A stretch of DNA of 64,000 nt. Source: Rhodobiaceae bacterium (lineage in GTDB: Bacteria; Pseudomonadota; Alphaproteobacteria; Parvibaculales; Parvibaculaceae). The translations under genes were made by a program, and so were the position numbers. Position 1 is the stretch's first letter; the number at the start of each line of letters is the position of its first letter. Below are positions 1 to 64,000 of this stretch, one piece after another. The stretch covers positions 2,716,001 to 2,780,000 of the forward strand of contig CP030277.1 in the NCBI GenBank assembly GCA_003330885.1, given 5' to 3'. The notes beneath the pieces are model-generated. The model had not been told where the DNA came from and did not search any database. It saw nothing but the letters and a program-made list of their open reading frames with translations.

Positions 1-189
1 GTCTAACTGGTACCCGGAGAGTTGAATAACGCGGGAAACAGTCCCGAGAACGGCAATGTGTCGAATTTTGACCTACCGCGATGCACCAACAGACTTGCGC
101 ATTGCAACACTGCCGCGCAACAATGACAAGAAACAGGGCCCTGTCCAGACCACCACACTTTTTGGACGGCCAGAATAACGAGGCGATCC
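1..189. other. Upstream region of phaR, no gene seen
   Basis: No open frame here has a convincing start, composition or family resemblance. The stretch holds the leader of the phaR gene. A GAGG at 180-183 lies six bases before the TTG at 190 and is the ribosome-binding site of phaR. I cannot pick a promoter with confidence. Confidence 0.4.
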
Positions 190-801
190 TTGGCAAAGAA
201 GAAACCCGTTGCCGGCGAACCGATTACCATCAAGAAATATGCAAATCGGCGGCTCTACAATACGGCAACCAGCTCCTATGTAACGCTGGAAGACCTGGCG
301 ACCATGGTCCGCGAGGGCCAGGACTTTCTTGTGCACGACGCCAAATCTTCAGAAGACCTGACAAGATCAGTCCTTACTCAGATCATCTTCGAGCAAGAGC
401 AAAAGGGTCATAACCTTTTGCCGGTTCCCTTTCTGCGTCAACTGATCAGCTTTTATGGCGACAGCCTCCAGGGATTTGTGCCGTCTTATTTGGAAATGAG
501 CATGAATACGTTTTCCCAGGAACGATCAAAGCTCGTTGACAAGATGACATCGGCATTTGGTGGCAAAGAGCGGTTCGACCAATTTGAAGAGCAGATCCGC
601 CGAAACATTTCTATGTTCGAAGAAGCCATTCGAATGTTCTCACCCTTCGCCTTGCGCTCCGAGAATGAGCGCGATGAGAAGTCAGCTGATACAGAAAAGT
701 CTGCACTGAGTGATGGTGACGACCTGGAGACGGTAAAGCAGCAGCTCAAAGAAATTCAGAAAGAGCTCGCGGCCCTCTCGGGAAAAGACAAAGAAAAGTG
801 A
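190..801 (+). CDS. phaR: Polyhydroxyalkanoate synthesis repressor PhaR
   Basis: PhaR is a cytoplasmic DNA-binding repressor that also binds polyhydroxyalkanoate granules and controls phasin and PHA genes (family knowledge). Residues about 11-72 match the PHB accumulation regulatory N-terminal domain, including IKKYANRRLYNT and the TLEDLATMV segment. Residues about 75-150 match the repeated PHB_acc modules (PVPFLRQLISFYGDSLQ). The last 40 residues are charged and probably coiled coil (DDLETVKQQLKEIQKELAAL). The start is a TTG; GAGG six bases upstream and the conserved N-terminus beginning directly after it support this choice. No phaC, phaA or phaB gene is adjacent, so it acts on targets elsewhere. 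It converges on the EAL gene with a 10-base gap and no visible terminator. Confidence 0.93.
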   Translation: MAKKKPVAGEPITIKKYANRRLYNTATSSYVTLEDLATMVREGQDFLVHDAKSSEDLTRSVLTQIIFEQEQKGHNLLPVPFLRQLISFYGDSLQGFVPSYLEMSMNTFSQERSKLVDKMTSAFGGKERFDQFEEQIRRNISMFEEAIRMFSPFALRSENERDEKSADTEKSALSDGDDLETVKQQLKEIQKELAALSGKDKEK

Positions 802-811
802 CGCACACTCA

Positions 812-2635
812 CTAAGACGCGGCGCGACTGTCGTCCGTCGGCGTAGTTTCTTTCTCTTTTTCATCCTCACGCCAGGGCGGGAGAAGGACAGGCTCCCCAA
901 CATGGAAGCCTTGCAGATACTCCACGCCAATTTCGCGCAAGTAATCAATTTCCCCCTGACAGGTGACAAATTCAGCCACCGTCGGAAGGCCAAAATTCCG
1001 CGCAAGATCGACAAAACTTCGCAGGAACATTTGATTGTCGGGCTTATCTACCAGTCCCTCGACAAAGGAACCATCGATTTTCACCATATCGACGTCAAGG
1101 CACTTGAGGTTCCTAAAGGACGTGTATCCAGCTCCAAAATCATCAATGGCCACCTTTGAGCCCTGATTTCGAACAGTCTGGACAAACTGCTGACTTTCGC
1201 TGATCTCTTGGATAGCAACCGTTTCTGTAATTTCAACCACCAGCCGTTCCGCAGCGCCCGGATTGGATTTGGTCAACGCGATAAACATATCGAGCCAAAC
1301 CCTATCGGTGATTGTGTAGCCCGACACGTTTATGGCGAGCTGTGGCTGGCTCGTATGAGCAAGCTCCTCGAAAGCCAATTCCAGGACACGGTGATCTATG
1401 AGGCGAACAAGGCCTAGCTTCTCCGCAATAGGAATGAACTGTCCGGCCGGGACAACATCGCCATCTCGTTGGCGCAGGCGGATTAGTGTTTCGTGAAGAA
1501 CCGGCTCCAGAGTTGCGGATGAAACCAGCGGCTGGAACGCCAAGGTCAAGCGCCGTTCATTGAGCGCAGCGAGAAGTTCATCAGCAATCTTGAGGTTGCT
1601 CCGGCGGGCGCGGTCGCGTTCCGGGCTGTGCTCAAAAGCGGCATAGGAGGCTCGACGCGAATGCTTGGCTTCTGTGAGCGCTTCTTCCGCTCGCATCATC
1701 GCGGCTTGAGCTGTTTTGGCACTAGCTGGCAGAGAAACACAACCGATGGACACGGTGGAGGCAACCGGCCCTGCATCGATCTCAATGACCAGGTCACGCA
1801 CAACACTCAGCAACCGCTCAGTCGTTGCATGCATTTGTTTTTCGGAGCAATTCGACAGAATAATGCCGAATTTATTGCCGGAGCATCGACCAATAACGTC
1901 ACTTCCCCGCAGCTCTCCCAGCAACCGGTTGCCAACAGCAACAATCATCTGGTCTGCCACATCAAAGCCATAGGCTTCATTGATCAATGCCAGGTTATCA
2001 ATCGCCGCAACAAGGTAAGCGCCCTGCCGCTCATTACGGCGCAGGTCGACAAGCGTCTCGCCAAGAAGTTCTTTCAGGCGCGCACGATTTACGTGCCCCG
2101 TAAGCTCGTCATAGGTCACAAGAAAATTGAGCTCTTCATCGCGCTGGCGCCGGCTAGTTACAATGCGAACAACGCCGACCGCACGCACGGGCCGCCCTTC
2201 TGAATCGCCGAACCAGCGCCCACGATCTTCTACCCAATGCTCTTCACCGTGATCATTTTTGATCGCATATTCAATCTGAAAGGCGACACCTGATCCATTG
2301 TCACGCAGCCCTTCCGTAACAATGGCCTCATAGCGCGTGATCCCCTTACCTGTCACAAGGCGCGACGCATAGCCACGGCCCGAAGAGAGCGCAGATGTTT
2401 GTTCAATACCCAAAACTACAGAAGCATTATCGGCCCAAGTGAGGCTGTCTTGGTCCAGTGCCCATTCGTAGAAAACGTCGCCCACCTCAGCGATAGCCTC
2501 AAGGCCAAGCGAGTCAAGCTTGGCAGCATCGAGGGCTAGATCATCAGCATCTGATGTCTGGTCAGAGCTTTCGCTTGTCCCAGGTTTCTGCCCGCGCCAA
2601 CTACGTCGATCACGCAACACTTTACAACACCCCAT
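812..2635 (-). CDS. PAS-GGDEF-EAL protein, probable cyclic-di-GMP phosphodiesterase
   Basis: This 607-residue protein has a PAS-like region (about 50-160), a GGDEF domain (about 175-340) and an EAL domain (about 350-590). The GGDEF signature is degenerate: SGNKF replaces GGDEF, so cyclase activity is unlikely, though nucleotide binding could persist. The EAL domain keeps the residues expected for hydrolysis: HETLIR in the EAL position, AINVSG, VVEITET, IDDFGAGYTSF, MVKIDGSF and YLQGFHVGEP. The TVAEFV segment departs from the usual AEGVE. There is no transmembrane segment, so it should be a cytosolic sensor-phosphodiesterase with the PAS domain as input. The ATG at 2635 lacks a strong ribosome-binding site; a later start within the first 40 low-complexity residues is possible. 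Confidence 0.88.
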   Translation of the reverse strand: MGCCKVLRDRRSWRGQKPGTSESSDQTSDADDLALDAAKLDSLGLEAIAEVGDVFYEWALDQDSLTWADNASVVLGIEQTSALSSGRGYASRLVTGKGITRYEAIVTEGLRDNGSGVAFQIEYAIKNDHGEEHWVEDRGRWFGDSEGRPVRAVGVVRIVTSRRQRDEELNFLVTYDELTGHVNRARLKELLGETLVDLRRNERQGAYLVAAIDNLALINEAYGFDVADQMIVAVGNRLLGELRGSDVIGRCSGNKFGIILSNCSEKQMHATTERLLSVVRDLVIEIDAGPVASTVSIGCVSLPASAKTAQAAMMRAEEALTEAKHSRRASYAAFEHSPERDRARRSNLKIADELLAALNERRLTLAFQPLVSSATLEPVLHETLIRLRQRDGDVVPAGQFIPIAEKLGLVRLIDHRVLELAFEELAHTSQPQLAINVSGYTITDRVWLDMFIALTKSNPGAAERLVVEITETVAIQEISESQQFVQTVRNQGSKVAIDDFGAGYTSFRNLKCLDVDMVKIDGSFVEGLVDKPDNQMFLRSFVDLARNFGLPTVAEFVTCQGEIDYLREIGVEYLQGFHVGEPVLLPPWREDEKEKETTPTDDSRAAS

Positions 2636-2827
2636 TTACAAACCGGTGGCCCCGGCCAGATCCGCAACTTCGCGGTACGCCTGTTCAACTGGATTGATTT
2701 TGGCCGAGGCTTGTTAAGAAAGGGCCAAGGAACATTGCGAAGAAAAGCCTAAAATTATTGGTTAAGGCCACCGATCTGTGCCAATCCGGCACAAAACCAC
2801 TGGCCGGTTTCTTGCTCCTCAAAGGCC

Positions 2828-3154
2828 ATGACTCGTATAACGCGCATAACTGGAACAGGCTTCTTTCACAAGCCGGTCCGCCCAAAGGCCGAGGCGGAGG
2901 AAACGCGCGCAAAAGAGACAGCAAAACCAAAACTGGTGGATCCGCCACAACGGCGGGCGACGGACCGTCGACTACCCAACCGGCAAGGACCAACGGCCCC
3001 CTTTCTGGCTCAATATGTGGACCAGCACTGGCAGTGGCCCCGCGACGCAACCGCGCGCGTAAGAGCAAGGCAGAACGCCGCGAGCGCTTACAGTTCTACC
3101 AATAAGCTCGACACTGCCACACCTTCAGCCCGTGTGATCTCTCGAAAAGCATAG
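2828..3154 (+). CDS. Small hypothetical protein (alphaproteobacterial type)
   Basis: This 108-residue protein is basic and rich in Pro, Arg and Lys in its first half. The second half contains APFLAQYVDQHWQWPRDAT followed by an Arg/Ala-rich stretch ending in ASAYSS. I associate the pattern of APF-x-AQ, then RxRR, then a terminal Ala/Tyr segment with small uncharacterised alphaproteobacterial proteins, so I prefer this frame over two overlapping ones. The start is uncertain: the Shine-Dalgarno-like AAAGG is only two bases from the ATG. The gene is divergent from the EAL gene and converges on the gamma-glutamyltransferase gene with a five-base gap. The function is unknown. Confidence 0.5.
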   Translation: MTRITRITGTGFFHKPVRPKAEAEETRAKETAKPKLVDPPQRRATDRRLPNRQGPTAPFLAQYVDQHWQWPRDATARVRARQNAASAYSSTNKLDTATPSARVISRKA

Positions 3155-3159
3155 AGTCT

Positions 3160-4749
3160 TTAGTAGCCGATGGCTGCGCCATCTTTGCGGGGGTCTGAAC
3201 CGCCGATCAACCCACCATGGACGGGATCAAGATAGATTGCCTGACCGCCACCAAGCGGAAGAAGCGCGTTAGAGACTGTGTGCCCTCGCGCTTCCAACCC
3301 CGCCCGGACATCTGCATCAATACCCTTTTCAACTTCAATACTTGCGGCACCAGGAAATGCACGGGGACTGTCGAGCGCTTCCTGCACGTCCATTCCAAAG
3401 TCGATGAAATTGGTCATGAGATGCACATGGCCGACCGGCTGAAACGCACCACCCATAACCCCAAACGGCATGGTCGCCTTGCCCTCTTCAACAAGCATGC
3501 CGGGAATGATGGTGTGAAGCGGCCTCTTCCCTCCTTCGAGACAATTTGGATGCCCTTCCGTCAGAACAAAGCCTGCGCCTCGGTTTTGCATGACAACGGC
3601 ACTTTTTGGCCCCGTAATGCCGGCCCCAAAGGCCTGATAGAGAGAATTGATAAAAGAGATCGCGTTCCGGTCTTTATCCACCACAGTGAGATAGATCGTA
3701 TCTCGATTGAGTGGGTCCCGATTGGCCACGACATCTTTGAGCGCCCGGTTCGGATCAATCCGGTCCGCCAGCGCGGCAGCAGTTTGGGCGCTCAAAAGGT
3801 CATCAACGGGAACAGCCGAAAATTCCGGGTCGGCGACATACTTATCGCGCAAGTCATAGGCGAGACGACAGGCTTCCATCTCGAGATGGAATCGCTCCGG
3901 TCCGTGGGGATCGAGTTTGCCCAACTCAAAATGTCCCAGGACGTTCAACGCGATCTGCGCTGTGATCCCCTGCCCATTAGGTGGTATCTCCAAGACCTGA
4001 CGCCCGCGATAGTCGGTGCGTGTGGGCGTAACGTAGTCAGCCTTCGTTGACGCGAAATCCTCTAGCGTGTGCTCACCACCCAGGCTTTGCAGCTTGGCGA
4101 CCAGGTCTTCAGCGACATCTCCTTCATAGAAGCCTGCCCTGCCTTTCTCGGCGATAAGCCTCAAGGTCGCCGCAAGACCTGGCATGCGTACGACCTGCCC
4201 CACGTCAGGGCCCGTGCCATTCGTCAAAAAATGAGTAGCTGCATCCGGGTCTTTCTTCAGATGATCTGCGAGATACCGCCATTCCAGCGAAACACGGGGG
4301 GAAGCGGGAAATCCTTCTTCTGCAAAACGGATCGCCGGCGCCAGAACCTCTGCAAACCCCATGGTCCCATGGTCTTTGAGCAAGCGATCCCAGGCATCCA
4401 CAGCGCCGGGAATGGTCGCAGAGTGCACACTGGTCAGACCGATCTCACTGATACCCTGGTCTCTCAGCTTTTGCGCACTCGCATTTTTTGGCGCCCGCCC
4501 CGATCCATTAAGACCGACCACCTCGCCACTGCCCCCCTTTGATAGAAGCGCAAAGCAATCGCCACCAATCCCCGTATTGTAGGGCTCTACGACGCAGAGG
4601 ACGGCGCTTGCACAAATTGCCGCATCAACGGCATTGCCGCCCTGACGTAACAAGTTGACTGCAGCCTCGGCCGCCAGTGGCTGCGAGGTCGCACACATGC
4701 CATTCATTGCATGAACGGTGGAGCGTCCCGGATAATGCATATCGCGCAT
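3160..4749 (-). CDS. Gamma-glutamyltransferase family protein (cytoplasmic type)
   Basis: This is an Ntn-hydrolase of the gamma-glutamyltranspeptidase family, which cleaves gamma-glutamyl amides or acyl amides after autoprocessing. The 529 residues cover the full family length. Conserved features are PLAAEAAVNLLRQGGNAVDAA near the N-terminus, EPYNTGIGGDCF, the processing and nucleophile Thr351 (NRDTIYLTVVDKD), and the terminal GGSDPRKDGAAIGY. There is no signal peptide, unlike the periplasmic glutathione-degrading enzymes, so it resembles the YwrD-like cytoplasmic branch and the natural substrate is open. The ATG overlaps the stop of the upstream gene as TGATG (4747-4751), which suggests translational coupling. 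It is the last gene of a leftward group starting near 5944. Confidence 0.9.
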   Translation of the reverse strand: MRDMHYPGRSTVHAMNGMCATSQPLAAEAAVNLLRQGGNAVDAAICASAVLCVVEPYNTGIGGDCFALLSKGGSGEVVGLNGSGRAPKNASAQKLRDQGISEIGLTSVHSATIPGAVDAWDRLLKDHGTMGFAEVLAPAIRFAEEGFPASPRVSLEWRYLADHLKKDPDAATHFLTNGTGPDVGQVVRMPGLAATLRLIAEKGRAGFYEGDVAEDLVAKLQSLGGEHTLEDFASTKADYVTPTRTDYRGRQVLEIPPNGQGITAQIALNVLGHFELGKLDPHGPERFHLEMEACRLAYDLRDKYVADPEFSAVPVDDLLSAQTAAALADRIDPNRALKDVVANRDPLNRDTIYLTVVDKDRNAISFINSLYQAFGAGITGPKSAVVMQNRGAGFVLTEGHPNCLEGGKRPLHTIIPGMLVEEGKATMPFGVMGGAFQPVGHVHLMTNFIDFGMDVQEALDSPRAFPGAASIEVEKGIDADVRAGLEARGHTVSNALLPLGGGQAIYLDPVHGGLIGGSDPRKDGAAIGY

Positions 4750-5117
4750 CAGACTTCCTTCGATTTGGTGGCGCTCTGTTCCAGCACCAATGATTTCAAG
4801 TCAACAAGAGCTCGCTCGATCCGGTCAAGGCGACCATTCATCTCATCAAGCCGTTTCACGACAGAAGAAAGATCTGCATCGTCCAGCTCGACGGGAACGG
4901 GCGTTGAGACCCCCGCATGGTCAGCCACCTGTGCCGGTGTCGTATTGAGGAATTTTGCCAATGCGCCCACTTCATGAGGAAGCAGCTCTCTTTGGTCTTT
5001 CCAGATTTCCTCTACCTGCATCGATGACAAGTGCAGTAATGCCGCAACGTCCTCATGGGTCCGCGCGATAGATTGGAGCTGCTGGTCAAACCAGTCTTGA
5101 TCGAAAAAGAGAGCCAT
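4749..5117 (-). CDS. Small HTH-like/coiled-coil protein
   Basis: This 122-residue protein is not a family I can name. Residues about 15-75 look like a helix-turn-helix of the XRE or antitoxin kind: DVAALLHLSSMQVEEIW, then LPHEVGALAKFLNTTPAQVADHAG. Residues about 80-115 form a predicted coiled coil (SVVKRLDEMNGRLDRIERALVDLKSL). It lies 11 bases after a crotonase gene, and its stop overlaps the start of the gamma-glutamyltransferase gene by one base (TGATG), so the three are probably co-transcribed. A regulatory or scaffolding role is a guess. No good Shine-Dalgarno sequence precedes its ATG. Confidence 0.65.
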   Translation of the reverse strand: MALFFDQDWFDQQLQSIARTHEDVAALLHLSSMQVEEIWKDQRELLPHEVGALAKFLNTTPAQVADHAGVSTPVPVELDDADLSSVVKRLDEMNGRLDRIERALVDLKSLVLEQSATKSKEV

Positions 5118-5128
5118 GGTGTGAAGGT

Positions 5129-5944
5129 CTATCTGCCTTTGAATTCTGGAGCGCGTTTTTCAAGAAAGCTCTGCACGCCTTCGCGATGGTCTTCTGTTTG
5201 GAATAATGTACCAAGCGTCGAGCTCACCCAACTGCCAATTTCGCGCAACTCCCCATAGCTCGTCCGCCGCAGTCCCTCTTTCATATAGCGCAACGCAAGC
5301 GGTGCATTGCACGCGATACGCGCGGCCAAAGCTGCCGTCTCTGCCATTAACGCATCATGGGGAACGACGCGGGACACAAGGCCAATCTCACGCGCAGCCT
5401 CAGCATCAATAATATCGCCGGTGAACAAGAGCTCTGCTGCCTGGGCCTGGCCGACAATAGAGGGCAACCGCCATAAGCCTCCAACGTCTGTTATGAGCCC
5501 CCGCTTGATGAAGATCTCTCCAAACTTGGCTTTCTCTGATGCGATACGGATATCTGCAAACAAGGACAGCTCCATGCCCCACCCAACAGCTGCGCCATTC
5601 ACCGCGGCGATCACCGGCCGGTCACATTCAAGCGCGGCTACGGCTGCGGGCGTTGGTTCAGGCCGGACCTGGGTCAGCCGCTGAATGCTGCCCTCATGCG
5701 CCTCACCGGTCATCATCTCTTTCACGTCTTCGCCAGAACAGAAAGCCGGATCAGCACCAGTTACGATGACACACCTGACTTCCGGATCACGCGAGACAGC
5801 ACGGAAAGCAGATTCCACTTCATCATACGCACGGCGATTGAGCGCATTTCGCCGCTCCGGCCTGTTGAGCGTAATCGTCGCAACATGGTCCGCCACGTTA
5901 TAGAGAACGCACTCAAAGGCGCTTGGATCAATTTTCGGGACCAT
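5129..5944 (-). CDS. Enoyl-CoA hydratase/isomerase family protein
   Basis: This 271-residue crotonase-fold protein acts on a CoA thioester. The oxyanion-hole segments are visible: DPAFCSGEDVKEM and NGAAVGWGMELSLFADIRIAS. The FGEIFIKRGLITDVGG segment sits where hydratases carry catalytic acids. RPERRNALNRRAYDE is the typical N-terminal crotonase pattern. The longer frame begins at TTG 5959, but GGGGGAGGG lies just before the ATG at 5944, so I chose 5944. It is the first gene of a leftward group with the HTH-like protein and the gamma-glutamyltransferase. The exact reaction (hydratase, isomerase or hydrolase) cannot be told from sequence alone. Confidence 0.88.
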   Translation of the reverse strand: MVPKIDPSAFECVLYNVADHVATITLNRPERRNALNRRAYDEVESAFRAVSRDPEVRCVIVTGADPAFCSGEDVKEMMTGEAHEGSIQRLTQVRPEPTPAAVAALECDRPVIAAVNGAAVGWGMELSLFADIRIASEKAKFGEIFIKRGLITDVGGLWRLPSIVGQAQAAELLFTGDIIDAEAAREIGLVSRVVPHDALMAETAALAARIACNAPLALRYMKEGLRRTSYGELREIGSWVSSTLGTLFQTEDHREGVQSFLEKRAPEFKGR

Positions 5945-6017
5945 CTTGCCCTCCCCCAATTTTATTGTGAGAAGACTAAAGCCATTCCAGTGGAAACGGC
6001 ACCTGGTTTTCCAACCT

Positions 6018-7163
6018 TCAGATCACAAAGAAAAGAGAACCGAGAACCAGCAAGGCAATCCACCCAGTTTCCGCTACGACAAGCGCCACTGGGCGCCAGC
6101 CAACGACCGCCAGTTCTTTGAAGGATGTCTTCATGCCCAAGGCGGCAATGGCAGTGACCAGGCACCATCTGGAAACATCGGCCAGTTGGTCGGTCGCAAC
6201 GGTCGGCAGATACCCGGTGCTGTTCACAACGACCAAGGCGGCAAAACCGAAGAGAAAAATAGGCAGAGGCACTTTGCTGCCCGACCCACTCCCGTTGGTG
6301 CGCGTAACAATGAAAGCAATCAAGAAGACGACCGGGAGCAACATCGCGACACGCAGAAGCTTGATGTAAGTCGAAACGTCACCCGTTTCCGGCGAGACCA
6401 TATATCCAGCCCCGACAACCTGTGCGACATCATGGATCGTGCCACCCAGGAAAATGCCCGCGTCGACATGGTTGAGACCAAGTGTGCCTACAAAAAGTGG
6501 GTAGAGAACCATGGCGACAGTCGAAAGCGTAGTTACCGCCACAACAGTGAGAATTGTATCGCGCTCCAGCTCAGAATTGCGCGGCAGGACCGATGATATC
6601 GCGAGCGCTGCAGACGCCCCACAAATGGCCACGGAGCCCCCAGAGAGCACGCCCAAGGTCGACTTAAGCCCCAACGCCTTCGCGAGCGCCCATCCGAAGA
6701 AAATTGTCGTGGCAACGCCAGCGACAACCGTCAGAACCGGACCAAGCCCCAAGCCCGCGATCTGATCAAAGGTAATCCGCACGCCCAAAAGCGCAACACC
6801 GATCCGCAGAAGGCTTCGCGCCGCAAATTCAATCCCGGCGATGCACCGCCCCTCTTCATGGAGAAAGTGAAACGCCATGCCGAGTAGCAGCGCGAACAAC
6901 ATCACCGGCGCCCCATAGCGGGTCGACAACCAGGTCGATGCAAGACCTATAGTGAGGGCGACAAGCAGGCCCGGATAGATCGCATGAATGAGCGCTCCCT
7001 TAGGAACATACTTAAGAAGGGGAGGAACCGGTGTCGGCTCCGCCTGCGCAATCCCTTCCATACTGTCGAGCGATGCCAGTTGCTCAAGTGAAGAGAGACG
7101 GCGGTCACCTTTAGGGTTTGAAGTCAGATTGCGGCGGGCAGCATCAAGGTCTTTTTCTTCCAT
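6018..7163 (-). CDS. YeiH-type (UPF0324) membrane protein, putative sulfate exporter family
   Basis: This polytopic inner-membrane protein of 381 residues has about ten hydrophobic segments. The family hallmarks are LLRIGVALLGVRITFDQIAGLG, SGGSVAICGASAALAISSVLP and GGTIHDVAQVVGAGYMVS. The family is annotated as putative sulfate or sulfonate-related exporters, but for most members the substrate is unproven. The first 60 residues are soluble and charged. GTG at 7166 directly precedes ATG at 7163; I took the ATG. The stop of the SDR gene lies at 7167-7169, so the two genes abut and are probably co-transcribed, although no functional link is obvious. Confidence 0.88.
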   Translation of the reverse strand: MEEKDLDAARRNLTSNPKGDRRLSSLEQLASLDSMEGIAQAEPTPVPPLLKYVPKGALIHAIYPGLLVALTIGLASTWLSTRYGAPVMLFALLLGMAFHFLHEEGRCIAGIEFAARSLLRIGVALLGVRITFDQIAGLGLGPVLTVVAGVATTIFFGWALAKALGLKSTLGVLSGGSVAICGASAALAISSVLPRNSELERDTILTVVAVTTLSTVAMVLYPLFVGTLGLNHVDAGIFLGGTIHDVAQVVGAGYMVSPETGDVSTYIKLLRVAMLLPVVFLIAFIVTRTNGSGSGSKVPLPIFLFGFAALVVVNSTGYLPTVATDQLADVSRWCLVTAIAALGMKTSFKELAVVGWRPVALVVAETGWIALLVLGSLFFVI

Positions 7164-7166
7164 CAC

Positions 7167-7958
7167 TCAGGCAAACTCACCAAGAGCATCACCGCTGGCA
7201 TTTCCAAGCTTCGTGCCCCCATCACAATCAATAATGGTCCCGGTGATATAGCGCGCATTCTCAGTCGCTAGATACATGGCCACATCTGCAATATCACGCT
7301 TCTCCCCGTAGCCTCTCATGGCAACACTGGCTTTGACGGCAGCCTCCATCTCTGGCGTTGGCGCCAGCCGCGCCATGCCTTCAGTGTCTGCAATCGGTCC
7401 TGGAGAAATCGCGTTAACCCGCACACCGGCTGGCCCCCACTCCATCGCGAGACATTGGGTGAGCATATTAATGCCCGCCTTTGCTGCACATACATGAGCT
7501 TGGAACATGGATGGGTTATGCGCCTGTGGTGCAGTTATGCTCATGAGTGAGGCACCGGGACGGTTCAAATATTGAAACGAGGCGCGAAGCACGTTGAACG
7601 TGCCAATCAGGTCAATATCAACGACCGTCTTAAATCCATTGGACGACATGCCCAAAGCAGGCGCCACAAAGTTGCCCGCAGCTCCGGAGACCACGATATC
7701 GATTTTGCCAAACTGCTCCACGGTTGTGGCAAGGGCCTTGTCGACACTCTCAAAGTCGCGAACATCGGCAGCCATGCCGATACCGCCATCGACAGTCTCA
7801 GCAGCTGCGACAATCTTCTCATGACTGCGGCTAATAATGGCTACTTTTGCTCCATTGGCAGCAAAATGCTGCGCAATGCCCAGGTTAATGCCGCTGGATG
7901 CGCCAGCAATAAAGGCGACCTTGCCTTTGAGCGGTTGTTCTTTAAAGGCGCTGTCCAT
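7167..7958 (-). CDS. SDR oxidoreductase, 2,4-dienoyl-CoA reductase-like
   Basis: This 263-residue short-chain dehydrogenase has a Rossmann nucleotide-binding motif (AGASSGINLGIA) and SGAAGNF in place of the usual NAG segment. The sequence NGFKTVVDIDLIGTFNVLRA is typical of the peroxisomal-type 2,4-dienoyl-CoA reductase branch. The usual YxxxK becomes HVCAAKAG: the lysine is kept and the tyrosine is missing, as in that branch. The likely role is NADPH reduction of unsaturated acyl-CoA during beta-oxidation. The frame opens at GTG 7967, with ATG at 7964 and 7958; AGGAG lies eight bases before 7958, so I chose that start. It heads a leftward pair with the YeiH gene. Confidence 0.87.
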   Translation of the reverse strand: MDSAFKEQPLKGKVAFIAGASSGINLGIAQHFAANGAKVAIISRSHEKIVAAAETVDGGIGMAADVRDFESVDKALATTVEQFGKIDIVVSGAAGNFVAPALGMSSNGFKTVVDIDLIGTFNVLRASFQYLNRPGASLMSITAPQAHNPSMFQAHVCAAKAGINMLTQCLAMEWGPAGVRVNAISPGPIADTEGMARLAPTPEMEAAVKASVAMRGYGEKRDIADVAMYLATENARYITGTIIDCDGGTKLGNASGDALGEFA

Positions 7959-8111
7959 CTTCATCACTCCTGGAATTGGGCAAATTTCACAGTAGTAAGC
8001 CGATAAACCCAGCTAAACGCAAGAGGACAAATTTCGCCACCAGCTCCAGCAGCTTTTGTCCCATAGACCCAGACCGACTAGACTATGGACAGCCTGGCAG
8101 GAGCCCACCGC

Positions 8112-9155
8112 ATGAAAAATACTCTACTCATCCTTTCTCTGTTCGTCGCCCTCGTGGCAACCAGCTTTTGGTTCATTGGAGCCGACAAGCCCGAATTGAC
8201 GTCGGAGGTTCGTGACCAGCTATTGGCTGAAGGCCAGGCAGAAAATTTCGCGAACTTGAGTGAAGGCATCGTGCACTACCGCATGGCCGGACCAGAAACA
8301 GGGCCGGTCGTGTTCCTCGTCCATGGGTTTCGGACGCCGTCCTATGTTTGGAAAGACCATCTGATGCCTTTAGCCGATGCGGGCTATCGGGTAGTGGCCT
8401 TCGATAATTATGGGCGAGGTTTCTCGGATCGGCCAGAAGGCGACTACACAGAGAAGAGGACCGATCGCCTGATCACTGAGCTTCTGGATCATCTGAAGAT
8501 TTCGCGACCAATCCACTTAGTCGGATATTCCATGGGAGGCGCCACCGCGACGATCTTCAGCGCGAACCACCCGACCAAGGTTCGCTCATTGAGTCTCATA
8601 GCCCCAGCTGGCACGGGAGAGCCCAGTTTCTTACCGGGTCTTGTTGCTCTGCCAGGATTAGGCGAAATCATCTTCCACTATGCCGGCGACATGCTGGGGC
8701 GCGGCAGTGCGGCAAAGGCTGCTAAGGCAAGCACCAATCCAGAACGCCATCTGGCAGACCACGAGGCGCAAGCAGGCTTTGACGGCTATAGCAGAGCGCT
8801 CCTGTCATCCATAAGGCACTATCCGCTTTGGGATGCTCAAGACGCCTACAAAACAATCGGTTTGACGGACCTTCCAGTACAAATCATCTGGGGAACAGAC
8901 GACGATGTCGTGCCCTATGCGAACGCTGAAGAAATCACAACCCTCGTGCCAAGCGCCACAATGCACACCTTTGATGGAACGGACCACCTGGTCCCATTGG
9001 CCGAGGCAGAGAAACTCAATGCCCTTCTTGTCGAGTTTGTTGAGACGAACCGCATTCGCACAACGACAGGAGGTGTCGGTGGCAAAGCCCGTGGCCCTGA
9101 CGCTCGCCTCGAACCGGCTGACTGCCAATGCCATAGTGACGAGGCGCCGCTTTAA
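8112..9155 (+). CDS. Alpha/beta hydrolase, membrane-anchored or exported
   Basis: This 347-residue alpha/beta-hydrolase has the nucleophile elbow GYSMGG, the acid in WGTDDDVVP and the histidine in DGTDHLVPL. FLVHGFRTPSYVW supplies the oxyanion loop. An N-terminal hydrophobic helix (residues 4-23) is a signal anchor or signal peptide, placing the enzyme outside the cytoplasm or on the membrane. A frame from 8085 exists, but AGGAG lies eight bases before ATG 8112 and the signal sequence starts there. The closest named families are lipases or haloalkane-dehalogenase-like esterases; the substrate is unknown. The Gly/Arg-rich tail after about residue 320 is not part of the fold. pabB follows 41 bases later. 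Confidence 0.85.
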   Translation: MKNTLLILSLFVALVATSFWFIGADKPELTSEVRDQLLAEGQAENFANLSEGIVHYRMAGPETGPVVFLVHGFRTPSYVWKDHLMPLADAGYRVVAFDNYGRGFSDRPEGDYTEKRTDRLITELLDHLKISRPIHLVGYSMGGATATIFSANHPTKVRSLSLIAPAGTGEPSFLPGLVALPGLGEIIFHYAGDMLGRGSAAKAAKASTNPERHLADHEAQAGFDGYSRALLSSIRHYPLWDAQDAYKTIGLTDLPVQIIWGTDDDVVPYANAEEITTLVPSATMHTFDGTDHLVPLAEAEKLNALLVEFVETNRIRTTTGGVGGKARGPDARLEPADCQCHSDEAPL

Positions 9156-9196
9156 ACTTGCCGCAGACCACACCCTGCGCTTAGAACACAAAGACC

Positions 9197-10693
9197 ATGA
9201 GCAAAGGCTTGTTTCATCGCGTCTATGACGCTGGACATCTGATTGAAGAAGTCCCGTTTTGCGACCCGCTCTCCGTTTTCGCGGCGGTCGCCCGGGACCC
9301 GTTTGCGCTCCTTCTTGACTCCGCAACAGCGGCTCCCAACCAAAATCCATCACTACAGGGCCGCTGGACTTACATTGCCGCTGACCCGTTCACCGTTTTG
9401 ACGAAGAAGCTCGGCCAAACCTCCCTGAACGGTATCCCCCAGAGCGTCTCTGCGCTGGACCTTCTTAGTCAGCAGGCAAAAGCGCTCGCCCTCGCCCCGA
9501 ATTGGCCCGAAGAAGATTGGCTTCCGCCCTTCTCAGGCGGGTTTGCAGGCATGTTCGGGTACGAGCTGGCCCAAGAACTGGAGACACTCCCACCCCCACA
9601 CGAAGGGGATGGGGAACAAACCCCAGACCTCGCCGTCGGCGCTTATGATTGTATTCTGGCATTTGATTGTGTCGATCGCCGCGCGTTCATCGTCTCCACC
9701 GGGCTGCCAGAAATGACCCCCACAGCACGCGCGGTCCGCGCCGAAGCACGCACGTCCAAATGGCGCGCTCGTCTGGCACTTAACCCAGCACTGCCCCACC
9801 TGAATTGGCCGGACCATCCAGCGCCCGCAAATGCCCTACGTACTGAACACACCCGTGAGGCCTACGAAGAAAAAGTACAGCAGGTCATCAACTACATTTT
9901 CGCAGGCGATATCTTTCAGGCGAACCTCTCTCAGCGGTTCGATGCAACCCTGCAAAATGGCGACGACGCCTTTACCCTCTATCGAAAATTGCGGGCCATA
10001 AGTCCAGCGCCCTTCGCGGGCTTTTTCAACTTCGAGACTGGGTACCTGCTCTCCTCATCGCCTGAACGGTTCCTCAAAACCGATGGCAGGGCCGTTGAAA
10101 CAAAACCAATCAAGGGCACGCGCCCGAGAGGTACGACAGCAGAACAGGACCGGGAGTTTGCGAAAGATCTGTTAGACAGCGAAAAAGACAATGCTGAAAA
10201 CGTGATGATAGTCGACCTGCTTCGAAATGACCTGTCACGCGTCAGCAAAGACAGCTCCCTCAAAGTCACCGGTCTCTGCGAGTTGGAAAGTTTCGCGACG
10301 GTTCATCATTTGGTGTCGACCATTAAATCGAAACTCCGGTCAGACAGAACAGGCGTGGATCTCCTGAAGGCTTGCTTTCCAGGTGGGTCCATCACCGGCG
10401 CTCCAAAAGTCCGCGCCATGGAGATCATCTCAGAACTGGAAGGTGCCGCCCGCGGCCCCTATTGCGGATCGCTTGGCTATCTCAGCTTTTCAGGCGCCAT
10501 GGACACCAACATACTGATCCGTTCCATGACCTGCATTGGCGAGAACATCTCTTTTCGGGCCGGTGGTGGCATCGTCGCAGATTCAAATCCATCTGATGAA
10601 TATAGAGAGACGCTCGACAAAGCAGCCGCATTGTCCGATGCCATACGCGGTGTAGCACCCAAAGCCTCTGACGTTGAGCAGGCCACCGCATGA
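9197..10693 (+). CDS. pabB: Aminodeoxychorismate synthase component I
   Basis: PabB converts chorismate and ammonia to 4-amino-4-deoxychorismate, the first committed step to p-aminobenzoate and folate. The 498-residue protein has the anthranilate-synthase-I N-terminal region and the chorismate-binding domain (about 230-490). KPIKGTRPRG carries the PabB-specific lysine nucleophile, where TrpE has PIAGT, which separates it from anthranilate synthase. FPGGSITGAPKVRAMEIIS and the C-terminal FRAGGGIVADSNP segment are conserved. It overlaps pabA by four bases (ATGA at 10690), so the two subunits are translationally coupled. Confidence 0.95.
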   Translation: MSKGLFHRVYDAGHLIEEVPFCDPLSVFAAVARDPFALLLDSATAAPNQNPSLQGRWTYIAADPFTVLTKKLGQTSLNGIPQSVSALDLLSQQAKALALAPNWPEEDWLPPFSGGFAGMFGYELAQELETLPPPHEGDGEQTPDLAVGAYDCILAFDCVDRRAFIVSTGLPEMTPTARAVRAEARTSKWRARLALNPALPHLNWPDHPAPANALRTEHTREAYEEKVQQVINYIFAGDIFQANLSQRFDATLQNGDDAFTLYRKLRAISPAPFAGFFNFETGYLLSSSPERFLKTDGRAVETKPIKGTRPRGTTAEQDREFAKDLLDSEKDNAENVMIVDLLRNDLSRVSKDSSLKVTGLCELESFATVHHLVSTIKSKLRSDRTGVDLLKACFPGGSITGAPKVRAMEIISELEGAARGPYCGSLGYLSFSGAMDTNILIRSMTCIGENISFRAGGGIVADSNPSDEYRETLDKAAALSDAIRGVAPKASDVEQATA

Positions 10694-11304
10694 TCCTGCT
10701 CATCGATAACTACGACAGCTTTGTCTACAATCTCGCCCGCTATGTCGGCGAACTGGGATGTGAGCGCCAAGTGGTACGGAATGATGCGACGTCCATCGAG
10801 GAGCTTCTCCAACGCAGCCCGCAGGCAATCATCTTATCACCCGGCCCCTGCACCCCGGCTGAAGCGGGGATCAGCAAAGACCTGGTCCGTGCTGCAGCAG
10901 AACACAAGATTCCGCTGCTAGGCATCTGCCTCGGCCATCAATGCATCGCAGAGGTCTTTGGCGGCAAAACCGTTCAGGCCACCCAACCCCGGCATGGCAA
11001 GACGTCAATGATCGGGCATGAAAATCATCCGCTCTTTCAAGGCCTACCCAACCCCTTCGGAGCTGCCCGCTACCATTCATTGGTAGCAGAACTGGGCGCG
11101 ACTAGCCCGCTGATCCCAATTGCAAGCGCCCAAGACGACGGACACCTGATGGGCCTCGCCCATCAGAGACTGCCGATTTTTGGCGTCCAGTTTCATCCCG
11201 AATCTGTGCTTACAGATCACGGACACCAGCTTCTGGCCAACTTTCTCGACCTTGCAGGCATTCCTCGCAGGGACGTCCCACAACAGACGGATATGAGCGC
11301 GTGA
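10690..11304 (+). CDS. pabA: Aminodeoxychorismate synthase component II (glutamine amidotransferase)
   Basis: This class-I glutamine amidotransferase of 204 residues supplies ammonia to PabB. DNYDSFVYNLARY is the classical N-terminus. The catalytic cysteine is Cys80 in LLGICLGHQ, and the histidine-glutamate pair is in FGVQFHPESVLT. Such subunits can also serve anthranilate synthase (TrpG); the position between pabB and pabC favours the folate role, but dual use cannot be excluded. It overlaps pabB by ATGA and pabC by GTGA. Confidence 0.94.
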   Translation: MILLIDNYDSFVYNLARYVGELGCERQVVRNDATSIEELLQRSPQAIILSPGPCTPAEAGISKDLVRAAAEHKIPLLGICLGHQCIAEVFGGKTVQATQPRHGKTSMIGHENHPLFQGLPNPFGAARYHSLVAELGATSPLIPIASAQDDGHLMGLAHQRLPIFGVQFHPESVLTDHGHQLLANFLDLAGIPRRDVPQQTDMSA

Positions 11305-12146
11305 CCATCTGGCTCAACGGAAAACTGCTGGCTGCAGATGAGGCTCGGATCGATCCTAGCGACCGCGGTTTCCTACTGGGTGACGGCGTCTTTGAAACCA
11401 TAGCCGCGCGCAACGGCAAGCTGGTCTTTGCCAGCCTCCACTTTGATCGGCTGGCGCGCGGCGCCAACACGCTCGAGATCAAGCTTCCCTACTCCATTGC
11501 CGACCTAGAATCGGCGGCCACGTCGCTCTTGACCGCGACCGGCAATAATGACCAAAACCGTGCAACGGTCCGCCTCACGCTCACGCGGGGAACCGGCCCG
11601 CGCGGCCTCGTGCCTTCACCTGAAGCCAAACCCACAGTCCTGATTACCTGTTCCCCAGCACCAGCCCCCAAAGAGGCCGTCAGCGCTGTCATCGCGACAG
11701 GGCGTCGAAATGAATTCTCCCCAACCGCGAATCTAAAGACGCTGACCTATCTCGATCAGGTTTTAGCTCGGCAAGAAGCGGACGCCGCTGGAGCAGATGA
11801 TGCAATCCTTCTCAACACCCAGGGCAAGGTAACCTGTGCGACAGCTACAAACATCTTCCTGTGGGATAGCAATACGCTCATCACACCACCCTTGAGCGAC
11901 GGCTGCTTGGATGGAACCGTGCGCCGGAAGGTGCTCGAAATCGCATCACAAACAGGCATCGCCGCATTTGAAGAGAGCATCACGCCATCCACGCTTTCAA
12001 GTGTCGAAAGCGGGTTCCTGACCAACTCTCTTGTAGGCCTTCAGCCGCTGAGAGAGATCGCAGAGCGGCCTCTCAAAATCCATACATTGCAGAACAGACT
12101 CTGCGATGCATTCGATAAGGCTGAACGTCAGTCAATTCAGACTTAA
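11301..12146 (+). CDS. pabC: Aminodeoxychorismate lyase / class-IV aminotransferase
   Basis: PabC is a PLP enzyme that releases pyruvate from aminodeoxychorismate to give p-aminobenzoate. The 281-residue protein shows the fold-IV hallmarks: DPSDRGFLLGDGVFETI at the N-terminus, the PLP lysine in TANLKTLTYLDQVLA, and the phosphate-binding region KVTCATATNIF. Class-IV relatives include branched-chain and D-amino-acid aminotransferases; the operon position makes the lyase the best call. The start is a GTG that overlaps the pabA stop (GTGA at 11301). It completes a three-gene folate operon whose genes all overlap. Confidence 0.91.
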   Translation: MTIWLNGKLLAADEARIDPSDRGFLLGDGVFETIAARNGKLVFASLHFDRLARGANTLEIKLPYSIADLESAATSLLTATGNNDQNRATVRLTLTRGTGPRGLVPSPEAKPTVLITCSPAPAPKEAVSAVIATGRRNEFSPTANLKTLTYLDQVLARQEADAAGADDAILLNTQGKVTCATATNIFLWDSNTLITPPLSDGCLDGTVRRKVLEIASQTGIAAFEESITPSTLSSVESGFLTNSLVGLQPLREIAERPLKIHTLQNRLCDAFDKAERQSIQT

Positions 12147-12169
12147 GGCATCCAGCCTGGCCAACTGGC

Positions 12170-12499
12170 CTAGTTGAGGTTCTGAACAGTCCTCGACCGC
12201 ATCACCAGATAGAGCGCAAACGCCGTCGCAACACCCGGAACAGCACACAGCACAATGCAGACCCAGCCATAGCGCACACCCAATGACTGGCGCTCATAGA
12301 GGATCCAGACGATGAGGATCAGTCCGGTGATGATCACATCAAGCGAATAGCCAGACGAATAGGGATTCACGAACCCGGCAGCAAAGCCGCCCACAATATC
12401 CCCATCTGCCAAAACAGCAGGGACAACAATAACAAAAAACGCCAGCGTAAAAGCGAGCCCCAGCAGGATCGTTAGCGTTTCAAACAGCGATTTGCTCAT
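12170..12499 (-). CDS. DUF2834-like small membrane protein
   Basis: This 109-residue protein has three predicted transmembrane helices: near 5-26, a middle helix ending in IVWILYERQ, and a last helix in the CIVLCAVPGVATAFALYLVMR region. The tail resembles DUF2834, a family of unknown function. The frame runs back to 12658 over the neighbouring gene, but ATG 12499 follows a GAG-type ribosome-binding site and opens directly on the first helix. A hairpin between this gene and the upstream one suggests separate transcription. Confidence 0.7.
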   Translation of the reverse strand: MSKSLFETLTILLGLAFTLAFFVIVVPAVLADGDIVGGFAAGFVNPYSSGYSLDVIITGLILIVWILYERQSLGVRYGWVCIVLCAVPGVATAFALYLVMRSRTVQNLN

Positions 12500-12548
12500 A
12501 GCATTCTCATCAGTTTGGGGTTGGTTGAGAGTTAGCGCAATCAGATAC

Positions 12549-12574
12549 AAAAACGGCGGGGCCATGCCCCGCCG
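12549..12574 (-). terminator. Rho-independent terminator
   Basis: The nine-base arms CGGCGGGGC and GCCCCGCCG (12554-12562 and 12566-12574) close on a three-base loop. On the minus strand the hairpin is followed by five T. It ends the transcript of the four-helix membrane protein at 12600-12995 and separates it from the DUF2834-like gene. Confidence 0.8.
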
Positions 12575-12599
12575 CTCTGAAAATGTAAGTAGCGGTTGC

Positions 12600-12995
12600 T
12601 CACTCGCCCACTGAGAAGTCCCGACGCGCTGTCGCAATCGTGACTGTAAATCCGGCAACCACGTCCAACAGCGTGAACAAGGTGATCAGGAAGAAAGTCG
12701 ACGTACCGAACTCTGGAAGCACGATGAACTCAATGAGCGCAACGATAAAGACGACCAGCGACAGTCCATGATTGAGCACGCTTGAGCCTGTCGTGCGTGT
12801 CGAGCCAATCAACTCGAAAAACAACAGGACCAACGCCGACGACAGAAGGATATCTGAGACAGTGACCGACCAGGTGGCTCCCGACAGGAGCTGAACCTCA
12901 GCCAGAACATTGCCCATCGCAGCGCCGCCGCCCAAAAAGACAAGAACGTTGTAAGCAATGACCGCAAGGGCCATGAGAGGCAGACTGTTAAACAT
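12600..12995 (-). CDS. Four-helix membrane protein, unknown function
   Basis: This 131-residue protein is almost entirely hydrophobic, with four predicted transmembrane helices (about 5-27, 40-62, 73-92 and 98-120). A charged tail, ATARRDFSVGE, is probably cytoplasmic. I recognise the layout from small conserved alphaproteobacterial membrane proteins but cannot name a function. AAAGGGG six bases upstream supports the ATG at 12995. A strong terminator follows at 12549-12574. Confidence 0.75.
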   Translation of the reverse strand: MFNSLPLMALAVIAYNVLVFLGGGAAMGNVLAEVQLLSGATWSVTVSDILLSSALVLLFFELIGSTRTTGSSVLNHGLSLVVFIVALIEFIVLPEFGTSTFFLITLFTLLDVVAGFTVTIATARRDFSVGE

Positions 12996-13147
12996 AAATT
13001 CCCCTTTAAACGAATAGAACCGGCCTCAATCAGGAGAGGGTAGCATGACATTTGCTCCGGCCCAGCATGATGTTCAGGTGACTGAGTTTTTACGGCCAAA
13101 ATGCGGCACCCAGCCAAAAGGCCTGGAAATCCACCATTCAGGCACAA

Positions 13148-13173
13148 AAAAAGCGCCGTAAACGGCGCTTTTT
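13148..13173 (-). terminator. Rho-independent terminator of rpmF
   Basis: A perfect 12-base inverted repeat (13148-13159 and 13162-13173) centres on AAGCGCCGT and ACGGCGCTT with a two-base gap and flanking A and T runs. It begins 25 bases past the rpmF stop, on the downstream side of this leftward gene. Confidence 0.85.
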
Positions 13174-13197
13174 GGTACTTCCGCGCGAACGCAGAAA

Positions 13198-13383
13198 TCA
13201 AATATCGTCTTTTGGCTCAAGAACCTGACGACCGCGATACATACCGCTTTTCAGGTCAATATGGTGCGGACGATGCAGTTCACCCGAATCCGGGTTTTCG
13301 ACATATGTCGGACGCTTCAACGCATCCGCAGACCGCCGCATACCACGCTTAGAGCCGCTGATTTTACTTTTTGGAACAGCCAT
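13198..13383 (-). CDS. rpmF: 50S ribosomal protein L32
   Basis: L32 is a small protein of the large ribosomal subunit. The 61-residue sequence begins [18 protein letters not shown] and contains the alphaproteobacterial [15 protein letters not shown] segment. It lacks the zinc-binding cysteines found in some L32 forms. It is monocistronic here, with its own terminator; the plsX-fabH genes often found after rpmF are not present. Confidence 0.96.
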
Positions 13384-13560
13384 CTCGGTCTCGCTTGCTG
13401 TGCGCCCTGAAAAACACGAAGAAAATCAGGGGGTTAAACGAATGGAGGGGCCCCGATCGAGCCCCTGCCTCAAATTCAGAGCGCGTTATACATCCAACCA
13501 TCCCCCACGTCTATAGGGGCCGACCAAGAAGCGCCGGAATCCATCTGAAAAGCACCTGTC

Positions 13561-14859
13561 TCAGACAAACAAAAAGCCGACAAAGGCGACAAGGAACGCC
13601 GGAAAAAAGATGCTCGCCAGGCGAAGAGCAAAGGCCCGCCCTGCTAAATACCCCCCAATCACCACCTTGACCCCCGTGTTAACGACCACGGAGATAAGAA
13701 TAGCCATCGCCACAACTGGCATGAGCGGGCCGCCTGGCGTCTCGGCCAGGCGCGACATAGACAGCGTCACAGCGTCCACATCGACCAGCCCCGAGAGAGC
13801 AGCAACGGTATAGAGGCCGTCCTGGCCAAGCCACTCATTTGAAAAATAGGCAAGCGTCGTTACCAGCACGAGAAGCAAACCGAACTGGAGTGCTGTCCCG
13901 AAATCATCTGGCGAACCCATCTCCGCCAACAGATCTTCGCTCTCTTCCGAAGTACGCACTGACCGCTGGCCGATGAGGACGGCAACGACAGAAACAAAAC
14001 CAGCAAGCGCCAAAGGGGTCCCAAGTTTGACCACCACTGGCGGATAAAGAGCTGATGCCAAAAGGAGCGTACGTCCAAAGCTCATGGCTGCACTCAACGC
14101 AACAGCACCGGCAAAAGCAGATGCCGCGCCCGGCGCCTTTGAGACAAGCCGCGAGGCGGAGACTGTCAATGCTGTCGATGACGCAAGCCCCCCAAGAGCG
14201 CCCATCACCAGCGGCCCCTTTTTTGGACCGGCAATTCGAATGGCGAAATAGCCACCAAAGGAAAGCGCTGAGATCAGCACGACCATCCACCAGAATTCAA
14301 AGGGATTCCAGATCCCGCCGGGGCCGTACCCTTCGTTGGGCAGGAAAGGCAGCACGACAACGGAGATCAACAGAAGCTTGATCGTCGCCTCCAACTCAAA
14401 CGCCTTCAATCGGTTGAGCGCATTGTGAAGGGGCTCTTTGAGATTGAGCAGCGCAACAAGAACAACGGCACAAACAGCCGTCAGGGTCATGTCGCCGCGA
14501 ACCGCGAGAAGCCCCAACAGATAGGTGATGAGCGCCGCCACCTCCGTGGTCATGCCCTTATCGGGCACACGTCCGCCAAGAGGGCGGAGACCAATCACAT
14601 AGGCTGCAATCACAAATGCAAAGAACCCGGCAGAAATTGCAAGAGTGAGCAAGTCACCAACAACAAAACCGCTAAGGCCGGCCAGCCCGCCCAACAACCC
14701 CATAAGGGCGAAGGTCCGCACACCGGCAGCGTTCGACCCTGATTCAGTGTCGCGCTCGTGCCACCCTCTTTCCAGGCCCACAATAAGGCCGACGCCGAGC
14801 GCCAAAGCAAGGCGCTGATAAATAATAGAGGGGTCTTCCCCGGCAAACAGCTCGGTCAT
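13561..14859 (-). CDS. MgtC/SapB family membrane protein with DUF4010 domain
   Basis: This 432-residue polytopic membrane protein has an MgtC-like N-terminal domain (LALGVGLIVGLERGWHERD, then GVRTFALMGLLGGLAGL) of about 150 residues and a DUF4010 C-terminal domain. About 12 hydrophobic segments are visible. MgtC relatives are linked to magnesium limitation and ATPase modulation, but the long DUF4010 form has no settled function. Nothing nearby points to a partner. The start has only a weak ribosome-binding site. Confidence 0.87.
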   Translation of the reverse strand: MTELFAGEDPSIIYQRLALALGVGLIVGLERGWHERDTESGSNAAGVRTFALMGLLGGLAGLSGFVVGDLLTLAISAGFFAFVIAAYVIGLRPLGGRVPDKGMTTEVAALITYLLGLLAVRGDMTLTAVCAVVLVALLNLKEPLHNALNRLKAFELEATIKLLLISVVVLPFLPNEGYGPGGIWNPFEFWWMVVLISALSFGGYFAIRIAGPKKGPLVMGALGGLASSTALTVSASRLVSKAPGAASAFAGAVALSAAMSFGRTLLLASALYPPVVVKLGTPLALAGFVSVVAVLIGQRSVRTSEESEDLLAEMGSPDDFGTALQFGLLLVLVTTLAYFSNEWLGQDGLYTVAALSGLVDVDAVTLSMSRLAETPGGPLMPVVAMAILISVVVNTGVKVVIGGYLAGRAFALRLASIFFPAFLVAFVGFLFV

Positions 14860-14957
14860 TTACAGGGCTTCGCTTTCCATATGATTCTTCGATGGGTAGA
14901 AATGCGTAATCTTAGCGCCTTTCTTGGCTCAGCTTAAACGCGACAAACTGCGAGGCC

Positions 14958-15260
14958 CTATTCCAGGCGACAGCCGATACCGTCGCTGTATCGAGCACGC
15001 CCCCGCACAACCCAATAGATAGAGCTTGAAACACCCGGAGCTTCATCATCGATCCAGGGCGTTGCCAGATCAAATCCAGGCGGCGCTTCCTTAATACAAT
15101 CGGCCAGGTCGCGCCCAGCGACAAAGACACAGGAACAGTTGGTTTTCGCAACCGCATTGGCAACGACGATGAGAGCATCCAGTTTTTTCTCACCCTGGAT
15201 CATGCCCACACCCATGCCCACGGCGATGATCATGCCAATAATGAGAAATCTAAGGTTCAC
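14958..15260 (-). CDS. Small exported protein resembling the N-terminal module of long serine hydrolases
   Basis: I read this as a 100-residue protein starting at GTG 15260, with GGGGTGG upstream. Residues 4-22 form a hydrophobic signal or anchor helix. The mature part contains AKTNCSCVFVAGRDLADC and ends in ARYSDGIGCRLE. This cysteine-containing motif pair resembles what I remember preceding the catalytic domain in long beta-lactamase-family (6-aminohexanoate-hydrolase-like) serine hydrolases. Here it stands alone, divergent from a class-C-type hydrolase that lacks the module. The homology is from memory and the function is unknown. Four cysteines suggest disulphides outside the cytoplasm. 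Confidence 0.6.
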   Translation of the reverse strand: MNLRFLIIGMIIAVGMGVGMIQGEKKLDALIVVANAVAKTNCSCVFVAGRDLADCIKEAPPGFDLATPWIDDEAPGVSSSIYWVVRGRARYSDGIGCRLE

Positions 15261-15390
15261 GAGAATGCCACCCCAAGTTAAGGCAAAAATCGAAGAATAC
15301 CGCCGACCGTAGAAGCAAAGATGACCTGGCAGGCCAGCTTGCTCTAGAGTACCGACAAGAAAAACAAGTCTATTGTGATTTTGAACGTTT

Positions 15391-16521
15391 ATGCGCCCTT
15401 TTGCATCCATACTTTTGCCAGGCATCCTGCTTTTCGCAGTCGCCCTTGTTGCACCGGCACATGCCGATGAGCAACTGGTCCCACTGCCGGGCCAACCACC
15501 TGAAATTGCCTGGCCGACCCAAAGCTGGCCAACGGCGTCAACGCCCGCCGTTCTCGAACAGATACTCGACCGCACAATCACAGGGACAGCCCCAGGCACA
15601 CCGCAAAACACCCGCGCTATTCTGGTCGTCAAAGGCGGCCAATTGATCGCCGAACGCTACGGCGAAGGGTTTGACGCCAACACACGCCTGCAATCCTGGT
15701 CGATGGCAAAAAGCGTTGTTCACGCACTTGTCGGCATCCTCATCAAGGATGGACAAATCGACCTGTACCAACCTGCGCGCGTCGCGCGCTGGAACCGAAA
15801 GGTCAATGACTCGCGGAAGGCAATCACCGTCGAGAACCTTTTGAGAATGGAAAGCGGACTCACTTTCTCCGAAGATTACACAAACCCTGAAACATCCAAC
15901 GTTCTGCAAATGCTGTTTGGCAAAGGTCGACTGGACACCGCAGAGTATGCCGCTGGAGGTCTCCTGCAGGCAGACCCCGGCACCCTCTGGCAATACTCTA
16001 GCGGCACATCAAACGTACTCTCAGGGGTCATACGAGACACAATTGGCGCGAAGAGCGCTGAAGAATACCGCGCCTTCATGGAAGAAAGCCTCTTCAGTCG
16101 AATTGGTATCAGATCGGCTGTCCCGGAGTTTGATGAAGCCAACACCTTCATAGGATCATCCTACCTGCACATGACCGGCCGGGACTGGGCTCGCTTCGGA
16201 CTCCTATATCTGCGCGATGGTGTTTGGGACGGAAAACGCATCCTGCCCGAACACTGGGCAGATCACGCCAGACTTCCGACACCTAATTCAAAGGGGCAAT
16301 ACGGCGCACACTTTTGGCTAAATGGAACAGACCCCGAAACAGGTCAGGCAGTCATTACCGATGAAATACCGACGGACACCTTCATGGCCCGAGGCTTCGG
16401 CGCACAGGTCGTCGTCATCATCCCATCACTAGACATGGTAGTGGTCTACATGGGTCTTACGTATGACGATGCAGGGCCGGTTGTTCAGGCCATAACAGAC
16501 ATCATCAACGCTGCAATTTAG
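15391..16521 (+). CDS. Class-C beta-lactamase-family serine hydrolase
   Basis: This 376-residue protein has an N-terminal signal peptide (cleavage near APAHA, residue 25) and so acts in the periplasm or beyond. The active-site SxxK is Ser104-Met-Ala-Lys107. The YxN-like element is WQYSSGTSN, and MARGFGAQ lies where the third motif is expected. This is the wide family of esterases, D-aminopeptidases and 6-aminohexanoate-dimer hydrolases; true beta-lactamase activity should not be assumed. It is divergent from the small protein at 14958-15260 with about 130 bases between them. Confidence 0.88.
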   Translation: MRPFASILLPGILLFAVALVAPAHADEQLVPLPGQPPEIAWPTQSWPTASTPAVLEQILDRTITGTAPGTPQNTRAILVVKGGQLIAERYGEGFDANTRLQSWSMAKSVVHALVGILIKDGQIDLYQPARVARWNRKVNDSRKAITVENLLRMESGLTFSEDYTNPETSNVLQMLFGKGRLDTAEYAAGGLLQADPGTLWQYSSGTSNVLSGVIRDTIGAKSAEEYRAFMEESLFSRIGIRSAVPEFDEANTFIGSSYLHMTGRDWARFGLLYLRDGVWDGKRILPEHWADHARLPTPNSKGQYGAHFWLNGTDPETGQAVITDEIPTDTFMARGFGAQVVVIIPSLDMVVVYMGLTYDDAGPVVQAITDIINAAI

Positions 16522-16533
16522 CAGAAGAGAGAC

Positions 16534-16794
16534 TTAACGAGCCGGGCGAGCCTGCGGAACCCTGTCTCCTGACGTAGATGAAGGGCTCTCTTTCTTGTCG
16601 GAACTACCGATAGAACCGGTGATCAGCATGTCATCTTCTGACATGCCAGACAAAGGTCCGGAGCTCTGCGCTTGTTCGAACAGAAAGTTGAGGCTTTCGC
16701 GATCATAGTCGCGCAGCATGCCGTCTTCTGCAGCCATGGCGACTTGCGTGCCAAAACCCAAGGACAGGGCAATAATCAATGCGCGTGCAACCAT
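16534..16794 (-). CDS. Small exported hypothetical protein
   Basis: This 86-residue protein has a clear signal peptide (residues 1-21, ending QVAMAA) and a hydrophilic mature part rich in Ser, Asp and Pro (LITGSIGSSDKKE). No family is recognised. It converges on the serine hydrolase gene with a 12-base gap. The weak ribosome-binding site lowers confidence, but the signal peptide and lack of a competing frame favour a real gene. Confidence 0.55.
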   Translation of the reverse strand: MVARALIIALSLGFGTQVAMAAEDGMLRDYDRESLNFLFEQAQSSGPLSGMSEDDMLITGSIGSSDKKESPSSTSGDRVPQARPAR

Positions 16795-16902
16795 GACAGC
16801 ATTCCAATCTTAGAGCCCCAAAAGAGGCGAAAACGTCAAACTAAACATAAAGTTAGTGTCAAATTCCCACCAAATCCTTAACGCCTGAGCCCATTGAGAC
16901 AC

Positions 16903-16937
16903 AAAAAGGGGCCGCACATCTGTAGATGCACGACCCC
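16903..16937 (-). terminator. Probable terminator of the DUF1329 gene
   Basis: An imperfect hairpin runs from GGGG at 16908-16911 to CCCC at 16934-16937, with the perfect inner stem CATC-TGTA-GATG. On the minus strand it is followed by five T (16903-16907). It lies 33 bases past the DUF1329 stop. Confidence 0.6.
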
Positions 16938-16969
16938 AAGGAGAATGTTCGATACTTGAGAGAGGGAAC

Positions 16970-18355
16970 CTACCGAACACCCAATTGACGAATGGTTGCG
17001 GGTGTATACCGGTCGAGGCTGAGTTCAGAGGCATCGTAGTTGATCGGGCCTTCTTCACTTCGTAGACCACCAGCAAGATAGCGCCCGGCATTCAGGTCGT
17101 AGACGACATCGCCAGCGCCATTGCAAAGAGGATGGTCATAAGCGACCGATGCCCACCGCTCCTGCACACGCCACAACTCACCACGACCGTCATAGAGAGT
17201 GGTCGCAGCAATCGCCCAGCCATCTTCATCCAGCGCCATTTGACGGCGTGAATAGACATGGCGTGTTTGTGCCTTGAGATCCGCCTGAATCTCCCAGACA
17301 CGACGACGCTCATAGCGCACCAGATCTGGGTCTGGGTGGCCCGGCTGTACAATGTCAGTGTATTTCACACCTGTCTGCTGAACCTTGTAGTTGTTTGCGG
17401 CGATGAAAACTTCGCGCTTGCCAAGCACAGTCCAGTTGTACCGGTCAGGTGCTCCGTTATACATGTCGAAACTGTCTGACGTGGACAGGCCGTCTGAGTT
17501 CGTACCGGGATTGTCATAAGAAATATTCGGTGCGCGACGAACCCGCCTGGTACCAGGGCTGTACTGCCAGGCACGGCGCGCGCCGATGGCTTGGTTCAGT
17601 GTTTCATGAACCAACAACACGCTGCCAGCACTGCGAGCTGGCGCGACCGTGTTGAAGATGATGTAGACTGATACATTGTCCAGCTCCTCGGTCTTCGTCA
17701 CGGCTGGGTTGGAATAGTTGATAATCGTATCGGTTTGCACAACCAGTGGCGTAAACGAACCATCCCGCGTTGGCGCCGCATTCACCGTTTGAGCCGCAAT
17801 CTTAAAAGCGCGATAGGTGAGTGTGTGGTTCCAAATGATTTCCAAGGCGTTGTTGGGGATCGGGAATGGTGTTGTACGCACAGCGTCCACCACACCGTTT
17901 CCATCATCCGCGAGGCGACCCGTAACCGCGTTTTGCCTCGCTTGAGCATAGGCACTGTCCGGGTTCGCGCAGGTCCGACGGGTCTGATAGACGTTCATCT
18001 TATAGCTTGGATAGGTCTGCAGCATCGCCACCTGCCCAGGCGTCAGATTTGCCTCATGTTGAGCGTAGTTCGTCCCATCGATCGTAAGCTGCACCTGATC
18101 AGCAGCGAACGGATCGAGATAATGCTCTCCGGCACGGTAGCCAAGCCCAGCAGGCGGAGCAGTCAAGCCACCAGTCCAAGCTGGAATTGACCCATCACTA
18201 TTTCCCGCTTTTTCCGCACCTGTCGGCGTCAGGTCCTGACCGAGCCGGTTGGCGACTGATTCCGGAACCGCCGCCAGCGCAGACACACTCACCAATGCGG
18301 CGAGCGCTCCACCAGCCAGCGCGGCCTGCGTTCCTCTTAATAGTCCTGTTCTCAT
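16970..18355 (-). CDS. DUF1329 domain exported protein
   Basis: This 461-residue protein has a signal peptide (residues 1 to about 29, ending SALAA) followed by the DUF1329 signature: NRLGQDLTPTGAEKAGN, DGSIPAWTGG and PYSSKM-like NVYQTRRTC segments. Members are envelope proteins, often induced with hydrocarbon or lipid use; a LolA/LolB-like lipid-binding fold has been proposed for the family. A frame from 18400 exists, but AGGAG seven bases before ATG 18355 and the signal peptide decide the start. It is divergent from an HxlR regulator, which probably controls it through the repeats at 18409-18442. Confidence 0.87.
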   Translation of the reverse strand: MRTGLLRGTQAALAGGALAALVSVSALAAVPESVANRLGQDLTPTGAEKAGNSDGSIPAWTGGLTAPPAGLGYRAGEHYLDPFAADQVQLTIDGTNYAQHEANLTPGQVAMLQTYPSYKMNVYQTRRTCANPDSAYAQARQNAVTGRLADDGNGVVDAVRTTPFPIPNNALEIIWNHTLTYRAFKIAAQTVNAAPTRDGSFTPLVVQTDTIINYSNPAVTKTEELDNVSVYIIFNTVAPARSAGSVLLVHETLNQAIGARRAWQYSPGTRRVRRAPNISYDNPGTNSDGLSTSDSFDMYNGAPDRYNWTVLGKREVFIAANNYKVQQTGVKYTDIVQPGHPDPDLVRYERRRVWEIQADLKAQTRHVYSRRQMALDEDGWAIAATTLYDGRGELWRVQERWASVAYDHPLCNGAGDVVYDLNAGRYLAGGLRSEEGPINYDASELSLDRYTPATIRQLGVR

Positions 18356-18408
18356 TTCAAACTCCTGGGCTTTGCCCGATTTCCTCATCAGATGCGCCAC
18401 ATTCTTCT

Positions 18409-18442
18409 AGTTACTTGTTATTTGCAAGTTACTATTTTGCAA
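18409..18442. promoter_or_regulatory. Candidate HxlR operator
   Basis: Two direct copies of AGTTACT (18409-18415 and 18427-18433) are spaced 18 bases apart, each followed by a TTTGCA element. The inner part is also an inverted repeat, ACTTG-(7)-CAAGT (413-417 and 425-429 of the 18 kb block). It lies between the divergent DUF1329 and hxlR-type genes, 54 bases from the DUF1329 start. Winged-helix HxlR dimers bind short repeated elements of this sort; the assignment is inference. Confidence 0.45.
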
Positions 18443-18506
18443 GGTTCCAGACCAGATGCCCATCTGCGCTATCCACTTGCGGAACGAAAGTTGCTAAACT
18501 CAGCCC

Positions 18507-19091
18507 ATGAGGGAACCTGATGGGGAGCCGGGGCACCCGAGCACCGGCAAAAAGGCGAGCGCTGATAAAGCGCGTGCCAGATCGAAATATGATGAGAGCG
18601 CCGCGTGCCCAATTGCGGCGACGGTGTCTGTGCTCGGCGACCGCTGGAGCATCTTGATCCTTCGCGATCTGTTGCTGGGCCTTCGCCGGTTCGACGAATT
18701 GGTGAAATCCTTGGGGATCGCGACAAACATTCTGACCGATCGGTTGAACAAACTCTCGGCGGAAGGATTGCTCGCCCGCAGGGCTTACCAGTCCAATCCG
18801 CCGCGCCATGAATATGAGCCAACCGAAGCCGGAGAAGCCTACCGGCAGGTAATTTTCGCTATGGCCGAGTGGGGCAAGACCTGGCGAATGGAGCCCAGTG
18901 GTCGGACACCCGTGCAATATGTCAGCGACCGCACCGGCAATCCGGTCACGATGCGTCTCATTGATGAAAAAACCGGCGAGGAGACGCCGTTCTGCGAAAC
19001 CACCGGCATATTGACCGAGTGGGCCAATGAAATGGCCGAGTGGCGTATTGCTACCGCCAACGCGCACGCAGAAAAACCGAAAAAGACCTGA
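18507..19091 (+). CDS. HxlR-family transcriptional regulator
   Basis: This 194-residue winged-helix regulator shows the HxlR core at about 30-125: CPIAATVSVLGDRWSILILRDLLLG, FDELVKSLGIATNILTDRL and YEPTEAG. The cysteine before the first helix is where redox- or quinone-sensing members carry theirs. The protein is longer than the usual 110-130 residues; the last 70 residues (TPVQYVSDRTGNPVTMRLIDE) look like a small ligand-binding extension. It is divergent from DUF1329, with candidate operator repeats in between. No strong ribosome-binding site is visible. Confidence 0.88.
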   Translation: MREPDGEPGHPSTGKKASADKARARSKYDESAACPIAATVSVLGDRWSILILRDLLLGLRRFDELVKSLGIATNILTDRLNKLSAEGLLARRAYQSNPPRHEYEPTEAGEAYRQVIFAMAEWGKTWRMEPSGRTPVQYVSDRTGNPVTMRLIDEKTGEETPFCETTGILTEWANEMAEWRIATANAHAEKPKKT

Positions 19092-19141
19092 CGAAGTTTC
19101 AACGCCACTGCCACTCTCTTGGACCTGTGAGAGATTGCTCA

Positions 19142-19846
19142 TCAGACCCCGGCCTTCTGCTTGTGAACCCTATCAGCAACCGTCGGCCCAGACACCACTC
19201 GCTGCACTAGACCAAGATCTACTGCCTGTCTGCTGGAAAGAAGCCAATCGCCAAAGCCGGGCATCTGGTCATAAATCGACAAGTCTGTGCCCAAATCAAT
19301 CATCGCTTCGATCAATGACACGGTGCCCCAGACACTGCCGACGCGTGCATGATTAGGGTCATCGGATACCTGCACGGCGTAATGAAGAAGAAACAGCGCA
19401 TCCTCTCCCGCCGTCCGTTCAACACCACCCTGATAGATAACAGTGCAGGCGCTGAAACATTTAGCGCCCGACGCGACGTGCGTGCGCGATCCCGCGTCCC
19501 TGAGTCGGCGCGCGATATCGATCGACGATTGGACATCTCCCCCCACGCTGTCGAGTTCGACAAAAGCAAGCTCGGCGTCTGACATGGCAAGAACACGCCC
19601 GGCCACAACCGGCGTGATCATTTCATCAATGGTCAAGGTCGCTTCTCTGGACCGAACTGCCCGCACGCTGTTTTCCATCAACGCAGAAAACAACAGGCCA
19701 CCTTGAGCGACGGGCGCAGCAAAGAAAGACACTGGCTTGCCGACGGCAGAAGTGACAGGGGCTCGACTGATAACCAACAAAACACTCGCGACAAGAACAG
19801 TAAAAGCAAGACCAAGAAGGCCCAACAAACGTGTATTCATTGTCAT
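19142..19846 (-). CDS. ClpP/crotonase-like membrane-anchored protein, putative serine protease
   Basis: This 234-residue protein starts with a transmembrane helix (residues 5-25). The remainder resembles the periplasmic ClpP-like family: LDSVGGDVQSSIDIARRLRD, then VASGAKCFSACTVIYQGG with the putative catalytic serine in the CxSACT motif, and a histidine in ALFLLHYAV. The family is often annotated as hypothetical or signal-peptide-peptidase-like. GGAGG six bases before ATG 19846 decides the start over the longer frame at 19873. It is convergent with the HxlR gene. Confidence 0.75.
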   Translation of the reverse strand: MTMNTRLLGLLGLAFTVLVASVLLVISRAPVTSAVGKPVSFFAAPVAQGGLLFSALMENSVRAVRSREATLTIDEMITPVVAGRVLAMSDAELAFVELDSVGGDVQSSIDIARRLRDAGSRTHVASGAKCFSACTVIYQGGVERTAGEDALFLLHYAVQVSDDPNHARVGSVWGTVSLIEAMIDLGTDLSIYDQMPGFGDWLLSSRQAVDLGLVQRVVSGPTVADRVHKQKAGV

Positions 19847-19930
19847 AATTGCCTCCGCACCTCTGATACCCAATTCACTTTCGACAACAAGCTAGTGAGA
19901 GATGGGGAAAAGAAGTGAAGCTTCAACGGC

Positions 19931-19958
19931 AAAGCCCGGCGCATTACTGCACCGGGCT
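19931..19958 (-). terminator. Probable terminator of ald
   Basis: Arms AGCCCGG (19933-19939) and CCGGGCT (19952-19958) close a 12-base loop. On the minus strand the hairpin is followed by TTT. It lies 35 bases past the alanine dehydrogenase stop. Confidence 0.6.
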
Positions 19959-19992
19959 GTTCCAATTTCCGAGACTGGTTGAGAAGAAAATA

Positions 19993-21111
19993 TTACGCAG
20001 CGATCACACTGGCAGCATCGTGGAACTTTTCGCCCAACGCGGAGGCAACTGCCTCATAAGTAACCGCACCATGATGAACATTAAGGCCAGCTAACAGATG
20101 TGGATCTTCAGCGAGGGCCTGACGGTACCCCTTGTTCGCAAGTGCCAGCATGAAGGGAAGGGTCGCATTGTTAAGCGCAAAGGTGGATGTCCGCGCAACC
20201 GCACCTGGCATGTTCGCCACACAATAATGGACCACATCATCGACAAGATAAGTTGGTTCCGCATGAGTCGTTGGGCGCGAGGTCGCGAAGCACCCACCTT
20301 GGTCGATTGAAATATCAACAAGTACGGCACCCCGTTTCATGTTCGAAATCATATCCCGCGAAACAAGCTGCGGAGCGGCGGCACCTGGAACAAGCACGGC
20401 GCCGACAACAAGATCTGCGCTCAGGACGTGCTCCTCAATGGCGTCGACTGTCGAGAAGATTGTGTTGAGTTTCGGACCAAACTGCATGTCCAGCTCATAG
20501 AGGCGGTCGAGATTGATATCGATGATCGTGACATGCGCCTCAAGACCCATGGCCATCCGCGCCGCATTGGTTCCAGCCACGCCGCCGCCGATAACAACCA
20601 CTTTAGCGGCGGGAACCCCCGGCACACCGCCGAGCAACTGACCGCGTCCGCCCTGCTCCATTTCAAGGCAGTGGGCACCCGCCTGAATCGACATACGACC
20701 GGCAACCTCACTCATCGGCGCCAACAGAGGTAAGCCTCCATTGCGATCGGTCACGGTTTCATAGGCAATTGCAACACACCCGGAGTCCATAAGGGCCTTT
20801 GCCTGATCGGGGTCCGGAGCGAGATGAAGATAGGTGAAGAGGATCTGACCTTCCCGTAGCCTCTCGCACTCGCTAAGCTGTGGTTCTTTAACTTTCACGA
20901 TCATGTCTGCGGACGCAAACACGTCTGGCGCATCGGCAGCAATTTCCGCTCCCGCAGCAATATAGGATTCATCAGGTAAACCGATTGCCAGCCCGGCGTT
21001 AGTTTCAACAACAACCTGATGCCCATTATGAACCGCCTCTCGAACACTGGCAGGCGTCATACCAACACGATACTCGTGTACCTTGATTTCCTTTGGAACC
21101 CCGATCCGCAT
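19993..21111 (-). CDS. ald: Alanine dehydrogenase
   Basis: Ald interconverts L-alanine and pyruvate plus ammonia with NAD. The 372-residue protein begins MRIGVPKEIKVHEYRVGMTP, as typical Ald proteins do. The dinucleotide-binding site is VVVIGGGVAGTNAARMAMG, and the substrate-side segments QILFTYLHLAPD and GAVLVPGAAAPQLV are conserved. The frame extends to 21249, but GGAGAG before ATG 21111 and the family N-terminus decide the start. It is divergent from the Nudix gene; the AT-rich gap at 21236-21275 is the likely promoter region. Confidence 0.94.
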   Translation of the reverse strand: MRIGVPKEIKVHEYRVGMTPASVREAVHNGHQVVVETNAGLAIGLPDESYIAAGAEIAADAPDVFASADMIVKVKEPQLSECERLREGQILFTYLHLAPDPDQAKALMDSGCVAIAYETVTDRNGGLPLLAPMSEVAGRMSIQAGAHCLEMEQGGRGQLLGGVPGVPAAKVVVIGGGVAGTNAARMAMGLEAHVTIIDINLDRLYELDMQFGPKLNTIFSTVDAIEEHVLSADLVVGAVLVPGAAAPQLVSRDMISNMKRGAVLVDISIDQGGCFATSRPTTHAEPTYLVDDVVHYCVANMPGAVARTSTFALNNATLPFMLALANKGYRQALAEDPHLLAGLNVHHGAVTYEAVASALGEKFHDAASVIAA

Positions 21112-21290
21112 ATCTTGCTCTCCACTAGCTCGGGCGTTTTCCTCTACGCCCATCTCTCTCCTTATGCGCAAGAAAGTGTAGAGTGGCCTGATCAGGACGC
21201 AATCCACGGGCTCCTTGGTTGCACTCAGGTCGTTCGATATATTAAACATGTATACTGAATAAATAGCACAAAGAAATTGGCTGAAAGTTC

Positions 21291-21905
21291 ATGAAATACA
21301 GCGAAGAACTAAAAGACCGGGTCATTCGGCATTTGGCCCAATTCAGCCGGCTGGAAGATTCAGCAGAAGATCTTAAACGGGCGGCGGTCGCCATTGTCAT
21401 AGCCCCAGACAATCATAGTGCATCCTTTTTGCTGACACGGCGCGCCTCAAAACTAAATAGCCATGCCGGTCAATGGGCCCTGCCTGGCGGACGTCTGGAT
21501 ACCGGAGAGACCGTCGAAGAAGCAGCACTTCGTGAACTGCATGAAGAAGTGGGCCTGCCTGAGCAAGACATCACACTTCTCGGCAGGCTTGATGATTATG
21601 CGACTCGCTCCGGCTATCTCATTTCACCGGTTGTGATGTGGGCATCACCTGATATTCGTCCAGTCCTGAACCCGGACGAAGTCGCGTCCCTGCATTACAT
21701 CCCGCTAAGTGAGCTGCAAGAACAAGACGCGGCCGAGTTCATTACGATCCCCGAAAGCGATCGCCCCGTGATCAGACTTCGTTTCCAAAACAGCCAGGTT
21801 CACGCGCCGACCGCCGCTGTCATTCATCAGTTTAACGAAGTCGCCATCCATGGCCGTCCCACCCGCGTCGCCCACCTTGAACAACCGGTATTTGCCTGGA
21901 AATAG
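21291..21905 (+). CDS. Nudix hydrolase, CoA pyrophosphatase type
   Basis: This 204-residue Nudix enzyme probably cleaves CoA or CoA derivatives to phosphopantetheine and adenosine 3',5'-bisphosphate. The Nudix box is complete: GRLDTGETVEEAALRELHEE followed by VGL. Just before it, LLTRRASKLNSHAGQWALPG fits the CoA-Nudix signature. The weak ribosome-binding site leaves the exact start a little open. In a window full of acyl-CoA enzymes, a CoA-turnover role is coherent but unproven. Confidence 0.88.
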   Translation: MKYSEELKDRVIRHLAQFSRLEDSAEDLKRAAVAIVIAPDNHSASFLLTRRASKLNSHAGQWALPGGRLDTGETVEEAALRELHEEVGLPEQDITLLGRLDDYATRSGYLISPVVMWASPDIRPVLNPDEVASLHYIPLSELQEQDAAEFITIPESDRPVIRLRFQNSQVHAPTAAVIHQFNEVAIHGRPTRVAHLEQPVFAWK

Positions 21906-21912
21906 AGCGCGA

Positions 21913-22116
21913 TCATGCGGCGATGGGCATCCTTGCCCAGGCCCGTTCATGAAAGAAAAAGACCACGGTGTTTACCGCAGGCTCAATGAGGGCCACGCCT
22001 GTCGCGATAGCGACGGAGCCAGTTAAGGCATAGGTCACGCCAAACCCCACACCAAAGTGGAGCGCCGCAAAAGTCCCTGTTTTAGCCAAATCACGCACAT
22101 TTTCCGGGTTACGCAT
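21913..22116 (-). CDS. DUF2061 small membrane protein
   Basis: This 67-residue protein has two hydrophobic helices and the DUF2061 ending: TYALTGSVAIATGVALIEP, then VVFFFHERAW. The function is unknown. GAGGAG eight bases before ATG 22116 decides the start; the longer frame at 22137 lacks a site. It converges on the Nudix gene with a seven-base gap. Confidence 0.8.
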   Translation of the reverse strand: MRNPENVRDLAKTGTFAALHFGVGFGVTYALTGSVAIATGVALIEPAVNTVVFFFHERAWARMPIAA

Positions 22117-22504
22117 CTGAAATCTCCTCAATCTCATATATTAGAATAATAATAAGAATGAATATTAATTTCAAGCTCTTTTTGCCCCCCAGAAGATGCG
22201 AGACAACCAATAAATCCTTCCGGCGCGATAGCCCCCTATTACCTTGAATTTAGCAACCAGCTGCCACAGAGGAATGCAGGACCGCTCAAAACTGCCTTAT
22301 CCAAATGCAATTTTAGAGCCTCCAAGCCGAGTAGAGACTTGCCCGTCCATAATGCTAAACACTTTGGACCCCTAACTTCTTGCACTCTGTGTCAAAGGGA
22401 TGAACACTTCTTGTCGCAGATCATTGGTGGCAGATGGTTTGCTGGTGAGACATGCTGTGCATGTTTTAGGGGGTAGTTTTTTATCTCGATCGGAGGATCA
22501 ATCG
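22117..22504. other. Intergenic region between DUF2061 and potD
   Basis: No credible gene is seen. The left part (22138-22175) is AT-rich and is the likely promoter of the DUF2061 gene. A potD frame runs back to 22400 but has no signal-peptide logic before 22505. A perfect inverted repeat sits at 22450-22464. No recognised riboswitch fold is apparent by eye. Confidence 0.5.
22450..22464. promoter_or_regulatory. Perfect palindrome upstream of potD
   Basis: ACATGC-TGT-GCATGT has six-base arms and a three-base centre. It ends 40 bases before the potD ATG, followed by a G-run and a T-run. It could be an operator or a small leader hairpin. No regulator gene adjoins the potD end. Confidence 0.35.
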
Positions 22505-23602
22505 ATGAAACGCAATAGAGGGATGGCCGGGCTGCTTCAAGCTTTGTCGCGCCGTCAAATGATGCAAGGGGCAGCGGCTGTAGGCTTTACCGTTTCTTCA
22601 ATGCCGACTTTTGCCAACGCAGCAGAAGAAAAGAAGCTCAGCTTTTACAACTGGGACACTTACATTGGTGAAACGACACTTGATGACTTTAAGGCCGCAA
22701 CCGGCATTGAAGTCACCATGGACCTGTTCGCAGACAATGATGAGCTTTTCGCAAAATTACGCGAAGGCAATCCTGGCTATGACGTAATTGTACCGTCAAA
22801 CGACTATGTCGCCCGCATGGCAGCAGCCGGCATGCTTGAAGAGCTTGATCACTCAAAAATTCCAAACCTTTCCCACCTCTATCCGCGGTTCCTAGGGGAT
22901 GATGTCGCCTTTGACCCAGGTCGGAAATACTCCCTGCCATATATGTGGGGCACCATCGGAATCGGCTACAGAAAATCCAAGGTGACAACGCCGCCAGACA
23001 GCTGGGCAGTGCTTTACGATTCCGATGAATATGCTGGCAAGATCTCAATCATGTCCGATTGCGGAACCATGATCCAGATGGCTCTGCGCTACCTCGGACA
23101 TTCCATCAACTCACAGGATGACGCGGAACTTGCAGCAGCTGAAGCACTGATCACCAAACAGAAGCAGCACATCAAAGCGTTCCATGAAGACAATGGACAG
23201 GATCTGCTCGCATCCGGTGAAGTTGATATCGTCATGGAGTGGAATGGCGACATTGCTCAGCTGATGAGCGAAGACGATGACATCGGCTATGTGGTTCCTA
23301 AAGAAGGCGGCCTTGTGTGGGAAGATACGCTCGCGATACCAAAAGGCGCGCCACATCCAGAGAATGCACATGCCTTTATCAATTATGTGTATGAGCCGGA
23401 AGTGAACACGCTCATCGCGGAATACATTGAATACGCAACGCCGAACAAGACGGCAGCAGAATCAATGGATGACAGCTACAGCAAGAACCCAGCTATCTTC
23501 CCGCCAGAAGATGTTCTGGCTAAATCAGAAAGCTCTCTCTATCTCGGCGAAGATCACAACGCCAAGCTAGACGAAATGTGCACCCGCATCTTTGCGGCGT
23601 AA
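22505..23602 (+). CDS. potD: Spermidine/putrescine ABC transporter substrate-binding protein
   Basis: PotD-type proteins capture polyamines in the periplasm. The 365-residue protein has a probable Tat signal: SRRQMMQ at 15-21, then a hydrophobic stretch and cleavage near FANA (residue 39). The mature part begins KLSFYNWDTYIGETTLDDF, typical of PotD/PotF, and contains YDVIVPSNDYVARM and PYMWGTIGIGY. CGGAGGATC precedes ATG 22505, deciding this over the longer frame. It heads potD-potB-potC-potA; a strong hairpin separates it from potB. Whether putrescine or spermidine is preferred cannot be read from sequence. Confidence 0.92.
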   Translation: MKRNRGMAGLLQALSRRQMMQGAAAVGFTVSSMPTFANAAEEKKLSFYNWDTYIGETTLDDFKAATGIEVTMDLFADNDELFAKLREGNPGYDVIVPSNDYVARMAAAGMLEELDHSKIPNLSHLYPRFLGDDVAFDPGRKYSLPYMWGTIGIGYRKSKVTTPPDSWAVLYDSDEYAGKISIMSDCGTMIQMALRYLGHSINSQDDAELAAAEALITKQKQHIKAFHEDNGQDLLASGEVDIVMEWNGDIAQLMSEDDDIGYVVPKEGGLVWEDTLAIPKGAPHPENAHAFINYVYEPEVNTLIAEYIEYATPNKTAAESMDDSYSKNPAIFPPEDVLAKSESSLYLGEDHNAKLDEMCTRIFAA

Positions 23603-23613
23603 CAAATAAAACC

Positions 23614-23651
23614 GGGCGGGAAGCCAAAAACTTCCCGCCCTCTTTCTTTCT
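23614..23651 (+). terminator. Intra-operon hairpin between potD and potB
   Basis: Perfect ten-base arms GGGCGGGAAG and CTTCCCGCCC (23614-23623 and 23631-23640) with a seven-base loop are followed by a T-rich tract (TCTTTCTTTCT). It lies 12 bases after potD and 42 before potB. It probably acts as a partial terminator or 3' stabiliser that keeps binding-protein mRNA in excess over permease mRNA. Confidence 0.75.
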
Positions 23652-23681
23652 GCCGTGTAGCTGTTGGGGACGCTTTTCACG

Positions 23682-24602
23682 ATGGACAATTGGCGTAAAT
23701 CACCTGGGGCATTCTGGGCCTCCTTCATTCCGCCAACCTTGTGGCTGCTCGCGTTTTTCCTGGCGCCGCTCTCCCTCATCTGGGCATTCAGTTTTGGTGT
23801 CAAAACAGGCATCACAGACATTGAGATTACCTGGACCTTCCAGCAATACGCCCGCGCACTTGAACCTCTTTATCTGGGCATTTTTGCAAAGTCACTTTGG
23901 ATGGCAGGTGTTACCACCTTTATCTGCCTCATCGTCGCCTTCCCCGTCGCCATCGCCATTGTGTTCGCGCCGCCAAAGGCTCGCATGTGGCTCTTGCTTC
24001 TGGTGATCCTCCCTTTCTGGACAAACCTGCTGATCCGCACCTACGCGTTGATCGCAGTGTTACGGACCCGCGGCCATGTGAACTTCACCCTGGAATGGGT
24101 ATGGGAAAACGCAAACGGATTTCTCGTCTTCATCGGCCTTGGCAACTTCAACCTGATAGGTGAACGATTTGAGCCGCTGGCTCTTCTCTACAACAACACA
24201 GCCGTTGTTGTTGGCCTTGTTTATGTCGCGCTCCCCTTCATGGTCCTGCCCCTTTATGCAGCGCTCGACAGGCTGGATCGCTCTTTCATTGAGGCGAGCC
24301 TGGATCTCGGCGCAGGACACATCCGGACATTCTGGTCGGTGGTCGTTCCCTTGGCGCTTCCAGGCATTGCGTCAGGCATCGTTATCACCTTCATTCCAAC
24401 ACTTGGCTCCTACCTGACACCGGACCTGCTGGGGGGCACTGACAGCCAGATGATTGCCAATGTCATCGAGCGTCAATTCAAGTCTGCCAATGACTGGCCA
24501 TTTGGGGCAGCCCTGAGCTTCCTTCTCATGTACGCGACCTTCTTCGGACTGGCGCTGAGAGCACTCCTAACCAAGCGCGAAGGCATGGGGGACCGGGTAT
24601 GA
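23682..24602 (+). CDS. potB: Polyamine ABC transporter permease PotB
   Basis: This is one of two inner-membrane permease subunits. The 306-residue protein has about six transmembrane helices and the binding-protein-dependent transport signature in EASLDLGAGHIRTFWSVVVPLALPG, which contacts the ATPase. GSYLTPDLLGGTDSQMIANV is characteristic of PotB. A TTG at 23664 opens the frame, but ATG 23682 follows TTGGGGA and starts the conserved protein. The stop overlaps potC (ATGA at 24599). Confidence 0.92.
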   Translation: MDNWRKSPGAFWASFIPPTLWLLAFFLAPLSLIWAFSFGVKTGITDIEITWTFQQYARALEPLYLGIFAKSLWMAGVTTFICLIVAFPVAIAIVFAPPKARMWLLLLVILPFWTNLLIRTYALIAVLRTRGHVNFTLEWVWENANGFLVFIGLGNFNLIGERFEPLALLYNNTAVVVGLVYVALPFMVLPLYAALDRLDRSFIEASLDLGAGHIRTFWSVVVPLALPGIASGIVITFIPTLGSYLTPDLLGGTDSQMIANVIERQFKSANDWPFGAALSFLLMYATFFGLALRALLTKREGMGDRV

Positions 24603-25465
24603 GCGCCCTCGGAACCTTACTCAGCCGAAAAGGCAAAACTGAAATCGGGCCGCTGGAGTACCATCGTCGTCTCTGGCTGCGCGTCACTGTGGCTCTCACA
24701 TTGATCTTCCTCTACATGCCGATCCTCACGCTGATCGCATTCAGCTTCAATGACAGCAAGCGCAATGTTGTCTGGAGGGGGTTCACCTTCAAATATTACG
24801 AAAAGGCGATGAACAATTCAGAGTTGATCGAAGCCTTCGTCAACTCGTTGACCATCGCGTTCGTAAGCACCATTGTCAGCGTCATCCTGGGCGCCCTCAC
24901 CGCCTATGTGTTGTGGAGGTTTCGTTTCCCCTTCCGCGCAGCCTACGAAGGAGCCATGGCGCTCCCTGTTGTCATCCCGGAGATCTGTATGGGCGTGGCA
25001 CTGATGGTGTTCTTCCTGCGCACCGGCTTCAATACCGGCGGCTGGGTCTGGCCTTTCAACCTGTCAGCCATCACCATCGCCCATATTGCCTTCAGCTTCC
25101 CCTTTGCGGCGATTGTCATTCGCGCCAGACTTGAGAGCTTCAATACCGAGCTGTCGGAGAGCGCGAAAGATCTAGGAGCGACCGAGTTCCAGGTCTTTAA
25201 AGACATAATCGTGCCTCACATGAAACCGGGACTGATTGCAGGCGCTCTGCTTGCGTTCACGCTGTCGCTGGACGATTTTGTCATTACTTTCTTTACCTCG
25301 GGGCCAAATACACTCACCTTCCCAGTGAAAATCTATTCCATGGTCCGTTTCTCCGTAACGCCTGAGGTAAATGCCGCCTCAACCATTCTCATCGTAATCA
25401 CGGTGCTCATTACCGCCCTGGCGCTCCGGCTCCAGAACCGAAACAACATGTTGCAAGCAGGTTGA
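24599..25465 (+). CDS. potC: Polyamine ABC transporter permease PotC
   Basis: This second permease subunit has 288 residues and about six helices. The coupling loop is SESAKDLGATEFQVFKDIIVP, and LAFTLSLDDFVITFFTSGP is the PotC hallmark. The N-terminal 30 residues are charged and cytoplasmic. It overlaps potB by four bases and is followed one base later by potA. Confidence 0.92.
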   Translation: MSALGTLLSRKGKTEIGPLEYHRRLWLRVTVALTLIFLYMPILTLIAFSFNDSKRNVVWRGFTFKYYEKAMNNSELIEAFVNSLTIAFVSTIVSVILGALTAYVLWRFRFPFRAAYEGAMALPVVIPEICMGVALMVFFLRTGFNTGGWVWPFNLSAITIAHIAFSFPFAAIVIRARLESFNTELSESAKDLGATEFQVFKDIIVPHMKPGLIAGALLAFTLSLDDFVITFFTSGPNTLTFPVKIYSMVRFSVTPEVNAASTILIVITVLITALALRLQNRNNMLQAG

Positions 25466-25466
25466 T

Positions 25467-26567
25467 ATGCAGAGTGACGCTTCATCAAACGAACCGATTA
25501 TTGAGATTAATGACGTCACCAAGATCTATGGCTCAGATGTCCGCGCCGTAGACAATGTGTCGCTCACCGTAAACCGTGGTGAGTTTTTCGCTCTGCTGGG
25601 GCCATCAGGCTGTGGCAAGACGACCCTGCTTCGAATGTTGGCAGGGTTTGAGACGCCGACAGAGGGTAAGGTCATCATCGATGGTGATGATATGGCGGAG
25701 GTCCAGGCCAACAAACGGCCTGTCAATATGGTGTTTCAATCCTACGCCGTGTTCCCACATATGACTGTCGCGCAGAATGTGGGCTATGGCTTAAAGATAG
25801 ACGGGGTTGCGAAAAAGGAGATTTCGGCCCGCGTGGAAGAAGCGCTAGAGCTCGTTAAGCTAGGTGGCCTTGGGGCGCGCATGCCTGATGAGCTTTCCGG
25901 GGGGCAGCGACAACGCGTTGCCCTTGCCCGCGCATTGATCAAACGCCCGAGCGTGCTGCTCCTCGATGAACCCCTGTCGGCTCTGGACGCTAAACTGCGC
26001 GAAGCCATGCAGCTCGAGCTTGTGCGCCTGCAAAAGACGGTGGGAATTACCTTCGTCATTGTGACTCATGATCAGGCCGAGGCGCTCTCCATGGCAGACC
26101 GTATCGCTGTGATGGAGGCCGGTGTTGTGCGGCAGGTCGCAAGCCCTGCTGAACTCTATGAACATCCGGCGAGCCGGTTTGTCGGAGACTTTATCGGACA
26201 GATCAATCTGTTCACCGGCAGCGCCTCAGCAGCCGGCGCGGGAAAAGTAAATGTGAGCGCCGCGCCCCTCTCCGACCAAATCTTGGATGGAACAGCAACA
26301 GGCTCCGTCTGCGTCGCCGTACGACCCGAAAAAGTAAGTGTGAGCCGGGACAAACCAGCCGACAGCAACCTTCTGTCAGCTCAAGGGTCAGTCGCCGACA
26401 TTGCCTATTATGGCGGCTATTCCAATCTCTATGTGGATGTCGGAGCTGCAGACCCGGTGCTTGCAGAGATCACCAATGCAGAACGGGGCATCGGTCCGGG
26501 ATACGCACAAGGCGAAACGGTCTGGGTCAGTTGGCGTCCGGAAGACACACTTCTCTTTGCGGAATAG
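25467..26567 (+). CDS. potA: Polyamine ABC transporter ATP-binding protein PotA
   Basis: This 366-residue ABC ATPase has Walker [10 protein letters not shown], the signature [15 protein letters not shown], Walker [13 protein letters not shown] and the switch histidine in [11 protein letters not shown]. After about residue 240 a TOBE-type regulatory domain follows ([13 protein letters not shown]). The order potD-B-C-A in one direction gives a complete importer. It converges on a MerR-type regulator with a six-base gap. Confidence 0.94.
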
Positions 26568-26573
26568 AAGAAG

Positions 26574-27356
26574 CTAATCTTTATCAGAGGCCTCATCGCC
26601 CTCTCGGGCACCAGGCAGCTCGCCGCTCTGACTGATCTCTTCCACCGCTCTTATGATACGATCCGTTCGCATGAGTGGCAGGATCTCATTCATGATGCGG
26701 ATACCTTCTGCCGCCATGGTCGCAGCTTCCCCCTGACCGACTTGGTCCGGCAAGATGCTGTAGAACGAGTTGACTTCCTCTTGCACCAGCCAGCCAAGGA
26801 AGGTGCCATAGATTGCCCAGGTGTCGGCGCCATATCCTTTTTCTTCTGTGAACCCGGCATCGCGAATGCCCCGCCACAGAGAAACAATGCGCGCGTTACG
26901 TGTATCGAGCCAGCGGTCACCATCCCGTTCGTCCACATTGATAAAACCGAGAGACGCGAGCTCATCCAGCTCAGCAACAGAAAAACCTACCTCTGCTGCA
27001 ACGTCTTCCAATCGGCGTGGCTCAAGTTTCTCCGGATCTCCGAGCAAGGGATAGAGCGCGTTTTCAAGCCCGACAAACCCTTCAATGCCAGTGGCGGAGT
27101 CAACATCCTGCGCTTTGACGATGGTTTTGATCACATTGAGCGGTAGGAAGCGTTCCTGCTGGAGCTTCTTGATCGCTTTCAGGCGATCGACATGGACGTC
27201 GCTGTAGCGGGCAACATTGCGTTTTGGGCGCTCTGGCTCTGGCAACAGGCCTTCACGGATGTAGAAGCGGATTGTCTCCCGTCCGACACCTGTCGCCTGT
27301 TCCAATTCTCGCATCTTGAGGCCTGATCCGGCTCCCGCTGATGTGCCACTCGCCAC
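26574..27356 (-). CDS. MerR-family transcriptional regulator
   Basis: This 260-residue regulator has a MerR winged helix at about 15-85: MRELEQATGVGRETIRFYIREG and ARYSDVHVDRLKAIKKLQQERF. No cysteine pair for metal binding is seen. The long helical C-terminal region resembles acyl-metabolism or stress MerR regulators rather than metal sensors. GTG 27356 gives the longest protein; ATG 27314 would begin right at the HTH and is a real alternative. It lies 79 bases downstream of the leftward acyl-CoA ligase gene and may share its transcript. Confidence 0.83.
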   Translation of the reverse strand: MASGTSAGAGSGLKMRELEQATGVGRETIRFYIREGLLPEPERPKRNVARYSDVHVDRLKAIKKLQQERFLPLNVIKTIVKAQDVDSATGIEGFVGLENALYPLLGDPEKLEPRRLEDVAAEVGFSVAELDELASLGFINVDERDGDRWLDTRNARIVSLWRGIRDAGFTEEKGYGADTWAIYGTFLGWLVQEEVNSFYSILPDQVGQGEAATMAAEGIRIMNEILPLMRTDRIIRAVEEISQSGELPGAREGDEASDKD

Positions 27357-27435
27357 TTTTACCTACTACCCACTGTTTCTGATCGATCACACAATACCAC
27401 GCGATCAGAGCAGGAAGAAATTACCCGCTTGCACC

Positions 27436-29190
27436 TCAGGCCATATTCGCAAGAAACTCTTCACGGAGCTGGGTTTTCAGAATTTTCCCGTTCGCGTTGC
27501 GCGGCAAAGGTTCGTTGCGGATTTCAATTTTGATCGGCACCTTAAAGGCTGCTAATTGCGTCCGCACATGTCCCTGAAGGGCTTCTTCTGTCACAGACGA
27601 GCCGTCGGTCACCTGAACAACTGCCCCCACTTCTTCCCCAAGCACCTTGTGGGGAATGCCAATGACGGCGGCATCCATGACGTCTGGATGGGCATAGAGG
27701 ACATCTTCAATTTCGACACAGTAAATGTTCTCGCCGCCTCGGATCAGCATGTCCTTCGCGCGATCAAGAATGTAGACGAAGCCCTCTTCATCCATCCGCA
27801 CGAGATCACCTGAGCGGAACCAGCCATCCGCATCAATCGCCTCAGCGGTCGCTTCGGGCTTATTCCAATAGCCTTTCACAACATTGGGGCCGCGGATAAG
27901 AAGCTCTCCAACCTCGCCGAGCGGCACGTCATTATTATCCGTGTCGACCACCTTGAGATCACAGACAGGCACCGCTGGACCCGCGCTCGACGGACGGTTT
28001 TGATAATCCTCCGCCGAGTTCTGCGTCGTCACGGAAGAGGTTTCCGTCAAGCCATATCCATTGCCAGGCGAGACTTTAGGAAAGGCCTGCTTGATGCGTG
28101 CAACAAGTTCCGGCGCACTAGGCGCACCGCCATAGGAGACCGATTCAACACTCGACAAGTCAAACCCGTCAAAGTTGGGCGACTCAAGGACCTGCCAAAC
28201 CATCGCTGGCACACCGCCAAAGGCAGCGATCTTTTCTTTCTCGATAAGACGTAGAGCTTCTTCCGGGTCCCATTTATACATCATGACAATCTTGCCACCG
28301 GCCGCCAGGTTCGGCACCAGAATGGAATGACAGCCGGTTGCATGGAAGAAAGGCACGGACAATAGAAACGCACGCTTAGGCGCATCCGGATCGGGTGCCG
28401 GAGGCACTTCCCCACGCCGCAAGAAGGCGCGAGTGGGCGCAATACCCAGACTGATGAGATTGGTTAGAATATTCCGATGCGTACCAAGCGCGCCTTTAGG
28501 CTTACCCGTCGTACCCGACGTGTAAAAGATCGTCGCATCATCTTCAGGATCAATCTCCACTTGCGGTAGCGGCGTATCAGGAAGCGCATTCAGCTTGTTG
28601 GGCGCGGCGACAATATCATCCCAAAGCACCGCCCCATCGGGCAAAGGGCCGCCGGGACGAACGACAATGAGAGATTTGAGCTCGTTCAATGCACCCAGAT
28701 GATCGCGAATACGTTCTCCGCGCTCCCCGTCCACGACAGCGACCTTTGACCCTGAGTCAGCAAGCCCATATTCAAGCTCAGGTCCCGTCAGCCAGGCATT
28801 GAGCGGAACGCTGACCGCCCCGACAACAACAGTGGCCCAGAACGCAATCGACCATTCCGGGTAGTTCCGCATGACGATAGCAACCCGGTCCCCCTTGCCT
28901 ACACCTCGAGAGATAAGATCGTGTGCCAACCTTGCCACCGCCCGGTAGTGGGTCTCATACGTGACGCGCTCATCTTCAAACACGAGGTAATCAAGGCTGC
29001 CATGTGCCCGGCCCAGCTCAAAGAGTTCCCGAAGCGACGAAGGCGCATTTTTCCAGACGCGCAGCTGCACACCGCGCACCACTTCTTCTGCCATTTCAAA
29101 GGGCGAGTCAGGGGCAGTGGTCAGCAATGCGTGCGCATCCGCAATCGACATAGCAGGCCAGTCAGCCGCCATTGCATGTGTCTCTGTCAT
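27436..29190 (-). CDS. AMP-dependent acyl-CoA synthetase
   Basis: This 584-residue ANL-superfamily ligase activates a carboxylic acid to its CoA ester. It has the AMP-binding P-loop TIFYTSGTTGKPKGALGTH, the GYGLTETSS motif, the hinge region WFRSGDLVRMDEEGFVYILD and the catalytic lysine in NANGKILKTQLR. Length and the PPAP-rich insert fit medium- or long-chain or aryl-acid ligases; the substrate is not determinable. GGGAGG precedes the ATG. It is followed by the MerR gene and preceded by a convergently unrelated GST on the same strand. Confidence 0.9.
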   Translation of the reverse strand: MTETHAMAADWPAMSIADAHALLTTAPDSPFEMAEEVVRGVQLRVWKNAPSSLRELFELGRAHGSLDYLVFEDERVTYETHYRAVARLAHDLISRGVGKGDRVAIVMRNYPEWSIAFWATVVVGAVSVPLNAWLTGPELEYGLADSGSKVAVVDGERGERIRDHLGALNELKSLIVVRPGGPLPDGAVLWDDIVAAPNKLNALPDTPLPQVEIDPEDDATIFYTSGTTGKPKGALGTHRNILTNLISLGIAPTRAFLRRGEVPPAPDPDAPKRAFLLSVPFFHATGCHSILVPNLAAGGKIVMMYKWDPEEALRLIEKEKIAAFGGVPAMVWQVLESPNFDGFDLSSVESVSYGGAPSAPELVARIKQAFPKVSPGNGYGLTETSSVTTQNSAEDYQNRPSSAGPAVPVCDLKVVDTDNNDVPLGEVGELLIRGPNVVKGYWNKPEATAEAIDADGWFRSGDLVRMDEEGFVYILDRAKDMLIRGGENIYCVEIEDVLYAHPDVMDAAVIGIPHKVLGEEVGAVVQVTDGSSVTEEALQGHVRTQLAAFKVPIKIEIRNEPLPRNANGKILKTQLREEFLANMA

Positions 29191-29261
29191 CAGATCCTCC
29201 CAAGGAACTTTATGCTTTTCAGCGATTTAAGCCCTAGGCGACCAGAAAGCCAAGAGATTGA

Positions 29262-29930
29262 TTAGCCCGCTCGTTTGAGCACCTTATCCAGCATGGCTGT
29301 TTCTTCCGCAATACAAGCCGCAAAGCTCGGCCGCGAATGCATACGCGTCAGGTAACCTGTGAGGTTTGGATAGGCTTCTGCGCCTGGCTGGAAGCCACCA
29401 TGGGCAAAATTCACGAACTGCGTAGCAATCGCGATGTCTGCAATCGAAAAACTGTCACCTACCAGGAACTCACGTGAGCCAACCTGCGACTCCATATATT
29501 GGAAGTAGGGTGGCAGCTTCTCTTCAATGGTTTTGTTCGCTGTTGCTGTATCAGGTTTTTTGCCCATGAGCGGAGCAACGACCATCGGGCGGAAAGTGCC
29601 CATGCCGATATGCCCGGCAAGTTCGGAATCACCATACTCTTCAAACCAAAGAGCGCGACCATAATCTGTTGCACCAGCAGGATAGAGCGCCGGTGAGGGA
29701 AACTTCTTTTCCAGATACCCGCAAATAGCGGAAGAGTCCGCCAGAAACAGATCCGCTTCTTCGTCTTTCAGAACAGGGATGCGCTTCAGCGGTGAAATCT
29801 CCGCAAACCAGTCTGGTGGCGGAAAGATGTTCACATTCTCCAAAGTGTATTCAGCGCCCTTCTCTGCGAGAAATACACGCGCTTTGCGGACGAACGGCGA
29901 CAGCGCCGCTCCATAAACGATCAATCCCAT
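29262..29930 (-). CDS. Glutathione S-transferase family protein
   Basis: This 222-residue GST has a thioredoxin-like N-terminal domain (LIVYGAALSPFVRKARVFLAEKG, with the glutathione-binding KRIPVLKD and LADSSAICGYLEKKFP segments) and a helical C-terminal domain ending near residue 215. It is cytosolic. The catalytic residue is probably the serine of LSPFVRK. GGGAG precedes the ATG. It is one of three GST-fold genes in the window, consistent with detoxification of reactive acyl or aromatic intermediates. Confidence 0.9.
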   Translation of the reverse strand: MGLIVYGAALSPFVRKARVFLAEKGAEYTLENVNIFPPPDWFAEISPLKRIPVLKDEEADLFLADSSAICGYLEKKFPSPALYPAGATDYGRALWFEEYGDSELAGHIGMGTFRPMVVAPLMGKKPDTATANKTIEEKLPPYFQYMESQVGSREFLVGDSFSIADIAIATQFVNFAHGGFQPGAEAYPNLTGYLTRMHSRPSFAACIAEETAMLDKVLKRAG

Positions 29931-29958
29931 GCCTTAGCTCCCTGTCAGACCTGCCGGA

Positions 29959-30756
29959 TCATTCCACTTCGGCGAAGATCTTTTCCATTCTTTTGACTTC
30001 TTTTTTGTAGGCTTTGTCGGAAACAAAGGGTCCAAATTTGGAAAACTCTTTGACGTCCGCCACTTCAACCTTGCCACCCGATTTGGGTAAAACCTTCAGG
30101 TAGCCACCTTCCCGATCAATGATCGGAATAATCTCATTGCGGCGGGAGAAAATACGGCGCATCTGCGCAGACTGCTCCAAAAATGCTTCATACTCGCCCT
30201 CATCCACATCGATGAGCATCTGATAGGCATCTACAAATTCTTTGACGAACGCATGCTCAACAATCTGCAGATTAGAGATCACCCAGCATCGGTCCTCGAA
30301 GATCCAGTAATAGCCAAGCCCGATAAACTCACCCTCTTTGGTAAGATATGGAAAGAAGGGAAAGGACCGGCACGCCATCAAGCGATTGTCTCGCTCACAT
30401 TTCGCAGCGCCCTTACAGACACAGGCCACACAGGTCTCATTAATGTCCTTGACCTCAGCAACCGCGTGCTTGTCATCCGGGTCGGGCTTGTACTTCTTCC
30501 AGAGGTTGGTGCGCTTCTTGATCACCTTCCACTCAGGGGGAGAGGCAGCCGGGATCGCGTTCTCCACATCGCAGCAGACGGGGTCACCATTGTTCAATGG
30601 CGCACAAAACTGGCCGCAATCATATTTCTCGGAAATCGAGGCGTTGAAGTTTCGGTAGATGGTCTCGAAGTGCTTCTTACGTGCGGTCATTGAATGCGCA
30701 GGCTCCCGCTCAAATTTGTTCCTAACCGGGGTATCAAGCTTTGAGGGAAACATCAA
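29959..30756 (-). CDS. Cysteine-rich protein, possible YkgJ-like metal-binding protein
   Basis: This protein has ten cysteines, nine of them clustered in the first half: DCGQFC, VCC, TCVACVC, KC and MACRSFPFFPYL. The clustering suggests zinc or iron-sulphur binding and reminds me of the CxxCxxCC (YkgJ-like) group, but the match is not clean. The second half is charged and helical (EYEAFLEQSAQMRRIFSRR). The frame opens at ATG 30756; ATG 30690 (MTARKKHF) would give 243 residues and is equally possible. It is divergent from znuA with 127 bases between them, which makes a metal-related role attractive but unproven. Confidence 0.65.
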   Translation of the reverse strand: MMFPSKLDTPVRNKFEREPAHSMTARKKHFETIYRNFNASISEKYDCGQFCAPLNNGDPVCCDVENAIPAASPPEWKVIKKRTNLWKKYKPDPDDKHAVAEVKDINETCVACVCKGAAKCERDNRLMACRSFPFFPYLTKEGEFIGLGYYWIFEDRCWVISNLQIVEHAFVKEFVDAYQMLIDVDEGEYEAFLEQSAQMRRIFSRRNEIIPIIDREGGYLKVLPKSGGKVEVADVKEFSKFGPFVSDKAYKKEVKRMEKIFAEVE

Positions 30757-30883
30757 TCACCACCCATCAGTAAACCACGCCAAATCCCTATGCATCGCGC
30801 GGATATTCTTTTCCCTAAGCCCTCGCCTTTACATAGATCGCCGGATCGTTAGGATCGCGCTCCCCCTTATCGTCAGGTTGCTA

Positions 30884-31810
30884 ATGCGTATCATCCTAGC
30901 TGCACTCATTTTGGTCCTATCTGGCATCGCACCGGCCCTCGCAGAGACGCCAAAGGTTGTGACGAGCCTAAAACCCATTCACAGCCTGGTCGCTGCAGTT
31001 ATGGGTGAGACCGGCAATCCTGAGCTGCTGGTGAGCGGCGGGGCGTCTCCCCACACATTCTCCATGAAACCCTCCCATGCTTCCTCATTGGCTGAAGCTG
31101 ACCTCATTTTTTGGGTGGGTCCAGATCTGGAAGGCTTTCTTGTAGGTCCAATCGCCAACCTGGCAAACGAACACGCACCCGTTTCTCTGATGCGGGCGGA
31201 AGGTGTGACCTTGCTGGACGCACGCGAAGGGGGCGTTTGGGATAGTCACGAAGATCATGATGGACACCATCATGGCCATGAAGAGGAGGAAACAGACCAT
31301 ACCCTCGATCCACACCTATGGCTCGACACGGACAATGCGCTGGCTCTCGTCAAATCCATCGAGAAACATCTGAGCGGAACCTATCCAGATCTCGCCCCAA
31401 CCTTCTCGGAGAACGCATCGACTCTCCGCGAGGAGCTTCAAGCGTTGGACGAGAGCCTAAAGGATCAGTTGGGCCCTGTTACCGACATCCCCTACATCGT
31501 GTTTCACGACGCCTATCAGTATTTCGAGGAACGGTATGACCTGTCGCCAGCAGGGTCAGTCACCGCAAACCCTGAAGTTCGCCCAGGCGCCCGGCGCGTC
31601 GCAGATTTAAAACAGGCGAGCGACAGTGCGGTCTGTGTTTTTGCTGAACCTCAGTTTGAAGCACGCATTCTGCAGCTTCTGACAGAAGACGAAGGGGTCC
31701 GTCTGGGCTATCTTGATCCACTGGGAAGCGCGCTCCCTGCCGGGCCAGATCACTATGCCGCGACCCTCAGAGGGCTTGCAGACAGCATTACAGACTGCCT
31801 GTCCCGATAA
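30884..31810 (+). CDS. znuA: Zinc ABC transporter substrate-binding protein ZnuA
   Basis: ZnuA captures Zn(II) in the periplasm for import. The 308-residue protein has a signal peptide ending PALA (residue 20). Metal ligands fit His33 (KPIHSLVA), His57 (GASPHTFSM) and the histidine of YIVFHDAYQYF; a His/Asp/Glu-rich loop lies at 122-139 (HEDHDGHHHGHEEEE). The frame extends to 30659 but the signal peptide and AGG site fix ATG 30884. znuB and znuC are not beside it, so the rest of the importer must be elsewhere. I could not find a convincing Zur box by eye. Confidence 0.9.
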   Translation: MRIILAALILVLSGIAPALAETPKVVTSLKPIHSLVAAVMGETGNPELLVSGGASPHTFSMKPSHASSLAEADLIFWVGPDLEGFLVGPIANLANEHAPVSLMRAEGVTLLDAREGGVWDSHEDHDGHHHGHEEEETDHTLDPHLWLDTDNALALVKSIEKHLSGTYPDLAPTFSENASTLREELQALDESLKDQLGPVTDIPYIVFHDAYQYFEERYDLSPAGSVTANPEVRPGARRVADLKQASDSAVCVFAEPQFEARILQLLTEDEGVRLGYLDPLGSALPAGPDHYAATLRGLADSITDCLSR

Positions 31811-31837
31811 AAAAGGCGGCGCCGAAGCACCGCCTTT
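31809..31837 (-). terminator. Terminator between znuA and the thiolase gene
   Basis: Arms AAAGGCGG (31812-31819) and CCGCCTTT (31830-31837) flank a ten-base loop. The A-run at 31809-31814 becomes a T-run on the minus strand, so it mainly serves the leftward thiolase gene; it overlaps the znuA stop and may slow both transcripts. Confidence 0.7.
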
Positions 31838-31858
31838 CAGAACTCTATCAGTAAGGTC

Positions 31859-33031
31859 TTAGAGACGCTCAACGATGGATACGTTGGCGAGCCCACCACC
31901 TTCACACATTGTCTGCAGACCATAGCGCTTATTCTTCTTCTGCAGCGCGTGGATCAGCGTTGTCATGAGCTTCGTGCCAGAACCACCGAGTGGGTGACCA
32001 AGGGCAATCGCACCACCATTCACGTTAAGACGTTCAGGATCAGCACCTGTCTCTTTCAGCCAGGCTGCAGGAACAGAAGCAAATGCTTCGTTCACTTCAA
32101 AAAGATCGATGTCATCAATCTTCATGCCGGTCTTTTCAAGAGCAGCCTGAGTTGCAGGAATTGGAGCTTCCAGCATGATAACGGGATCGCCACCAGTGAC
32201 AGTCAGGTGATGAATGCGCGCGATTGGATCAACACCGAGGTCCTTCAGACCTTTCTCATTCACAACCATAACAGCTGACGCGCCATCACAGATCTGACTT
32301 GAAGTCGCGGCAGTCAATGCACCGCCCTCAACCAGAAGCTTCACACCCTGAATACCTTCAAGGCTTGCATTGAAGCGGATACCTTCATCCACTTTGTGGA
32401 CTTCTTTGGTGCCATCTTCCAGCTCAACTTCAAGACCGAGAATCTCGTCGTCAAAGGCGCCCGACTGCGTTGCCGCAATCGCTTTTTCATGGCTGCCGAA
32501 ACCGTACTGGTCGAGCGCGTCTTTTGTAAGGCCATATTTCTTCGCCATCATTTCAGCACCAGCAAACTGGCTGAACTGAACGTCAGGATAGCGTTCCTTC
32601 ATGTGAGGGCTTACATAGAAGCCGAAACCATTCTTCACGGGCAATGACATAGGCAGGCCCATTGGCACGCGTGTCATACTTTCAACACCAGATGCAATCA
32701 CGCAATCCATAAAGCCTGACATCACAGCCTGTGCGGCAAAGTGTAGTGCCTGCTGAGAAGATCCACACTGACGGTCAACCGACGTAGCAGGAACGCTTTC
32801 CGGCATACCAGCAGCAAGAACAGCGTTACGTGCGATATTGCCCGCCTGCTCACCAGCCTGGCCAACACAGCCCATGATCACGTCATCAACGCGCGCCGGG
32901 TCAGCATTTGCCTTTGAGATCACTGATTTCAAAACTTCGCCAGCCATATCAGCCGGGTGCCAGCCTTTAAGGCGTCCGTCACGGCGACCACCGGCGGTCC
33001 GGGTCGCGGAGACGATATAAGCTTCTGCCAT
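31859..33031 (-). CDS. Acetyl-CoA C-acyltransferase (thiolase)
   Basis: This 390-residue thiolase either cleaves 3-ketoacyl-CoA or condenses acetyl-CoA. The nucleophile is Cys89 (VDRQCGSSQQAL); His346 (IALGHPLGGSG) and Cys376 (TMCEGGGLANV) complete the site. The N-terminus EAYIVSATRTAGGRRDGRLK resembles FadA-type enzymes more than PhaA. GAGGAAG precedes the ATG. It is monocistronic, with a terminator downstream and a 258-base promoter region shared with a rightward crotonase. Confidence 0.92.
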   Translation of the reverse strand: MAEAYIVSATRTAGGRRDGRLKGWHPADMAGEVLKSVISKANADPARVDDVIMGCVGQAGEQAGNIARNAVLAAGMPESVPATSVDRQCGSSQQALHFAAQAVMSGFMDCVIASGVESMTRVPMGLPMSLPVKNGFGFYVSPHMKERYPDVQFSQFAGAEMMAKKYGLTKDALDQYGFGSHEKAIAATQSGAFDDEILGLEVELEDGTKEVHKVDEGIRFNASLEGIQGVKLLVEGGALTAATSSQICDGASAVMVVNEKGLKDLGVDPIARIHHLTVTGGDPVIMLEAPIPATQAALEKTGMKIDDIDLFEVNEAFASVPAAWLKETGADPERLNVNGGAIALGHPLGGSGTKLMTTLIHALQKKNKRYGLQTMCEGGGLANVSIVERL

Positions 33032-33289
33032 GTTTTCTTCCTCTTCGATGTAACGAGTCTAACCGTAAAAATGGGGTCGATTTGGCCGTAAGATGGGCCG
33101 AGCGCGCTGGAGATTCAACGCTCTTTTAGGCGCGCACGCCTCACACTTTCAAAGACCCTATTTTGCCAAGGAATTCCCTACGTAAAGGCTGATAAATTGC
33201 TTTAACCCCTTAGCCGCGCTTAGACTGCGCGCAACTTGATATTGCAGAACACTGACAAATTTGGCCCAAACGGCCGCGAGGAGACACTC

Positions 33290-34111
33290 ATGAGCGAACG
33301 TATTTCAGTCGACATTCAAGACGGCGTTGCCGATGTGCGCTTGACCCGAAGCGATAAAATGAACGCTCTGGATGACCAGATGTTTAAGGCGCTCATCGAC
33401 ACAGGCGAACGCATGAAGACCGAGAAGGGCGTTCGCGCCGTCGTGCTTTCTGGCGAAGGTCGCGCCTTCTGCGCAGGTTTGGACATGGGCAATTTCGGCA
33501 AGATGGCCGAAAGCGACGATGACACTGGCTCCAAATCAAACAAGAAACGCAATGCGCTTGCCCCAAGAACACACGGCCTTGCCAACCGCGCACAATATGC
33601 AGCCTGGGTTTGGCGCGAAGTGCCGGTGCCAGTAATCGCCGCAGTCCACGGCGTTGCCTTTGGCGGCGGGTTCCAGGTCTGCCTCGGCGCAGACATTCGC
33701 TATGTCGCACCCGACACAAAAATGTCCATCATGGAAATCAAATGGGGTCTCGTCCCGGACATGGCGGGCACGCAACTCATGCGGCACCTCGCACGCGAAG
33801 ACATTGTGAGGGAACTAACTTACACAGGTCGCATTTTCTCCGGCGAGGAAGCACTCGACTACGGCTTTGCAACGCGTGTCGTCGATGACCCTCGCGCCCT
33901 AGCCCTTGAAACCGCCAAGGAAGTCGCTGGCAAAAATCCCGACGCTATCCGCGCCAACAAGCGCATCTTCAACGCAGCGCCCTATGTAGATGCTGGTGCT
34001 GGGCTGCTGACGGAATCCGTTGAGCAGGACGAAATCATTGGCTCTGCTAATCAGGTCGAATCCATCATGTCGACCATGGAAAAACGTCCTGGAAAATTTG
34101 CCGACGCCTGA
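33290..34111 (+). CDS. Enoyl-CoA hydratase/isomerase (crotonase) family protein
   Basis: This 273-residue crotonase shows RSDKMNALDDQMFKAL, the oxyanion segments EGRAFCAGLDMGNF and HGVAFGGGFQVCLGADIRY, and MSIMEIKWGLVPDMAG. An insertion rich in Ser and Lys (residues 80-95) precedes an AQYAAWVWREVPVPVIAAV segment, a pattern I associate with alphaproteobacterial crotonases near acyl-CoA ligases. GAGGAGAC precedes ATG 33290; the frame from 33236 is not supported. It is divergent from the thiolase gene. Confidence 0.9.
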   Translation: MSERISVDIQDGVADVRLTRSDKMNALDDQMFKALIDTGERMKTEKGVRAVVLSGEGRAFCAGLDMGNFGKMAESDDDTGSKSNKKRNALAPRTHGLANRAQYAAWVWREVPVPVIAAVHGVAFGGGFQVCLGADIRYVAPDTKMSIMEIKWGLVPDMAGTQLMRHLAREDIVRELTYTGRIFSGEEALDYGFATRVVDDPRALALETAKEVAGKNPDAIRANKRIFNAAPYVDAGAGLLTESVEQDEIIGSANQVESIMSTMEKRPGKFADA

Positions 34112-34115
34112 TCGC

Positions 34116-35297
34116 CTATTTTGCTAGTTGAAGTATCTTCATGACATCCGCGGCCTCTGACACAGGTCGCGGATTTGTTCTTGCCCAGAAATCATGCATG
34201 GTTTTCTCAGCCACTTCCTGAAGCCGGTCCTCCCCTACATTGACGGCCGCAAGCGTCCGGGGCATGCCTAGACCGGAAATGAAATCGTCAGCAAGTTCAG
34301 ATGCCCTTCTGTCCGGCGAACCGAAACAGGCACTGATGCGTTTCTGCCGGTCTGCGTTCACTGGTTCATTAAAGGCAAGCACGTATGGCGACATCACACA
34401 CGACGTATAGCCGTGGGGAACATCACAGGCACCACCCAACACATGGCCGATGGCGTGACTCGCACCCATGGGCACGCCAGAGACAACGGGCACCATGGAC
34501 TGCCACATACCTATCTGGCATTTAAGCCGAGCCTCTATATCGTCCGGATTTTCCTTCACACGGCCCAAGCCATCAACCAGCAAGCGCAACGCACTGTCGG
34601 CAAGCCCATCGCAATAAGGGTTGGATTGAAGCGACGCGAGCGTCTCAATGGCATGATCCATCGCGCGCACACCGGTGGAGAACCAGAGCCACTCCGGCGT
34701 ATGTCGCGTGAGTGTAGGGTCTAGGATCACCGTATGTGGCGCCAGGTCTCGATGCTCGTAGCCTTCTTTCAGGTTTTTGCGCAGGTCTGTCGCGCCGCCA
34801 AGCGGATTGAACTCGCCTCCTGATAGTGTTGTGGGGATGGCAATCGACCGAATGGCGGGTCCCTCAAACTCCGGATGCACAACCGTGCCATCTTTCTCAA
34901 CGCGCACATGAAAGGGCTCTAATCCATCGGCATCTTTCACATTATGGGTGAGCGCGACAAGCACTACCTTGCCCGCATCGGTGACAGACCCACCGCCAAG
35001 TGTCACAAGCAGGTCGGTTTGTGCGTCACGCGCGGCACCTGCCGCATCAATAACGGCTTCGCGCGGTGTATGCGCAGGCATGCCTGTATAGACATCAGCG
35101 AGCCTGTGTCCCAGAGCGCTCCGCACTTTGTCAATTTCATCTGTCTGGTCGGAAAGTGTTTTACTGGCAATCAGGAAAACACGCACCGCACCAAGTGCTT
35201 CAACTTGTTCTGCCAGCGCCTCTGCCGCCGGTTTTCCAAAGACAACTTTTTCCAGCGCCGAACACTGGATCTCGCCTGCAGCTCCCATGACACTCAT
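34116..35297 (-). CDS. Iron-containing alcohol dehydrogenase / maleylacetate reductase-like
   Basis: This 393-residue protein belongs to the iron-dependent dehydrogenase superfamily. The NAD-binding motif is LLVTLGGGSVTDAGK; metal-binding histidines lie in AMDHAIETL, GASHAIGHVLGG and DVPHGYTSCV, the last two typical of the maleylacetate reductase side. GGGAGG lies before ATG 35297; the longer frame to 35519 runs into the preceding gene and is rejected. It closes a leftward operon of a crotonase and two acyl-CoA-dehydrogenase-fold genes, separated from them by about 160 bases. A role in ring or side-chain catabolism is likely. Confidence 0.87.
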   Translation of the reverse strand: MSVMGAAGEIQCSALEKVVFGKPAAEALAEQVEALGAVRVFLIASKTLSDQTDEIDKVRSALGHRLADVYTGMPAHTPREAVIDAAGAARDAQTDLLVTLGGGSVTDAGKVVLVALTHNVKDADGLEPFHVRVEKDGTVVHPEFEGPAIRSIAIPTTLSGGEFNPLGGATDLRKNLKEGYEHRDLAPHTVILDPTLTRHTPEWLWFSTGVRAMDHAIETLASLQSNPYCDGLADSALRLLVDGLGRVKENPDDIEARLKCQIGMWQSMVPVVSGVPMGASHAIGHVLGGACDVPHGYTSCVMSPYVLAFNEPVNADRQKRISACFGSPDRRASELADDFISGLGMPRTLAAVNVGEDRLQEVAEKTMHDFWARTNPRPVSEAADVMKILQLAK

Positions 35298-35457
35298 ATG
35301 TCCCTCCCCGGTTCCGGCAAGTCTGAGACATTTGAGCGTCGGTGGGAAGGGCCAGAGCATTTCCAGGGTGAGGTCTTGCCGCCACTGGTTCAAGTCAAGG
35401 CCGAACGTGGACCCGGTTTTCGCCAAAGCGCGTCGAGAAAATGCGGTAAGTAAAAGA

Positions 35458-36621
35458 TCAGAAGAGACGTGTGTCCGTTTCGAGCCCCAGGAAGAGGCGC
35501 CCCGCCTGTTCCAGCACACCCTTCGCGACCATCATATGTTGTGTGGCCACATGCACGTCCCTGAAATGTCTTTGCAGGGGCGAGCGCTTATAAACCGACG
35601 TTCCACCACCCAGATCATAAACAATGTCTACCGCTTGGGCAGCAGACGTGGTGGCATGCGCCATGGAAAGGCGCATATCACGACGCTGATCAACGCTGAT
35701 CACGCCTTTTGTCTGCGCTGCTTCCCAGGCTTCCGCAAATGCATCATCCATCCAGGTCTGAGCAGACCGCACCAGGGCTTCCGCTCGCGCCACACCCATC
35801 TGCGTGTCAGGCCGCTTCGCCAAAGGCTTCAAGGTCCCCTGGGGCGTCTTTGCAGACGCAAAACTCACAAGCTCGTCAATGGCTGAGCGCGCTGTACCGA
35901 GTGCAACCCCGGCAATGCCGGATGCCAACAGAGCAAACAGTGGAAAGACATAAAGCGGGCGCTCCATGGGCTTGTCATACCCAAATGCAACGCCACGACT
36001 TTTCGGCACCCACACATCCTTCATTTCAAAGTCCGTGCTGCCGGTGCCGCAAAGGCCAGACACATCCCAGGTGTCGAGCAGCGTCACGTCATCGGCGGGC
36101 ACCATCATCATTCGACTTATGGGAACGCCTGTGTCAGACATTTCAGGCTTGCCGTCCTTCATGACAAAGCAACCGCCGGAAATCCACTTTGCATTGCGAC
36201 TGCCAGAGCCCCACTGCCAGCGACCAGACACGCGGTATCCGTCGCCCTCCGGTATGGCTTTTCCAGTCGGCGCAAAAACGCCCGCCGTGATGGTCCGCTT
36301 ACCACCACCGAAAATCTCTTCTGCATCCGCCTTCGGCATATAGGCAGAGCCAAGCCCGGTGGTCGCCCCAATCATCGTGCACCAGGCGGCAGACGAGTCG
36401 CCCCGCGCTAGGGTGCGAATGAGCTTGAGGAAGGTCGGTGGGTCGAGCTCCAGCCCCCCATAAATCTCCGGCACCATCACGGAGTAAAAGCCCGCCTCAG
36501 CAAAAGCATCAGCAATGTCCTGGGGAACCTGACGCTTCTCTTCTATTTCGTCCGTGCGCTCCCGCAACATCGGTACAAATCCCTCGGCAGCTGCCAGAAG
36601 CGCTTCACCCTTCGATGTCAT
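35458..36621 (-). CDS. Acyl-CoA dehydrogenase-fold flavin monooxygenase-like protein
   Basis: This 387-residue protein has the acyl-CoA dehydrogenase fold but looks like the flavin-dependent monooxygenase (HsaA/HpaB-like group D) branch: short N-terminus, FYSVMVPEIYGGLELDP, GDSSAAWCTMIGATTG, and a C-terminal YDLGGGTSVYKRSPLQRHFRD segment in which HsaA-type enzymes keep H and D residues. No clear catalytic glutamate of true dehydrogenases is seen. Such enzymes hydroxylate aromatic or CoA-bound substrates with a separate flavin reductase, which is not adjacent. AGGAG lies nine bases before the ATG. Confidence 0.83.
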   Translation of the reverse strand: MTSKGEALLAAAEGFVPMLRERTDEIEEKRQVPQDIADAFAEAGFYSVMVPEIYGGLELDPPTFLKLIRTLARGDSSAAWCTMIGATTGLGSAYMPKADAEEIFGGGKRTITAGVFAPTGKAIPEGDGYRVSGRWQWGSGSRNAKWISGGCFVMKDGKPEMSDTGVPISRMMMVPADDVTLLDTWDVSGLCGTGSTDFEMKDVWVPKSRGVAFGYDKPMERPLYVFPLFALLASGIAGVALGTARSAIDELVSFASAKTPQGTLKPLAKRPDTQMGVARAEALVRSAQTWMDDAFAEAWEAAQTKGVISVDQRRDMRLSMAHATTSAAQAVDIVYDLGGGTSVYKRSPLQRHFRDVHVATQHMMVAKGVLEQAGRLFLGLETDTRLF

Positions 36622-36639
36622 TGACCTAACTCCTGCTGA

Positions 36640-37809
36640 TTATTGGGGCAGCCCAAGCCGGGCAGCAATATTGTTCTTCTGCATATTCGATGAGCCGCCG
36701 ACAATCGGCATGCCGAGCACATCCCGCACATTGCGCTCCATGTCATAGGAGTCGGTGAGCCCGTAGGCACCCATCACCTGCTGGCAGGCGAGAACAATCT
36801 CGACTGCCGTATCGGCGACAAAGAGTTTTGCCATGCTGGTTTCCACAGAACAGGGCTTGCCTTCATGCGCAAGATGAACTGCGTGATAGAGCATGTGTTG
36901 GCAGGCCTGGAGCTTGGTCTTTGCTTCTGACAGAGAATGGCGAACGGCCTGATGTGCAGCGATAGGCTTTCCAAACTGCACCCGCTCCTGTGCATATTGC
37001 CAGGCCTCATCTAGGGCAGCGCGCGCAATGCCATAAGTCACCGTTGTAATCTCAATTTTTTCGACATCAAGGGTTCGGCCAGCAAGCATGCCCCACCCTT
37101 TGTTCCAGCCTTCCGGCCCGCCCAACACCTGTTCCACCGGAATGCGAACATCATCAAAGAAAACATCACACGATGCTGTGTAGCGAAGGTTCGAATGCTC
37201 GATCAGCTGCATGGAAATGCCTGCAGCGTCTGTCGGGATCAAAAGCACAGTAAGGTTTTTGTACTTCTTGCCCTTAGCATCGCTGTTCACCAGGCAATAG
37301 ATATAGTCCGCCCAATCCGCACCAGTACACCAACGCTTCGCGCCATTCACCACAACGGTTTGTCCATCATCTTCCAAATGCGCGCGCGTTCTCACGGTGG
37401 CAAGGTCACCGCCCACATCGGGCTCACTCAACCCATACGCAAACCAGATGTCGCCCTTGGCAAGCTTTGGAAGCAGTTCTCGTTTCTGAGCCTCTGACCC
37501 GTTTTCAACAACATTTGCCCCGCCATAGAACGCCGCATGAATAAAGGGTCCGCCGAGCGAGGGCCCGACCTGACAAAGCTCGTCCAGCACAGCAACGGCG
37601 GCAACAAGATCGATCCCTTGCCCCCCAAACTCTTCGGGAATGGTCAGGCCGCAGACACCCAGGTCCGCGAGCTTGCGAAACGTATCACGACAAAAGGTGT
37701 GATCCTTGTCGAGCTGCCGACGTTTCTCGCGCGGCATCTCGTCTTTCACAAAACGCTTTGTCATATCGCGCAGGATGGTGACGTGTTCCGGCTCATCGGT
37801 GAAATACAT
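36640..37809 (-). CDS. Acyl-CoA dehydrogenase
   Basis: This 389-residue FAD enzyme introduces a double bond into an acyl-CoA. It has LADLGVCGLTIPEEFGGQG, the FAD/acyl segment WFAYGLSEPDVGGDLA, VNGAKRWCTGADWADY, and the C-terminal CQQVMGAYGLTDSYDMERNVRD. Its ribosome-binding site lies across the stop of the upstream crotonase gene (gap five bases). The following HsaA-like gene begins 18 bases downstream. The substrate is unknown. Confidence 0.91.
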   Translation of the reverse strand: MYFTDEPEHVTILRDMTKRFVKDEMPREKRRQLDKDHTFCRDTFRKLADLGVCGLTIPEEFGGQGIDLVAAVAVLDELCQVGPSLGGPFIHAAFYGGANVVENGSEAQKRELLPKLAKGDIWFAYGLSEPDVGGDLATVRTRAHLEDDGQTVVVNGAKRWCTGADWADYIYCLVNSDAKGKKYKNLTVLLIPTDAAGISMQLIEHSNLRYTASCDVFFDDVRIPVEQVLGGPEGWNKGWGMLAGRTLDVEKIEITTVTYGIARAALDEAWQYAQERVQFGKPIAAHQAVRHSLSEAKTKLQACQHMLYHAVHLAHEGKPCSVETSMAKLFVADTAVEIVLACQQVMGAYGLTDSYDMERNVRDVLGMPIVGGSSNMQKNNIAARLGLPQ

Positions 37810-37814
37810 GGATG

Positions 37815-38609
37815 CTATTCCCCCGTGAAATTCGGCGCGCGCTTTTCCTTAAAGGCGGCAACCGCTTCTTTGCGGTCTTCCAGTGTGTTGGTGATTGCTT
37901 CATAGGCAATTGCTGCATCCATCACCTTCACAGCAATTTCGCGAAGCGTGATATTCGCCGCCGTCTTCGTCCACCGCACTGCCCATTTGGGGTTGCCCAT
38001 GATTTTTCCAACAAGCTCGCCAACTTTTGCGTCAAGCTCTTCAGGCGGAACGGAATAATTGATAAGCCCCAGATCCATTGCCTGTTGGCCGGTCAGCATA
38101 TCGCCGGTCATCAGCAACTCTTTTGCTTTGGCAAAACCGATAAGCTGCGGCCAGATCACCGCACCACCGTCGCCAGCCACCAGGCCCACTTTCACATGCG
38201 GGTCGCCAATCACCGCATTATCGCTTGCGATAATCACATCACAAAGAAGCGCGATCGTTGCACCAAGCCCGGCCGCTGCCCCATTAAGGCGGCAGACAAT
38301 CGGCTTCTCCAGATCAAGGAGCGATGTAACGATCCGCTTGCCCTCGGGCGCAATGGAGCGAAACTTCGCCGGGTTCGCGATCATCTCGTCGAACCACTCC
38401 ATGTCACCGCCTGCGCAGAAGGCCCGGCCGGCGCCCGTCAGAATGATGAGGTCACTGTCCTCATCCCGCTGAAGATCAGTGAAAACACGACCAAGCTCCT
38501 CATGCATGCGCGCATTGACGGCATTGACCGGCCCCGGCCCGTCAATTGTGACTGTCAAAACCCGGCCTTCATAGCCGAATGACAAGGTCTCGTAATCTTT
38601 GAATTCCAT
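37815..38609 (-). CDS. Enoyl-CoA hydratase/isomerase family protein
   Basis: This 264-residue crotonase shows GPGPVNAVNARMHEEL, the oxyanion segments AGRAFCAGGDMEWF and NGAAAGLGATIALLCDVIIA, and VKVGLVAGDGGAVIWPQLIG. ATG occurs at 38615 and 38609; AAGG lies one base from the first but seven from the second, so I took 38609. It is the first gene of the leftward four-gene operon, divergent from a TetR regulator that probably controls it. Confidence 0.9.
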   Translation of the reverse strand: MEFKDYETLSFGYEGRVLTVTIDGPGPVNAVNARMHEELGRVFTDLQRDEDSDLIILTGAGRAFCAGGDMEWFDEMIANPAKFRSIAPEGKRIVTSLLDLEKPIVCRLNGAAAGLGATIALLCDVIIASDNAVIGDPHVKVGLVAGDGGAVIWPQLIGFAKAKELLMTGDMLTGQQAMDLGLINYSVPPEELDAKVGELVGKIMGNPKWAVRWTKTAANITLREIAVKVMDAAIAYEAITNTLEDRKEAVAAFKEKRAPNFTGE

Positions 38610-38644
38610 GCCCATTCCTTTTTTTCTGAGGCTAACTCAAAATT

Positions 38645-38691
38645 GCCTAGACGTTCAACCCTCAAATAGGCTTATATCTTTAAACGTGTTT
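38645..38691. promoter_or_regulatory. Candidate TetR operator region
   Basis: The gap between the divergent crotonase and tetR genes holds GCCTA-(17)-TAGGC (38645-38649 and 38667-38671) and a near-palindrome AAACGTGTTT at 38682-38691. TetR regulators normally bind palindromes in this position. Which element is used, if any, is not decidable by eye. Confidence 0.3.
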
Positions 38692-38720
38692 GATCATTTG
38701 CGCAGATATATGCTCATTTT

Positions 38721-39425
38721 ATGAGGAACATTCAAATTTCCATATCAGCGGCACCATCCAAACAAAGGTCCGGACGCTGGGGAGACCGGGAACAGTCGAT
38801 CCTGGACGCAGCGTGGGAGCTCATCACATCTCAGGGCTTCGACCGTATGACCATGGCTGATGTTGCAGCAGCGACAGGTCTTTCGGAAGGAAGTCTCTAC
38901 AATTATGTGCCCAGCAAACGCGAGCTCGCCATCCGCGTCGCCGAACGCTGGTTCTCCACACAGGCTGAAGAGCTAGAACAGACATTAAGCGCTGTTGAGC
39001 ACCCGCGTGATCAGGTGACACTTCTCGTCCAACGCCACATCGCGATGATTTTGGAACAGCCCGAACTGTTCCTCATGTGGATACGCGAAGTACGAGCGAC
39101 CGATGCCTACCTCACCTCAAGCTCACGCGACATCTTCCGATCCTATACCGGGCTCTTACGCGCAGTTCTTGACAAGGCGCAGGTGGCGGGCAGCATTGAG
39201 ACCGATATGAGTAATGATATGGTCCGCGACATGATCTATGGCGGCGCAGAACATGTGGCCTGGACCGCCATCGTCCAAAAACGAGCAAGCATGTTGGATG
39301 TAGCCGACGCCGCGAAAAAACTCGGGCGCACTTATTGGAAGGCGCTTAAGGCCAACACAGCATCAGAAGACTTAACAGACGAGCGCCTTGCCAGGATCGA
39401 AGCAAAGCTCGACAGGCTTTCCTGA
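38721..39425 (+). CDS. TetR/AcrR-family transcriptional regulator
   Basis: This 234-residue regulator has a TetR helix-turn-helix at about 22-70: QSILDAAWELITSQGFDRMTMADVAAATGLSEGSLYNYVPSKREL, read here in overlapping parts. The remaining all-helical domain binds an unknown ligand, probably an acyl- or aryl-CoA given the divergent operon. The last 30 residues (LTDERLARIEAKLDRLS) form a short coiled-coil tail. It ends three bases before the convergent COG0523 gene. Confidence 0.9.
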   Translation: MRNIQISISAAPSKQRSGRWGDREQSILDAAWELITSQGFDRMTMADVAAATGLSEGSLYNYVPSKRELAIRVAERWFSTQAEELEQTLSAVEHPRDQVTLLVQRHIAMILEQPELFLMWIREVRATDAYLTSSSRDIFRSYTGLLRAVLDKAQVAGSIETDMSNDMVRDMIYGGAEHVAWTAIVQKRASMLDVADAAKKLGRTYWKALKANTASEDLTDERLARIEAKLDRLS

Positions 39426-39428
39426 CAC

Positions 39429-40334
39429 TCACTCAAAGCAGTCGCTCAGAGATCGGTCGAAATCAACAGGTTCAGGTCCAACTCCAATATAGACCAGCGC
39501 AGCATCATCAGGCGCCATGGCGAGCGTTGAGAGCTCCAACCGCCCGGCAGTCCATTGAACGAGGCGCCCTCCACCATCCGTTGACCGGACAAATCCCTTA
39601 CAGCGCAAAAGTCCGTCACAGCCTCCCAACACAGCTGTAAGCCGCTCCACATCGCAGGCTTCGTTGCAAGCAACAGACCCCGTCCAGAAAAGAGCATGGG
39701 GGTCATGGCGCTCCGTCTGTAGAGTCCGCGCATCAGTAGAGAAATCAAACAGATGAGAGACAGAGACGTCGGTTGTAGTCGTTTCAATTCTCAATACACC
39801 AGGCCTTTCACGCTCCAGCAGGTCAACGACTGCCTGCGTTTGAACGTCACTCGCGACATCTGTTTTTGTGAGCAGCAACAGATCAGCCGCCCCCACCTGC
39901 GCATGAACAGTATCGGCAAGCAGTGGGTCTGCAGCCTGGGACTGATACTGCGTGGCGTCCACCAACACGAAAATCCCCTGGAGCCGCAGAGCCTTGTCTG
40001 CACGAGCGATCGCCGCGATCCGCAAAGGGTCCGCAACGCCACTTGCCTCAATGACGATTTGCTCTGGTGGATCTGGACGCGTAACGAGGGAGATCAAGGC
40101 ACGCAGGAAATCATTCCCGATGGAGCAACAAATGCATCCATTTGCGAGACTAACCATGTCCTCGTCGCGGGTAACAATCAGCTTCTCATCAATATTGATG
40201 TCACCGAAATCATTGACGATCACGCCAAGGCGGCGCCCTTCATTCTCCTGCAACAAGCGGTTGAGAAGGGTCGTCTTCCCCGCACCAAGGAACCCCCCAA
40301 CAACCGAAACAGGGATCACAGATCGGTCAGTCAT
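39429..40334 (-). CDS. COG0523 (CobW/G3E) GTP-binding metallochaperone
   Basis: This 301-residue G3E GTPase belongs to a family that delivers metals, usually zinc, to client proteins. Walker A is GGFLGAGKTTLLN (13-25), the metal-binding CxCC is Cys67-Ile-Cys69-Cys70 (NGCICCSIG), the switch region is IEASGVADP and the guanine-specificity motif is LLTKTD. A short CobW C-terminal domain follows. It starts three bases after the stop of the amidohydrolase gene, so the metal enzyme and chaperone are co-expressed. No histidine-rich loop is present. Confidence 0.91.
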   Translation of the reverse strand: MTDRSVIPVSVVGGFLGAGKTTLLNRLLQENEGRRLGVIVNDFGDINIDEKLIVTRDEDMVSLANGCICCSIGNDFLRALISLVTRPDPPEQIVIEASGVADPLRIAAIARADKALRLQGIFVLVDATQYQSQAADPLLADTVHAQVGAADLLLLTKTDVASDVQTQAVVDLLERERPGVLRIETTTTDVSVSHLFDFSTDARTLQTERHDPHALFWTGSVACNEACDVERLTAVLGGCDGLLRCKGFVRSTDGGGRLVQWTAGRLELSTLAMAPDDAALVYIGVGPEPVDFDRSLSDCFE

Positions 40335-40337
40335 GAT

Positions 40338-41978
40338 CTAGACCTGAGGTGCTTCAAATACCTCACCACCCACAACCGTTCCCCAGACACCAATGTCTTT
40401 GAGTGCCATTGGATCACCTTCGAGCGGGTCCTCATTCAGGACCGCGAAGTCGGCGAGCTTACCCACTTCAATGCTCCCAATTTCATGATCAAGCTTGAGG
40501 GAGATGGCGCCGCCCATGGTGATGGTAAAGAGCGCCTCTTCGACGGTGAGCCGTTCCGCATCACCACCCAATTGCTTGCCCGTCGATGTCACACGGTTGA
40601 CCGCGCACCAAGCGGTAAAGAGCGGACCTATCGCCGTGATCGGCGCGTCGGAATGCAAAGCCAGGTCGACGCCATGCTCAACTGCACTGCCTGCATTATC
40701 TATCCGGTGCGCGCGGTCAGGCCCAAGCGTCAGTTCATAGTGTTGGTCACCCCAGTAATAGACGTGGTTGCTAAAGAGGTTCACCCCAACACCCATCGCA
40801 GCCATGCGCCTGAATTGTGCATCGCTCGCCATCTGGCAGTGCTGCAACGTATGTCGGTGGTCCGGATGTGGGTTAATCGAAAGCGCTTCTTCGATGGCAT
40901 CCAGAGCGAGCTCCGTCGCCTCATCACCATTCGTATGAATGTGCAACTGGTGGCCGGCCGCATTGTAAGCCAAGACGACCTTCTTGAATTCATCTGGAGC
41001 GATATACCAGAGGCCGTTAGGGGCACCGTTATGGTGCCCAGGCCACTTAAGACGCGCCGTAAAGCCTTGGATCGACCCATCCAGAACCAGCTTAACAATC
41101 CCCATTTTGTGTTTGTCTGTACTCTTGGAGACCAGCGACCCAATGCGTTCTGTGCCCTTCTCTGCCGGCATCAGCGTGCCGCCAAATGCCGAGACAATAC
41201 GAAGCGGAAAGTCAGGCTTATCAGTCTCGCCCGTGAGACGGCCAACCATCTCATCATCCAGGGGACTATGAAGGTCGGTCGCCGTCGTCACACCTGCCAA
41301 TTGACAGACTTTGGCAAAGTTCCAGAGCGCGGGTGGGTGCGTCGCTTGCGCGCCCAAATCAAACTTGAGCGACTTCATGGCGAGATACATGCCGACCATG
41401 CCCGCCAGCTCACCTGTCGGCGCACCCTCTGCATCCGTCATCACTTCCTGCATATCAGTAGAGGCTGCAAGATCCGATTCTTCAATCACGGCAGAATTTA
41501 CATTGAGAAAATGCAAGCTTGCGTGAAATACACCGATGCGCCGCCCATTAGAGACACGATCAAGATCTCGCGCATGCATCCGCTGCTCACCAAAAAAGAT
41601 CGGATCAAAACCCCACCCGATAAGAGCGGCATCAGGGTCATCCTGAGCTGCACTGGCCTCTTGAAGACGTTCAACAACAGCGTCCACGGATTTTAAGCCA
41701 GGCCAGACCCTGCCATCTGGCGCGGTACGGTCATAGTAGCCCACGTAGGTGTGGTCCCAGAGCGCACCCTCCACCAGGTGACTGTGCCCTTCAATCAAAC
41801 CAGGCATAATCACTTGAGCAGAAAAACGATCATCGATGGTGGCGTCCCCCCAAGCACTCACTTCCTCCAGGGTGCCAACGCCAAGTATACGCCCGTCACG
41901 GACAGCCACATGAGTAGCAAAGGGCCGAGACGGGTTCATCGTAATGATCCGTTTGGCCGGAAAAATGGTTGTCGTCAC
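40338..41978 (-). CDS. Amidohydrolase family protein (YtcJ-like)
   Basis: This 546-residue metal-dependent hydrolase is of the amidohydrolase-3/YtcJ type. Metal ligands fit IEGHSHLVEG (HxH), a histidine in HIHTNGDEATELALDAIEEA, one in HRHTLQHCQMAS and the aspartate in LALHSDAPITAIGP. No signal peptide is present. The start is a GTG with GGGAG ten bases upstream. The tight link to a COG0523 GTPase suggests that this enzyme is its zinc client. The substrate is unknown. Confidence 0.9.
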   Translation of the reverse strand: MTTTIFPAKRIITMNPSRPFATHVAVRDGRILGVGTLEEVSAWGDATIDDRFSAQVIMPGLIEGHSHLVEGALWDHTYVGYYDRTAPDGRVWPGLKSVDAVVERLQEASAAQDDPDAALIGWGFDPIFFGEQRMHARDLDRVSNGRRIGVFHASLHFLNVNSAVIEESDLAASTDMQEVMTDAEGAPTGELAGMVGMYLAMKSLKFDLGAQATHPPALWNFAKVCQLAGVTTATDLHSPLDDEMVGRLTGETDKPDFPLRIVSAFGGTLMPAEKGTERIGSLVSKSTDKHKMGIVKLVLDGSIQGFTARLKWPGHHNGAPNGLWYIAPDEFKKVVLAYNAAGHQLHIHTNGDEATELALDAIEEALSINPHPDHRHTLQHCQMASDAQFRRMAAMGVGVNLFSNHVYYWGDQHYELTLGPDRAHRIDNAGSAVEHGVDLALHSDAPITAIGPLFTAWCAVNRVTSTGKQLGGDAERLTVEEALFTITMGGAISLKLDHEIGSIEVGKLADFAVLNEDPLEGDPMALKDIGVWGTVVGGEVFEAPQV

Positions 41979-42010
41979 CGGATGCGTCTCCCAAAAAAGT
42001 GTACCTAAAC

Positions 42011-43117
42011 TCAGATATCCCAGAGCGAGATGATTTTTCCGCTCTCCGGCGCAACCTTGCCTTCCAGCACATCCAAATAGACCTGCTTGGTCACATCAAG
42101 GCCGCCAGAACGTTCCACTTTCATCCACCCGTCAACGGATGCCAGAAACGCACCCCAAGCTTTTGATATCTTCGCTTGCAGCACCTCAGCTCCCCAATCC
42201 TTGTTGCGTTTTTGGATCTGGGATGGCGCGAAGAAAAGCGTTGGCTGGGCACCAGGAAGGTTGTCAGCTCCGCCGCCTTGCTCCCAATGCGTGCCACCAA
42301 CCGCGCAGCTGCAGGTAAGCCGGTCCGCGAAGTGGTTATGGATCGCAGCGCGCACATGCGCATCTCCCGCCATATCGACAAACGCGACATTGCCTTCAAC
42401 GCTTATGGAGGCGATATCATCGTAAGCGACAACATCATCATAATACCCAACACCTTCAACAAACGCTGTATTGCCTTTGGAGGTCAGACCAATCACCCGT
42501 GGCTTGTTCGCCGACCGGCTTGAGAGCACCTGTGCGAGGCCTAAAGAAGTTTTACTCGAAGCGCTCGACAGCACCACTGTCGATGCCTCAAAGAACTGAT
42601 TATCATCTAGAAAATCATCTATCAGAAAGGACGTGGTGAACAGTGGGCGTAAAAGGCTTTGCTCCGCTTCCCGCGCAGCGTCGTAACCAGCGTCCGCCGT
42701 CACTCTGAGGTAGTTGTTATAGACAGGCGACAATTCGGCTCTGTTGGCAGCACCATCGAAAAAGCCAGCGTCGGAAACGCGGACAGCTTGTGCCACGAAA
42801 TGCGTCGACATGGGGAAGTAGCCATAGAAACGCTCGCCAGCAGCGACACCCTCGGCGTTAGAGGCGAGCACATCTCCAAAGCCCCAGACAGGAACACGTC
42901 CCCAGCCCTCATCGGCCGGAAAGAAGTCCCAATACTTCATTGCTTCGCCAAACGCGGCATAGGTGATGTTGTTTGCAGTGAAGGCAAAATCCTCGACTTT
43001 GAAAAGCACTTCACCAGGTTGCAACTCATCCGAACTAGGGATCGCTGTTTCAACGATCTTTGTCGTACGCAGATCGTCTCGTTTTACCCAGAAATTTGCT
43101 GCTGCTTGTTCTGCCAT
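42011..43117 (-). CDS. DUF2855 family protein
   Basis: This 368-residue protein matches DUF2855, which has a medium-chain-reductase-like layout: an N-terminal GroES-like part (GEVLFKVEDFAFTANNITYA and VWGFGDVLASNAEGV) and a Rossmann-like part (STVVLSSASSKTSLGLAQVL). The function is unknown; reduction of an acyl or ketone group is plausible. GGGAG eight bases upstream supports the ATG. It lies 32 bases upstream of the amidohydrolase gene on the same strand and may be part of that operon. Confidence 0.86.
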   Translation of the reverse strand: MAEQAAANFWVKRDDLRTTKIVETAIPSSDELQPGEVLFKVEDFAFTANNITYAAFGEAMKYWDFFPADEGWGRVPVWGFGDVLASNAEGVAAGERFYGYFPMSTHFVAQAVRVSDAGFFDGAANRAELSPVYNNYLRVTADAGYDAAREAEQSLLRPLFTTSFLIDDFLDDNQFFEASTVVLSSASSKTSLGLAQVLSSRSANKPRVIGLTSKGNTAFVEGVGYYDDVVAYDDIASISVEGNVAFVDMAGDAHVRAAIHNHFADRLTCSCAVGGTHWEQGGGADNLPGAQPTLFFAPSQIQKRNKDWGAEVLQAKISKAWGAFLASVDGWMKVERSGGLDVTKQVYLDVLEGKVAPESGKIISLWDI

Positions 43118-43329
43118 GTTTCACTCCCTTAAGCGGTGGGATCGGACGCCCGCCAGCTGGATGACCAAATTTGCCGCATGGTAAGGGCGCAAGACACAAG
43201 CACCAAGAAAATCTGCGCCCAAAAAGGTGCAAAACCTGTTCAATATTGGACACCAAGCGGTCCATACATTGACTCCAATACGCCAATCCCCCAAACTCTC
43301 TCCGGGTACGTTTATATCTGTGGGGAAAT

Positions 43330-43680
43330 ATGAATAAGGTAATCCACGCGGCACGCGCCGCAGCTGTTGCAGCGCTCGTTGGGCTGTTTATCGTCGTGAC
43401 TGCGGCGCCAAGCCAAGCGGAAGACCGCCGCGTTCGCATCATCAATGAAACAAGCTGGACGATGGTTGAGTTCTATGCGTCAAACGTCGGAACCAACGAT
43501 TGGGAAGAAGACATTCTGGGCTATGATGTCTTGGGGTCCGGCGACAGTGTCATGATCGATATCGACGATGGCACAGGCTATTGCATGTACGACTTCCGAG
43601 CCGTGTTTGCAGACGGTGATGTCCTTGTCCGCGAGCGGATCGACGTATGTGAAATCTCAAGCTACCGCTATCACGAATAG
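43330..43680 (+). CDS. Small exported hypothetical protein
   Basis: This 116-residue protein has a signal peptide (cleavage near PSQA, residue 30). The mature part reads RVRIINETSWTMVEFYASNV, then WEEDILGYDVLGSGDSVMID, then DGTGYCMYDFRAVFADG, with two cysteines that could pair. I know similar small exported proteins from alphaproteobacteria, without an assigned function. The ribosome-binding site GGGGAAAT is acceptable. A strong terminator follows at 43700. Confidence 0.8.
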   Translation: MNKVIHAARAAAVAALVGLFIVVTAAPSQAEDRRVRIINETSWTMVEFYASNVGTNDWEEDILGYDVLGSGDSVMIDIDDGTGYCMYDFRAVFADGDVLVRERIDVCEISSYRYHE

Positions 43681-43699
43681 ATAGTATGCAGCGAAGACC

Positions 43700-43736
43700 A
43701 AAACCGCCCCTGCGCAAGCACGGGCGGTTTTCTTTT
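43700..43736 (+). terminator. Rho-independent terminator
   Basis: Ten-base arms AAAACCGCCC and GGGCGGTTTT (43700-43709 and 43722-43731) with a 12-base loop are followed by TCTTTT. It ends the small exported-protein transcript and may also affect the convergent GST operon. Confidence 0.85.
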
Positions 43737-43763
43737 GCTTATATGCATCACCGACCTGACAAT

Positions 43764-44627
43764 CTAAGCCGCGAGAATGTCCCCTGCGACATCCTTCATC
43801 CGCTTACCGCGCAGAACCTGCCCAAACCGGACAGCTGGCAGCAGGACCTTTGAGAGGATCGCGGGCGTCTTGGTTTCTCGAGCAAAAGCGGGTCGATTTA
43901 GAAGTCGATTATAGAGCTTGAACAGCCGTGGATGAATTTCAAGCGGATAGCCGCCCATGCGCAAACGGTTCATGGTGATGAACCACGCAAGCTCAAGGAC
44001 CGAAATCCGGTCCCCAATCAGCCAGTCATTGCTTTCAAGTCGTTTTTCAAGCGTCTCAAAAGCATCCCGATGAGCTTTAACCGCGGCCCGCGCCTGCGGT
44101 TCCGTCACACCGGCTTCAGCAAATGCGCGCCACCACGCAATCTCTTTGTCGCGGGAAGGGTCATCAGCGCCCCCTTGTTCGTATTTCGCAAGAACATCAT
44201 CAGGCTTTTGCGCCAACCGCTTTGGAAAGATGAAACCCATAGTGATCTCACGCAAAGCGAAATGCAGATCGTTTTCCAGCCTCAAAGAGGCATCGACAAT
44301 CGCACGCTCTTCAGGGGTCTGCGGAAAAAAGGAATCCGCATCACTCGGCAAGGCATCCAAATAGGTAAGAATGTCATTACTCTCCACATGCACAACGCCA
44401 TCATGCACAAGCACAGGCACCACACCACGTGGATTGATGCCAAGATACCAGGGTGAAGCGTGCTCATGCTTCACCAGATTTACATGATGAGAGACATAGT
44501 CGATGCCCTTCTCACGAAGCAGGGTGCGGACCTTTTGTGAACAGGAACTCCCGCTAAAGTGTAAGAGATTCAGTCCCTTCCAGGATTTTACTTCGTCTGT
44601 CGTCACTTGCTCATCGCTGAGGATCAT
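43764..44627 (-). CDS. Glutathione S-transferase-like protein
   Basis: This 287-residue protein has a GST thioredoxin-like N-terminal domain (about 17-95: NLLHFSGSSCSQKVRTLLREKG, INPRGVVPVLVHDG and ESNDILTYLD) and a helical C-terminal domain with an insertion. SSCSQKVR places serine and cysteine at the catalytic site. It is longer than classical GSTs. It is the last gene of a three-gene operon with an extradiol dioxygenase and a fumarylacetoacetate-hydrolase-like gene, so it may isomerise or conjugate a ring-cleavage product. GGGAGAG precedes the ATG. Confidence 0.86.
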   Translation of the reverse strand: MILSDEQVTTDEVKSWKGLNLLHFSGSSCSQKVRTLLREKGIDYVSHHVNLVKHEHASPWYLGINPRGVVPVLVHDGVVHVESNDILTYLDALPSDADSFFPQTPEERAIVDASLRLENDLHFALREITMGFIFPKRLAQKPDDVLAKYEQGGADDPSRDKEIAWWRAFAEAGVTEPQARAAVKAHRDAFETLEKRLESNDWLIGDRISVLELAWFITMNRLRMGGYPLEIHPRLFKLYNRLLNRPAFARETKTPAILSKVLLPAVRFGQVLRGKRMKDVAGDILAA

Positions 44628-44651
44628 AGCTTCTCTCCCTATAGGACACCG

Positions 44652-45575
44652 TCAACCCGCCATGTCTTCCAATGGCTCCGGGCCCCATTGCCGTCCAAGC
44701 AAATCATCTATGGGTGCTTTTCCTGGAGGAACGGATGCATCAAACAGATCACCATCGGTCCAATGCTCCACGGTGTGCCCCCACGGGTCACGCCAATAGT
44801 CAAACACCTGTGACCCTAAAATATGTCGCCCCACACCCCACACAGAGGTGTATCCCTTTTCGGCCAGCACATCGTGACCAAGCATAAGGTCATCAAGGTC
44901 TGCAACCTCCCATGCTGCGTGATTGAAACCCGACTTACCCGCGCCCACAAAGAACACTGTGTGGTGATCAACCATCCGTTCTCCCTGATCACACCGGGTA
45001 AAGGCCCCAAGGACGGCATCCTCTGTGCCAATGAATACTTCGTCCGACTTTACCAACCCAAATTGCTCATGATACCAGGCAAAGCTCTTTGGATAGTCGA
45101 CAACATTCAGAACGACATGACCAAGACGGTGAACATGAGACGGCCCAGCGGTCATGCGCTTCACAGCCCCCTGACGTGGTTTGTCTAGACGCGCATTCAA
45201 CGGCGCAATCTCCTGAACCTCCATCACATCAAGTTTGTCCAAACCCCAGATGACTTCGATTGGAAACCCATCAGGGTCGTGCACGAGAACACGCTTGCCA
45301 CCGCCAGGCTCTGATCGCACCTCAACAGTCACATCATTTGCGTCAGCGACGGCCTGAAGATCAGCTTCCGTACTGGCTTGGAATGCAAGCCCAACAAAAC
45401 CCGGATCCCCCAGCTCGGTCACATGAACAATTGGGTCGGATCCGACACCTCGCATGTAGAGAGCCGTATCTGTCCGCGCATATCGCTGCATGCCAAAATC
45501 GACAAGAAAGGCTTCCATCTTGTCCAGATCAGGGGCGCGAAAACGCGCATAAACAATGTCTTCGACTTTTATCAT
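44652..45575 (-). CDS. Extradiol ring-cleavage dioxygenase (VOC family)
   Basis: This 307-residue two-domain VOC protein is of the 2,3-dihydroxybiphenyl 1,2-dioxygenase type. The three iron ligands are present: His153 (HRLGHVVLN), His219 (SGFNHAAWEV) and Glu270 (GHTVEHW). The N-terminal VOC repeat (1-110) lacks ligands, as usual. It should cleave a catechol-type ring next to a hydroxyl, in the cytoplasm. AGGAA precedes the ATG. It sits between the FAH-like and GST-like genes on the same strand, a typical meta-cleavage arrangement. Confidence 0.88.
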   Translation of the reverse strand: MIKVEDIVYARFRAPDLDKMEAFLVDFGMQRYARTDTALYMRGVGSDPIVHVTELGDPGFVGLAFQASTEADLQAVADANDVTVEVRSEPGGGKRVLVHDPDGFPIEVIWGLDKLDVMEVQEIAPLNARLDKPRQGAVKRMTAGPSHVHRLGHVVLNVVDYPKSFAWYHEQFGLVKSDEVFIGTEDAVLGAFTRCDQGERMVDHHTVFFVGAGKSGFNHAAWEVADLDDLMLGHDVLAEKGYTSVWGVGRHILGSQVFDYWRDPWGHTVEHWTDGDLFDASVPPGKAPIDDLLGRQWGPEPLEDMAG

Positions 45576-45609
45576 TGTGAAATTCCTGTCGAGTTTGTGA
45601 GCAGAACCA

Positions 45610-46479
45610 CTATTCGATGATCACGCCGCCATCATCATCGACCACATTGTTTTCAATGGCGCCAAGCGTTTCGATCTCAACCCGAACAATATCGCCTTGC
45701 TTGAGCCATGGCATGCCCTCCATCGCAGCAGCCACCCCCGCACAGGTTCCCGTTGCGATAACGTCACCGGGCTCCAAAGTGAAAGCAGTGGACAGATGTT
45801 CGATGAGTGTCGGCACATCAAAGATGAGATAGCTCGTATCTGAATGCTGGCGCACCTCACCATTCACGAGCGTCTTAAGTTCCAGTTTGGAGATATCAAC
45901 TTCGTCTGGCGTAACGATAGAGGGACCCATCGGACAATGACTGTCCCAGGACTTGCCCATCGTCATGGTCGGCGAACGACGCTGCCAATCACGGATTGTC
46001 ACGTCATTCAGGACCGTGTAGCCCGCGACGACCTCTGCATACCGGTCTTTCGGCACTCGGCGACAACGTTTGCCTATTACGACTCCCATCTCGCCCTCAT
46101 AGTCCATTGCGACGCTTTCATGCGGACGCAAAATCGGGGCAAAGGGGCCCGTCGCAGACGTGGATTGCTTATTGAAAATAATCGGAACCTTTGGAAGTTC
46201 CCGACCGGTCTCCTCCACATGCTCACGATAGTTCAGTCCAACGGCGAGAATTTTCGGTGGCCGCAACACAGGGCTCTCAAGCGTCACGTCAGACAGTTTT
46301 ATTGTCGCTTGCGTGCCGGCTGCAGCCCGCGCCTTCTCCAAAGCAGCATCTCCTGCCTCAAGAAACGCAACCATCTCGTTTGGAATATCGGGTGCAGCAG
46401 CTGACAGATCGATAATCTGATCTTTCTGCAAAATTCCTATCCGCGTCGATTTATCGTCTGTAAACGTTATGAGCCGCAT
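45610..46479 (-). CDS. Fumarylacetoacetate hydrolase family protein
   Basis: This 289-residue FAH-fold protein is a metal-dependent hydrolase, decarboxylase or isomerase of ring-cleavage products. RPPKILAVGLNYREHVEE, the metal ligands in DYEGEMGVVIG, NDVTIRDWQ and VIATGTCAGVAAAM are conserved. It has a short N-terminal domain, as in 2-hydroxyhepta-2,4-diene-1,7-dioate isomerases. GGAGAGAGG precedes the ATG. It is the first gene of the leftward meta-cleavage operon; a palindrome 62 bases upstream may be its operator. Confidence 0.9.
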   Translation of the reverse strand: MRLITFTDDKSTRIGILQKDQIIDLSAAAPDIPNEMVAFLEAGDAALEKARAAAGTQATIKLSDVTLESPVLRPPKILAVGLNYREHVEETGRELPKVPIIFNKQSTSATGPFAPILRPHESVAMDYEGEMGVVIGKRCRRVPKDRYAEVVAGYTVLNDVTIRDWQRRSPTMTMGKSWDSHCPMGPSIVTPDEVDISKLELKTLVNGEVRQHSDTSYLIFDVPTLIEHLSTAFTLEPGDVIATGTCAGVAAAMEGMPWLKQGDIVRVEIETLGAIENNVVDDDGGVIIE

Positions 46480-46540
46480 GAGCCTCTCTCCCGGGATTCA
46501 AACACATGGCGTGATGCGTCTTACCTGCCATTTTTCTAAA

Positions 46541-46553
46541 ATGATATTATCAT
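46541..46553. promoter_or_regulatory. Perfect palindrome between FAH and wax ester synthase genes
   Basis: ATGATA-T-TATCAT is a perfect 13-base palindrome in an AT-rich part of the 285-base divergent gap. It is 62 bases upstream of the FAH-family start and about 210 bases from the wax ester synthase start. It is a good candidate operator or promoter element for the aromatic operon. Confidence 0.4.
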
Positions 46554-46764
46554 CAGATATGATCGCAATCAACATTTACAAGGCCGGCGATCCAATCTCT
46601 TCAGATTAGATTGTGCTGCCTAGAAAACCTCCGGTATCCACCCACTAACGTTGGGCGACAAATCCTGCTTGTTCACCAAATTCCGCAATATCAGCGCGAT
46701 TCAGTTGGTAGCTACAGCGAGGGCTTGTTACGCTCAAAATCAACGATAGGGAGGATCGTGCACT

Positions 46765-48339
46765 ATGGAACAGCTTACAGGCCTCGACGCCGCATTCCTT
46801 TACATGGATCAAGAGAACTCGCCGATGCATATCGGCAGCGTCGCAATCTACGATCCTTCAACCGCCCCTGGCGGGTTTGTCAGATACAAAGACATTCTGA
46901 ACTTCGTCGAAGAACGACTGCCGCTCGCCAACACATTCCGGCGCGGCCTTGCAAACGTACCGTTTGGCATCGATCACCCTTACTGGGTTGAAGTTGAAGA
47001 TTTCAATCTGGAATATCATGTCCGCCACGTAGCCCTGCCGAAACCGGGCGACTGGAGACAGCTTTGTATTCAGGCAGCGCGCATCATGGCGCGGCCACTC
47101 GATCTGACAAAACCGCTGTGGGAGTTCACGATCATCGAAGGCCTCGATCATGTCGAGGGGGTGCCAGAAGGCTCCTATGCCATCATTTCAAAGATCCACC
47201 ATTCGGCGATCGATGGCATGTCAGGCGTCGACATTATGAATGCCCTGCACACAATCAACCCAGGCGACACACTTCCCGTATTGGAAGACACTTGGAAGCC
47301 AGAGAAAAAGCCAACCGCAGTTGAAATGGCGGTACGGGGCTATCTCGGCAATGTAAAGCAGCCCTTCAAGTGGGTCGAAATGGCCGGCAAGACCCTTCCG
47401 GGCCTCGCGCGCACGATCAAAGGCTTGCTGACAAAAGAATTCTCACTTGGCCAGGCCATGGCCGTACCGCGCACACGTTTCAACAATAAGATTTCTGCGC
47501 ACCGTGTAATCGAAGGGGTCGCCTTCGACCTGGCGCGGATCAAAGAGCTCAAAACCGGCGTCCCTGGCGCAAAGGTCAACGATGTCATGCTGACCATCGT
47601 CGGCGGAGCGATGCGAAAATACCTGGAATCAAAAGCTGAACTGCCGGAAACCACCCTGGTCGCAATGGCGCCCGTCTCCGTCAGAACCAACGACGAGTCC
47701 GGATCGCTCGGCAACCAGGTCTCCGCAATGATGGTCCAACTCGGATCCGACATTGCCGATCCTTTGGAGCGCATTCTTTCAATCGCCAATCACACCCAGG
47801 AACAGAAAGCTCTGACAAACGCCCTTGGCGCACGACAAATGTCAGAACTTAGCAAAACCGCTCCAGCACTGTTCACCGGCATTGCCGCAAGACTCTACAC
47901 GCAGTTCGGACTGGCAAACTCTACCAAGCCGTTTTTCAATACGGTTGTCACAAACGTGCCTGGACCGCCCATTCCGATCTACATGAACGGCGCTCAGATG
48001 GTGAAGTATTATGGTCTTCTCTGCCTGTTTGATGGTCTGGGGCTGGGCCACGTGGTGATGAGCTACGACAAGGAAGTCACCATCACCATTACAGCTGACC
48101 GCGAAATGATGCCTGATCCAGAATTCTATGCGGAGTGCCTGCAGCAGAGTTACGACGAACTGGAACTGGCTGTCTTGGGTGCCAACCAAAAGAAAGCGCC
48201 TGCGAAAAAGAAGGCAAAAGCGAAGGCGGCCCCCAAACGCAAAGCACCCGCCAAGAAAAAGACAGCGGCGAAAAAGAAGACCGCCGCTAAACTTGAGGCC
48301 GAGCTGAGCGAACCGCCACTTGAGCAAAAAACCGGCTGA
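46765..48339 (+). CDS. Wax ester synthase/diacylglycerol acyltransferase with Lys/Ala-rich tail
   Basis: WS/DGAT enzymes make wax esters or triacylglycerol at the membrane or lipid-body surface. The active-site motif HHxxxDG is complete at His145-His146 to Gly151 (KIHHSAIDGMSG). MEQLTGLDAAFLYMDQEN and the later VVTNVPGPPIPIYMNGA are family hallmarks. The catalytic part ends near residue 473. Residues 474 to about 509 form a histone-H1-like tail with 16 Lys and one Arg in 36 residues (blocks such as KKAPAKKKAKAKAAPK), then an acidic end. Classical WS/DGATs lack such a tail. GGGAGGA precedes the ATG. A strong terminator follows. Confidence 0.92.
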   Translation: MEQLTGLDAAFLYMDQENSPMHIGSVAIYDPSTAPGGFVRYKDILNFVEERLPLANTFRRGLANVPFGIDHPYWVEVEDFNLEYHVRHVALPKPGDWRQLCIQAARIMARPLDLTKPLWEFTIIEGLDHVEGVPEGSYAIISKIHHSAIDGMSGVDIMNALHTINPGDTLPVLEDTWKPEKKPTAVEMAVRGYLGNVKQPFKWVEMAGKTLPGLARTIKGLLTKEFSLGQAMAVPRTRFNNKISAHRVIEGVAFDLARIKELKTGVPGAKVNDVMLTIVGGAMRKYLESKAELPETTLVAMAPVSVRTNDESGSLGNQVSAMMVQLGSDIADPLERILSIANHTQEQKALTNALGARQMSELSKTAPALFTGIAARLYTQFGLANSTKPFFNTVVTNVPGPPIPIYMNGAQMVKYYGLLCLFDGLGLGHVVMSYDKEVTITITADREMMPDPEFYAECLQQSYDELELAVLGANQKKAPAKKKAKAKAAPKRKAPAKKKTAAKKKTAAKLEAELSEPPLEQKTG

Positions 48340-48360
48340 CGCCAGTTACCCTAATAAAGA

Positions 48361-48403
48361 AAAAGCGGGCCCCAATCAAAGTTTGGAGGGCCCGCTTTTT
48401 TTG
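48361..48403. terminator. Strong bidirectional terminator
   Basis: A perfect 13-base stem (48361-48373 and 48389-48401) with a 15-base loop has seven T on the right (48397-48403) and A-rich sequence on the left. It serves the rightward wax ester synthase gene and the leftward alpha/beta-hydrolase gene, which converge here. Confidence 0.9.
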
Positions 48404-48425
48404 TGCCGTGATAGCAATTAGAAAC

Positions 48426-49217
48426 TCAATGACCGCTCGACGGATACACAAGTGCTCGCCAGCCTTCACGGTGGAAGGGCCGCCAGTTGTCTTCTGGCTG
48501 CGCTAAACGGTCTGCCACCGCATACATAGTCGGTGCGTTAAACCCGAGGCCACAATGAGAGGTACGTACCTCAATATTATCTGTATGGCCTTCTCGCGCT
48601 TCGATGGAGTTCTTCCAGTGCACAATCCCGTCTGTCTTCGTGTAGATTGATGTGGTTGGAATGCTTGGAGGAACAGCAATCGTTTCAACCATCTCCCGGA
48701 ACCTCTGGGTTTGGGTCTCACCTTTTGCCATCACCTTGAAGAGCGGCCAGGCGCGACTGGTTTCAGGCTTGCCTGAAAACGGACTGCCGAGCGTGATCAC
48801 TTGCCGCACTGCATCCGGTGCACGTTTCGCGACTTCGCGTGCAAGCACACCGCCCAAACTCCAGCCAACCAGACTGATCTTCTGACCATCATGACTGTCA
48901 GAAATCTCTTCAATGCGTTCAGCGATCCGTTCGCCCTCATACCCAACTGTTGCGGGTCCAAGGTTACGACCAAGCTCCCACGGATAGGCCTCATAGCCAC
49001 GTGATGCCAAAAAGCGTCGAAGCACGCCCGTGCTGCTATCACCTGCCATAAAGCCAGGGAGCACCATCACCGGATGTCCATCACCCATGGGCGCGCGTTT
49101 CAGGAATTGTTGAAAAATCGGTAGCATGGCCACTTCGGCCATTGTCCGGCTGGGCTCAAGATAGAGCCAGCGCAATTGTGGACGGTCAAGATCGGCAGAC
49201 TCAGACATCATTGCCAT
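48426..49217 (-). CDS. Alpha/beta hydrolase (PGAP1/lipase-like)
   Basis: This 263-residue hydrolase has HPVMVLPGFMAGDSST as oxyanion loop and the nucleophile in SLVGWSLGGVLAREVA. The acid and histidine are probably the aspartate in TSIYTKTDGIVHW and the histidine in SHCGLGFN. No signal peptide is visible. Three Met codons (49217, 49211, 49208) compete; GGGGG nine bases before the first favours 49217. Convergence on the wax ester synthase gene fits a lipid or esterase role. Confidence 0.85.
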   Translation of the reverse strand: MAMMSESADLDRPQLRWLYLEPSRTMAEVAMLPIFQQFLKRAPMGDGHPVMVLPGFMAGDSSTGVLRRFLASRGYEAYPWELGRNLGPATVGYEGERIAERIEEISDSHDGQKISLVGWSLGGVLAREVAKRAPDAVRQVITLGSPFSGKPETSRAWPLFKVMAKGETQTQRFREMVETIAVPPSIPTTSIYTKTDGIVHWKNSIEAREGHTDNIEVRTSHCGLGFNAPTMYAVADRLAQPEDNWRPFHREGWRALVYPSSGH

Positions 49218-49323
49218 TCAGGATACCCCCAGTTTGTTCGCCTTGCGCCCACCCGCGCAACTTGCGAATCGACAAAGGCTACAAACTGGAGGGATAAACC
49301 GTCAAGGAACTGTCTTATTAGCG

Positions 49324-49950
49324 TTAACCACCAAGCTGGTAAGGGCCGCCCTTCTCAAGTGCCTTTTTGTAGGCGGGCCGTGACTGAATCCGCTCCAGAT
49401 AGCCCACAAGATTGGGGTATTCCTTGACCAAACCCGTCGACTGCCCAGCTTCCATAGGGAAGCTCATTTGTACATCACAGGCTGTGATTTCATCGCCCGC
49501 GAACCAGTCCTGATCTGCCAGCGCACCGTTCATATAGGCGAAGTTATTTGTCATTTCACCCATGATACGTGGCAGCAGCGGACCACCAGCTTCGCCTAGG
49601 CGCCCAACATAGAGCCCAAGCAGCAACGGCAACATGGCTGATCCTTCGGAATAATGCATCCATTCCAGATATCGCAGCGCTTCTGGCGTCCCCGCAGCAG
49701 GCTTCCAGGCACCCTTGCCATAGGTGTCCACCAAATACTCAATAATCGCCGCAGATTCTGCGATTTTGACGTCACCGTCGGTCAGGACAGGCGATTTACC
49801 GAGAGGATGAATTTTTTTCAGCGATTCTGGCGCCAGGTTTGTCTCTTTATCCCGCTGGTAATGCACGATCTCATAGTCGAGCCCGAGTTCTTCAAGCATC
49901 CAGAGAATACGTTGTGACCGTGAGTTATTGAGATGATGGACGGTAATCAT
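49324..49950 (-). CDS. Glutathione S-transferase
   Basis: This 208-residue GST has the N-terminal MITVHHLNNSRSQRILWMLEELG with SRS at the catalytic position, the glutathione-binding LGKSPVLTDG and the ES motif in KIAESAAIIEYL. The C-terminal domain keeps FAGDEITACDVQMSFPME. It is of the bacterial theta/beta-like class, cytosolic. AAAGG lies about ten bases before the ATG. It stands alone. Confidence 0.91.
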   Translation of the reverse strand: MITVHHLNNSRSQRILWMLEELGLDYEIVHYQRDKETNLAPESLKKIHPLGKSPVLTDGDVKIAESAAIIEYLVDTYGKGAWKPAAGTPEALRYLEWMHYSEGSAMLPLLLGLYVGRLGEAGGPLLPRIMGEMTNNFAYMNGALADQDWFAGDEITACDVQMSFPMEAGQSTGLVKEYPNLVGYLERIQSRPAYKKALEKGGPYQLGG

Positions 49951-50169
49951 TGAGTATGTTGCCTTTCATTGACCAGTTACAGACAGACTTCGTGCTGAAC
50001 GCTTCAAAGTCAATAATGAGCCCGGTTCAATGATGCGTTATCGGTCCACGAAATTGCAAAGCGAGCTCGCTTGAATAGTCCCGGGCCCAGCCAGCTCAAC
50101 TGGTTCCAGCTTTGGCATATGCGATCACCCTGATAGCCTTTCTTCCATCAACATTGAGGAGGAGACACC

Positions 50170-51390
50170 ATGGCCATTGATTTCAGCTTTCCCGAAGAAG
50201 TTGAGGTCATCAGAACCTCAATCCGCAACTTCATCGATGAAATCGTCAGACCTATCGAAGAGGCGATGGATGAAGATGATCGGGCATCTGTTCGCGAAGG
50301 CGTCATTAAAATGCGCACAGAGGCCTACGAACGCGGGCTCTGGCTCCCCCATATGCCCGAGGCGTGGGGAGGCATGGAATTAGGTCATGTAGAACTGGCA
50401 ATGATCTCTGCCGAAGCAGCCCGCTCTCGCTATGGCCCTTTCGCCATCAATTGTCAGGCGCCAGATGAAGGCAATATGCACACGCTTCTGAAGTGGGGAA
50501 CTGACGAACAAAAGGACACCTATCTCCGCCCCATGTGCGAGGGTCGAAAGTTCTCCTGCTTTGCTATGACCGAGCCGGAGGTCGCCGGGTCAGACCCAAC
50601 ACTCATCCGAACAAATGCAAAGCTTGAAGGTGATACCTGGGTCATCAATGGACATAAGTGGTTCATCTCCGGCGCCCATCGCGCCAACTTCGCAATCCTG
50701 ATCGCACGGACAGAAGACGATCCAAAAATACCCCAAGCAGCCAACACAGCATTCATCATCGACCTGCCATCGGAGGGTTGGTCAGAAGTTCGTGAAATCC
50801 ACACCATGCATGGGTCTTCCGGGCACTCAGAAATACTCATCGAAAACCTGCGGGTGCCTGATACCCGGCGACTTGGCGGACGCGGAGACGGCCACCGCCT
50901 GGGTCAGTCTCGGCTGGGGCCAGCACGTCTTGCGCATTGCATGCGCTGGATCGGACAGGCCGAAACTGCACTGGAGATGATGGTCGACCGCTCAACCAAA
51001 CGTTTCTCCCATGGCTCTTATCTCTCCGAGAAACAGGGTATTCAGTGGATGATCGCCGACAGCACCATGGAACTCTATCAGTCCAAACTTATGGTGCTTC
51101 ACGCTGCCTACAAAATAGACAATGGAGAGGATTTCAGGTCGGAAGTATCCATGGCGAAACATTTTGTCGCCAATTCCTTAAACCGGATCATTGACCGCGC
51201 CATCCAGGTTCATGGGGCTTTGGGCTATTCCCATGATACGCCGCTCGCCCATATGGCACAGCAAGCGCGCTGGGCACGCTTTGCAGATGGGGCGGACCAA
51301 ATCCACCAGATGCGAATTGCTGAACGCACCATCAAGAGTTTCAAGGAAAGCGGAACGTTGCATTCCGCGTTGGGCGGCTTGCCAGTCTGA
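50170..51390 (+). CDS. Acyl-CoA dehydrogenase (ACAD10/11-like)
   Basis: This 406-residue FAD-dependent dehydrogenase shows ERGLWLPHMPEAWGGMELG, CFAMTEPEVAGSDPT, INGHKWFISGAHRANFAIL and the RLGPARLAHCMRWIG segment typical of the ACAD10/11 side of the family. IQVHGALGYSHDTPLAHM lies in the C-terminal helix bundle. GAGGAGGAGAC precedes the ATG. Around residues 233-245 an Arg-rich stretch (RRLGGRGDGHRLG) replaces the usual acidic residue of the LGGEGxG loop, but the frame is intact. It is monocistronic. Confidence 0.92.
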   Translation: MAIDFSFPEEVEVIRTSIRNFIDEIVRPIEEAMDEDDRASVREGVIKMRTEAYERGLWLPHMPEAWGGMELGHVELAMISAEAARSRYGPFAINCQAPDEGNMHTLLKWGTDEQKDTYLRPMCEGRKFSCFAMTEPEVAGSDPTLIRTNAKLEGDTWVINGHKWFISGAHRANFAILIARTEDDPKIPQAANTAFIIDLPSEGWSEVREIHTMHGSSGHSEILIENLRVPDTRRLGGRGDGHRLGQSRLGPARLAHCMRWIGQAETALEMMVDRSTKRFSHGSYLSEKQGIQWMIADSTMELYQSKLMVLHAAYKIDNGEDFRSEVSMAKHFVANSLNRIIDRAIQVHGALGYSHDTPLAHMAQQARWARFADGADQIHQMRIAERTIKSFKESGTLHSALGGLPV

Positions 51391-51517
51391 CCGAAAATCC
51401 AAAACTAGCTCGCAGATCATCTATCACTTGGCTGGTCTGCGGGCTTAAAGCCATTGCACCGGATCACGGCCACACACTATCCTCACCCAGAAGGACAGGG
51501 GGCGACAGGGACAATCC

Positions 51518-52975
51518 GTGACGAGCGAAAAAACCACAGACAAAATCACGCCGGAGAAGGGTCCCTTCGACTTCAACTTCCTTGTCTCCTTGGCACTGGC
51601 ATTATTGGTCTGGGTCGGTCTGCGCAATGACGTTGTGTGGGGCAGCTTTGTTGGGGAAGCTGACCGTGAGGCACTTCAAATTGCTTTTGAGATGCGCGTC
51701 AACAAAACGCTACCGGGCTCGCACCCAATCTTGTTCCTCAATTTAGATGACTCTGTCTGGGAGGGGGCCACCGCCGACGGCCCTGCCCTTGCCTATGCGC
51801 CCCGTCCGGTCCTCGCAGATCTGATCGAAGCATCCTACGGCGCCCCCGGTCAGCCGCGACCGAAAGTGGTGATCGTCGACATAGATCTCTTTTGGCGCAC
51901 GCCGGATGAGGCCGCCGAACAACGCATCGATACACTTCTCCAGAAATGGGGACGCGATCCTGAAGCACCTCTCCTTATTCTTCAAAGGGAGGTAACGGAG
52001 GGAGACGGGCGACCGGACTCACTTGCAGCCGCCCGCGCGTCTGATAGAGACAGCATCATTCTGTCCGCACCAGAAGACAATATCGTCTGGGCAAGCGCCC
52101 AGCTAACAGGTGACGAAGTGATGGGCGCCCGCTACTTCACCCATTTCCTCTGCATAGACACCCCAACGGGCATCGAAGCATCGGCAACCACTGCCTTTTA
52201 TGCATCTGTCGCTCGAAAAGCGGAAACGCCGCGACAAGCCATTCAGATTGTCCAAAAAGCTATGGAAGGTCCGCGCTCCTACTGCTCTGGCACTTGGGAC
52301 GACGTCTCCTTCGATCTCACCATTCCCGGCCGAGAACCGCTCACCTTCAAAAGCCAGCAGAGCCTTATCAACTACAATCTGAACGCAGGCACGGCAGATG
52401 ATCCCGAACCGCAACTTCCCGCCGCAGATATGTTCGTCATTCCAGCTGGTTTGGTTCAGCCAGGCATGGTTGCGGGCCTGTCCGCCAATGATGGCGTTGT
52501 GATTATTGGATCTGCTGCGGTGGCGGCAAGGGACCGTCATATCTCCGCCTATGGCGCCATGGGCGGCAGCCTCGTCATCGCCAACGTCATTAGAGGGGTG
52601 GAAGCAGGTGGCGAAGTAAGGCGCATGGCCTGGTATCTCGAAGCCATCCTGTTAACCCTATTTGTCATGCTAATCGTGTTGGCCTTCTGGTATTGCCGAA
52701 AAGCCAGGGATTACCTCAAACCCATGGAAGGCCTGAATTGGGCCATGCGAATAGCCCGTACACCTATCAATCTGTTGACCAATCCGGTTATCATCAAGAT
52801 ATTGATCGGAATAGGGGTTTTCTGGGTTGGGGCTGGTGCCAGTTATTTCCTTCTAGATGACGGTCTGTGGCTTGGTTTAGCAGCGCCTGCATATGCAGCT
52901 GCGCTTAACGAAGCCCGCGAAGATTTTGAAGAATTAATGGAAAGCTTGAGAAATGCCGAAACAAAAAATGTTTAG
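51518..52975 (+). CDS. CHASE2-domain membrane protein without output domain
   Basis: This 485-residue protein has one N-terminal transmembrane helix (about 20-38), a large extracytoplasmic CHASE2-like sensor (about 40-365; HPILFLNLDDSVWEG, VVIVDIDLFW and VVIIGSAAVAARDRH) and three C-terminal helices (about 374-393, 425-442 and 445-463). After the last helix only about 30 residues remain, so there is no kinase, cyclase or other effector. CHASE2 normally feeds signals across three helices into such effectors. The start is GTG 51518 with AGGGGG upstream. Its end overlaps the next gene by 23 bases, so the two are coupled. Confidence 0.8.
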   Translation: MTSEKTTDKITPEKGPFDFNFLVSLALALLVWVGLRNDVVWGSFVGEADREALQIAFEMRVNKTLPGSHPILFLNLDDSVWEGATADGPALAYAPRPVLADLIEASYGAPGQPRPKVVIVDIDLFWRTPDEAAEQRIDTLLQKWGRDPEAPLLILQREVTEGDGRPDSLAAARASDRDSIILSAPEDNIVWASAQLTGDEVMGARYFTHFLCIDTPTGIEASATTAFYASVARKAETPRQAIQIVQKAMEGPRSYCSGTWDDVSFDLTIPGREPLTFKSQQSLINYNLNAGTADDPEPQLPAADMFVIPAGLVQPGMVAGLSANDGVVIIGSAAVAARDRHISAYGAMGGSLVIANVIRGVEAGGEVRRMAWYLEAILLTLFVMLIVLAFWYCRKARDYLKPMEGLNWAMRIARTPINLLTNPVIIKILIGIGVFWVGAGASYFLLDDGLWLGLAAPAYAAALNEAREDFEELMESLRNAETKNV

Positions 52976-53849
52976 CGCTGCAATTGCTATCGCATTGGGT
53001 GCTGCGGCCTGGGGAACAACGACGACTGCACATGCTGCCATCCCAGCTTGTGGGTCAGCCACCGTCGCATTCGTAAAGCAAATCGATGGCAGTTCCGAAA
53101 GCGTGCGCATCAAGCGTGCGGGCTCAGAAGACTCGCTTTCCGTTTTCGCGCCTCTGTGCGAAGGCGATGTGGTGAGCCTGAAGACCGCAAGCGACCGGGT
53201 GGTGCTCGGCGTTGCAGGCAACTCCGGCCCAAATGAAATTCGCGGACCCAAAAGCTACACCGTAGGCCCTGCCTCTACCGGCAGTCAGTCCATCAGCGAA
53301 CTGATCGAAGGACGTTTGCTTCCTCTCGGCGACCGGCTGGTCGGCCAAGGGTTGGCGCGCTCCGGCGGTGAGTTTGGTTTTGGACTGCTTGATCTCGAAA
53401 CCGAGTCCGCGCAGATCAAAGCAGGCTTCCGCCCCCTTTGGGTTGGCTGGACCGGCGGGCAGGCGCCCTATGAGCTGCTCGTACTTGATCCCACCGACCG
53501 CATTTTCGCAACACAGACTTTGTCAGACACTTCGACAACGCTACCAGCCAGAACCATTACGCCAGGTCGCTACTCAATCGTTGTGAAAGATGCCTATGGG
53601 CGCACCAGGCAGACATTCTTTGACGCCGTCGAGGATGTACCGGCTACATCTGCACCATCAGTACCCGCATGGATGGGCGAGGACACTGCCACCATGCTTG
53701 CGGCATTTTGTGTTGCAGCAGAAGATCCATATGTCTGGTCCTACGAAGCCGCGCAGCAGATCAGCGGAGCAAAAGACACCGGCCTTGACCGGGAAGCAGC
53801 CCTTGCGCTCATCGGCGGCGGAGACTCTGACGCTCTCTGCCCCCGCTAA
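52953..53849 (+). CDS. Exported protein coupled to CHASE2 protein, unknown function
   Basis: This 298-residue protein has a signal peptide (cleavage near AHA, residue 28). Residues about 30-105 (ATVAFVKQIDGSSESVRIKR, then LCEGDVVSLKTASDRVVLGV) resemble the SH3-like or FecR-like surface modules seen in envelope proteins. Residues 150-230 look like an immunoglobulin-type beta domain (PYELLVLDPTDRIFATQTL, then ITPGRYSIVVKDAYG). A helical end has two Cys. I do not recognise a named family. It overlaps the CHASE2 gene by 23 bases and converges on the CHAT gene; both hint at a shared envelope function. ATG 52968 is an alternative start. Confidence 0.72.
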   Translation: MPKQKMFSAAIAIALGAAAWGTTTTAHAAIPACGSATVAFVKQIDGSSESVRIKRAGSEDSLSVFAPLCEGDVVSLKTASDRVVLGVAGNSGPNEIRGPKSYTVGPASTGSQSISELIEGRLLPLGDRLVGQGLARSGGEFGFGLLDLETESAQIKAGFRPLWVGWTGGQAPYELLVLDPTDRIFATQTLSDTSTTLPARTITPGRYSIVVKDAYGRTRQTFFDAVEDVPATSAPSVPAWMGEDTATMLAAFCVAAEDPYVWSYEAAQQISGAKDTGLDREAALALIGGGDSDALCPR

Positions 53850-53864
53850 GAATTCGGTTTTTGT

Positions 53865-56840
53865 TTAACCGCGATTGAGCACCCTGTCGGCGTCTCCGAT
53901 CATCACATACGGAGCCCAGAAATAGGGGTGTGAGAACTTGTCTTGAGCGATGAGCGCTTGTTGTGCCCCGCGCAAGGCTTCATGCATGGGCGCTCTGGCG
54001 GCATCTACAAAGAACTTGCGAACCACTGCGTCCGCCGCGGCGTCATCTGCAACCCAGTGTGTGGCGAGAACAGACCGCGCGCCCGCGTAGACAAAGCTTC
54101 TAACCAGCCCGTCAAGTTGCGCACCATCGAAAACAGCAGCAACCCCCTCAGCACCCTCAGCGGCCCGCGCCGTATCGCACGCAGCCAACACCACCAGTGT
54201 GGCATCGAGTTTCATATCAAGGATCTCGGTTGCGCTCAGCATGCCGTCACCACCTGCTTGGTCAAGCGACGTTAGAAGCGACGGCTCGGAGATGCAAAAA
54301 CCATCCCCGAAGAACCCATGAGTGACAAAGACCAACACCTGTTGATCAACAAGCGATGCGTCCTCAATCGTATCAACGTCTGTAAAGGACCGTCCGGTCA
54401 CATCTCGGCGACCAAAGGTTTGACCGACCGAAGAGCGCAAGGCCGTCAGAGGTTTCTGGAGATTTGGCTGACCGGCAAACACCTGACCACACCGGGCAGG
54501 TCGCCCTTCCGCTGTCATACGAGCGGTGAAATCAGCAATCCAGGCGTCCGAATTGTTCGGTGGAACAGGCGGCCCAAAAACGGTCATGCCGGTCGTTGCT
54601 TCCGGTGCCTCGGCAGATCTGGCCGCAACAAAACTTGCCGCACTCGGCGTATTGATGAAAGCAAAGTCATTGGCAAGCCAGGGTAAGGTGGAGTAAGACC
54701 GCGCCCGTGCCAGCGCCTTCTGTTCATCATTGAAGGTCGAGAGCAGAAGCGACGGTGGAAGCGATCCGACCACCCCGCGAGGCGCGAAGATCAATGTCTC
54801 AACGCCTGCCTCCCGAAGAGCGGCGTAAACGGGGCCGAACACTCCCTGAAACAAGGTGTGAGCCTGTTCAGCAGCAAATGGCGGCGTACCACCAGCCCGT
54901 GCGCGCAGCGTTGACCGCAATCGACGCACAAGACGTCGCGCTTCATCGCGTCCAAGCTCCGTACCGAAGGGCATTACCTTGCCCGAGAAGACTGCGTACC
55001 CAAAACCACCCGCCTGGGTAGGCGCAAAGGCCACGAAGGCCTCATCCGCAGCTAGTGTTGCGACAAGGTCTGCCGTTTCCGCGCCACCATTCACCAACTG
55101 CATATATTGTGGCTGAGCCTGTCGCGCGAGGACTTCTGCCTCTAGCGCGGCTGTCTCCGTGGTTTCCACCGCAAGTGTCAATCGCGCAAGCTCTTCGGGA
55201 TCATCCGTGCTAGCACCCTGCTGCAGAGCAAGGCGGGCCTCCTGAAGCGCACGCTCCGCATCCTGCAGAGCTCTAATTTCATCTGCAGTCCCCTCACTTG
55301 CCACACGGGCCGCCGCCATCGCCATCGCCGCCGCGGCACGCGGTTCAACCATGCCCTCAAACGCATCGACAAAACGGCGGGTGAGCATTGCAGCATCGCC
55401 AAGACCCATATCCTGCGCGCGCAACAAAACACCCAGATAATCACCCGCAACATCTGGCGAAATGCCGAAGGACCCCTCCACACTCGAATAGAGATCAAAT
55501 GAGGAATTGTAGGAGGTAAGCGCTGCAGAGACATCGCCATCAGAAATCTGAGCCTTCCCGAGACTTGCCAGCAACCGGGCAGTTAAAAGCGATTGAGGTT
55601 GATCTTTGACCCACTTGGCCACAAGCGTCGACAAGCGCGACAGCGCAGCGCCAACATTTCCTTCTGCCAGGTCATTGCCAGCACGCCGCTCTTCAATCAG
55701 CGCATCAAGCCATCCGGCCGATCCCGCAGGTGCGCGCTCAACCAGGTTCGCTGCATCATCAAGTGCATCGCCAGCACCTTCACGGCCTGAAAGAACCAAA
55801 GCGGACGCTCGTAGATAGGACCTATGCGCTTCGAGGATGAGCGCCCTGACACCAGGGCGGAGTTCTGCGTCTGAATAGATCGGCGGCACGCTATTGCCGC
55901 TGCGATGATTAACAAACTCAGCAGCACGCGGTGTGATCACACTGTCAGAGCTTTCTCCCGAGACGAAAGCATAGGCTCCGAAGGTCTCGGGCGCGAAGGG
56001 CTGCTCAGCCAGTTCCAGCGCTTCCCGGTAATGCCCCGTATTGAGCTGGTGCACGGCCTGATAGTTGATGAGCTTGTCGCGCAGCCAGGATGTTGTCTGC
56101 ACCCCAGCCGAGAGGGCCGTGTCTTCAAGCAGCTGCTCTGCTTCGGCAAACCTCCCCTGGCTCGAAAGATTGAGGGCAAGGTCGAGCGCAATATCAGCGC
56201 GTCTCACAGGATCACCACCGAAAAGCCCATCCTGAATGGCCACTGCCTTTGCATAATCTTCTGCGGCAAGCGAAAAACGAAAAGACACGTTCCGGCGATG
56301 CCCCCGTCGACGCAGGACTTCCTGATCCTGAAGGGCAGCAACCCCCGGCAGGCCTGCCATTTCATCCGCGCTTAGCTCAATGGGTGCTTCGAGGCCCGCA
56401 AGGGCCGCTGCACCACGACGCATAGCAGGAAGCGAACCGGGAATACCGCGCGCCTGCACAATCGTGTCAGATCCTGCAACGCTGATCGCTAGGTCCTGCA
56501 GCAAAGTGCCCGACAATTGCCCTGGGCATGTCATAACGCCCTCTGCAAGCAACGTTGGTTCGACAGAAGACCTGCACTCCGATAACAGACCGGTACCCTG
56601 AGCGGCATCCTTGGGATAAACATCTATTGTAGCCGCCGCACGGCGCCATGTGCCGCAAAACACGTCATACCGCGCCAGCGCGCCCACCGCTTCTGTATCA
56701 AGACGTTTGCCTGCACGGCAGGCGTCCCCTTCTGAGCTGGCACCAAGGTCAAGCGCGTCCGGCAAGGCCGACCCCATCTCCTGCACACAGCTGGTGAGGA
56801 AGGGAACAACGAGGAGAGCTGCAAGGAAACGACCGGTCAT
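53865..56840 (-). CDS. CHAT-domain caspase-like protease, predicted lipoprotein with TPR-like repeats
   Basis: This 991-residue protein begins with a lipoprotein signal: a hydrophobic stretch and lipobox LTSC with Cys18. A helical repeat region of TPR type spans about 170-480 (FAEAEQLLEDTALSAGV, YREALELAEQPFAP), and an Ala-rich predicted coiled coil spans about 490-570. The CHAT caspase-like domain spans about 660-985. Its catalytic pair is visible: His841 in VLVFVTHGFFG and Cys888 in LVVLAACDTARA. ATG 56840 overlaps the exoprotein stop as ATGA, so it is translationally coupled. CHAT proteases are known as TPR partners in cytoplasmic systems; a lipidated extracytoplasmic form coupled to two-partner secretion is unusual. 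Its substrate could be the exoprotein. Confidence 0.88.
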   Translation of the reverse strand: MTGRFLAALLVVPFLTSCVQEMGSALPDALDLGASSEGDACRAGKRLDTEAVGALARYDVFCGTWRRAAATIDVYPKDAAQGTGLLSECRSSVEPTLLAEGVMTCPGQLSGTLLQDLAISVAGSDTIVQARGIPGSLPAMRRGAAALAGLEAPIELSADEMAGLPGVAALQDQEVLRRRGHRRNVSFRFSLAAEDYAKAVAIQDGLFGGDPVRRADIALDLALNLSSQGRFAEAEQLLEDTALSAGVQTTSWLRDKLINYQAVHQLNTGHYREALELAEQPFAPETFGAYAFVSGESSDSVITPRAAEFVNHRSGNSVPPIYSDAELRPGVRALILEAHRSYLRASALVLSGREGAGDALDDAANLVERAPAGSAGWLDALIEERRAGNDLAEGNVGAALSRLSTLVAKWVKDQPQSLLTARLLASLGKAQISDGDVSAALTSYNSSFDLYSSVEGSFGISPDVAGDYLGVLLRAQDMGLGDAAMLTRRFVDAFEGMVEPRAAAAMAMAAARVASEGTADEIRALQDAERALQEARLALQQGASTDDPEELARLTLAVETTETAALEAEVLARQAQPQYMQLVNGGAETADLVATLAADEAFVAFAPTQAGGFGYAVFSGKVMPFGTELGRDEARRLVRRLRSTLRARAGGTPPFAAEQAHTLFQGVFGPVYAALREAGVETLIFAPRGVVGSLPPSLLLSTFNDEQKALARARSYSTLPWLANDFAFINTPSAASFVAARSAEAPEATTGMTVFGPPVPPNNSDAWIADFTARMTAEGRPARCGQVFAGQPNLQKPLTALRSSVGQTFGRRDVTGRSFTDVDTIEDASLVDQQVLVFVTHGFFGDGFCISEPSLLTSLDQAGGDGMLSATEILDMKLDATLVVLAACDTARAAEGAEGVAAVFDGAQLDGLVRSFVYAGARSVLATHWVADDAAADAVVRKFFVDAARAPMHEALRGAQQALIAQDKFSHPYFWAPYVMIGDADRVLNRG

Positions 56841-59800
56841 CGGCTCCCCGCATCCCATAGGGCTTCATTACCGCTAGCGGCAACCCCACCGAGATCCTCT
56901 TCCTCGTCGCGCTCATCATTTTCACCGGTCTCAAAAACGACAGGAATCACCCCGCCCAGACCTGATGGATCGCCATTGATAAATCGATTATTCCGCTCAA
57001 TCTCTCGAAGGGAGTCTGCAGAACAACTCACCGGATCACCAATGAGACAGAAATTCATGTAGTACTGACCGTTCTGGATGAGCGCCGGTTCCGCCAACGT
57101 CGAGCTGCCGCCAAAGAGAATATTGTCCTCTAGGCTGGCGTTAAAGGCGGAGACACGTGTGCCATCAGGCCGAATGACCTCGCCGAAAATAAGCACCTCT
57201 TCAGGACCATCCTCTGACGGGAACAAGACTCCATCACCTTTCGATGGCACATTGAAAACGAGCCCTGCCCCCTCAACACCTCGCCCAGTGTTCTGTTGAA
57301 CGACTGAGCCTGGTGCCAGAATTTGTAATTGTTCAGTCGCAACAAACACATGATCGTCAACCCCACCGGCGACACTAAGCGGCAGTGAAGCGAGACCCAG
57401 AAGGGTGAGGGATTCTGTTTCAAAAATCTCAAGGAACCTCTCAGTCCCGATCACGATATCATCAGCGGATTCAAGCCTGACAGTCCCCAGGCGCCCCGTA
57501 CTTGTATCCAATCCCAATTGTCCTGAAATCAGGATCAATTCGGGCCGACGGTCAAGGCTCGCTGTTTGATACCCGAGCTGCAGTGACGTGAGGCCGGTTA
57601 CCGTGCCCGCGGCAATGATGCGGGAGGACTGGTCCGTCCCGATCATCATCGTATCTAAGCTGGATGTGGTGAGCCGCGCATCCAGCAGCAGAACATCATT
57701 GGCTCCACCATCTATATCAAAACGTCCGGCAGAGATTTTTGTAAGCTCTGACTCATCAATAATAAGCCCCGCGGTCCGCCGCAAGGTAACGTCACCTGTG
57801 GTGCCATCACCGCCAAGCACAATCGTCTGTCCACTGCGATCAGTCTCTAGAATAAACTGATCGCCAGCAGAAATTGACCCGGAGAGATCAAGGTCCGCAA
57901 CTGTGAGCGTGACATCGCTCAGCGCGCCTATTCGATTGAGAAGCGCGCTGCCGCTTGATGCATCCAGAACCAGCGCACCACCTGTCGCTGTAACTGAACC
58001 GCCCACAGACACATTGCCGGTGAGCGCCTGGAGAAACGCGCTGCCATGTGCCGTTGCCGTCCCCGCAACATTCACAGACGTACCGACAAGGCGAATGTCT
58101 CCGGTCGCTTCCAGATCATTCACAGAAATTGGACCGTTAGCCGCGTTAGCAATAATGTCGCCAAGGGTCGCACTTATGCTGCCAGACGAAGAAATGCCGC
58201 CGGTCAGAGCTGTCAGGAAAACATCGGTAGCGGCTGTGAGCCTGCCGACGAGGGAGATAGAGCCGGCGTCAATCTCAACTTTGCCAGCTGATGAAACATC
58301 GCCGACGGTCGCCGTCAGGGAGGCAGAAGTGCCTGCCGTCAACCTGCCAGCCAGATCGATATCCTTACCTGAGATAGAAATAGACGTGCCCGCCATCGTC
58401 GCACCCACATCAATATCGCCTGTGGCCGCATTGATCGCGATAGCCCCAGTCGTCGCCGTCACCGCATCCAGAGTTGCATTCCCCGACGTCGCCGTAATTG
58501 TTGCACCTGTCGCAGCCAGAACGGGACCCGAGACCGTCACCGCGGACCCTTCAATTTCCAGAGCACCCGTCGAGGACACATTCCCCACCGTCGCCGTCAA
58601 CATCGCGGTCGTCGTGGCATCCACCTTGCCCGCGAGATCAATATCCTGAGCCGACAGGGTGATGGTGGTTCCAGCTGTGGTGGCGCCCACATCAATGTCA
58701 CCAGTATTCGCTGTGATCGAGATAGCACCCGTTGTAGCTGTCACCGCATCAAGCGTTGCGTCGGCAGCCGTCGCAGTGATCGTCGCGCTGGTCCCGCCCA
58801 GCGTTGGACCATTGACGGTAACCGCGGAACCCTCAATCTCCAGCGCGCCGGTCGACGAAACATCGCCGACAGTCGCCGTCAGCATGGCTGTCGTGGTCGC
58901 ATCGACTTTGCCCGCAAGATCAATATCCTGTGCCGACAGGGTGATCGACGTGCCTGCCGTTGCCGCGCCCACATCAATATTGCCTGTGGCCGCATTGATC
59001 GAGATAACCCCCGCCGTCGCTGTCACTGCATCAAGCGTGGCGTCGGCAGCCGTCGCGGTCACTGTGGCATCTGTCCCAGCCAGGATCGGACCATTGACCG
59101 TCACCGCCGAACCCTCAATCTCCAGCGCACCCGTCGACGAAACATCGCCGACAGTCGCCGTCAGCATGGCCGTCGTCGTGGCATCCACCTTGCCCGCAAG
59201 ATTAATGTCCTGAGCCGACAGGGTGATGGTGGTTCCAGCTGTGGTCGCACCCACATCAATACCGCCCGTGTTAGCGGTAATGTTGATAGCCCCCGTGGTG
59301 GCCGTCACCGCATCAAGCGTTGCGTCGGTAGCCGTCGCGGTCACTGTGGCATCTGTCCCAGCCAGGATCGGACCGGAAACCGTCACCGCGGAGCCCTCAA
59401 TCTCCAGCGCACCCGTCGACGAGACATTCCCCGCCGTGGCCGTCAACATCGCGGTCGTCGTCGCATCCACCTTGCCCGCCAGATCAATGTCCTGTGCCGA
59501 CAGGGTGATGGTGGTTCCGGCTGTGGTGGCACCCACATCAATATTGCCGGTATTTGCCGTGATCGAGACAGCCCCCGTCGTCGATGTCACCGCATCAAGC
59601 GTTGCGTCGGTAGCCGTCGCCGTAATTGTTGCATCGGTCGCAGCCAGGATCGGACCGGACACCGTCACCGCCGAACCCTCAATCTCCAGCGCGCCCGTCG
59701 ACGAGACATTGCCTACCGTCGCCGTCAGCATGGCCGTCGTCGTCGCATCCACCTTGCCAGCCAGATCAATATCTTGGGCCGACAGGATGATGGTTGAGCC

Positions 59801-61621
59801 AGCTGTGGTGGCACCCACATCAATATTGCCGGTATTTGCCGTGATCGAGACAGCCCCCGTCGTCGATGTCACCGCATCAAGCGTTGCGTCGGTAGCCGTC
59901 GCCGTAATTGTTGCATCGGTCGCAGCCAGGATCGGACCGGACACCGTCACCGCCGAACCCTCAATCTCCAGCGCGCCCGTCGACGAGACATTGCCTACCG
60001 TCGCCGTCAGCATGGCCGTCGTCGTCGCATCCACCTTGCCAGCCAGATCAATATCTTGGGCCGACAGGATGATGGTTGAGCCAGCTGTGGTGGCACCCAC
60101 ATCAATATTGCCGGTATTTGCCGTGATCGAGACAGCGCCCGTCGTCGCCGTCACCGCATCAAGCGTTGCGTCGGTAGCCGTCGCGGTCACTGTGGCATCA
60201 GTCGCAGCCAGGATCGGACCGGAAACCGTCACCGCGGAACCCTCAATCTCTAGCGCACCTGTCGAGGACACATTCCCCACCGTCGCCGTCAACATCGCGG
60301 TCGTCGTGGCATCCACCTTGCCCGCAAGATCAATATCCTGAGCCGACAGGGTGATGGTGGTTCCAGCTGTGGTCGCACCCACATCAATATCGCCCGTGTT
60401 CGCGGTAACATTGATAGCCCCCGTCGTCGCCGTCACCGCATCAAGGGTCACATCACCAGAGGCCGATGTGATCCCAATAGCTCCAGACGTTGCCGTTACC
60501 GCATCATTGATCGACACATCTCCCACAGCCGCGGTAATGGCAGCTGATCCAACAGAGATATCCTGTGCGCTGGCTGCGATTGAGACCGCCCCGGCCTGAA
60601 CCGTCAAAGCGCCCGTCGCGCTGACACCGAGATCTGTGGAACGGACAGTCTCAGTGCCGGTCGCTGCAACTACTCCCCCGGTCAGATCTGCGCCACCTAA
60701 CAACATCACTGACCCAGACCCAGCACCTACATTCGTTGCCTCGACCATGCCGTCAATATTAAGGAAAGCACCGCCGCCTACCGATGCCGCTGAAATAATA
60801 ATGTTGCTGCCACTTGCACTCCCAGCAGCCGTCTGCGTGACAGGGATTGCCTCAGCAGGTGCCACTGCATTGTCCACACCTGTATCGATGATGAAGTCGG
60901 TGACCAACAGTTCCTTATAGACAGCGCCGCCACCTGCCGGTGTCCGATCGACCTCTGCAAAACTGAGGCGGAACGCCTTCGCACCCCCAAGCAGCACATC
61001 CCCATTGTCAGATGTCAGCGACCCTGAATTAGTGACCATCGGCGCCACCAGGGCAATCAGGCCCTGTGCCTCAAGATCAGCGGTGTTGGTAACCGCCCCT
61101 GTTCCAGCCTGCGTGAATGTGAAGGTGCCCGTAGCCGGGTCCGTCGCCATGAAGGTAGCTGTATCAATGTCACTCGTGGTGGCTAACAAGCCGCCCACAT
61201 CCACCACCGCCCCCGCGCCAAAGGCGACGCCAGCCGGATCCAAAATCCAAACATGGCCGTTGGCCGAAAGTGCACCGTCAATCATCGTTGGCGTCACAGC
61301 GCCGCCCACTACCCGGTTGACAGCAATCGCAGAGCTCGAAGGTTGGATAAAATTGACGGCATCGTTGGCGTTGATATTAAAGTCGTCCCAATTGACGACC
61401 ATCTGAGCGGAGTTTTGCTGGACCGTAACGTTAAACCCGCCGCCATTTGCAACTGAACCAATTGAGGCGCCAACACCACCTCCCGCGACAATCGTCCCAT
61501 TGGTAGGCTCTGCCCAAGCGCCGACCATGGCACACGCCAGGGCAGCAACACTAAGGAGACCACCGGACAGCACCCGACCGACGCCATCACAGCTCGACCT
61601 TCTAGAGGGACGGATCTTCAC
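56837..61621 (-). CDS. Two-partner secretion exoprotein (TpsA) with filamentous haemagglutinin domain and 94-residue repeats
   Basis: This 1594-residue secreted protein has an N-terminal signal peptide (about 1-37) and a TPS haemagglutination domain (about 38-165: VNWDDFNINANDAVNFIQP, then VNRVVGGAV, then GHVWILDPAGVAFGAG) that is recognised by the TpsB partner. Residues 397-1054 are seven tandem 94-residue repeats (GNIDVGATTAGSTI, LAGKVDATTTAMLTA, SSTGALEIEGSAVTV), followed by a degenerate eighth. The remainder is beta-helix-like with unique sequence and an acidic end (ETGENDERDEEEDLGG). It is rich in Ala, Thr, Ser, Val and Asp and nearly free of Cys after the signal region. GTG 61621 follows GGAGGG and is 20 bases inside tpsB, so coupling is strong. 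A surface fibre or adhesin is the expected role. Confidence 0.92.
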   Translation of the reverse strand: MKIRPSRRSSCDGVGRVLSGGLLSVAALACAMVGAWAEPTNGTIVAGGGVGASIGSVANGGGFNVTVQQNSAQMVVNWDDFNINANDAVNFIQPSSSAIAVNRVVGGAVTPTMIDGALSANGHVWILDPAGVAFGAGAVVDVGGLLATTSDIDTATFMATDPATGTFTFTQAGTGAVTNTADLEAQGLIALVAPMVTNSGSLTSDNGDVLLGGAKAFRLSFAEVDRTPAGGGAVYKELLVTDFIIDTGVDNAVAPAEAIPVTQTAAGSASGSNIIISAASVGGGAFLNIDGMVEATNVGAGSGSVMLLGGADLTGGVVAATGTETVRSTDLGVSATGALTVQAGAVSIAASAQDISVGSAAITAAVGDVSINDAVTATSGAIGITSASGDVTLDAVTATTGAINVTANTGDIDVGATTAGTTITLSAQDIDLAGKVDATTTAMLTATVGNVSSTGALEIEGSAVTVSGPILAATDATVTATATDATLDAVTATTGAVSITANTGNIDVGATTAGSTIILSAQDIDLAGKVDATTTAMLTATVGNVSSTGALEIEGSAVTVSGPILAATDATITATATDATLDAVTSTTGAVSITANTGNIDVGATTAGSTIILSAQDIDLAGKVDATTTAMLTATVGNVSSTGALEIEGSAVTVSGPILAATDATITATATDATLDAVTSTTGAVSITANTGNIDVGATTAGTTITLSAQDIDLAGKVDATTTAMLTATAGNVSSTGALEIEGSAVTVSGPILAGTDATVTATATDATLDAVTATTGAINITANTGGIDVGATTAGTTITLSAQDINLAGKVDATTTAMLTATVGDVSSTGALEIEGSAVTVNGPILAGTDATVTATAADATLDAVTATAGVISINAATGNIDVGAATAGTSITLSAQDIDLAGKVDATTTAMLTATVGDVSSTGALEIEGSAVTVNGPTLGGTSATITATAADATLDAVTATTGAISITANTGDIDVGATTAGTTITLSAQDIDLAGKVDATTTAMLTATVGNVSSTGALEIEGSAVTVSGPVLAATGATITATSGNATLDAVTATTGAIAINAATGDIDVGATMAGTSISISGKDIDLAGRLTAGTSASLTATVGDVSSAGKVEIDAGSISLVGRLTAATDVFLTALTGGISSSGSISATLGDIIANAANGPISVNDLEATGDIRLVGTSVNVAGTATAHGSAFLQALTGNVSVGGSVTATGGALVLDASSGSALLNRIGALSDVTLTVADLDLSGSISAGDQFILETDRSGQTIVLGGDGTTGDVTLRRTAGLIIDESELTKISAGRFDIDGGANDVLLLDARLTTSSLDTMMIGTDQSSRIIAAGTVTGLTSLQLGYQTASLDRRPELILISGQLGLDTSTGRLGTVRLESADDIVIGTERFLEIFETESLTLLGLASLPLSVAGGVDDHVFVATEQLQILAPGSVVQQNTGRGVEGAGLVFNVPSKGDGVLFPSEDGPEEVLIFGEVIRPDGTRVSAFNASLEDNILFGGSSTLAEPALIQNGQYYMNFCLIGDPVSCSADSLREIERNNRFINGDPSGLGGVIPVVFETGENDERDEEEDLGGVAASGNEALWDAGSR
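58178..58459 (-). repeat. Degenerate eighth unit of the TpsA repeat
   Basis: The stretch after the seventh repeat still aligns with the 94-residue unit (TATTGAIAINAATGDIDVGA), but its second half diverges (GRLTAGTSASLTATVGDVSS, then GKVEIDAGSISL). It marks the ageing edge of the array on the C-terminal side. Confidence 0.7.
58460..60433 (-). repeat. Seven tandem 282-bp repeats inside tpsA
   Basis: The array is exactly 7 x 282 = 1974 bases, with no indels, encoding 94-residue units at protein residues 397-1054. Boundaries follow from the repeating LDAV-T junction. Bases 59521-59854 are identical by eye to the sequence 282 bases to the right, so two adjacent units are the same over a full period plus about 50 bases. 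Other units differ by scattered substitutions. The pattern indicates recent unequal exchange, and the copy number may vary between strains. Confidence 0.93.
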
Positions 61622-63302
61622 CTAACCCTCCAATAAATGTTGCTGCGTCATCCCAAATCTGCACCGCGTCAGCCGTGATATTGAACAACACACGACCACC
61701 AGGGCGCGACTCGCCAAGGCCGCGCGGTTGATCAAGGGGATGCGCATAGGTGATATCGGCCCGCAGCTGATTGTTGAATAGAAGCCTCACCCCACCGCCG
61801 GCTGACGCCAGCGTGCGCGAAGGTGTGCCGGTCGTATCCTCATTCCAGTAACGGCCAATATCGTAAAAAGCGACGAATTCCGTCCCAATACGGTCATTCC
61901 AGAATCGCTGTTCAAATCCACTTAGGGTGATGGCGGCAGCAATAGCACCGTCCCCTGCCGCAGCGCCGGGATCATATCCTCGACCGACGGTGTAATTGCC
62001 GAACGAAAATTCTTCGATGGCCATGAGCGGCGCATTCGCCCACTGTCCTCGAAGGTCAATTTCCGCCTTCATGCCCCAAAGCTCGGGCGTCGCCGTAAGG
62101 AATTCACCGGAGACAACCCGCGTGAAGGGGTCTGCCTCAGAGCGCGCAAGGTTGGCATCACCGCGGGCACTTGCATGAAACCAGCGAAGCCCCTGGCGCA
62201 GCTCTACGTTGCCAGTAAAGCTCCAGTCATCGACCACAACCTCACCTTCAAGCCCTGCATAAACTGTCCGCGTTTCATCTTTGCTCAGTGGCACAGCCCC
62301 TTGGAACAGTTCACCTTTCAGGTTTGCTGCCTCAAACCCCAGATATCCCTCGAGAGACTTTTCTCGACGCTGGTAAATTGGATGCGTTACTTCAATGCCC
62401 GCAGTCAGGCTCTCTGACGTTGACCCCAGGGTCGCAACAGCTCCAGAAGGTTCCGCCTCCGCATAGGACGCCCAAACACGCGCCGACAGTCCATCAACCG
62501 TCAGCCCTCGGCTGTAAGCAATTTGACCACTTACCTGCTCACCTGACTCCCAGGTGTTAAAGGCGGCAAGCTCTAACTCGTCCCCGAGGGGGGCCCAGCC
62601 AGGAACATGCGCAAAAAGCGTTGTGCCTTCACGGCCAAGGTTTTTCGATCCAAAGTTCTGAACATTCACGAGAACCCGGGGATCTTGCCTTTCCGCGTCC
62701 GCAATCAGACGCATGGCGCCAGGGCCTTGTTTGCCACGAGCGATTGAAACCCGTGCTGCAAGCCCCGGGACATCGTTCAACTGCGCGACGGTGCGCTCTA
62801 CATCATCAAGCGCCAGAGGTCCCTTGCCGTCCAAGGCCGACAATCGCGCCTCTGTCTGAGCTTTTGCAATCGCAGAAGACCCCAACACGGAGACGCCCTC
62901 AACCCAGCCTTCGATGATCTGAAATCTCACGCGCCCATTCACGATTTCCTGCGGCGGCAGCACGACCCGGACGTAAGGGTAACCAGCATCCCGGAAGATA
63001 CCCTCCATCTCGGTGCCCAATGCCCGCAAATCATCCAGGGAAACAGGCCGGTTGAGATAGGGCTCTGCCGCTGCTTCTAACGTAGCATCTTCGACGGCAG
63101 AGGGTTCGGGCAGAGCACTCATACGCTCCAGCAGAACAGCGCTGAACTCAATGCTCGGACCGCCAGCCACCTCGGCGGACGGACCCGGCGCACCTGTCGC
63201 GTCTGTGCCCGACAGGCCCGATTCAAACGTGCTGCATCCAGCCACCATTAAAGAGAAAAATAATAGTGCGATACTCCGCACGGCCGCCCCCACATTCCAC
63301 AT
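61602..63302 (-). CDS. TpsB (ShlB/FhaC-type) outer-membrane translocator
   Basis: This 566-residue partner exports TpsA. The N-terminus carries a lipobox-like SLMVAGC (Cys23), unusual for this family. A POTRA region spans about 50-150 (VSLDDLRALGTEMEGIFRDA, then GRVRFQIIEGWVEGVSVLGS). The beta-barrel follows to the end. The conserved VRGY-type motif appears as TVGRGYDPGAAAGDGA. The chain ends EDPSL and not in the terminal phenylalanine common to outer-membrane barrels, although RVLFNITADAVQIW lies near it. Its end overlaps tpsA by 20 bases. The start has only a weak ribosome-binding site. It is the first gene of the tpsB-tpsA-CHAT operon. Confidence 0.92.
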   Translation of the reverse strand: MWNVGAAVRSIALLFFSLMVAGCSTFESGLSGTDATGAPGPSAEVAGGPSIEFSAVLLERMSALPEPSAVEDATLEAAAEPYLNRPVSLDDLRALGTEMEGIFRDAGYPYVRVVLPPQEIVNGRVRFQIIEGWVEGVSVLGSSAIAKAQTEARLSALDGKGPLALDDVERTVAQLNDVPGLAARVSIARGKQGPGAMRLIADAERQDPRVLVNVQNFGSKNLGREGTTLFAHVPGWAPLGDELELAAFNTWESGEQVSGQIAYSRGLTVDGLSARVWASYAEAEPSGAVATLGSTSESLTAGIEVTHPIYQRREKSLEGYLGFEAANLKGELFQGAVPLSKDETRTVYAGLEGEVVVDDWSFTGNVELRQGLRWFHASARGDANLARSEADPFTRVVSGEFLTATPELWGMKAEIDLRGQWANAPLMAIEEFSFGNYTVGRGYDPGAAAGDGAIAAAITLSGFEQRFWNDRIGTEFVAFYDIGRYWNEDTTGTPSRTLASAGGGVRLLFNNQLRADITYAHPLDQPRGLGESRPGGRVLFNITADAVQIWDDAATFIGGLGEDPSL

Positions 63303-63808
63303 CCATTTTCACGCTAGGATGATTGGAAAACCTCAGGTTTACGCGTTTACCTGAAGGCGGAATTGTACAAAAGATTGCCCGCGAGAGTCGGTCCAAAGTT
63401 AACTTTTGGTTAATCGGACCACGGCTGAGCTTTTTGCCACACACATTGAAGGCGATAAGGCAAACCTATGACAAAGCACTGAAGCTCATGGAAAACTCGC
63501 CTAAGGCCATCGCCGTTTCGTTTAGAGACAGATTGACATCTTTAAAACAGCCGCCAAGCAGGTTGCTTCGCCACGCATGAAATAAGATACCATTAAGTAT
63601 CTTTAACCGAGACCTCGCAATCCAATGGACAGTGGACACGAGAAGTCATTTCTGACCCGTGCCCTGTAAGGCACAGAAATCCTAATCATACCCCTGTGAT
63701 TGCGGAATAATTGTCATAAGTGAACGTTTTCCGCGTCTGCCGCGTACAATAAGACATGTAAGGTTGGCGTTAACCGGCCATCCCCTGTCGCAAGTAAGGC
63801 CGCTACCC
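63303..63808. other. Divergent intergenic region between tpsB and efflux gene
   Basis: About 500 bases with no credible gene. A frame of 85 codons (63323-63580) has no ribosome-binding site and no family-like sequence, and I leave it out. The region should hold promoters for the tpsB operon and the efflux lipoprotein. An inverted repeat AAGATAC-(6)-GTATCTT lies at 63584-63603. Confidence 0.5.
63584..63603. promoter_or_regulatory. Inverted repeat, possible operator
   Basis: Perfect seven-base arms AAGATAC and GTATCTT (63584-63590 and 63597-63603) flank six bases, about 205 bases before the efflux gene ATG. It could be a regulator site or, less likely, a weak terminator, since only TTAA follows. 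Confidence 0.3.
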
Positions 63809-64000
63809 ATGACTTCCCCCAAAGTGGTTTACCTAACCGCTGCGCTTATCCTGTCAGGATGCACCCTTGGACCGGACTATGAGCGAGGCACCGCCTTGTC
63901 GACGATTCTCGGTTTGGACGGGTCCATAGCTGACCCGACAGCGTTCACCGCTGCACCCGATCCAGCATCAATAGCGGCGGAGAGCATTTCTCATTGGTGG
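63809..64000 (+). CDS. Efflux outer-membrane lipoprotein, NodT/OprM-like (partial)
   Basis: The first 64 residues of a protein cut by the window edge. It starts with a lipoprotein signal with lipobox LSGC (Cys18) followed by TLGPDYER, the hallmark of NodT/OprM-type outer-membrane factors of RND efflux pumps. TAAGG lies 15 bases upstream. Its pump genes would lie to the right. It is divergent from the tpsB operon. Confidence 0.75.
   Translation, partial: MTSPKVVYLTAALILSGCTLGPDYERGTALSTILGLDGSIADPTAFTAAPDPASIAAESISHWW

Follow-up and report, generated by a model that had tools for sequence, protein, structure and literature searches.

Why should an enzyme that makes neutral lipid end in a tail that resembles histone H1? 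The question is raised by an open reading frame of 524 amino acids at positions 46765-48339 (+) of the window, by which we mean the whole 64,000-nucleotide stretch of a Rhodobiaceae genome that was analyzed. Its product is an acyltransferase of the WS/DGAT family, as identified by PF03007, PF06974, TIGR02946 and Foldseek, and it carries a Lys/Ala/Pro-rich C-terminus of a kind known from proteins that link storage granules to DNA. Because this granule-to-DNA-like tail recurs across many relatives, the enzyme may tie fat droplets to the chromosome.

The preliminary description of this DNA had placed a complete acyltransferase ahead of the tail, and the domain searches agree with it. TIGR02946 matches residues 4-468 with 432.5 bits, above its curated cut-off of 309.95, and the sole Pfam matches of the protein, PF03007 (207 bits) and PF06974 (110 bits), both lie inside residues 4-466. 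The catalytic core spans residues 1-468 (46765-48168, +), and this end point is given both by the TIGR02946 model and by the alignment with the Marinobacter enzyme of known structure. Residues H145, H146, D150 and G151 are invariant in an alignment of 34 proteins, so that H145-G151 forms what we take to be the catalytic HHxxxDG motif. With the same alignment, AlphaFold predicts the core confidently (mean pLDDT 82, pTM 0.82), and a Foldseek search with the predicted fold returns the WS/DGATs of Marinobacter aquaeolei (6chj) and Acinetobacter baylyi (7nxg) at the top, followed by a list consisting mostly of NRPS condensation-type domains. These two solved enzymes share the family and the fold of residues 1-468, but their chains stop near the core end and have no tail. 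In a search for a fatty-acyl-CoA reductase, NAD_binding_4 matched the own genome with 113 bits, which is uninformative on wax versus triacylglycerol (TAG) because 14 of 14 controls match too.

The H1-like tail proper comprises residues 474-509 (48184-48291, +). These 36 residues contain exactly the 16 lysines and one arginine that had been counted before, along with 12 alanines, three prolines and two threonines, and APAKKK occurs in them twice, which places the PAKKA/PAKK motif in this tail. Given the Lys frequency of the protein's own core (4.9%), the probability of finding at least 16 lysines in one such window of 36 residues is 3e-12, or about 2e-9 over all windows. The originally proposed span, 48184-48336, holds for the basic part, which reaches 48291, and not for the last 15 residues (510-524; 48292-48336, +), which are not basic and end in PPLEQKTG. 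A short non-basic end after the basic stretch is kept in the genus alignment, with ELPLQEKAS in L009, and is possibly a short interaction motif; L012 has a similar ELPLGDK. As the core is complete by residue 468 and pLDDT falls below 50 across residues 476-524, the tail is, by this prediction, a disordered appendage on a complete enzyme, and its Lys/Ala/Pro-rich low complexity is that of the H1-like tails of AlgP and PhaF. No tandem repeat was found in the DNA, and slippage is therefore not the explanation; we likewise reject a frameshift artefact, given the same frame across the genus alignment and the low dN/dS. Used as a query against its own genome, the tail retrieved only itself at E-values up to 10. 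This search is no measure of the frequency of such tails, because it missed even the second tailed WS/DGAT of the genome.

Within the genus, the exact sequence of the tail drifts while its charge is kept, as judged from conserved basic positions and a net charge held far above a neutral simulation. The tail dN/dS ranges from 0.034 (against L006) to 0.101, with a dS of 0.60, a dN of 0.061 and a ratio of 0.10 against the same-genus copy L005; for the core, the ratio is 0.013-0.015 against L005-L007. The Lys/Arg positions are still basic at 18 of 18 sites in L005, 18 of 20 in both L006 and L007, 16 of 21 in L008 and 14 of 24 in L009, and the net charge holds at +14 to +17 across all five. For the simulation, the own tail DNA was evolved without selection to the synonymous distance of the core, at three distances. 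Such unselected DNA retains a charge of about +3 to +5, and the observed charge was reached in 0 of 1000 runs at each distance; at that of L006, for instance, the simulated charge is +4.7 (5-95%: -1 to +10) versus an observed +17.

Absence of the tail from close relatives had been named at the outset as a refutation, and a survey of WS/DGAT C-termini had been called for. The tail passes this check: it is present in seven of seven same-genus genomes and in 53 of the 57 rows of the clade that holds the window gene, four rows being without it; it is thus no oddity of one strain. The wider survey drew on 98 related genomes, 63 named loci, searches for the family in 385 genomes at class level and 398 at phylum level (28 and 65 positive, 25 and 39 of them over cut-off) and then 60 more places, and yielded 208 full-length WS/DGAT open reading frames, 192 of them distinct; L088, L082, L182, L091 and one open frame of L191 were removed ahead of this count. 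Defining a tail by at least five lysines, a net charge of +5 and 18 residues, we find 99 of the 192 distinct enzymes tailed, and 113, 85 or 69 under three other definitions. At least one tailed copy occurs in 23 of the 25 genomes with WS/DGAT rows from among the 98 relatives and in 44 of 76 genomes overall, counts that are not family-wide frequencies because relatives of the window are over-represented in the sample. On a FastTree phylogeny built from the cores only, the state of the tail changes at least 18 times, 14 of these changes being forced by starred branches, compared with 64 for shuffled labels. A mixture-model subtree, from which L084 and L083 were excluded as long branches, holds 80 tailed rows out of 100 and requires at least ten changes, seven of them forced. 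Tails are lacking in five rows from genomes presumed to be Acinetobacter/Marinobacter-like (L128-L132), in a ten-row branch that includes L121, L150-L155, L189, L190 and L193, and in all four rows (L086, L087, L091 and L094) from Actinobacteria, the group that has MLDS and HBHA. Since neither the solved WS/DGATs nor the Acinetobacter/Marinobacter-like rows have one, catalysis does not need the tail.

The preliminary description had also likened the tail to those of H1-like proteins and PhaF-type phasins, a likeness borne out by both composition and motifs. The 99 tails together hold 6539 residues, from related and hence non-independent rows, and consist of 25.8% Ala, 21.4% Lys, 9.3% Pro, 8.8% Thr, 7.1% Ser and 6.6% Arg; aromatics account for 27 residues and ILMVFWC for 505. 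Their median net charge is +14, and the median of K/(K+R) is 0.78 versus 0.42 for the cores, the tail having the higher value in 97 of 99 proteins. Relative to shuffles within each tail, PAKK (30 versus 7.6; found in 20 of the 99), [AP]AKK (79 versus 26.7) and KPAA (39 versus 8.5) are all enriched, while KK alone is not clearly so (322 versus 298.6, with a shuffled maximum of 346). Lys-rich low-complexity regions occur in many DNA-binding proteins according to a prokaryotic survey, in whose available sections the words 'acyltransferase' and 'wax' have no occurrence (PMC6821194).

Such tails are rare on neighboring genes. At least ten lysines per 36-residue window within the last 70 residues are found in 32 of 76 WS/DGATs versus two of 425 adjacent open reading frames, a background that is diluted because these frames were called mechanically and some are spurious. 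One of the two, in Parasphingopyxis, lies near a WS/DGAT locus (L061 482-1105, -) and encodes what we take to be a ribosomal L21-like protein with a PAKKA-rich C-terminal extension. The other, in Motiliproteus coralliicola (L084 8101-8868), encodes 255 amino acids with a Lys/Pro/Ala-rich C-terminal part, 2.4 kb from a tailed WS/DGAT; it resembles phasins (17.7 bits) and apolipoproteins (16.9 bits), both matches being below cut-off. In the window itself, the WS/DGAT gene is followed by a terminator-like hairpin at 48360-48402, read from the sequence by eye as GCGGGCCC/GGGCCCGC with flanking A and T runs, and by a convergent gene for an alpha/beta hydrolase (48426-49217, -; PF00561, 37.7 bits). 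In 31 of 63 loci, a homolog of this hydrolase is encoded downstream of the WS/DGAT gene at a distance of at most 500 bp; the two genes converge in loci of the Rhodobiaceae type and run in the same direction in Qipengyuania/Henriciella. By gene positions, the homolog probably adjoins in L044 and L054 as well, which are not among the 31. The hydrolase may be a lipase or a partner to the storage enzyme.

The genome encodes three WS/DGATs. Two are tailed, the second (L003) being 32% identical to the window copy, and the third (L002, at 3539256) has no tail and an acidic end. An acidic C-terminal stretch such as VEDDDGEDQTVVYLE is found on this untailed sister (L002, L030-L033, L213, L178) and is retained by six of the genomes in the genus, with a shorter form in G009; acidic ends are also present on some WS/DGAT rows of G161 and G264.

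The same genome offers a further point of comparison, as PF05597, the domain of PhaI/PhaF-type phasins, has two matches over cut-off, at 3326005 and 3326640. They belong to a PhaI/PhaF-like pair (L216 1444-1923 and 2085-2675) that is followed by a TetR-type regulator (2691-3347), together covering about 3325948-3327851 of the genome; the pair is phasin-like by Pfam only, because TIGR01837 scores 39 and 34 bits, below its cut-off of 94.7. The second phasin, of 196 amino acids from a TTG start, has the C-terminus SKPAAKKPAAKKKAAAKKRPAAKKKTTARKKAPAKKKPVSRN, a tail nearly identical to that of the window WS/DGAT, and this strengthens the original comparison with PhaF. The pair occurs in seven of seven same-genus genomes, and in every one of them its second member has a Lys-rich tail. 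The PF05597 domain itself was not found in the window WS/DGAT by Pfam search.

A tie to polyhydroxyalkanoate (PHA) itself is not supported. PhaC_N has no match in the own genome, a single contig from which a plasmid may be missing; the class III synthase model TIGR01836 reaches only 19.7 bits there versus a cut-off of 365.3, and Phasin_2 has no match. We therefore reject a link to PHA granules for this genome, and with no PHA synthase found in it, PHA granules are not the target of the tail. PhaC_N is likewise absent from six of seven same-genus genomes, five of which are listed as 100% complete and one (G004) as 88%. PhaC is present in some tailed relatives, such as G006 and G009, where a PHA link is possible, and G008 and G012, which have PhaC and no WS/DGAT match, encode a similar tailed phasin near phaC. 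A simple account would be that the genus lost its PHA synthase, retained the tailed phasin and now employs it on bodies of neutral lipid.

Several characterized proteins, known to us from the available parts of the papers cited, combine a granule with such a tail. The closest precedent with experimental tests is MLDS of Rhodococcus jostii RHA1, with its HBHA/TadA homologs, a neutral-lipid-body protein with Lys-rich C-terminal PAKKA motifs; this region binds DNA in EMSA, without sequence specificity and in a manner abolished by exchanging all Lys for Glu, and MLDS recruits DNA to lipid droplets (PMC5504291). It is, however, a separate lipid-droplet protein, whereas the tail described here sits on the lipid-making enzyme: the window protein has an acyltransferase as its N-terminal part, in place of the lipid-droplet-binding part of MLDS and HBHA, so that the tails alone are alike, and DNA binding is demonstrated for MLDS and predicted here. 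AlgP of Pseudomonas aeruginosa has a KPAA-rich H1-like tail, homologous to that of PhaF and required for even spacing of polyphosphate granules (PMC9239181); unlike the window protein, it serves polyphosphate, has a repeat region of 154 residues and lacks an acyltransferase domain. PhaF of Pseudomonas putida carries its disordered Lys/Ala/Pro tail on a phasin domain at PHA granules, in contrast to an acyltransferase whose genome encodes no detectable PHA synthase. A review of organelle positioning puts PhaM, PhaF, PhaH and AlgP into one group, in which a single protein makes contact with both granule and DNA, and its available text has no occurrence of 'lipid droplet' (PMC13052382). The mycobacterial HBHA is the opposite case, as phosphoinositides are bound by its Lys-rich tail, which has a function in lipid inclusions (PMC6176652).

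Our preferred reading, tentative and given somewhat less than an even chance, is that the tail acts as a disordered, nonspecific polyanion-binding arm, most likely for chromosomal DNA, that would tie the enzyme and the nascent lipid body to the nucleoid. From a position on the membrane or at the surface of the lipid body as it grows, the globular part would make triacylglycerol or wax ester, while the tail may reach into the nucleoid and anchor enzyme and lipid body there; as an outcome, lipid bodies might be spaced and divided among the daughter cells. The genome's PhaF-like phasin, with its tail of the same type, would act on the same lipid bodies, and the tail would work like those of MLDS, PhaF and AlgP, only fused to an enzyme. 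Binding to DNA, attachment to lipid bodies and a role in positioning them are what we infer. In favor of the reading are the constrained charge, the recurrence, the H1-like make-up, the tails on two WS/DGATs and a phasin of one genome, and the precedents; against it stand the untailed solved enzymes and Acinetobacter/Marinobacter-like rows, the acid-ended third copy and the four untailed rows of the clade. By composition alone, DNA as a target cannot be told apart from acidic phospholipid, RNA or polyphosphate; we favor DNA by analogy with MLDS, AlgP and PhaF and with the Lys-rich regions in DNA-binding proteins, the case of HBHA pointing the other way, and place the acidic membrane second, as the main rival.

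WS/DGATs act at the membrane and at lipid bodies. The tail might accordingly have nothing to do with DNA and instead clamp the enzyme electrostatically to acidic phospholipids, in the inner membrane or the lipid-body monolayer, where its substrates lie. We consider this rather unlikely, although the site of action and the median charge of the tails would suit it. Membrane-binding basic stretches often use aromatic or hydrophobic residues, of which the tails are nearly devoid in the first case and hold few in the second (the 27 and 505 of 6539 above). Their motifs, moreover, match those of the MLDS and AlgP tails, for which DNA binding is demonstrated or reported (PMC5504291, PMC9239181). HBHA derivatives without the Lys-rich repeats lose phosphatidylinositol-lipid binding and fail to restore lipid inclusions, which speaks for a clamp, but in the same system the unmethylated protein hardly bound lipid at all (available part of PMC6176652).

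Other partners are improbable, whether RNA and ribosomes, polyphosphate, or a sister WS/DGAT bound through its acidic end: similar tails do occur on the L21-like protein of one related genome and on the polyphosphate-associated AlgP (PMC9239181, as far as available), and acid-ended enzymes exist in the own genome and among rows of G161 and G264, but no tie of the window enzyme to RNA or polyphosphate was found, and in 16 of the 23 relatives that possess a tailed copy, the rows examined include no second enzyme with an acidic end, some searches covering at most four candidates per genome. Least probable, by a narrow measure, is a generic Lys/Ala-rich solubility or spacer appendage, loosely kept and with no specific target, which would fit the great differences in tail length and exact sequence among relatives and the repeated changes on the tree, but neither the strong conservation of Lys/Arg positions and charge in the genus, nor the rarity of such tails on adjacent genes, nor the same tail type on a second kind of lipid-storage protein in the genome.

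We found no published report of tailed WS/DGATs, nor binding, localization or expression data on any of them, in the open-licence literature, where absence is weak evidence. The available text of the genome paper on 'Ca. Phaeomarinobacter', a possible close relative as guessed from Rhodobiaceae hits, contains no 'wax', 'phasin' or 'polyhydroxy-' (PMC4110880). The original observation was correct and, if anything, too modest. The novelty, plausible but unproven, would be a known granule-to-nucleoid tail type on a new carrier, the lipid-making enzyme. More speculatively than for the single tail, there could be a large, recurrently evolved class of self-tethering WS/DGATs, in which the lipid-making enzyme also bears the H1-like arm by which the nascent lipid body is fixed to the nucleoid, and which in the genus of the window would coincide with loss of the PHA synthase and a retained PhaF-type phasin redeployed on wax/TAG bodies.

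How neutral-lipid bodies are placed and shared out in Gram-negative bacteria is barely known. If our preferred reading is true, PHA, polyphosphate and neutral-lipid granules would all use one kind of DNA-binding arm, built in this case into the enzyme itself. As the tail may set the location of the enzyme, it would also matter for the expression of WS/DGATs in oil production.
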